Shown one piece after another: positions 1-32,033 of a stretch of 32,033 bases of DNA. Positions within the stretch are counted from its first letter, which is position 1. Each line of letters opens with the position of its first letter. The DNA is from Deltaproteobacteria bacterium (GTDB lineage: Bacteria; Desulfobacterota; Dissulfuribacteria; Dissulfuribacterales; UBA3076). Position numbers and translations under genes: made by a program. A model generated the notes under the pieces. It had not been told where the DNA came from, ran no database searches, and saw only the letters and a program-made list of their open reading frames with translations. The stretch spans positions 1 to 32,033 of the forward strand of contig DQXT01000080.1 in the NCBI GenBank assembly GCA_011042225.1, read 5' to 3'.

Positions 1-2
1 AT

Positions 3-116
3 GGTCATTTCTGGCCCGGCGAGTTTGTCAAAACCGTGGCCGATGATGTAGAGGCAGACTGGTGTTTCCTTCAGCTTCACTATCGGTTTTCTGAAGTTTT
101 CAAGGAGTTATCATGA
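3..116 (+). CDS. C-terminal end of an unidentified CDS (runs off the left edge), ...GHFWPGEFVKTVADDVEADWCFLQLHYRFSEVFKELS*
   Basis: Open frame from base 3 to a TGA at 114-116 that overlaps the next gene's ATG (ATGA), typical of translational coupling. Confidence 0.5.
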   Translation, partial: GHFWPGEFVKTVADDVEADWCFLQLHYRFSEVFKELS

Positions 117-1135
117 AGACCTTTAAAGATTTTAAAAAACGTGGACTGCTGATCATTGTGCTGATCCTTTGCTTCTCCTCTAATCTCACTTTTGCTCAGG
201 AAAGGCAGAAGATTGGCATGGCGGTGGAATTTGTAAATCATGCGGCCTCTGCCCACATAGCAAAAAATAAAGGCTGGTTTGAAGCGGAAGGTTTAAGCAT
301 CTCTTCTTTCGATAACTATATAACAGGCATGGCTCTCGCCGCAGCTTTAACCAGAAGTGATATTAATGTTGCTTACATATGTTTAATACCGGCAATAAGT
401 GCTTATGCCAATGGTAAGGTGCCCATAAAAGTGGTTGCGGGCACGCATAAGTATGGCTACGGATTGCTTGTTGACCCCAAAAAGATAAAAACCATCAGTG
501 ACTTAGAAAAACCAGGTATTCGTATCGGATGTTCTAGGGAGGGGAGTCCTCCAGATGCCCTGCTCCATAAAATGATAGATAAATATCATTTTGATAAAAG
601 TAGAATGTTGAAAAAAATCATCAGGATGCCGCCTCCGAAAGTACTTCTTGCTCTCAAGATGGGACAATTAGACGCTGGTTTTTGCTGTGAGCAATTTCCT
701 ACGATGGGTGAAGAATTAGGGTTCAAGGTACTCCTGACTGCCCAGGATCTCTGGCCTGATATGCAGGGAAGCGTCCTGGTAGTGAGAGAGGACCTCATAA
801 AAGACCATCCGGAGATAGTCAAAAAGCTGGTAAAGATAACAGGGCGTGGGATCCAATATATTCATGAACATCCTGAAGATGCAGCGGCAATTGCGGCCGG
901 GGCGTTAATGGTTGCCGATAAAAAGGTCTTGCCTCTTAAGATAGAAAAAGTCGCCGCTGGACTGGATATTACGCCGCAGGTCATACTAAGGTCGTTGACT
1001 ACCAGAATGGAATGTACCACCGATATTGATCCGAGACAGGTTCAAAAAAGCATCAATTACATGGCAAAGTTAGGCTACATAAAATGGTTTAAAGCCCAAG
1101 AAATTTTGGATTTGGGGTTCCTGCGCAATGAATAA
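113..1135 (+). CDS. ABC transporter substrate-binding protein, NMT1/SsuA-like (nitrate/sulfonate/taurine superfamily), substrate unknown
   Basis: N-terminal signal peptide (LLIIVLILCFSSNLTFAQ); 'HIAKNKGWFEAEGLSI...' and 'GIRIGCSREGSPPDALLHKMI' patterns; followed by permease and ATPase genes. Confidence 0.88.
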   Translation: MKTFKDFKKRGLLIIVLILCFSSNLTFAQERQKIGMAVEFVNHAASAHIAKNKGWFEAEGLSISSFDNYITGMALAAALTRSDINVAYICLIPAISAYANGKVPIKVVAGTHKYGYGLLVDPKKIKTISDLEKPGIRIGCSREGSPPDALLHKMIDKYHFDKSRMLKKIIRMPPPKVLLALKMGQLDAGFCCEQFPTMGEELGFKVLLTAQDLWPDMQGSVLVVREDLIKDHPEIVKKLVKITGRGIQYIHEHPEDAAAIAAGALMVADKKVLPLKIEKVAAGLDITPQVILRSLTTRMECTTDIDPRQVQKSINYMAKLGYIKWFKAQEILDLGFLRNE

Positions 1136-1889
1136 GCTTAATTGGCTCAAGCCCCGGTGGAGTATGTTACCCGTATTTATTTTTTTGTTAATCTGGGAGA
1201 TGGCAGCCCGGCTGGGACTTATCCCTGGTCATTTCTTTTTTCCCCCTTTTACCGCAGTGTTACAGGAATTTTATCATCTGACCGCAAACGGAGTTCTGCC
1301 ATACAACTTCCTGAGGAGCCTAACCAGGGTCCTGATAGGTTTTACCACCGGGTCTATTGCCGGTCTGTTAATGGGCATTTTGATGGGCTATAGGGAGACG
1401 ATAAATAAGACATTTCATCCAATTTTCAGCCTGCTTTATCCTATTCCCGCCCTTGGCTGGCTGCCCATATTTATGCTCTGGTTTGGAATAAGTGAGATAC
1501 TTCCAATCATGATCATATTTATCTGTTCATTCTTTCCCATACTTTATAACACCATCACTGGTATCAAAACCGTAGATAAGAATCTTATCAAAGTTGCAAA
1601 GACCCTGGGCGCATCTGAAAGAAAGACTTTTACCACTATACTTTTGCCTCTTGCCCTTCCCAATATATTCACAGGTTTAAGACTGGAGGCAGGGATGGCC
1701 TGGCGGGTGATAATAGCCGCTGAGATGGTGGCCATTCCCACCGGTATCGGGGCGTTACTCATGAGAGCCGAAAGCCTGATCAGGATAGATATAGTCATAG
1801 TATGTCTGATGGTCCTGTCGGTGATGTGTCTATCCTTTGAGAGGTTCTTCATCTACATGGAGCACAAGCTGACGGGTAATTGGAGATGA
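1128..1889 (+). CDS. ABC transporter permease, SsuC/TauC-like
   Basis: Hydrophobic BPD_transp_1-type protein with 'KVAKTLGASERKTFTTILLPLALPNIFTGLRLEAGMAWRVIIAAEM' EAA-type loop; overlaps the preceding gene by 8 nt. Confidence 0.9.
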   Translation: MNKLNWLKPRWSMLPVFIFLLIWEMAARLGLIPGHFFFPPFTAVLQEFYHLTANGVLPYNFLRSLTRVLIGFTTGSIAGLLMGILMGYRETINKTFHPIFSLLYPIPALGWLPIFMLWFGISEILPIMIIFICSFFPILYNTITGIKTVDKNLIKVAKTLGASERKTFTTILLPLALPNIFTGLRLEAGMAWRVIIAAEMVAIPTGIGALLMRAESLIRIDIVIVCLMVLSVMCLSFERFFIYMEHKLTGNWR

Positions 1890-1890
1890 T

Positions 1891-2967
1891 ATGCCCGCCA
1901 TAGAGCTGAAAAATATCAGCAATTTTATCTGTCGCAATATAAGCTTAAAGATCGCAGACGCTGAGCTTATGGTACTTTTGGGACCGACGGGTGCAGGGAA
2001 AACAACCTTGCTGAATATCGTCTCCGGGTTGATCGATCATGAAGGTTCCATACTATTTGATGGAGTGTCAATAGATGGGATACCGGTTAACCTGAGGGGT
2101 ATCGGATACCTGCTCCAGGATTTAGCCTTATTCCCTCACCTTGATGTAGCATCTAATATCACCTATGGGTTAAAGATGCAAAAGAGGCGTGTCGATGAGA
2201 TTAAGGCCAGACTGGATGAAATGCTTGAATTGATGAATATCGCTGACCTTGTGCGGAGATATCCCAAGGATTTGAGCGGAGGGGAAAGGCAACGGGTGGC
2301 ATTGGCAAGGGCACTTGCGCCTTTTCCTCGAGTATTGCTCATGGATGAGCCCATGAGCAACCTGGATCCCCTTATCAAAGAGATAATAACAGATGAATTT
2401 AAAAGTATACAGCGTAAAGCAGGGATAACTACAATCTATGTAACCCATGATCAGGACGAGGCTCTTTCTCTGGGTGATCGGATTTCAGTACTCAATAATG
2501 GGGAAATTGAGCAAATCGGGGCACCGGATGAACTGTTTTATCATCCTGAAACGGAATTTGTAGCACGTTTTGTAGGATTTAAAAATATCTTAAAGGTAAG
2601 CATAATCGAAATCAAACAGCATGAAGCAGTTGTATACATCAATAATGAATGCATAGATCAACCTTCTAAGATCAGAGTCAAAAATTATCCTGTTTTTGAA
2701 AAAGGAAAAGAGATCAGTCTGTGTATTCATCCTGAAAGTATTGTTTTGAAAAGAGTGAATATATTAGTTGACAGTAACTTGAACAGGATGATGGGGAAAA
2801 TCGTAGATAGAAGAAACAACGGAAAGAATATCAGGACAACTATTGACATAGGCGGCAGTGAAGTTCACGCTTTAGTCCCCAAAGCCCTTTTTGATTTTAA
2901 AATACACGAAGACGTTTGGGCTTGCTTCGCCCCGGATGCAGCCTATCCTTTATGCGGCAGAAGATGA
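1891..2967 (+). CDS. ABC transporter ATP-binding protein with C-terminal TOBE-like extension (molybdate/tungstate-type architecture)
   Basis: Walker A GPTGAGKTT, signature LSGGERQRVALARAL, Walker B VLLMDEPMSNLD, H-loop VTHD; long C-terminal regulatory extension. Confidence 0.9.
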   Translation: MPAIELKNISNFICRNISLKIADAELMVLLGPTGAGKTTLLNIVSGLIDHEGSILFDGVSIDGIPVNLRGIGYLLQDLALFPHLDVASNITYGLKMQKRRVDEIKARLDEMLELMNIADLVRRYPKDLSGGERQRVALARALAPFPRVLLMDEPMSNLDPLIKEIITDEFKSIQRKAGITTIYVTHDQDEALSLGDRISVLNNGEIEQIGAPDELFYHPETEFVARFVGFKNILKVSIIEIKQHEAVVYINNECIDQPSKIRVKNYPVFEKGKEISLCIHPESIVLKRVNILVDSNLNRMMGKIVDRRNNGKNIRTTIDIGGSEVHALVPKALFDFKIHEDVWACFAPDAAYPLCGRR

Positions 2968-3112
2968 GAAATCACATTATATTTCCTTTCGCACTCCCGG
3001 CAAAGGCCTCGAAAAAGGCGGTGTAGAAGGACTTGTCGGTTTTCCTCCCGGGGACTCTCTCGTGCCTGCACCCAATATTGAGACCCTGGAAGAATTAAAC
3101 CGCCCTCGAATA
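2966..3112 (+). pseudogene. Remnant of IS21-family transposase (IstA), internal fragment
   Basis: Translation '[43 protein letters not shown]' resembles the IstA segment '...PG.[23 protein letters not shown]...SLEELN'; no flanking start, ends or istB. Confidence 0.72.
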
Positions 3113-3214
3113 TAATACTTGACCGATGTTAACAACTGGCTCTATAATTTCTATAATATTATCCTAAAAAAGACTATAAACATCTTATCTTGACAAGCAC
3201 TGGATGTCCTCTTG

Positions 3215-3868
3215 ATGCGACAAATTATGGTCTTTATCCTTTTCAGCCTTACGGCTTTGGCTCCATCGGTTTATGGCGGGGTTTTGGGACAGTGCCCTTG
3301 AGACTGTAAAAGACATAACCGGTTCCGAAGAAGCCGGGAAAGCCGTTGGCCGGCAGGATGGCCTCACGGATCAGGATATCTTGACCGGGCTTAGGGAGGC
3401 CCTGAATTTCGGGGTGCAAAGGTCAGTGGAAAGGGCCTCGACCCCGGGAGGTTTTATGGAAAATCCAGTCATTCATATACCACTGCCGGGTCATTTTCAA
3501 AATATTGCCGGGGCCTTGAGAGGACTCGGACCTGGTTCCCAGACCGACGCCTTTGAAAAACCATGAACCGGGCCGCAGAAAAGGCCTCAGAAGAAGCGCT
3601 TCCTATCCTGGTTCAGGCCGTAAAGGATCTGAGCTTTGAAGATGCCCGTAGTTTATGGAAAGGCGGAGGTACTTCAGCTACCGACTATTTCCAAGATAAG
3701 ACCTGGCAACCACTCAGTGAAAGGTTACGACCCATAGTTCATGATACCTCCCAGACGGTGGGTGTAACCCAGGCATACCAGTCTCTGGTGGACTATCCGG
3801 CTGTAAAACCTATAGTTGCAGGCACTGACCTTGATGTGGACCACTATGTAACCGCCAAAACCCTTGAC
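3215..3868 (+). pseudogene. DUF4197 family protein, frameshifted (signal peptide and two body segments in different frames)
   Basis: Signal peptide MRQIMVFILFSLTALAPSVYGG in the frame of 3215; 'FWDSALETVKDITGS...LREALNFGVQRSVERAS.PGGFMENPVIHIPLPGHFQNIAGALRGLG' in the frame of 3273; 'MNRAAEKASEEALPILVQAVKDLSFEDARSLWKGGGTSATDYFQDKT...[17 protein letters not shown]' in the frame of 3563, the characteristic order of DUF4197. Confidence 0.75.
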
Positions 3869-4392
3869 GGGCTTTTCACGTTTCGCTGCCGGAGTCATGC
3901 TAATTCTCTTCCGGCCGTTCCGTGTCGGAGATTATGTGGGGGCAGGAGAAGTCAACGGGACGGTTAAAGGCATTACCATGTTCAATACGGTTCTCCACAC
4001 CCCTGACAACCAGGTTAATTGTGCCAAACGGCATGATTACAAGCAACGTTATCATCAATGTCACAGCCAATGACACTCGACGGGTAGATCTTGTAATAGG
4101 TATCAGCTATGACGATGAAATTACCAAAGCCAAAGAGATCTTGACCGGCATTATTAATGCTGACAAAAGAGTTCTGCCCAATCCCGCTCCGCAAATAGCG
4201 GTTTCAGAACTCGCAGACAGCAGTGTGAATCTTGTAGTTCGTCCCTGGGTAAAGTCTGAAGATTACTGGAGCGTATATTTTGATTTGACCGAAAAGATTA
4301 AGACCACTTTTGACAAAGAAGGAATCAGCATTCCCTCCCCTCAACAGGACGTCCATATTATTGCTGAAACTGAAGAGCGACAGGAAGGTTGA
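3864..4392 (+). pseudogene. 5'-truncated and frameshifted MscS-family mechanosensitive channel (pore helix onward)
   Basis: '[47 protein letters not shown]' (frame of 3864), then after a frameshift near 4010 '[43 protein letters not shown]...VRPWVKSEDYWSVYFDLTEKIKTTFDKEGISIPSPQQDVHI' (frame of 3922); N-terminal TM region missing. Confidence 0.8.
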
Positions 4393-4429
4393 GAATTCAA
4401 CAGTCAATTCCCTGCTGATCTTGCATTTG

Positions 4430-5425
4430 TCAAGGCAGGGAGGCCGGAGGGGCCATAAATTCAGGCCCGACGGGATCAATTACAGTCTCTTTTACTATTG
4501 CATCAATGGATTTCATGGATGATTCATCCAGCTCCCAGCCCAAAATATCCGAGACCGGATCAAGCTGATCCGGTCGCCTTGCCCCCCAAAGGGCAATATT
4601 TACTCCCGGTCTATCCAGCAACCACCTTATAGCCAAGTGAATTACACCTTTCCCAAAATTTTTCCGGGCATATTCATCCAGTCCGGCTACGGCTTCCAGA
4701 TATTGATTATACCTGGGTTGTCGAAATTTTGGATCTATATTACGGAGATCATCTCCTTTAAACGTCGTATCCTTTCGCATTCTGCCTGAAAGAAGGCCCC
4801 GACACAGTGAACCATAAACGAGTGTAGTAATATTGTTATCAATACAATATGGTAGAACATCATCTTCGATCTTCCGCTCGAAAAGGTTGTAGGGTGGCTG
4901 ACTGACATGAAGTTCGGAATATTTTTTGAAATCATCCATCTGTTGAGGGGTGTAATTGCTTACTCCTACGGCCTTTATTTTTCCTTTTCTGCGAAGATCA
5001 TTCACAGTTTCAGCGGTTTCCTCAAAAGGAGTTGCAGGATCGGGCCAGTGGATTTGGTATATGTCAATATAGTCGGTACGGAGCCTGTAAAGAGAATCAT
5101 CGATCTCCTTCAGTATCCGCTGTCTGGAAGAATTTCTGGCCACTCTTCCCTTATCATCCCATTCCAGACCCGTCTTTGTGGCAATTATTACCTGATCCCT
5201 ATTTCCGTATTCAGCCACTGCCCTGCCTACGAGTTCTTCTGATTTTCCAAATCCATAGACCGGTGCTGTGTCGATAAGATTTATGCCCAGATCCAAGGCA
5301 GTGCGAATGGTATTTACAGCCTGCTGTTCTTCAGTACCTCCCCACATCCAGCCCCCTATAGCCCATGTACCAAGGGCAATGCGTGAGGCCTTAATGCCAG
5401 TCCCGCTAATATACACAAAGTCCAT
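4430..5425 (-). CDS. Aldo/keto reductase
   Basis: 'TALDLGINLIDTAPVYGFGKSEELVGRAV', 'DYIDIYQIHWPDP', 'KIKAVGVSNYTPQQM'; start reassigned to the internal Met (MDFVYISGTGIKASRIALGTW) at 5425. Confidence 0.9.
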   Translation of the reverse strand: MDFVYISGTGIKASRIALGTWAIGGWMWGGTEEQQAVNTIRTALDLGINLIDTAPVYGFGKSEELVGRAVAEYGNRDQVIIATKTGLEWDDKGRVARNSSRQRILKEIDDSLYRLRTDYIDIYQIHWPDPATPFEETAETVNDLRRKGKIKAVGVSNYTPQQMDDFKKYSELHVSQPPYNLFERKIEDDVLPYCIDNNITTLVYGSLCRGLLSGRMRKDTTFKGDDLRNIDPKFRQPRYNQYLEAVAGLDEYARKNFGKGVIHLAIRWLLDRPGVNIALWGARRPDQLDPVSDILGWELDESSMKSIDAIVKETVIDPVGPEFMAPPASLP

Positions 5426-5644
5426 AATGCCTTCCTCACAAAGAAGTGAAATCTCTGTTAAACTATTTACCACCTGATTTGACTTATACGCAATATAATT
5501 ATAGGCATTTATTGTTTAGCAGTTTACCCCTTTTCCAAAGCGTGTATTATCGAATCAAGTGTATATTTAAACCTGGAAATTAAAAATTCGAATTTCAATA
5601 ACATAATACAAAAACAATAAAGTATAAACTGCTTTTGACTTTTC

Positions 5645-6169
5645 ATGAAAAATATCAACGAGTTCGATAAAATGCCGTCTAAGGTAAATGAAATATTAGA
5701 AAGACTTGCCCTTAAATACGAATGGGGTGCCAGGCTGCCCAGGGGAATGATCTGGGAAATATGGGAGGAGATCGTGGGTTCACAAGTTGCGTTAAATGCC
5801 TGGCCGGAACGCTTCACAGAGAGAGACACACTAATTGTGGTTGTCTCTGACTCAATTTGGATGCAGCAGCTATCATTTCAAAGGCAGCTATTTATCAATG
5901 GGTTGAATGTGCGCTTGCCATCCAGGTCAAAAATTAAGGATATCAGGTTTGTCTTAGGTAACGTGTCAGAGGTCAGATCCCGATGGATGACCCATAAAAT
6001 ATCCAAGAAAGACATGCCGAAAAAAGAAAAGGTGCAATTCCCTGAACGTGTATTGGATGCTGCGAATAACATGATGGAACCTGTTCGTGATCATGAATTA
6101 AAACAGGCGATGGCGAATCTCTACCTGAAATATTCTGCACAAAAGAAACGTAACTATGATTCTCTATAA
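5645..6169 (+). CDS. DUF721 / DciA-like protein (putative replicative helicase loader family)
   Basis: 'W.EIVGSQVALNAWPERFTERDTLIVVVSDSIWMQQLSFQRQLFINGLN...IKDIRFVLG' matches the DUF721 pattern. Confidence 0.8.
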   Translation: MKNINEFDKMPSKVNEILERLALKYEWGARLPRGMIWEIWEEIVGSQVALNAWPERFTERDTLIVVVSDSIWMQQLSFQRQLFINGLNVRLPSRSKIKDIRFVLGNVSEVRSRWMTHKISKKDMPKKEKVQFPERVLDAANNMMEPVRDHELKQAMANLYLKYSAQKKRNYDSL

Positions 6170-6314
6170 ATTAACTCTACGCTCCTTTTCGCGCATAATG
6201 CAAGGAGTCCTGACACATAATCCGCTCAAAATCCTTCAGATACAAAAGGCGGGACCTTTCCGACAAATGATTTGTACTCAGCGAAATCTCAGCAATAAAG
6301 CAGATGGGATGTTT

Positions 6315-7049
6315 TCAGCAGAATCGCTGGCTGTTTAGAAAGATAGGGGGCAAAACCCTGAGTTCTTCCCCGGCATCTTTACACCCCTCAACCAGAATCA
6401 GTTTGGCAGGCATATTTAAATCGGGGTGAATCATTCTCATCCTTTTGGGTTCAAGGTTGAGCTCACGCATACCAGCCAAAAGCTTGGTAACACGGTCGGC
6501 AGAATAGATAATGCTTACCCTGCCACCCGGGTGTAGAGCATAACGTGTCGCGGAGAGTATCTGATCAAGGTCTGTCAGGATTTCGTGTCTAGCGAGGGAC
6601 TCTTGGGAATTCCTGCACAATCTGCCGGATAGGGGAGACCTGTAGGGAGGGTTGGTCACAATATGATCAAAACTGCCTGCGGTAAATATCTTTGATATTT
6701 CATTTAAGTCCGATTCATATAATGCGATTTGTCCATCCATATGATTCAAAAGGATATTCTTTTCTGCGATCCCGGCAAGATCTTTCTGTTTCTCTAAGGC
6801 CGCTATTTTTACATTGCTGTATTTTTTGGCAAGGACCAGGGCTATGATCCCGCATCCTGTGCCGATATCCAGTACATGATCGAATTTTCTTATTCTTGCG
6901 AAGTCCGCAAGCAGTAACGAGTCTACAGAAAAACGGTAACCATCTCTTGGCTGAAGGACCCTGATGTCATAATCCCTGAGACGGCTCTCCGTGACTTCAT
7001 ATGAGATTTCTGGTAGATGTAATACTATTTCTTTTACGTTTTTAACCAT
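6315..7049 (-). CDS. tRNA1(Val) (adenine(37)-N6)-methyltransferase-like class I methyltransferase (TrmN6/YfiC family)
   Basis: 'LQPRDGYRFSVDSLLLADFA...VLDIGTGCGIIALVLAKK', catalytic NPPY (VTNPPYRSP). Start placed at the internal Met at 7049 so that it no longer overlaps dtd. Confidence 0.85.
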   Translation of the reverse strand: MVKNVKEIVLHLPEISYEVTESRLRDYDIRVLQPRDGYRFSVDSLLLADFARIRKFDHVLDIGTGCGIIALVLAKKYSNVKIAALEKQKDLAGIAEKNILLNHMDGQIALYESDLNEISKIFTAGSFDHIVTNPPYRSPLSGRLCRNSQESLARHEILTDLDQILSATRYALHPGGRVSIIYSADRVTKLLAGMRELNLEPKRMRMIHPDLNMPAKLILVEGCKDAGEELRVLPPIFLNSQRFC

Positions 7050-7109
7050 GTTTTTATAATAATATATTGTCTTTTTGAAATCAGTATAATCTGTAACTGA
7101 AAATTCATC

Positions 7110-7559
7110 ATGAGAGTAGTTTGGCAAAGGGTCAGTGAGGCATGGGTTGAGGTAAACGACGAGGTTGTGGGGCATATAGGTAGGGGAGCCCTTGTACTCC
7201 TTGGGGTGGAATCAGAAGATAACGATGTTGATGCGGCGTTTATAGCAGAAAAATGTGTTAATCTTAGGGTTTTTGACGATCAGGATGGCCGTCTCAATCT
7301 CTCTTTTGCTGATATTGGCGGAGAATTGCTTCTGGTATCACAGTTTACTCTATGTGCGGACTGCAGGAAGGGAAGAAGGCCGTCATTTGTCAAGGCCGCC
7401 GATCCGGATAAGGCCATTAGACTCTACAAGCTTGTTGCTGATATGATCAGGGCCAAAGGTGTTAAGGTAAAAACCGGTCGTTTTCAGACCCATATGAAGG
7501 TACATCTGGTGAATGACGGTCCGGTAACGTTGCTGTTAGACAGCCGAAAGAGAGCTTGA
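7110..7559 (+). CDS. dtd: D-aminoacyl-tRNA (D-Tyr-tRNA) deacylase
   Basis: '[34 protein letters not shown]', '[20 protein letters not shown]', '[24 protein letters not shown]' are DTD hallmarks. Confidence 0.96.
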
Positions 7560-7782
7560 ATACAAGGCAGGTCGGAACAGTCAACTTGGGATCTTTGATG
7601 ATCGGTAACCACCTGAAATGAAGTGAGAAGGCATTAAAGACCGATTCTTTGTGGGCAGAAGGGCTGACAGTTCCAGCTAATAACTGTGGACAAAGAACTT
7701 AGGGACTCTGTCAGCCAATGGTGCGACTATTACATTGAACCGGGATAAGCGCTAATATATTATTTCAGTATAGAAGATTGAT

Positions 7783-8271
7783 TCACTTCCATATTTCAAG
7801 CCTTCTGTAAGCCTCGTAAAGGGCTATCCCTACTGCATTAGATAGATTCAGACTTCTAACTTTGCCCCATATGGGGAGATAAAAACTTCTCTCTATGTTC
7901 TCTTCAAGGAGAGAAGGGGGGAGACCCTCTGTCTCCTTCCCGAAGACGAGATAGCATCCCGGCGTAAACTCCGCTTCAGTATATATATATTTTCCCCTGG
8001 TTGAGAAATAAAGAAAGTCACCTCCGGCACTTTCAATCATAAAGGTCTCTAAATTGCTGTGATGTCTGACGATTATATTGGACCAGTAATCAAGACCCGC
8101 CCTTCTGAGGTTCTTGTCGTCAACCTTAAAGCCAAGAGGATGGATAAGATGAAGGATAGAATTAGTTGCTCCGCAAAGCCGGGCAATACTACCGGTGTTG
8201 GGTGGTATTTCAGGCTCTACAAGGACTACATTAAGAGAAGTAAGGGAACCGGATCGGTCAACGTAGTTCAT
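7783..8271 (-). CDS. trmL: tRNA (cytidine(34)-2'-O)-methyltransferase, SPOUT family
   Basis: 'LNVVLVEPEIPPNTGSIARLCGAT', 'LVFGKETEGLP', 'RSLNLSNAVGIALYEAYRRL'. Confidence 0.93.
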   Translation of the reverse strand: MNYVDRSGSLTSLNVVLVEPEIPPNTGSIARLCGATNSILHLIHPLGFKVDDKNLRRAGLDYWSNIIVRHHSNLETFMIESAGGDFLYFSTRGKYIYTEAEFTPGCYLVFGKETEGLPPSLLEENIERSFYLPIWGKVRSLNLSNAVGIALYEAYRRLEIWK

Positions 8272-8720
8272 GCCATATTTCTGATCTTTTCTCTACACTC
8301 AGGGCACAATCCCTTAACATCCAACTTATGACTCAATATCTTAAAGCCAAAACGTTCTGCCAAGTCCCTTTCGATCTCATTTAATCGAGGATCTGTAAAT
8401 TCCTCAATCTTTCTGCATTCAATGCATCGAATATGGCAGTGATGTTCATGACCATATATGTGCTCATAGTGCATATGCCCGTCTTCAAAGAAGACATCCT
8501 GGATCAGGCCGGCATCTATTAATAGAGGTAAAAGGCGATATATGGATGCCTTGGAGATATTTATACCCTTTCGCCTCATAGTCAGATAAAGTGTGTCTAC
8601 ATCAAAATGATCATGGGTGGCAAAGATTTCTTGTATTATCTTTTCTCGTTCCTGAGTATATCGTAATCTATTTTTTTTTAGGTATTCACGAAAAACCTGT
8701 AATTCTGATTTTTTATTCAT
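8268..8720 (-). CDS. Fur-family transcriptional regulator
   Basis: Winged-helix 'RLRYTQEREKIIQEIFATHDHFDVDTLYLTMRRKGINISKASIYRLLPLLIDAGLI', metal site 'HEHHCHIRCIECRKIEEF', 'CPECR'; ATGA overlap with trmL. Start taken as MNKKSELQVF. Confidence 0.92.
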   Translation of the reverse strand: MNKKSELQVFREYLKKNRLRYTQEREKIIQEIFATHDHFDVDTLYLTMRRKGINISKASIYRLLPLLIDAGLIQDVFFEDGHMHYEHIYGHEHHCHIRCIECRKIEEFTDPRLNEIERDLAERFGFKILSHKLDVKGLCPECREKIRNMA

Positions 8721-8955
8721 CAAAATAACCCTCGATTTACAAATTTTCAAAATTTATAAATTATGGTAAATCCATAAAATATGCTCAATAATTACTTCAA
8801 GTTATACTTGTGAAAAATTGCTAAGTCAAGCTTAAAGCAAATATTTATTAATAAGCTTATGCTCAATATTATGCAGTGATAAGTAATAGATATTCCGCCC
8901 CTTGTCAGTCGGCAAAAAGATAGGGAGTGAATAAATACGCACAGGGAGAAGTTAA

Positions 8956-9786
8956 ATGACAGCAAGAGAAAAAACGGAGATTCGCAAGACTTTGGGATTT
9001 ATCGGTGGAGGACAGATGGCAGAAGCCCTTATCAAGGGAATGCTATCAAAAAAAATTTTGAAACCAGGCCAGATTACGGCATCTGATTTGACAGAGAATA
9101 GAAGAAATTATCTAAAGAAATCATTTAGGATAAATACGACTTCTGAAAACAAGAAGGCGGTTGCAGGGTCTGATATTATTATCCTGGCGGTGAAACCCCA
9201 GGTCATTTCTATGGTCCTTGAAGAAATTGGGCCTATTGTAAACAGCAATCATATTATTGTATCCATAGCTGCAGGAATAACCATTCACTCTTTGGAAAAA
9301 AGACTCCCAAAGGGCACAAAAGTAGTGCGAGTGATGCCCAATACACCTGTATTGGTTCAGGCTGGTGCTGCGGCAATCTGTAAAGGGACAGCCGCCATGC
9401 AAAGCGATCTGGATATAGTCCTGCAAATATTTCAAGCAGTGGGCAAGGCAGTTGTGATAGCAGAAACTTTGATGGACGCGGTTACGGGCCTCAGTGGTAG
9501 CGGACCGGCATATGTATTTACATTTATTGAAGGATTAATTGATGCGGGGGTACGGGAAGGCCTGCCAAGAACTGTTGCCCAAGAGTTGGTGGTCCAGACC
9601 GTACTGGGAGCAGCCCTTATGTGTCAAAATACAGGGAAACACCCGGCGGAACTTACTGCAATGGTGACCAGCCCGGGGGGGACCACTGTTGAGGGTCTGC
9701 ATGTCATGGAGCGGGCCGCAATGCGCGGGATATTACTCGATGCAGTAAGGGCGGCAACAGAGAGGTCCAGAGAACTTGGTGTTTGA
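8956..9786 (+). CDS. proC: Pyrroline-5-carboxylate reductase
   Basis: 'LGFIGGGQMAEALIKGML', 'VVRVMPNTPVLVQAGAAAI', 'VTGLSGSGPAYVFTFIEGLIDAGVREGLPR', 'VTSPGGTTVEGLHVME'. Confidence 0.96.
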   Translation: MTAREKTEIRKTLGFIGGGQMAEALIKGMLSKKILKPGQITASDLTENRRNYLKKSFRINTTSENKKAVAGSDIIILAVKPQVISMVLEEIGPIVNSNHIIVSIAAGITIHSLEKRLPKGTKVVRVMPNTPVLVQAGAAAICKGTAAMQSDLDIVLQIFQAVGKAVVIAETLMDAVTGLSGSGPAYVFTFIEGLIDAGVREGLPRTVAQELVVQTVLGAALMCQNTGKHPAELTAMVTSPGGTTVEGLHVMERAAMRGILLDAVRAATERSRELGV

Positions 9787-9798
9787 AAAAGAAAATGT

Positions 9799-11016
9799 TC
9801 AACCTGTACATTGGCAACCGGCTTTTCGAGGCAGTTTTGCTGATGCGAGAAACATAAGGCCGGCTACTAAAGCAGACATGAAAAAGACCCATGGATAACC
9901 GAAGCGTATCCAGACCAGCCCTGCTATTATAGGGGCTATCATAGATACTACGTGTTCAATTGAATAGCTAGTGGAGATGGAAGCTGTCAATTCATCTTCC
10001 GATTCAACGATCTTTGAAAGGTAGGTTATATGGGCTGAACGCAAGGAAAACAAACTGTCATCCAGGATAAAGCATGTGAACAGGCAGGGCAGTATAAGGG
10101 GTTGCGGAAGCGTTGTCTCTGCAAGACCATAGCAGGCGCAGATCAGCAAAAGTACAAGGGAATCACCTATAAGCACGGTCCTTTCCCCCAATGTGTCAAT
10201 GAGTCTTCCCAAATAGGGCTTTAAAAACAGGCCTGCAACAGAAGATATGAGAATAAGCCTTGCCATGGCCGGTGCATCTTGATCAAAGATCCTTATGAGT
10301 ACCCACGGTCCGAATACAATGAAGATCTGCTTTCGCACACCGAACAGAACCGCAAGCAAATAGAAAAGAGAATATCTTTTTTTGAATACAAAGCGTTTAC
10401 GTTTTAGCCCGGTATGTCTTTTTTCCCTGATCAGGAGCACCATTAAAGATGAAAGCAGGGTAATTGAAGCCGCTGTCCAATAGAGTTTTTCATATCCGAA
10501 TCCAAGCATGCCCATACCCACCCATATACAAGCGGCCCCTACTATGGTCCCAAGGCTCCTGAGGCTTCTGACTATTCCGAAAAGACGGCCCCTGGTTCCG
10601 GGTTCACTCAGGGCTACGCAGAAGCTTTCCCTTATAGTCATTACCATATGGGCCCCGACTGACCAGACGAACAGCCAAACTGTCACCCTCAAGACATCAG
10701 GTGAGAGGCTGGCAGTACCCACAATACCCAGGGCAATAACAAGTGTGGCTCCAAATAGAATTTTACCTTCCTTTACCCCGCTGAAAGGGGCCAAAAGTAT
10801 AATAAGCAACATTCCGGGCATTTCTCTGATAGTCTCCAGCACTCCCCTCTGATCGGCGCCCATGTCATAGATATCCACCAGGAAATTGTTGAGACTGCTG
10901 AAAAAAATTCCTGTGGCAGCAGCACCCAGAAATGTGCTAAAAAGAAAAATTATTTTCTGGTCCTTAAGGAAACGGGGCACGAGTGAATGTATATTATAAT
11001 GCTTATGGGTCGTCAT
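9799..11016 (-). CDS. Major facilitator superfamily transporter
   Basis: About 12 hydrophobic segments; MFS-like motifs such as 'GTRGRLFGIVRSLRSLGTIVGAA' and 'LGRLIDTLGERTVLIGD'. Confidence 0.85.
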   Translation of the reverse strand: MTTHKHYNIHSLVPRFLKDQKIIFLFSTFLGAAATGIFFSSLNNFLVDIYDMGADQRGVLETIREMPGMLLIILLAPFSGVKEGKILFGATLVIALGIVGTASLSPDVLRVTVWLFVWSVGAHMVMTIRESFCVALSEPGTRGRLFGIVRSLRSLGTIVGAACIWVGMGMLGFGYEKLYWTAASITLLSSLMVLLIREKRHTGLKRKRFVFKKRYSLFYLLAVLFGVRKQIFIVFGPWVLIRIFDQDAPAMARLILISSVAGLFLKPYLGRLIDTLGERTVLIGDSLVLLLICACYGLAETTLPQPLILPCLFTCFILDDSLFSLRSAHITYLSKIVESEDELTASISTSYSIEHVVSMIAPIIAGLVWIRFGYPWVFFMSALVAGLMFLASAKLPRKAGCQCTG

Positions 11017-11134
11017 AGGATGTGAACTTAGCGCCCTTTGGTTGAGTTGTTAAGTGCGGATCATATAAAAGGGTCTCCGGCTGCTCCTGGATCTCCTTGA
11101 AAATTTCTACCACCTCAGGTATGCTGATTTCCAT
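11003..11134 (-). other. 43-codon ORF (MEISIPEVVEIFKEIQEQPETLLYDPHLTTQPKGAKFTSYDDP), possibly a transposase N-terminus remnant
   Basis: Open frame not in the supplied track; its 'IPEVVEIFKEIQEQPE' opening resembles IS256-type transposase N-termini from memory. Overlaps the MFS start codon. Confidence 0.25.
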
Positions 11135-11267
11135 ATTCACGGCACTTCTTCTTCAGGTTTAGTTCTTTTGCGTATCAAAACTGTTACAGGGGAAAGTGCC
11201 TTTTTTCTATTTTTCAGAATTCGCACAAAATATTTTACATATCAATTAACAACAAGAGGATTAATCA

Positions 11268-13997
11268 ATGTCCCCAAAACCAACTTATGAAGAACTGGAA
11301 CAACAAATAGGGGAATTAAAAAAAAAGTTCGCTCTCAAACAGTTGGAAGAGGCTCTATATGATTCACAGTATATGCTCCACACTGTATTGGACTTAATAC
11401 CATCTGCCGTCTTTTGGAAAGATCGCAATTTATTTTATCTCGGTGGCAATCGTACCTGGTTGAACAATATCGGCATAAATTCTTTAGATGAGGTTATAGG
11501 AAAAAGCGACTACGAGCTTCCATGGAAAGAGCAGGCGGATTCTTTTCGTAAGTATGATAGAAACGTAATGGAATCCGGTATTCCTGAATACAACATTATC
11601 GAGTTTTATCTCAAAGAAGATGGTACCAAAGTCTGGGTCAAAACTAACAAAATACCCCTAAGGAAAAAGGATGGAAAGATCATAGGTGTACTCGGCAGCT
11701 ATGAAAACATTACCGAGTATAAGAAGGCCAATGAAGAACTAAAAAGGCAGCGGAATCTCTTTAAGATGATTATTGAAGCAACTCCCGACATGCTTATTCT
11801 TAAAGACACAAATCTTGTCTATCAAGCCGTAAATTCAACTTTCTGCAGGTATATTGGCAAACCAATGGAAAAAGTTATCGGGAAAACAGACTATGATTTA
11901 TTTCCTGCGGATGAAGCAGAAATGTACCGCAGAGATGATGCTAAGGTAATGCAAACTTTAAAGCCGTTGATTCAAGATGAAGAAGCTACCCTTATAGAAG
12001 GTAAGCAATGGTTTCATGTAGCCAAAACACCTGTATTGGATAATGATAAAAAATTGCTTGGAGTCCTTTGTTCAAACAGGAATATAACAAAGCAAAAGAA
12101 GATACAAGAGGACTTAATAGCAAGTGAAGAAAAATACAGGAAACTTTTCGAAGAAGCCAGGGATGGGATAGTCCTCTGCGATGCGGAAACAGGCATAATT
12201 ATCGACTGCAACTCTGAAATGGCTAAACTCGTAGAAAGGGAAAAATCCGAATTATTAGGCCAAAATCAGGGTATTCTTCATCCTGAAAGCACAATTATAG
12301 ACGGATTTTCAGATACTTTCATAAAACATAGAGATAAATTTGAAGGTTATATTTTAGATTCACAGGTTATTACAAGTACAGCAGCAATCAAAGATGTATC
12401 AATCAAAGCCAATAATTTTTATTTAGGCAACAAAAAATACACTCAGGGAATCTTTCGCGATATAACCGAGCAAAAGAAGGCAAGAGAGGCAATCATAAGA
12501 AGTGAAACACTGTATCGCACTCTTGTAGAGAATATTGATATGGGTATTACACTTATTGATACAAATTATACTGTTGTTATGGCAAATAAAAGTCACGGGA
12601 AAATGTTTAATAAACACGCAAATGAAATTATCGGCAAAAGGTGTTTTCAAGAATTCGGAAGGCGTGATGAAGTCTGCCCGCATTGTCCAGGTGCCATAGC
12701 GATGGATACCGGGCAAGTTGCCGAAGTCGAGACTGCCGGAGTAAGAGATGATGGCAGCAAGTTTGATATTAGAATCTGTGCCTTTCCAGTCTTTGGGGCA
12801 AACAATACCGTGACGGGATTCATAGAAATTGTGGAAGACGTAACTGTAAGTAAAAAGCTCGAAGTCCAGTTTCAAAAGGCTCAAAAGTTTGAATCAATCG
12901 GGACATTGGCCGGAGGCATCGCCCATGACTTTAACAATCTTTTAATGGGTATTCAGGGCAACACATCCCTGATGCTTATGGATATTGATTCTTCTCATCT
13001 ACATTATGAAATGCTGAAAAGCATTGAAAAACAGGTTAAAAGCGGGGTCAATCTTACAAGACAGCTTCTCGGTTATGCCAGCAAAGGCAGGTATGAAGTA
13101 AAGCCAATAAATCTTAATCAGATAGTAGAAGAGACTTCCAGAACTTTCGGCAGAACCAGAAAACAGATTACCATCCACAGAAATATGGCCGAAGATCTGT
13201 TTACAGTAGAAGCTGACCAGGGGCAATTAGAGCAGGTACTGTTAAATATATTTATAAATGCTTCAGATGCCATGCCCGACAGAGGAGAGCTTTATCTGGA
13301 GACAAATAATGTTAAACATAAAGATATGAAAAGCAGGCTTTATAAATCAAGGGGCGGAGACTATGTCAAGCTGACCGTCAGAGACACAGGCAAAGGCATG
13401 GATAAAATCACTATGGACCGCATTTTTGATCCCTTCTTTACTACCAAGGAAATGGGAAGGGGCACCGGCCTGGGGCTTGCGTCTGTTTATGGAATTATAA
13501 AGGCACATGGCGGATATATTGATGTTGAATCCAAAGTGAACCAGGGAACAACCTTTGAGATATATCTGCCTTCAAGCACAAAAAAAGTCGACGAAGTAAC
13601 CAAAGATTCTGTCAAACTCGTTAAGCAAAACGGAACTGCGCTTCTTGTTGATGATGAAGCTGCTGTTCGTAAAGTATGCAGGAGCATACTGGCAGTAATA
13701 GGCTACAAGGTTTTGTCGGCCAAAGTCGGACAGGAAGCCATAGAGCTTTACAGGAACCATAAGGATGAAATAGATATAGTACTATTGGACATGATTATGC
13801 CTGAAATGGGCGGTGGTGAGGTTTATGACCATCTTAAGGAGATTAATCCTGAAGTAAAGGTACTACTTTCAAGCGGCTACAGCATTGATGGTGAGGCAAC
13901 CGCTATATTGAAACGGGGGTGCAGCGGATTTATTCAGAAACCATTTACTATACAAAAATTATCCACCAAAATAGAGGAAATATTAAAAAATAAATAG
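11268..13997 (+). CDS. Multi-PAS hybrid sensor histidine kinase with C-terminal receiver domain
   Basis: Four PAS-like repeats, HisKA 'FESIGTLAGGIAHDFNNLLMGIQGNTSLM', HATPase 'LLNIFINASDAMP...DTGKGMD...GRGTGLGLASVYGIIKAHGG', REC 'ALLVDDEAAVRKVCRSIL...DIVLLDMIMPEMGG...GFIQKPF'. Confidence 0.95.
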   Translation: MSPKPTYEELEQQIGELKKKFALKQLEEALYDSQYMLHTVLDLIPSAVFWKDRNLFYLGGNRTWLNNIGINSLDEVIGKSDYELPWKEQADSFRKYDRNVMESGIPEYNIIEFYLKEDGTKVWVKTNKIPLRKKDGKIIGVLGSYENITEYKKANEELKRQRNLFKMIIEATPDMLILKDTNLVYQAVNSTFCRYIGKPMEKVIGKTDYDLFPADEAEMYRRDDAKVMQTLKPLIQDEEATLIEGKQWFHVAKTPVLDNDKKLLGVLCSNRNITKQKKIQEDLIASEEKYRKLFEEARDGIVLCDAETGIIIDCNSEMAKLVEREKSELLGQNQGILHPESTIIDGFSDTFIKHRDKFEGYILDSQVITSTAAIKDVSIKANNFYLGNKKYTQGIFRDITEQKKAREAIIRSETLYRTLVENIDMGITLIDTNYTVVMANKSHGKMFNKHANEIIGKRCFQEFGRRDEVCPHCPGAIAMDTGQVAEVETAGVRDDGSKFDIRICAFPVFGANNTVTGFIEIVEDVTVSKKLEVQFQKAQKFESIGTLAGGIAHDFNNLLMGIQGNTSLMLMDIDSSHLHYEMLKSIEKQVKSGVNLTRQLLGYASKGRYEVKPINLNQIVEETSRTFGRTRKQITIHRNMAEDLFTVEADQGQLEQVLLNIFINASDAMPDRGELYLETNNVKHKDMKSRLYKSRGGDYVKLTVRDTGKGMDKITMDRIFDPFFTTKEMGRGTGLGLASVYGIIKAHGGYIDVESKVNQGTTFEIYLPSSTKKVDEVTKDSVKLVKQNGTALLVDDEAAVRKVCRSILAVIGYKVLSAKVGQEAIELYRNHKDEIDIVLLDMIMPEMGGGEVYDHLKEINPEVKVLLSSGYSIDGEATAILKRGCSGFIQKPFTIQKLSTKIEEILKNK

Positions 13998-14071
13998 ATT
14001 TATTAAAAAAATTCAATATAACGAAATTCAGGTGACAACGCTATTCACTCAGCCGGGCAGGACACAGCATT

Positions 14072-15439
14072 TTGAATCTTAACTCAAAAAAATATCTTGG
14101 CCGGATTGAAGAGGTCATCAATAAGGCCGAGGCCGGTAAGGTCTATCCTGTCTATATGTTTATAGGTGACCGGCCCATTATCCATCCTCAAATAAACAAA
14201 TTGATAGATTGCCTTATCCAGGAAGAGGCAAGGGATTTCAACTTCGAGGTTTTATCTCCCGATTCCTTTTCAGAGGGCAGGTTACTTGAGCTTTTGAGCA
14301 CTAAAGGTTTTTTGCCGGGACGCAAGGTTGTTTTAATACAGGACCTGCCCTTACTGGTATCTTCAGATACTGCAAAAACCAGATGGAAAAAGGCTCTCGC
14401 TGCCATTGCATCGGATGATAATGACAGGGCGATGGAACTGACCTCACGGATCTTTGCTGATTTGAATATAGATCCGGAGGAGCTTAAAGGGCTTTCTCCG
14501 GGGCGGATAAAAGATGTTTTGAACTGGCCTGGCGATTTAAGTATTGAGAGTTTATCAGAATTCCTTGAAGTCCACTCTGGAGACATGAAAAGTATAGAGC
14601 CCATAAATACCGGCTCAGGGGATCGTCTTCTTGCCTGGCTTGCTCAGAGGGCCGACCCTTCCCTTGCAATTATAATTATCGAATCCGAGACAGTAGACAA
14701 AAGGTGTTCCTTGTACAAGGAATTAAAAAAATATGGCCCTGTAGTAGACCTTGATAGGGAAAAGAAGGACAGAAAAGGCGGGGCGAATTTTGCCATGAGC
14801 CTTATCAGGAGTTTGCTCAGGGAAAGCGGCAAAGAAGCAGATAATAAGGCCGTTAAGGCCATTATGGATCGGGTAGGTCATAAAGATCCGGTGGGTCTGA
14901 AGATGGAGATCCAGAAACTCGTAACCCAGGCAGGAGATAGGGTCAGGATAAAGGCCGAGGACGTCTGTGAACTGGTTGTGAGGCACAGGGATGAAGAATT
15001 ATATAACCTCACCAATGCCATGGGAGAAAAAGATCCGGGCAGCTGCCTTAACAGCCTAAATTATATAATGGATCAGGGAATTCATCCCCTGGCAATACTT
15101 AAAACCATTGCAAATTTTCTGCGGAAGATGATAATTTTGAGGGCGATTTTCGAATACGAAGCAGGCATTAAAGCATTTAAGAACCTGCGGTACGAGATCT
15201 TTAGAGATCAGATACTGCCTGAAATAAAAGAAAACATGTTAGATGATGCGCCTGATATATTAAAGGGACATCCATATACACTTTACAAATTGGGCCTGCA
15301 GGCATATGGTTTTGACTTGTCCCAAATGCTTATTTTTCTGGCTTCTTTGGCCGAAGCTGATCTCAAATTCAAGGGAGGCAGAATTTCCCATAGAGTATTG
15401 CTGGAAACGCTTGTTTTTCGTTTTATTTCAATGGAGTAA
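14072..15439 (+). CDS. holA: DNA polymerase III delta subunit (TTG start)
   Basis: 'PVYMFIGDRPIIHPQINKLIDCLI', 'LLELLSTKGFLPGRKVVLIQDL', 'LYNLTNAMGEKDPGSCLNSLNYIMDQGIHPLAILKTIANFLRKMI' typical of HolA. Confidence 0.8.
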   Translation: MNLNSKKYLGRIEEVINKAEAGKVYPVYMFIGDRPIIHPQINKLIDCLIQEEARDFNFEVLSPDSFSEGRLLELLSTKGFLPGRKVVLIQDLPLLVSSDTAKTRWKKALAAIASDDNDRAMELTSRIFADLNIDPEELKGLSPGRIKDVLNWPGDLSIESLSEFLEVHSGDMKSIEPINTGSGDRLLAWLAQRADPSLAIIIIESETVDKRCSLYKELKKYGPVVDLDREKKDRKGGANFAMSLIRSLLRESGKEADNKAVKAIMDRVGHKDPVGLKMEIQKLVTQAGDRVRIKAEDVCELVVRHRDEELYNLTNAMGEKDPGSCLNSLNYIMDQGIHPLAILKTIANFLRKMIILRAIFEYEAGIKAFKNLRYEIFRDQILPEIKENMLDDAPDILKGHPYTLYKLGLQAYGFDLSQMLIFLASLAEADLKFKGGRISHRVLLETLVFRFISME

Positions 15440-15441
15440 TA

Positions 15442-16026
15442 ATGGACGATAAAGAGATAAATTGGGAGGCAATAGCTCGTTTTCTATTTGAGGGATCGAT
15501 GTTAAAGCATACGTGGCGAACGGGCTATCCGTTTCTAGGTAAAGGCAGAGAATCAGTAGCTGCCCACACCTTTGGTGTGATCCTGAGTGCTATGATGCTG
15601 GCAAAAAATGTCCCTGGAGTAGACATGGGAAAGCTCTTAAAGCTATGCCTGGTACATGATCTGCCTGAGGCCAGGACAGGGGATGCCAATGCAGTACACA
15701 AGCGGTATGTTAATATAGATGAAGAATCGGCAATCACAGATATGATTCAAGGACTTCCGGGCGGTGAAGAGATAGCGGATCTGTTATCAGAGTTTAGAGA
15801 ATGTAATACCCTAGAGTCAGTGTTGGCCCATGACGCGGATAAGCTCGATATGCTGCTTTCTCTCAAAGAACATTTGGATACCGGAAGCAGTGATGCGGCG
15901 CTCTGGATACCATACGTAAAAGAGAGGTTAAAATCAGATGGGGCCAAGGCCCTTGCCGGCGCCATTTTAAAGGAACACTGGGCGAGTTGGTGGATGAGGC
16001 AGTTGCTTGGAAACAATTTCAAATAA
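15442..16026 (+). CDS. HD-domain phosphohydrolase (YfbR/5'-deoxynucleotidase-like)
   Basis: 'ESVAAHTFGVILSAMML', 'LCLVHDLPEARTGD', 'HDADKLDMLLSLKE' HD-domain metal motifs. Confidence 0.88.
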   Translation: MDDKEINWEAIARFLFEGSMLKHTWRTGYPFLGKGRESVAAHTFGVILSAMMLAKNVPGVDMGKLLKLCLVHDLPEARTGDANAVHKRYVNIDEESAITDMIQGLPGGEEIADLLSEFRECNTLESVLAHDADKLDMLLSLKEHLDTGSSDAALWIPYVKERLKSDGAKALAGAILKEHWASWWMRQLLGNNFK

Positions 16027-16035
16027 GGAGATATT

Positions 16036-17178
16036 ATGATGGGTAGAATCAAAAATATAATGATTTTTATTTTGTTTGTATTTTTTATATCCTGTTTTGT
16101 CGCCGGATCAGTATCGGCTGATAATCAGAAACCTACAAAGGAATTTACTCTGTTTTATACTGGAAATACCCTTGGCTTCCTTGATCCATGTAAGGCTTGA
16201 GGGGGAAAAGAGATCGGGGGAATAGCCCGGCGGGTCCGGTGGATCCGCGAAAATGTTCATAAACATGGTAACTTCCTTCTTTTAGACGCTGGCAATTTTC
16301 TTTTCAGAAATGAATCAGCGCCTTCAGAAGCGGCACTTGCCAATGCAAGGCTTCTTTTAGACCTTTACAGTGATATGCGTTATACGGCCCTTTGTGCAGG
16401 GAAAAGAGATCTTGCCGGCTCGACCATGTTTTTACTGGAAGAGACTGAAAAAAGGGGTTTGCGGCCCCTGTCTTCAAACCTGCATTATAAAGGTAAGGCC
16501 GCATTTGAGCCCTATGGTATCTTTGATGTTAATGCTACAAAAGTGGGCGTCCTTGCCGTTACGTCTCCTGAATTGGATCAAAGGATAAAGGCGGATAACG
16601 TGGATGTACTCGATCCTTCAGATCGGCTTAAGTTGTTGGTTCCTGAGCTCAAGAACAGAGTCGATGTAATAATATTGTTGTCCAATCTCAGTGAAATTCA
16701 GGATATAAAGCTGCCAAGCGTTGTCGACGGCATAGATATTATTATCGAAAGCGGTCCGGGCAAACAGCGTCATCAACCATTAAAAGTGGGAAATACTTAC
16801 CTTTTGAGGGGTGACATAAAGGGCAGGTCAATAGGAAAATGTGTAGTAAAACTCAATTCACAGAATGGTATACAGGGGCTGAATAATGAACTGCATAAGC
16901 TAAAGGCAAGTCTTCCTGTGGATGAAGCCGCAATAGATAAAATAAGAGATTTAAAACAGAAATACGCCGGCACAGAGGTCATCACTACGAGGCCCGCCCC
17001 TGCTAAAAATCCCTTTTTGGAAGCAATTGAAAGGGCAAAAAGAAATAAAATGAAGGGCGATGGCACCAAGTCCCGTGATGAAAGCAATCCCTTGCTGGAA
17101 GCTATTGAAAAGGCAAAAAAGAATAGGGTAGAAGGTGGTCCATCTCGATCTGACAACTCCACAGATAACCCGTTTTAG
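16036..17178 (+). CDS. Candidate selenoprotein: secreted UshA/5'-nucleotidase-like metallophosphatase-family protein with in-frame UGA (Sec55), motif CKAU
   Basis: RBS AAGGAG at 16025-16030, ATG at 16036, signal peptide, then 'EFTLFYTGNTLGFLDPCKA[TGA]GGKEIGGIARRVRWIRENVHKHGNFLLLDAGNFLFRNE...DLYSDMRYTALCAGKRDL'. The frame is open across the TGA at 16198-16200 to the stop at 17176-17178, and family-like sequence lies on both sides. A hairpin downstream fits a bSECIS. The ORF track starts only at 16375. Confidence 0.82.
16230..16248 (+). promoter_or_regulatory. Candidate bacterial SECIS element
   Basis: GCGGGTCC-GGT-GGATCCGC: 8-bp stem (one G-U pair) with loop GGU. The loop begins after 37 nt following the TGA and has G at its first two positions, within the bSECIS consensus limits as I recall them. 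Confidence 0.65.
17008..17163 (+). repeat. Two-copy tandem repeat encoding NPFLEAIERAKRNKMKGDG... / NPLLEAIEKAKKNRVEGGP... in the C-terminus of the candidate selenoprotein
   Basis: Repeat offset of 78 nt (26 aa): AAT CCC at 17008 and 17086; a third partial 'NPF' ends the protein. Confidence 0.8.
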
Positions 17179-17220
17179 AGGTGAGAGCACCTGAATGATC
17201 TTCGAAAAAAACAAGGCCTT

Positions 17221-18513
17221 TTGTCTGATGACTGCATTGGTACCGTAAATAAGTGTGTCAGGTGCGGCGCATGCCTCTCTGTGTGTCCGGTATATGACGT
17301 TACCAGACAGGAGCGCCTGTCACCCAGGGGAAAATACAGGCTTATTACGGAAACTAGTGACGAAGGCCTGAATTTTATTTCAGAAGATAGAGATCCTGTA
17401 AAAAATTCGCTTCCAGTCAAGGTGCTTGAGACCTTAAAGGGCTGTGTTCAGTGCGGGGCCTGCAGCTATGTATGTCCTGCTGGGGTAAAACTAGATGCCT
17501 TAGTCAGAAATGCCAGAGCGGCAGGCGGCACAGAAGGGTTATCAAAACCATGGTGGTTATGGAATATCCTCAGAAGCCGCAGACTGGCTCCCTCGCTGGC
17601 AAAGCTCCTCTCCGGCATTCCCGGCACAAGCGGCCTTATTTGGCGTTTGATAGGCCTTAAAGACAGTCGGACTTTACGGGATAAAAAGGTTCTTCATTTT
17701 GAAATGCCTTCTCTTGCTCATAGGCCGGCCCTTTCCAGAAGGCATTTCAGATTGCCTGATCCGGGTTGCGTGGTTGATCTCAGGCCGGGACCCAGGATAG
17801 CCCTTTTTCTGGGATGCATTCAGAACTACCTCTATCCTGAAGTAGCTGAGGCCATGATCCGGTGTTTAGGAGGAAAGGTGATGATCCCATTGGGACAGGG
17901 GTGCTGCGGTATGCCCGCATGGTCGGCAGGTGCTGTGAAGGCTGCCAAAGAACTTGCACTTCAAAACCTAAAGGCCCTTGAGACCGCAAAGGCGGATTTC
18001 ATAGTTACGGGTTGCGCTGCCTGTGCCTCCATGATTAAGCAATGGCCAAAGTTGTTCAGTGAAAATGACATAGAAAAACAAATCGCCATCAATGTGGCAA
18101 ATAAGGTCAGGGAATTCAGCCAGCTTCTGGTTGAGTTAAACGCATTACCTCTCAGGATGCCAAGGGATAGATCAGCCATAGTGACTTATCATGCTCCATG
18201 TCATCAACGATTTGATCTGGGCGGTGTAGTGGAAAGCGAAGAACTGCTGGACAGGTTGTTTTCAGATGCCTTTAGGCCCATGCCTCATGAATGCTGCGGA
18301 CAGGGGGGGCTCTTTAGTATTGGAAATCCTGAGCTTGCATGGAAAATTTTCGAAAAAAGGCTTTTGGCTTGGGACAGGACAGGTGCATCTATTGTAGTTA
18401 CTACATGTTCGGGTTGTCTGCTGCAGTGGAGGGCGGGGACTGCTCATAAGACCGGAGGGCACAAGGTGCTGCATTTGGCGGAACTTATTGATGAATACTA
18501 TGAAAAAACCTAA
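17221..18513 (+). CDS. (Fe-S)-binding protein, GlcF/HdrD-like (glycolate oxidase iron-sulfur subunit family)
   Basis: Two ferredoxin-type motifs 'CVRCGACLSVCPVYD', 'CVQCGACSYVCPAG'; two cysteine-rich CCG-type domains 'LFLGCIQNYLYPEV...GQGCCGMPAWSAG' and 'YHAPCHQRFD...HECCGQGGLFS'. Start codon uncertain (TTG at 17221 or CTG at 17191). Confidence 0.9.
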   Translation: MSDDCIGTVNKCVRCGACLSVCPVYDVTRQERLSPRGKYRLITETSDEGLNFISEDRDPVKNSLPVKVLETLKGCVQCGACSYVCPAGVKLDALVRNARAAGGTEGLSKPWWLWNILRSRRLAPSLAKLLSGIPGTSGLIWRLIGLKDSRTLRDKKVLHFEMPSLAHRPALSRRHFRLPDPGCVVDLRPGPRIALFLGCIQNYLYPEVAEAMIRCLGGKVMIPLGQGCCGMPAWSAGAVKAAKELALQNLKALETAKADFIVTGCAACASMIKQWPKLFSENDIEKQIAINVANKVREFSQLLVELNALPLRMPRDRSAIVTYHAPCHQRFDLGGVVESEELLDRLFSDAFRPMPHECCGQGGLFSIGNPELAWKIFEKRLLAWDRTGASIVVTTCSGCLLQWRAGTAHKTGGHKVLHLAELIDEYYEKT

Positions 18514-18621
18514 TCTGCGGTATTACATAAGAGCTGAAAGCTTGAAGCCGAAAGCCGGAAGAATTGTCTACGATAAATCTTTAATCTTTGGCCTTTGATT
18601 TTTGATAGGTGATGCCTCATA

Positions 18622-19200
18622 GTGAAAAAGGTCCGGGATCATTATTTTAAAAAGGCCAAGAAACAGGGCTTTCCAGCCCGTTCGGTCTACAAACTGAAAG
18701 AGGCCCAGGAGAAATACGGCTTCCTGAAGCCGGGACAGAGGGTTATGGATCTTGGGGCATTTCCGGGTTCCTGGTCAAAGTATACATCCAGAGTAACGGG
18801 ATCGAAGGGTCTGGTTGTGGCAGTTGATATCCAACAACTTGATATAATTGCGGATAATATCTGTATATTGCAAAAAAATGTCTATGATCTCAATTTCTCA
18901 AGCCTGAAGGAGATTTCCCCATATTTCGATGTGGTGCTCAGCGATATGGCCCCTAAAACTACCGGCCGCAAAGATGTAGATCACTTCAGGTCTATAGCTC
19001 TCGCGGAACGTGCCTTGGTTTTGGCTGAAGACTTGCTGAAACCAGGAGGCACCCTTTTCTGCAAGGTCTTCCAGGGGGAGGATTTCCCTTTATTCCGGGG
19101 CAAATGCGGAAAGAGTTTCAAATCAGTTCGCATGATCAAGCCAAAAAGTTCAAGATCGGAAAGCGTAGAAACATTTTTACTGTGTACATTAAAAAAATAG
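18622..19200 (+). CDS. rlmE: 23S rRNA (uridine-2'-O)-methyltransferase (FtsJ/RrmJ), GTG start
   Basis: 'DHYFKKAKKQGFPARSVYKLKEAQEKYGFLKPGQRVMDLGAFPGSWSKY', 'DVVLSDMAPKTTGRKDVDHFRSIALAERAL', 'KPKSSRSESVETFLL'. Confidence 0.95.
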   Translation: MKKVRDHYFKKAKKQGFPARSVYKLKEAQEKYGFLKPGQRVMDLGAFPGSWSKYTSRVTGSKGLVVAVDIQQLDIIADNICILQKNVYDLNFSSLKEISPYFDVVLSDMAPKTTGRKDVDHFRSIALAERALVLAEDLLKPGGTLFCKVFQGEDFPLFRGKCGKSFKSVRMIKPKSSRSESVETFLLCTLKK

Positions 19201-19414
19201 CATAAACAGCATGCCGAGCCGCAAGTATTGCAGGCATATGATTGCCATGATTCTGTTTATTGGTTAGTCTGCTTTATAATGATCTAATACTATAGAAATT
19301 TCAATCCTGGTAATGAATTGCACGGATGGTCATGGATTAGATATTGTAATATAAATTAAGTCTATGCCGAAAATCTTTTAAATTCGCCCGAAGGGTATTA
19401 ATCGGAGACAATTT

Positions 19415-20293
19415 ATGTCCCTATTCAAAACGGATTTCCCGGGTCTTCACCTTTTACACAGGGGAAAAGTGAGAGACATTTACAAAGTGGGGGAATGTTT
19501 GCTGATCGTAGCAACAGATCGTCTCTCTGCATTTGATGTTGTTCTTCCCACGCCCATTCTGGACAAAGGTCGCATACTTACTCAGATGTCACTGTTCTGG
19601 TTTGAAAAATTGAAAGACATCGTTGATAATCATCTGGTTCAGGCAGATGTATCCCTGTTTCCTGAAGAGTTAAAGTCATTTTCAAAGTTTCTTGAAGGCC
19701 GCAGCATGCTGGTCAAAAAGGCAAAACCCTTGCCTGTTGAGTGTATAGTCAGGGGATATATTGCCGGCTCCGCCTGGAAAGACTATCTCAGGGCAGGTTC
19801 CGTATGCGGCATCAGGTTGCCTGAAGGGATGCTTGAGTCACAACAGCTTCCGGATGCCATATTCACACCTTCCACCAAGGCTGATCTTGCATCTCATGAC
19901 GAGAATATAAGCTTTGAGCAGGTCCGGAAGCTGCTTGGCAAAGATTTGTCGGAAAAGGTCAGGGATATCAGTATCAGGCTTTACAAAACAGCGGCGGATT
20001 ACGCTATAGGAAAAGGGGTAATAATTGCTGACACCAAATTTGAGTTCGGCATATCGAGCGGAAAGCTTATTCTGATCGATGAGGTTTTGACCCCTGATTC
20101 TTCTAGATTCTGGCCTGTTGAAGACTATCGTCCGGGCAGCTCACAGCCGAGTTTTGATAAGCAGTTTGTAAGAGACTATCTGGAGGCCATTTCATGGAAT
20201 AAAGAGCCCCCGGGACCTGAGATCCCTCCAGATATCGCAGAAAAGACCCATCAGCGTTATCTGGAGGCTTTACGGCGTCTTACCGAAACTTAG
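19415..20293 (+). CDS. purC: Phosphoribosylaminoimidazole-succinocarboxamide synthase
   Basis: '[49 protein letters not shown]', '[19 protein letters not shown]', '[15 protein letters not shown]', '[13 protein letters not shown]'. Confidence 0.97.
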
Positions 20294-20294
20294 A

Positions 20295-20440
20295 TTGAGC
20301 GATTAGCGTTTAGCTATTAGTTTAATGATTATAGGTTGTTTTGCTATTATAAACTTGCACCCGGTGGGTGTTATTTCCAATTAACGCAATGTCTTTATTT
20401 TTCAAAGCTAAACCCTAATGGCTAACAGCTAATCGCTCAA
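20295..20440. repeat. Imperfect inverted repeat (26-nt arms) flanking a ~94-nt spacer in the purC-nuclease intergenic region
   Basis: TTGAGCGATTAGCGTTTAGCTATTAG (20295-20320) versus CTAATGGCTAACAGCTAATCGCTCAA (20415-20440): 23 of 26 positions complementary. Confidence 0.75.
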
Positions 20441-20467
20441 CTTAGGTGAAACCAAGGGAGCTTTAAC

Positions 20468-21109
20468 ATGGAAACAAGGGCCGGATTGTCCTTAATGACG
20501 GTTGTTATATTGGGCATCTGGCTTCTTGCACTCATTGAGTTGACCTTTGCAGAGAAAAGCGCTTATGTAACCTATGTCATTGATGGCGATACTATAGTTC
20601 TCAAAAAAGGAACGAAGGTTCGCTATCGCGGGATAAATGCCCCGGAGATACCTAATGGTGAGAAAGCCGGAGAACCCCTGGGATGCACGGCCACTAAACG
20701 TAACAGGCAACTGGTCCAGACCAAGCTTGTCATGCTGGTCCAAGATGATGAAAAGCAGGATCGCTTCGGTCGGCTGTTGGCCTATGTATTTCTTCCTGAT
20801 GGTCGAATGGTCAATGAAATACTTGTTCGTGAAGGTATGGCCTTTTTATGCCTTTCCAATAAAGGTTCGCCTTTCAGCAAGAGATTGCTTGCCGCCCAGA
20901 GAGAGGCCATAGATGCCGAACGGGGTATATGGTCAATTACCCCGATCAGTCCTGAAGCTTATTATATAGGTAATCGGCAATCCATGCGCTTTCATAGGCC
21001 TTCATGTCCTTATGGGAAAAAGACCAGTAAATCAAACCGTGTGATTTTTAAATCACGAAACGATGCCTGCAAGGAAGGTTTCTGCCGATGCAAGAAATGT
21101 CTGCCCTGA
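20468..21109 (+). CDS. Secreted thermonuclease (SNase-like) with C-terminal Ada-type/Cys-rich metal-binding segment
   Basis: 'YVTYVIDGDTIVLKKGTKVRYRGINAPEIPNGEKAGEPLGCTATKRNRQLV...DRFGRLLAYVFLPDGRMVNEILVREGMAFL' SNase motifs; C-term 'FHRPSCPYGKKTSKSNRVIFKSRNDACKEGFCRCKKCLP'. Confidence 0.9.
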   Translation: METRAGLSLMTVVILGIWLLALIELTFAEKSAYVTYVIDGDTIVLKKGTKVRYRGINAPEIPNGEKAGEPLGCTATKRNRQLVQTKLVMLVQDDEKQDRFGRLLAYVFLPDGRMVNEILVREGMAFLCLSNKGSPFSKRLLAAQREAIDAERGIWSITPISPEAYYIGNRQSMRFHRPSCPYGKKTSKSNRVIFKSRNDACKEGFCRCKKCLP

Positions 21110-22158
21110 AAACGGCTACGACGTTAGTAGTTAGAGATCCCCGGTACCTTGAGCACGACCCGGGGTTCGGTCATCCCGAGTCACCCGATCGTCTGAAAGT
21201 CATTTATGAGCGTTTAGATTATGATGATGTACAAGGCCTGTTTAAGTATATTGTCCCAAGATCCGCCGGCAGGGACGAGCTTTTGTGGAATCACACCGGT
21301 GATTACATAGATAGGATTGGCAAAACCGCCTTTAGAGATTTCTACCGTCTGGATCCTGATACATCTACAAGCGCAGGCTCATGGAAAGCAGCGTGTCTGG
21401 CTGTCGGAGGCGTTTTTGCCGCCATGGATGAGATAGCCGGACCTGTTGCGCGAAACGGATTTGCCTTGGTACGTCCACCGGGGCACCATGCAGAAAAAGA
21501 TTGTGCCAAGGGCTTCTGTATTTTTAATAATGTGGCCCTTGGCGCTCACTATGCAAGAAGGGTCCTTGGTTGTGAACGGGTCCTGATTGTAGACTGGGAT
21601 CTTCATCACGGAAACGGTACCCAGCATAGCTTTTACGATGATTCCAGCGTATTATACTTTTCAACCCACCAGTATCCCTATTATCCGGGAAGCGGAAAAG
21701 CAGATCAAACAGGTAGAGGCAATGGAAAGGGCTTTACTGTAAATGTACCCCTCGGCCCTGGCGCCGGGGATGAGGACTTTGCTGCCATTTTCAACCGCCT
21801 GCTCTTGCCCATCGGCAAAACCTTTTCTCCGGATTTCATACTCGTTTCAGCCGGATTTGATATTTACAGGGATGATCCATTGGGGGGCATGAAAGTCACT
21901 GCAAACGGGTTTGCCTATATGTCTAAGATTTTACTGAATCTTGCGGATATGTGCTGCAATGGCAGAATACTATTCTGTCTTGAAGGGGGTTATAACTTTA
22001 AAGGACTTAGAGACGGAGTTCTAGCGGTTCTCAATGAATGTAAGGGCATGGCGGCTCTGGACAATGATGCTCTTTCCCCTTTGCACAATCCAGGACCGGG
22101 TCCACGGATAATAGAACATGTAATTGATATCCATAAAGATTATTGGCCAATCACATGA
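21088..22158 (+). CDS. Histone deacetylase superfamily protein (HDAC/AcuC/APAH-like)
   Basis: 'HDPGFGHPESPDRL', 'ALVRPPGHHAEKDCAKGFCIFNNVALGA', 'VLIVDWDLHHGNGTQHSFYDD', 'LVSAGFDIYRDDPLGGM', 'LEGGYN'. Overlaps the preceding gene by 22 nt, or starts at the ATG at 21100. Confidence 0.93.
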   Translation: MQEMSALKTATTLVVRDPRYLEHDPGFGHPESPDRLKVIYERLDYDDVQGLFKYIVPRSAGRDELLWNHTGDYIDRIGKTAFRDFYRLDPDTSTSAGSWKAACLAVGGVFAAMDEIAGPVARNGFALVRPPGHHAEKDCAKGFCIFNNVALGAHYARRVLGCERVLIVDWDLHHGNGTQHSFYDDSSVLYFSTHQYPYYPGSGKADQTGRGNGKGFTVNVPLGPGAGDEDFAAIFNRLLLPIGKTFSPDFILVSAGFDIYRDDPLGGMKVTANGFAYMSKILLNLADMCCNGRILFCLEGGYNFKGLRDGVLAVLNECKGMAALDNDALSPLHNPGPGPRIIEHVIDIHKDYWPIT

Positions 22159-22173
22159 CCAAAAAAAACCCAA

Positions 22174-22204
22174 AAGGCCTGCCGATTATGAACGGGCAGG
22201 CCTT
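22174..22204. terminator. Bidirectional intrinsic terminator between convergent HDAC-like and cytochrome c3 genes
   Basis: AAGGCCTGCC-GATTATGAACG-GGCAGGCCTT, perfect 10-bp stem with A-rich upstream and T-rich downstream tracts. Confidence 0.85.
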
Positions 22205-22304
22205 CTAATTTTTATGATATGACCATGGTACAAAGTAATATCCGGAAAAAACACTTACCAATCTTTTTTCTTGTCTGTTTCTTATCTGTTTCTTATCTGG
22301 CGGC

Positions 22305-22736
22305 CTACTTAGGATGGCACTCTGTACACTTGGTAGGAGCGGCCTTGCCTTCCTTGTTTACATCCCGATGGCACCCCTTGCAATTTTCATGAATGGCTGA
22401 ATAATGGTAGCCCTTGATCTGTTCTTCCTTGCTCAACTTTGGTTTCCTTGGTGCCTTGGCTTCACTGTGGCAGGAATCACACTTCGCGACCTCGTCCCCT
22501 TCTTTCCAGACGTTCTTCCCATCCTTATACACATGGTGGCATTCGCAACAGCCTATTTGGTAATCCACATTATGTTTATGGTGGTTGAAGGTGACCAGTG
22601 ACTTTTTGTGCTCCGGGTACACCTTTGAATCCATGGTAATGGTCTCAGGTCCCTTATCAGTTGCTACAGCTACCCCAGCCATTACAAAGCCAAAACATAC
22701 CGCAACCAACAGGCATAATACCTTTTTACTACTCAT
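22305..22736 (-). CDS. Periplasmic tetraheme cytochrome c3 (class III)
   Basis: Signal peptide (VLCLLVAVCFGFVMAGVAVA) and four CxxCH motifs: CCECH, CDSCH, CKGCH, CTECH. Confidence 0.93.
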   Translation of the reverse strand: MSSKKVLCLLVAVCFGFVMAGVAVATDKGPETITMDSKVYPEHKKSLVTFNHHKHNVDYQIGCCECHHVYKDGKNVWKEGDEVAKCDSCHSEAKAPRKPKLSKEEQIKGYHYSAIHENCKGCHRDVNKEGKAAPTKCTECHPK

Positions 22737-22997
22737 CCCGCAAATTCCTCCTTCTTATAATTAATGAATAATGATTCACTTATTAAAGTAATAATTGCGC
22801 TTTGGAAATTTGTCAATAAAGAAATAAAATTACCTCTAATGCCAAGACAAACGCCGGGCCTTTGTCTCTATATTTTGCCTAATATGCATCAAACCCCTTT
22901 ACAATTCTCCAATCGCGTTGGTATGATGAAGAACCAAATGCGTCCTTTCTGTAAAGTTATTCCTGTTGTCCGGCGCATCTTTTCTGGAGGCTAAAAA

Positions 22998-23213
22998 GTG
23001 AAAATAGCATATGATACAGATATACCGACCACGCTTTATCCATCTATTAAAAAGGTTATAAAAGAATCAATAAAAACTCCATGTTCCTGCGGATGTGATG
23101 AGATCTACGTTTCATTGCAAGAGGAAAACAGAATAGATGTTAAGTGTTACGATTGCGGCACTAGTTTTTTTGAACTCGAGGTGGAGGTGGATGAAGAGAC
23201 AATTGATCACTGA
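22998..23213 (+). CDS. Small zinc-ribbon-like protein of unknown function (71 aa, GTG start)
   Basis: Cysteine pairs 'CSCGC' and 'CYDCG'; RBS-like GGAGG upstream (about 22985-22989). Confidence 0.6.
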   Translation: MKIAYDTDIPTTLYPSIKKVIKESIKTPCSCGCDEIYVSLQEENRIDVKCYDCGTSFFELEVEVDEETIDH

Positions 23214-23311
23214 GTATCAATTTCACCTTGAGTCCGCTCGGGAGGCAAATAAAAAAACAGGCTAAGGATTGGACTGTAATCTGTTTTCTCAAGACGCCGT
23301 TAAGATTTACG

Positions 23312-23755
23312 CTAGGGCCTTAATAATTCAAATCCTGTAGCTGGATCAAAAGAACGAACCGCGGTTGTTTCGACTAATTCAAACAATATCACCTCCATTA
23401 TATGCCATACCTTAACACCTTTGCGAATGCATCCGGTTAATGAAGATGTCTTTCTTCCACAGGTTATATGCATATGTAAAACAGGTTTACCTTTTCCATC
23501 CGGAAAGATCGTTCCTGTCCCTGCAATCTCATGGACATTATCAACAATATGCTCCACCGGAACAATTGGATTTTCGCGTCCATATTGAGGGCCTACTATA
23601 AGTTTACTGCCTTTGTCAGCTCCACCGAGAATGATTAAAGCTGCGGCCTTGACAGATTCTCTGCGGCACAATTTTTCAATTTCTGTGTGAACAATGTCTC
23701 CATCTTCAAGACGAATAATAAAGGTCCTTCCTTGTTTGGCCTGTGAGTATCTCAT
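23312..23755 (-). CDS. PCC/DUF296 domain protein (AT-hook-associated PPC-like DNA-binding fold)
   Basis: 'RTFIIRLEDGDIVHTEIEKLCRRESVKAAALIILGGADKGSKLIVGP', 'EIAGTGTIFPDGKGKPVLHMHITCGRKTSSLTGCIRKGVKVWHIMEVILFEL'. Confidence 0.88.
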   Translation of the reverse strand: MRYSQAKQGRTFIIRLEDGDIVHTEIEKLCRRESVKAAALIILGGADKGSKLIVGPQYGRENPIVPVEHIVDNVHEIAGTGTIFPDGKGKPVLHMHITCGRKTSSLTGCIRKGVKVWHIMEVILFELVETTAVRSFDPATGFELLRP

Positions 23756-23861
23756 GGTTTTCCTACCTCTCAGTATTTATTATGCTTATCACAAAACAAT
23801 CCATGCGGTAAAATATATTTCCATTGCGAGAATGCCTTGAATTGTCGGAGCTTACTACTTT

Positions 23862-25232
23862 ATGTATTCATATCTTAAGGGAAAGCGGTCTGAAAACAAC
23901 TTTTCCGTTGGTTATCTGGTGTCGGCTTTAATAATATTATTGCTCTTCTCCGTATTGGCACTAATCAGTGCTGTCGGTATCTACCGGATTTCCATAGAAG
24001 GATCAAAAAATCTGCTTGAAAACCGCGCAGTGGACATAGCTGTAAGCCTGGGCTTTACCCTGGAAAGGATCGGTCTCAAAAATGAACTCTTCCCTGAACT
24101 TGTAGCTACTGATAAATGGAACGATCTCGCCTTTCTGGTCCTTTATGATCGAGATGGTACTGTGTTATTACATTCCAATCCTCTAATGGTGGGGAGAAGC
24201 CAGATTGATGCCTATATAGAAAGCGTAATTTTGAAAAAACAGCCGGAGATCCATTTTTCTACCCTTGCAACCGGGGAAGAGGTATTTGTGCTGGATTTCC
24301 CTTTGCACCTTCATTTTCCTGAACACAACAACAACGGCATCAAGAATGATATTATCGATCTTGAACAGTCCAGTGCGACAGAAAAAATCGAGTTTATCGA
24401 CAAGGACAAGACTTACTGCCTAAGAGTTTCCATCCATCCATATCCAGCCCGGACAATTCTCAGAAAGGCTGATTTCCAACTTGTCTTAATTGGACTTTCA
24501 CTTACCACTTTATGGGTATTGACGTTCTTTTTTCTCTGGTCTTGGCGCAGGAATTATCGTCTGGAAGCCAGGTTGCATAAACAGGAGCGAATGGCGGCCC
24601 TGGGTGAAATGGCCGCGGTCCTGGCGCATGAAATAAGAAATCCATTGAGCAGTATAAAGGGCTTTGCTCAATTTTATCTGGAGAATACAACAGATCCTGA
24701 CGAAAATGCGGATTTTTCCGTTATTGTGGAAGAATCCAAGAGGCTTGAGGGTTTGACATCCGATTTGCTCACTTATGCAAGGCCTGCCAAACTCAATCAA
24801 GATAAGATTGATACAGAAAGGTTCTGCCAGGAAATTAAAAGAAGTATTGCCCATTTAATTGGTGACGTAAAATTTCATATATCGTGTGAGAAACTGGAAC
24901 TGCTTCTTGACAGAGAAAAATTGATGCAGGTAGTCTTTAATCTGGTACAAAATGCCATTGAGGCAGTGAGTGAAATCAAGGAAGGGGAAATCTGGTTCAG
25001 CATAAAATCCAGCGGTCCTGTTGTGATACTTACAGTAGCGGACAATGGCCCAGGCCTGCCTCTAGACGTGAAAAATCGTCTTTTTGAACCGTTCGTCACT
25101 ACCAAAGCAAAAGGTACAGGACTGGGGCTTGCCATAGTAGACCGTTTGTTAGAAGCGATGGGTGGTGAAATTAGTTTCATGGATCGTGAAGGTGGCGGCG
25201 TAATTGTTCAGATTACATTACCATGTCATTAA
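23862..25232 (+). CDS. Membrane sensor histidine kinase (ZraS/AtoS-like)
   Basis: Two TM segments, 'ALGEMAAVLAHEIRNPLSSIKGFAQFYL' H-box, 'NLVQNAIEAV', 'VADNGPGLP', 'KGTGLGLAIVDRLLEAMGG'. Confidence 0.93.
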   Translation: MYSYLKGKRSENNFSVGYLVSALIILLLFSVLALISAVGIYRISIEGSKNLLENRAVDIAVSLGFTLERIGLKNELFPELVATDKWNDLAFLVLYDRDGTVLLHSNPLMVGRSQIDAYIESVILKKQPEIHFSTLATGEEVFVLDFPLHLHFPEHNNNGIKNDIIDLEQSSATEKIEFIDKDKTYCLRVSIHPYPARTILRKADFQLVLIGLSLTTLWVLTFFFLWSWRRNYRLEARLHKQERMAALGEMAAVLAHEIRNPLSSIKGFAQFYLENTTDPDENADFSVIVEESKRLEGLTSDLLTYARPAKLNQDKIDTERFCQEIKRSIAHLIGDVKFHISCEKLELLLDREKLMQVVFNLVQNAIEAVSEIKEGEIWFSIKSSGPVVILTVADNGPGLPLDVKNRLFEPFVTTKAKGTGLGLAIVDRLLEAMGGEISFMDREGGGVIVQITLPCH

Positions 25233-25339
25233 TTCCTATGGTATGAAATTCCCTTTCTGAGGATACAGATTACAGGGATTGACACGGATTATTAAGCAGT
25301 ATAGCTGAATTCAATACTAACAATTGAGGGATTCAGGTA

Positions 25340-26713
25340 TTGGGTAAAGACAACAAAACAATTTATGTGTGCCAGGCATGCGGCCAGACGTCGGCAAAAT
25401 GGCTTGGTCGTTGTCCCGGTTGTGGAGAATGGCATACACTGGAGAAGGAACCAAATAATACCCTCGTTATACAAGGCCGAAGTCATTTAGGTATGAATCG
25501 ATCTGCTCCCCTCCCCTTGCTGGAGGTGTCAGCAGAACTTGATGATGCCAGAATTGTCATCGGGATAAGTGAAATGGATCGGGTATTAGGCGGGGGGCTG
25601 GTACCGGGCAGCCTAGTATTATTAGCCGGAGAGCCGGGTATAGGTAAGTCCACGTTACTGTTGCAGTTACTCTGCCGTCTGGCCTCTAATCAAAAGCAAA
25701 AGAAAGTCTTGTATGTCAGCGGCGAAGAATCATTGGCTCAGATCAGGATGAGGTCTGAACGGCTGGGAAATATCCCGGAAAATCTGTGGGTTGCCTGCGA
25801 GTCCGAACTCGATCGAATTATTGAGATCATGGAAGAACAGGATCATTCTATCCTGGCTATAGATTCCATACAGACCTTGTTCTGCAGCGGGATATTATCA
25901 GCTCCAGGGAGCATGGCCCAAGTCCGGGAAACCACTGCACGACTCATGCAGCTTGCCAAGTCCAAAGTCGTATCGACAATACTTGTTGGCCACGTAACGA
26001 AGGAAGGGGCTATAGCAGGACCTCGGGCACTTGAACATCTTGTTGACACTGTATTGTATTTTGAAGGGGATCGTAGCCACACTTTCAGGCTCTTGAGAAC
26101 CGTAAAAAACCGTTACGGTCCGACTCATGAAATAGGTGTCTTTGAGATGACTGAAAGCGGACTGGAACAAGTTCCCAATCCATCGGAGGTCTTCCTTGCA
26201 CAAAGGCCAAAGGCGCTTCCTGGATCAGTAATTGTTCCATGTATGGAAGGCACACGACCTATCCTTGTAGAAATTCAGGCCCTGGTAAGTCCATCTCACC
26301 TGGCGATTCCAAGGCGAACCTCAACCGGTATTGACGGTAATCGTCTGGCCTTGCTCATTGCGGTTGCAGAAAGACATCTGGGTATGGTACTTTTTGACCG
26401 AGATATTTTTATAAATGTGATTGGCGGGCTCAAAATATCAGAGCCTGCAAGTGAACTCGCCGTAATAATGGCTATTGTCTCAAGTCTAAGGGATGTTCCC
26501 ATCAATATGGATACTGCGGTCTTTGGTGAAGTCGGTCTCACTGGAGAAGTGAGGTCGGTTGGGAGAACGGAATTAAGAATCAACGAGGCTGCCCGTCTAG
26601 GACTCAAGAGATGCATTGTTCCTCAGTCTGGATCCTATCGTATCAAGTTCTCGGATAGCATGAAGATCCTTGCGGTGAAAAGAATAGATGATGCGATAGC
26701 GGCACTAACTTAA
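25340..26713 (+). CDS. radA: DNA repair protein RadA (Sms), TTG start
   Basis: Zn finger 'CQACGQTSAKWLGRCPGCGEWHT', Walker A 'GEPGIGKSTLL', KNRYG motif 'VKNRYGPTHEIGVFEM', Lon-like C-terminus. Confidence 0.97.
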   Translation: MGKDNKTIYVCQACGQTSAKWLGRCPGCGEWHTLEKEPNNTLVIQGRSHLGMNRSAPLPLLEVSAELDDARIVIGISEMDRVLGGGLVPGSLVLLAGEPGIGKSTLLLQLLCRLASNQKQKKVLYVSGEESLAQIRMRSERLGNIPENLWVACESELDRIIEIMEEQDHSILAIDSIQTLFCSGILSAPGSMAQVRETTARLMQLAKSKVVSTILVGHVTKEGAIAGPRALEHLVDTVLYFEGDRSHTFRLLRTVKNRYGPTHEIGVFEMTESGLEQVPNPSEVFLAQRPKALPGSVIVPCMEGTRPILVEIQALVSPSHLAIPRRTSTGIDGNRLALLIAVAERHLGMVLFDRDIFINVIGGLKISEPASELAVIMAIVSSLRDVPINMDTAVFGEVGLTGEVRSVGRTELRINEAARLGLKRCIVPQSGSYRIKFSDSMKILAVKRIDDAIAALT

Positions 26714-26718
26714 GTCTC

Positions 26719-26747
26719 TTGACAGTCAGTAAACCCTGGCCTACATT
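26719..26747 (+). promoter_or_regulatory. Possible sigma70-type promoter upstream of thioredoxin
   Basis: TTGACA (26719-26724), 17-nt spacer, TACATT (26742-26747). Confidence 0.35.
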
Positions 26748-26846
26748 CAACCTTATTATACGCTATCGGCATTTGTAGCATGTTGCCTGTGCAGAAATGT
26801 TGAGGTTCGGCGCTTACATTTTATTATAATAGGAGATACATAGATC

Positions 26847-27179
26847 ATGTCTGAAGACAAGTTGATGCATGTAACAGATGCAGAGTTTGAGTCCCTGGTC
26901 TTAAAATCTGATAAACCTGTACTGGTTGATTTCTGGGCGAGTTGGTGTGGACCTTGTCTCGCCATTGCACCGGTGGTTGAGGAGCTGGCGGAAGCCTATG
27001 AAGGGAAAGTGGCAGTAGCCAAGATGAACGTAGACCAGAGTCCTGCCACTCCAGGTAAGTACGGCATCAGAGCCATTCCTACCTTAATCCTTTTTAAGGA
27101 CGGACAAGTCGTGGAACAGATTATGGGTGCAGTAGGAAAGGCTGTTATAGAATCCGCTATTAATAAGGCCTTGTCCTGA
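26847..27179 (+). CDS. trxA: Thioredoxin
   Basis: 'VLVDFWASWCGPCLAIAPVVEELAEAYEGKVAVAKMNVDQ', 'YGIRAIPTLILFKDGQ'. Confidence 0.96.
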   Translation: MSEDKLMHVTDAEFESLVLKSDKPVLVDFWASWCGPCLAIAPVVEELAEAYEGKVAVAKMNVDQSPATPGKYGIRAIPTLILFKDGQVVEQIMGAVGKAVIESAINKALS

Positions 27180-27249
27180 TCTTTAGAAAAATGCATTTTG
27201 AGCGCGTTGTGTTTTTGTTTTGAGAAAACATGTTGTTGCAATGTAATTC

Positions 27250-28071
27250 ATGATCAATAAATCGCATTATCGAACAAGAAGCTGTAAAAGATTGTCCATA
27301 AGATGTCTTCTGCTTCTAAGCCTTTTAAGTATAGGCATTTCCTTTGGATGTGCCGGCAAGGATCAAGGCATTGGGTCCGGTAAAGATAAAGGCATGTCCT
27401 CATGGTTTCGTTCTGCAGCAGGTCCAGCGGAACCCGAAAACGAGATTAATCTGTCCGACAAGGCCATGGACTACTTTTCGCAGGGGCGTTATACCCTGGC
27501 TGAGGAGATATTTCAAAAAATCAGAGACCGTTATCCCTTCAGCCCGTATGCTACGCTTGCGGAATTGCGTCTTGCAGATTGTAAGTTCCACATGGGCAAT
27601 TATGGCGAAGCCTTACTCCTTTATGAGGAGTTTGAGAAGCTTCATCCCACCAATGATGCGGTAATATATGTGATCTTTCAGGAGGGTTCCTGCTATTACA
27701 GATTAATGAAAGGCCCTGATCGTGAGCAGATCTCCACCCATAAACTCATTGAGACCTATGATCGCCTCCTTAGCAGATATCCGAATAGTCCCTATAGTTA
27801 TGAGGCACATAAAAGAATAGCTGAGGCAAGAGACCGCCTGGCCCAACATGAACTCCTGGTGGCCAAATGGTATGCCCGAACCGGGCAGGTGTCTCAAGCT
27901 AAAAATCGTCTGGAGATCGCCATGAATATTTATCCGGATACCCCGGCAGGGTTAAAAGCGGCACATCTTCTAAAAGAGGATGAAATATTTCGGCAGGCCT
28001 CTACTAACGAGACAGATATAGCAAAAGAATCAGAGGAATCCTGGTGGAGGCGACTGGTACCGTTTATTTGA
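27250..28071 (+). CDS. bamD: Outer membrane protein assembly factor BamD-like lipoprotein
   Basis: Lipobox 'LSIGISFGC', TPR-type 'AMDYFSQGRYTLAEEIFQKIRDRYPFSPYATLAELRLADCKFHMGNYGEALLLYEEFEKLHPTN'. Confidence 0.88.
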   Translation: MINKSHYRTRSCKRLSIRCLLLLSLLSIGISFGCAGKDQGIGSGKDKGMSSWFRSAAGPAEPENEINLSDKAMDYFSQGRYTLAEEIFQKIRDRYPFSPYATLAELRLADCKFHMGNYGEALLLYEEFEKLHPTNDAVIYVIFQEGSCYYRLMKGPDREQISTHKLIETYDRLLSRYPNSPYSYEAHKRIAEARDRLAQHELLVAKWYARTGQVSQAKNRLEIAMNIYPDTPAGLKAAHLLKEDEIFRQASTNETDIAKESEESWWRRLVPFI

Positions 28072-29047
28072 AAAGGTGACAGGAAACGCGCCTGTTGTTT
28101 TCCAAACGCAAATCTTCAGGCTCTATCTTTTTACAAATATCCATGGCCCTGGGACAACGGTCCTGAAAAGCGCATCCCGAAGGGATGGAATCAAGGGCAG
28201 GGACAGTCCCCGGGATGGAAATGAGACGCTTGGAGTCTGAAGGAATACCATAGGGTACCGAATCCAGGAGACCCTTAGTGTATGGATGTAGGGGATTGTC
28301 AAAAAGATCATCAATTAAGGCCTCTTCAACTATCTTCCCTGCATACATTATGATTACCCTGTGGGCTATCTGGGCTACTACCCCAAGGTTGTGCGTTATA
28401 AATAAAAGGCCGAGATCATGTTGTTCCCGGAGCCTGTTCAGCAGTTCAAGGATTTGGGCCTGTATGGTTACATCCAGAGCAGTAGTGGGCTCATCTGCTA
28501 TCAAAAGTTCCGGTTGACAGGCAAGTGACATGGCTATCATAGCCCTTTGACGCAACCCCCCTGAAAGCTGATGAGGATAAGTTGTAATCCTCTCCTCCGG
28601 TGCAGGCATCCCAACCTGTCTCAAGAGTTCAATAACCCTTTCTCGAACCTGTCTTTTTGAAAGTTTGATATGGATTGTTATGGCTTCGGAAATCTGGTCT
28701 CCAATTGTGAAAACCGGATTGAGGGCCGTCATAGGTTCTTGAAAAATCATGGCTATTTTTTTACCCCTGATGCTGCACAACTGACCAGGGGTAAGGTCCA
28801 TGAGATCTACACCCTCAAATACTATTTTCCCACTTCTTAAGTTAAACGGAGGACTTGAGAGCAGGCCCAGCAGGGAAAGAGCTGTAACGCTCTTTCCGCA
28901 ACCGGATTCCCCTACGAGACAGACATTTTCCCCCTTTTTAACAGAAAAAGAAACATCCCTTACAGGGAAGACCGGCCCTTTATTAGTACTGATCTCAACT
29001 TCAAGCCCTTTGACAGAAAGGAGGATATTATCACTCACGATTGACAA
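28064..29047 (-). CDS. Oligo/dipeptide ABC transporter ATP-binding protein (OppD/DppD-like)
   Basis: '[20 protein letters not shown]', '[40 protein letters not shown]', C-terminal '[12 protein letters not shown]...[15 protein letters not shown]'. TTG start, or GTG at 29038. Confidence 0.93.
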
Positions 29048-29704
29048 TTACAGGACGTTGTCCAGCTTTTGTCCCTTAATCAGTTGAACATTGATTTCAT
29101 TTCCTGCAGGCCTAAGCTGTACTATTACTTCAAAAAGATGTGATACCGGACTGATTGAAAAAGGGATATTACCAGTTTTTTCAAGGTTGTCTTCTCTGTG
29201 AATCATCACGGTAAACCACATAGGAAAACCGTGTTCCTTGGACAGTGCTTTGAGTTTGATTAAGGTCGCCTGATCTATTTTATCAATTGGCAATCCGTCT
29301 ACCAGGACTATCTGAGGGAAGAATATGCCCTGTTCAGTGAGGTCACCTAGACGTTCTTCAAGCCGCTTTACGCTGAAGTCCTCAACACTGAAAGTCATAA
29401 TAAAACGATGAGGGAGTATCATCTCCCACATCAAGTCGGTATTGTTTGACTCGTATTGACTCGATATACGCTGAAGTATTTCCTCGTACCAGAGACATAC
29501 CTTTTTTATCGGTTGTCCCAGACATATATGAAGTACGTTTTCTCCTCTAAGCAAGTTGTAAAGGGCCAGATGCATCAGGAAAGAAGTCTTGCCTTCTCCG
29601 GCCCTGGCGAGGATTGCACCAAATTGTCCATCCTCCGGGAGATGTCCGGCATTTTCATTGATAAATTTCAGCGGATTTTTAAAAAATAGATTGTTCCCTG
29701 ACAT
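29048..29704 (-). CDS. P-loop (RecA/KaiC/DnaB-like) NTPase of unknown function
   Basis: Walker A-like 'ARAGEGKTSFLMHLALYNLLRGENVLHICLGQP' and Walker B-like 'QIVLVDGLPI'; immediately abuts the OppD-like gene. Confidence 0.6.
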   Translation of the reverse strand: MSGNNLFFKNPLKFINENAGHLPEDGQFGAILARAGEGKTSFLMHLALYNLLRGENVLHICLGQPIKKVCLWYEEILQRISSQYESNNTDLMWEMILPHRFIMTFSVEDFSVKRLEERLGDLTEQGIFFPQIVLVDGLPIDKIDQATLIKLKALSKEHGFPMWFTVMIHREDNLEKTGNIPFSISPVSHLFEVIVQLRPAGNEINVQLIKGQKLDNVL

Positions 29705-29877
29705 AGTAATGACCTTTTCAAAAAAAGAGGGTTTTAAAAATATTAAATGCTCAGTACTGAATTAATGAAATAATCATTGAGTATTATATTTTATTCCAAA
29801 ATTTAAAATTTAATATCCCAAATTCATAACTTCTTTCAAAATTGTATCCGGAAAAAACAGGTGAAAAAAAACAAGGG

Positions 29878-31959
29878 TTAAGCGGCCCTCTTCTTTTCCT
29901 CGGCGGCCCTTTTTATCAATTCCTCTGCCACGTTTTTGGGTACCTGACGATAGGTAGAAAATTCCATGGTAAACTGGGCTTTTCCCTGGGTACCCGAGCG
30001 CAGAGTTGTGGAATAGCCGAACATCTCAGCAAGCGGGACCTCAGCCTCTATTACGCTTATATTTCCTTCATCCTGTGTACCCAGAATCATCCCCCTGCGC
30101 TGGTTAAGTAGTCCCATGACAGTCCCCTGAAATTCAGTAGGGGTCTCCACTGCCACCTTCATTATGGGCTCCAGTATGACTGGTTTGGCCTTCCTGTAGC
30201 CTTCGAGAAATGCCTTTCGGGATGCTGCCTGAAAAGCCATGTCGGAAGAGTCAACAGGGTGGGATTGGCCATCATTTATAACGATTTTTACTCCTGTAAC
30301 GGGAAAGCCCAACAGTTGCCCTTTCTCCATACTGCTTTTGAAACCTTTTTCACAGGAGGCAATAAACTCCGTGGGTATGGCACCACCGACTATCTTATTT
30401 TCAAAGACAAATTCCTCTTCAACAGGCTCAATATAGCCGGCTACTCTTCCAAACTGACCCGCACCGCCTGTCTGTTTTTTATGGGTATAGTTGAATGCCG
30501 CATGCCGGGTAATAGTCTCTCTGTATGCTACCTGTGGTATGCCGGTAGTAACATCGGCATCGTATTCCCTGCGCATTCGCTCAACATATATCTCAAGATG
30601 AAGTTCTCCCATGCCGGAGATTATAGTGTCTCCGGTCTCATGATTAACGTATGCCCTGAAGGTAGGGTCTTCTTTGGTAAATCTGGAAAGTGCCTTTGAC
30701 ATTTTGACCTGGGCCTTGTTGTCTTTAGGGCAAATTGCCAGTGAAATAACCGGCTCTGGTATGTGCATTGAGGTCATGCTATATCTAATTCCAGGAGACG
30801 TGAACGTATCCCCGGATGCACAGTCAACGCCGAAGAGTGCCCCGATATAGCCGGCAGGGATAGACCCTATTTCCTCCATCTGATCAGCATGTATGTGTAC
30901 AACCCTTCCGACCCTGACCTTTTGACCGGTTCTGGAATTTACTATGGTGTCTCCCTTGGAAAGGGTCCCCTGATATACCCTGATATAAGTGAGTTGTCCG
31001 TAACGTCCTTCTTCCAGCTTGAACGAGAGGGCTACAAGAGGTTTTGAAGGATCTGTCTCAAGTCTCTTTTCAACCCCCTCATTTTCCAGATCTATGGCAT
31101 AGTTTTCAATCTCCATTGGTTGCGGCAGGTAGTGAGCTACTGCATCAAGCAGGGGCTGTACCCCTTTATTCTTGTAAGCGGATCCCATAAATACAGGAGT
31201 AAGTCCGCGGACAAGGGTCCCCTTTCTTATCGCTTCAACCAATACATCTGTTGTAACCCTCTCATCGAGGGCGGCCTCCATAAGTTCATCTGAAAACATT
31301 GAAGCAGCGTCAATAAGTCCTTCCCTGAAGGTCTCAGCCTCTGCGCGAAGCCCTTGAGGTATTTCTTCCAAACGTATCTGCTCGCCGCTTGGGCCGTCAA
31401 AATAAACAGCCTTCATGGAAATAAGGTCTACAACTCCCTGAAAGTCGGATTCAAGACCTATAGGTATTTGCATTGCAACGGCGTTATGGTTCAGCTTTTC
31501 CCTGAGTTGTTTTATAACCCGGAACGGGTTGGCACCACTACGGTCACACTTGTTTATAAAGGCAATACAGGGGACCTTGTATCTGGACATTTGTCGATCG
31601 ACTGTAATAGATTGAGACTGTACCCCCCCAACAGAGCAAAGGACCAGTACACCACCGTCGAGGACCCTTAGGGCCCTTTCGACTTCAATGGTGAAATCTA
31701 CGTGTCCCGGAGTATCAATGATATTTATCTCATAGCCCTTCCACTCACAATAGGTAGCGGCAGAAGTAATTGTTATTCCACGTTCTTTTTCGAGTTCCAT
31801 GAAATCCATGGTGGCTCCGATACCGTCCTTGCCTTTCACGTCGTGGATGGCGTGAATTCGTTGGGTATAAAAAAGAATTCTTTCGGTAAGAGTGGTCTTT
31901 CCCGCATCAATGTGGGCGCTGATGCCGATATTTCTTACCATTGACTGATCTCTATTCAT
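29878..31959 (-). CDS. fusA: Elongation factor G (spd/mitochondrial EFG1-like subtype)
   Basis: '[20 protein letters not shown]', '[29 protein letters not shown]', '[26 protein letters not shown]', '[15 protein letters not shown]'. Confidence 0.95.
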
Positions 31960-32033
31960 GTTTTTGCTGCCTCAAAAAATATTTAATACTTAAATCTTAC
32001 TTTATCTCTTCACTAGAATATAATTAAGATAGA

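Follow-up and report, generated by a model that had tools for sequence, protein, structure and literature searches.

An in-frame TGA predicted to encode selenocysteine in a variant lineage of UshA-like proteins that have lost the phosphatase metal site

A gene in a metagenome-derived genome of the bacterial order Dissulfuribacterales (assembly GCA_011042225.1, contig DQXT01000080.1) carries a TGA codon in the middle of its frame, and this raises the question of whether the codon is a stop, an error or a site at which selenocysteine (Sec) is inserted, and, if it is the last of these, what kind of protein is made. The stretch of DNA analysed here, referred to as the window, is 32,033 nucleotides long. 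UshA-like selenoproteins have already been published (PMC2398784, PMC9312934, PMC13188914). The CxU family, which is UshA-like in the sense of COG0737, was reported in 2008 in the GOS selenoproteome, and UshA-like selenoproteins were singled out in that paper as being without a conserved Cys-based redox motif (PMC2398784). Both the CxU form (NF041198) and a CxxU form (NF049981) appear in a 2026 review (PMC13188914). The proteins have been catalogued since 2008 without an assigned function, and a search of the literature found no functional study of the UshA-like selenoprotein family.

The gene is a single frame of 380 codons on the forward strand when TGA is translated as U, its sole interruption is the TGA at codon 55, and it ends with an in-frame TAG at 17176-17178 (Table 1). 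Translation confirmed what the initial annotation had described, namely an ATG at 16036 preceded by AAGGAG, a signal peptide, and a frame that is open to 17178 except for the TGA. A second start candidate, the ATG at 16039, is as possible as the first, and Sec is residue 55 or residue 54 depending on which of the two is used. The observation that standard ORF calling truncates the gene was reproduced with a table-11 ORF list, which yields only 16375-17178 (267 aa). The signal peptide is probably cleaved after VSA (residues 26-28), and the motif lies in the context ...TGNTLGFLDPCKAUGGKEIGGIARRVRW.... In the structural model the C-terminal tail of approximately 65 residues consists of a low-confidence linker and two predicted helices. 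Tail segments of the NPFLEAIExAK type are also present in members from other families (L008, L009, L012, L014, L015 and L021), while some other members lack them, and a search of the source genome found no second protein carrying such segments.

Table 1. Coordinates of the selenoprotein gene, its parts and its two neighbours in the window.
Feature	Position	Strand	Remarks
HD_3 / YfbR-like hydrolase, upstream neighbour	15442..16026	+	Pfam; precedes the gene at 14 of the 16 CxxU loci fetched
Shine-Dalgarno AAGGAG	16025..16030	+	Read from sequence; 5 nt to ATG 16036, 8 nt to ATG 16039
UshA-like selenoprotein gene (predicted)	16036..17178	+	380 aa, translated with TGA=U; 71-83% identity along the length within the genus
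Signal peptide (cleavage site probable)	16036..16119	+	Hydrophobic helix 3-27 in model; congener N-termini similar, ending AxA
UshA-type alpha/beta domain without metal ligands	16141..16980	+	Approximately residues 36-315; no 5'-nucleotidase C-terminal domain after it
TGA codon 55, predicted Sec of the P-C-K-A-U motif	16198..16200	+	TGA in 34 of 34 inspected clade members
SECIS-like hairpin	16230..16248	+	GCGGGTCC / GGT loop / GGATCCGC, 8 bp
C-terminal tail	17005..17175	+	Two NPFLEAIExAK-type segments (starts 17008, 17086), terminal NPF
Fer4 dicluster and two CCG domains (GlcF/HdrD-like), downstream neighbour	17221..18513	+	Pfam

A lone in-frame stop in a metagenome-derived genome is by default suspected of being a true stop, a sequencing error or a mark of decay, in which case the gene would be a pseudogene or two genes. 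The relatives argue against this. Matches in a search of the nearest 60 genomes mostly read through one TGA, and when genes were extracted and aligned, TGA occupied the column of codon 55 in all 34 inspected members of an order-wide clade. These 34 genes come from separate genomes and have no second in-frame stop, and their alignment has no Cys, other sense codon or other stop at the TGA column. The protein sequence is conserved on either side, and both sides match a single domain (NF041198, residues 16-316, E 6.8e-51); because the flanks belong to one domain and the column is constant among relatives, the TGA is not there by chance. Beyond the clade the column holds either TGA in a CxU motif or Cys in a CxC motif (PCGC/DCGC), the latter in five relatives (L068 and L069 of Myxococcota, L070 of Planctomycetota, L071 and L086) in which the spacing is off by one, and so the comparison of homologs proposed in the initial annotation returned TGA within the clade and Cys in remoter forms. 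Where relatives are without the gene, the absences are clean losses.

The source genome encodes SelA, SelB and SelD and has a tRNA-Sec gene (selC; 74.5 bits, anticodon TCA), which completes the set of four that the initial annotation had named for checking. Its SelD (L092, C6:25135-26061) has an in-frame TGA of its own, in VSGAGUASK, and is probably itself a selenoprotein. A selA match was obtained in 42 of the 46 genomes of the group, and the carriers of the gene that have no such match (G026, G029, G043 and G044) are all incomplete genomes. Given the complete selABCD set, the conserved TGA column and the hairpin described below, we consider an error or pseudogene to be extremely improbable. 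Reassignment of TGA to a different amino acid in the source organism, for which no supporting evidence was found, has a negligible probability: the code is not reassigned because TGA terminates 13 of the 29 window genes, and the tRNA-Sec carries the TCA anticodon. Extending these 13 genes by read-through revealed no further obvious selenoprotein in the window.

A SECIS-like element, another of the features proposed for checking, was found downstream of the TGA as a hairpin whose loop starts 37 nt after the codon. According to published constraints, a bSECIS element has a loop of 3-9 nt with G in the first two loop positions, a stem of 4-16 bp, a spacing of 16-37 nt and an MFE <= -7.5 (PMC13188914), and the window hairpin satisfies all of them (3-nt GGU loop, 8 bp, 37 nt, -12.3 kcal/mol). 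Synonymous recoding was used as the control because the hairpin region encodes the conserved RRVRWIR, and the stability of the window hairpin was reached by none of 500 recodings. Across 33 genes, which are related and do not amount to 33 independent tests, the mean was -8.4 kcal/mol for native sequences versus -2.4 kcal/mol for recoded ones (sd 0.35). When whole genes were scanned under the same codon control, the hairpin site ranked first in the window gene, first in three of seven other genes and within the top five in all seven. Pair counts give 80% paired, with four pairs changed on both sides. Covariation exceeds that of 500/500 shuffles, a control that leaves relatedness in, and a slide of -2 scores equally, and for these two reasons more weight falls on the codon-controlled test. 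The homologous hairpin is weak in L025, L028 and L088, of which L025 and L028 have another candidate nearer the TGA. Rfam gave no match, a result that says nothing for or against.

The claim that the TGA is read as selenocysteine is therefore supported by the homolog column, by selA, selB, selC and selD, and by the SECIS-like hairpin. Decoding of this TGA as Sec, by SelB together with the 16230-16248 hairpin, is strongly supported by comparison of sequences, and that UGA is decoded as Sec we hold to be nearly certain.

Profile comparisons place the window protein in a known selenoprotein superfamily, as a new variant lineage beyond the curated models. It scores 173.4 bits against NF041198, 'UshA-like (seleno)protein', and 75.4 bits against NF049981, 'UshA-like selenoprotein family 2', where the cut-offs are 275 and 140, and reaches neither. 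Ten diverse clade members scored singly were likewise all under both NCBIfam cut-offs (129-176 bits for NF041198; best score for NF049981, 113.5). The kind is known and the lineage lies outside the curated models, because both families are published yet the scores lie under both cut-offs. In a maximum-likelihood tree, rooted for drawing only, all 34 genes fall into a single group supported at 98/94. Pfam gave no match for the window protein. A plasmid search returned 14 weak matches only, of which the five best were below 27% identity and mostly ordinary 5'-nucleotidases.

The protein resembles NF041198 proteins in being secreted, in the shared domain, in a Sec motif that comes after strand 1 and is followed by GG-(I/L)-A-R, and in the loss of metal ligands, which is partial or large in NF041198 proteins too. 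It differs from them in having CKAU, that is CxxU rather than CxU, in belonging to a separate supported clade, and in having no C-terminal Cytochrome_C554; its match ends at profile position 309, whereas the cytochrome occupies approximately 399-518. The lineage as a whole is without this cytochrome domain and without the 5'-nucleotidase C-terminal domain. With NF049981 it shares the CxxU motif and a short, cytochrome-free form (model length 262), but it scores lower to this model than to NF041198. The SoxB thiosulfohydrolase profile (TIGR04486), also of a periplasmic protein, gives a remote match (38.9 bits, E 3.2e-10) far from its cut-off of 550, and the window protein differs from SoxB in having no metal site and in having Sec. 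A protein from another group of the phylum (L073, genome G052) has a CxxU motif (PCPTU) and has retained a larger share of the metal ligands. With 243.7 bits it falls narrowly short of the NF041198 cut-off, and it is intermediate between the forms.

A selenoprotein carried by the majority of genomes in an order-level group is missed by both NCBIfam cut-offs, and because the scores fall below them, annotation pipelines probably truncate at the UGA and lose the signal peptide and the active motif. The value of the window lineage lies in annotation and in the starting point that it gives for the functional question; the system itself is not of a new kind. The comparison offers three testable statements: that the metal site is lost, that Sec is more conserved than Cys, and that one of the two forms has a fused cytochrome which the other lacks.

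The fold is that of a phosphatase. An AlphaFold2 model of the window protein (pLDDT 83) had 5'-nucleotidases as its best Foldseek matches (3ivd, E 9.6e-24, TM 0.65), in agreement with the sequence profile, and the N-terminal domain fold is shared with UshA/CD73-type enzymes (3ivd, 2z1a, 1ush). The protein differs from these in lacking the metal and catalytic residues and, by the absence of a Pfam match, the C-terminal substrate-binding domain. The metal and catalytic set of UshA, which we take to be D41, H43, D84, N116, H117, H217, H252 and H254 in E. coli numbering, was transferred to the alignment via L087. At these positions D,H,D,N,H,H,H,H of the enzyme are N,L,N,K,R,N,G,G in the window protein, so that all eight are replaced; the remaining clade members resemble it, most of the eight being replaced throughout the clade. 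The CxU relatives are intermediate, some of them holding several His. True enzymes of the same phylum retain the residues, L085 and L087 reading D H D N H H H H and L090 deviating at the second position only.

These comparisons bear on whether the protein could be a genuine UshA-type phosphohydrolase that happens to hold Sec. Fold and profile both match 5'-nucleotidases, and the conserved neighbour is an HD/YfbR-like hydrolase. However, with every metal and catalytic residue replaced here and most across the clade, with the same residues retained in true enzymes of the phylum, and with the substrate-binding domain missing, such an activity is very unlikely, and the loss of all eight residues means that the window protein is probably not a phosphatase. 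The description 'metallophosphatase-like' in the initial annotation is apt for ancestry and fold and fails for the metal site.

The label of a C-x-x-U redox motif also needs to be narrowed. CKAU is present in the window protein, but the Cys is not universal, having been lost in at least two sublineages: it is replaced, with Sec kept, in L025 (SKSU) and in L072, L074 and L075 (HAU/HSU), and parsimony gives two Cys-loss changes inside the clade. L078 of the CxU group is without the Cys as well (PSGU). The invariant element is thus Sec and not the Cys-Sec pair, and since four clade members keep Sec without Cys, the mechanism cannot consist entirely of a Cys-Sec couple. The Sec position would lie in the cleft, as judged from sequence order; the loop that surrounds the motif is modelled less confidently (pLDDT ~61).

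As a working model we suggest that the product would be exported via its signal peptide, would adopt the N-terminal-domain fold of UshA/CD73-type 5'-nucleotidases with the dinuclear metal site gone, and would serve in the periplasm as a selenol-dependent redox or transferase protein. Its reactive group would be Sec, in the loop after strand 1 of the former active-site face and usually paired with a Cys three residues upstream, and its partner in electron exchange would be a free-standing periplasmic c554-type cytochrome, like the one fused in the CxU form. We give this reading as a whole about an even chance. The redox part is favoured mainly because a cytochrome is fused in CxU relatives, in which the domain is followed by Cytochrome_C554 at the C-terminus (as in L080 and L083), and it is doubted mainly because the Cys is lost in two sublineages. 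The link to a cytochrome draws on analogy with this domain fusion. Three stand-alone proteins of the source genome (L048, L049 and L050, on contigs C33, C112 and C24, none of them the contig of the selenoprotein gene) have several CxxCH motifs and match the cytochrome part of NF041198; one of the three was checked with Pfam, and by the same analogy they are possible partners in trans.

It is also possible, though we are inclined to doubt it, that Sec acts alone, as a nucleophile or as a soft metal or metalloid ligand, with no Cys-Sec redox pair. The invariance of Sec in the clade, the repeated loss of Cys and the PSGU motif of L078 would all be accommodated by this explanation. Most members, however, have a Cys that precedes Sec by two or three residues, five relatives have CxC, and the cytochrome fusion in CxU relatives suggests electron transfer. 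A tentative suggestion, which we likewise think improbable enough to offer with reserve, is that these proteins may form a separate selenoenzyme class, in which a metallophosphatase fold first lost its metal site, Sec then came to occupy the active-site face, and Sec may act without a resolving Cys.

The selenoprotein gene lies between a hydrolase gene and an iron-sulfur gene (Table 1). In the window, the gene preceding the hydrolase reads like holA (DNA polymerase III delta). One of the two CxxU loci without the upstream hydrolase begins at a contig end. Within the genus, and likewise in several further families, the selenoprotein gene has the iron-sulfur gene as its downstream neighbour. In two close congeners, G002 and G007 (L124, L125), the hydrolase is directly followed by the iron-sulfur gene and the selenoprotein gene is cleanly absent, which indicates that it is accessory and not essential. 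Both genomes retain selA, so that only the selenoprotein gene was lost; the explanation that such genomes make no use of selenium was rejected on the same ground.

Elsewhere in the window, two different frames (3273-3566 and 3563-3967) carry the parts of one DUF4197 gene, whose end passes into a C-terminal MscS fragment (3922-4392; PF21082), so that 3273-4392 seems to hold a frameshift and a truncated or joined gene, by either decay or assembly error. A Staphylococcal-nuclease-like protein is encoded at 20468-21109; its C-terminal Ada-type metal-binding segment scores slightly under the Pfam cut-off. A class III multiheme cytochrome c gene is found at 22305-22736, approximately 5 kb downstream of the selenoprotein gene and on the opposite strand.
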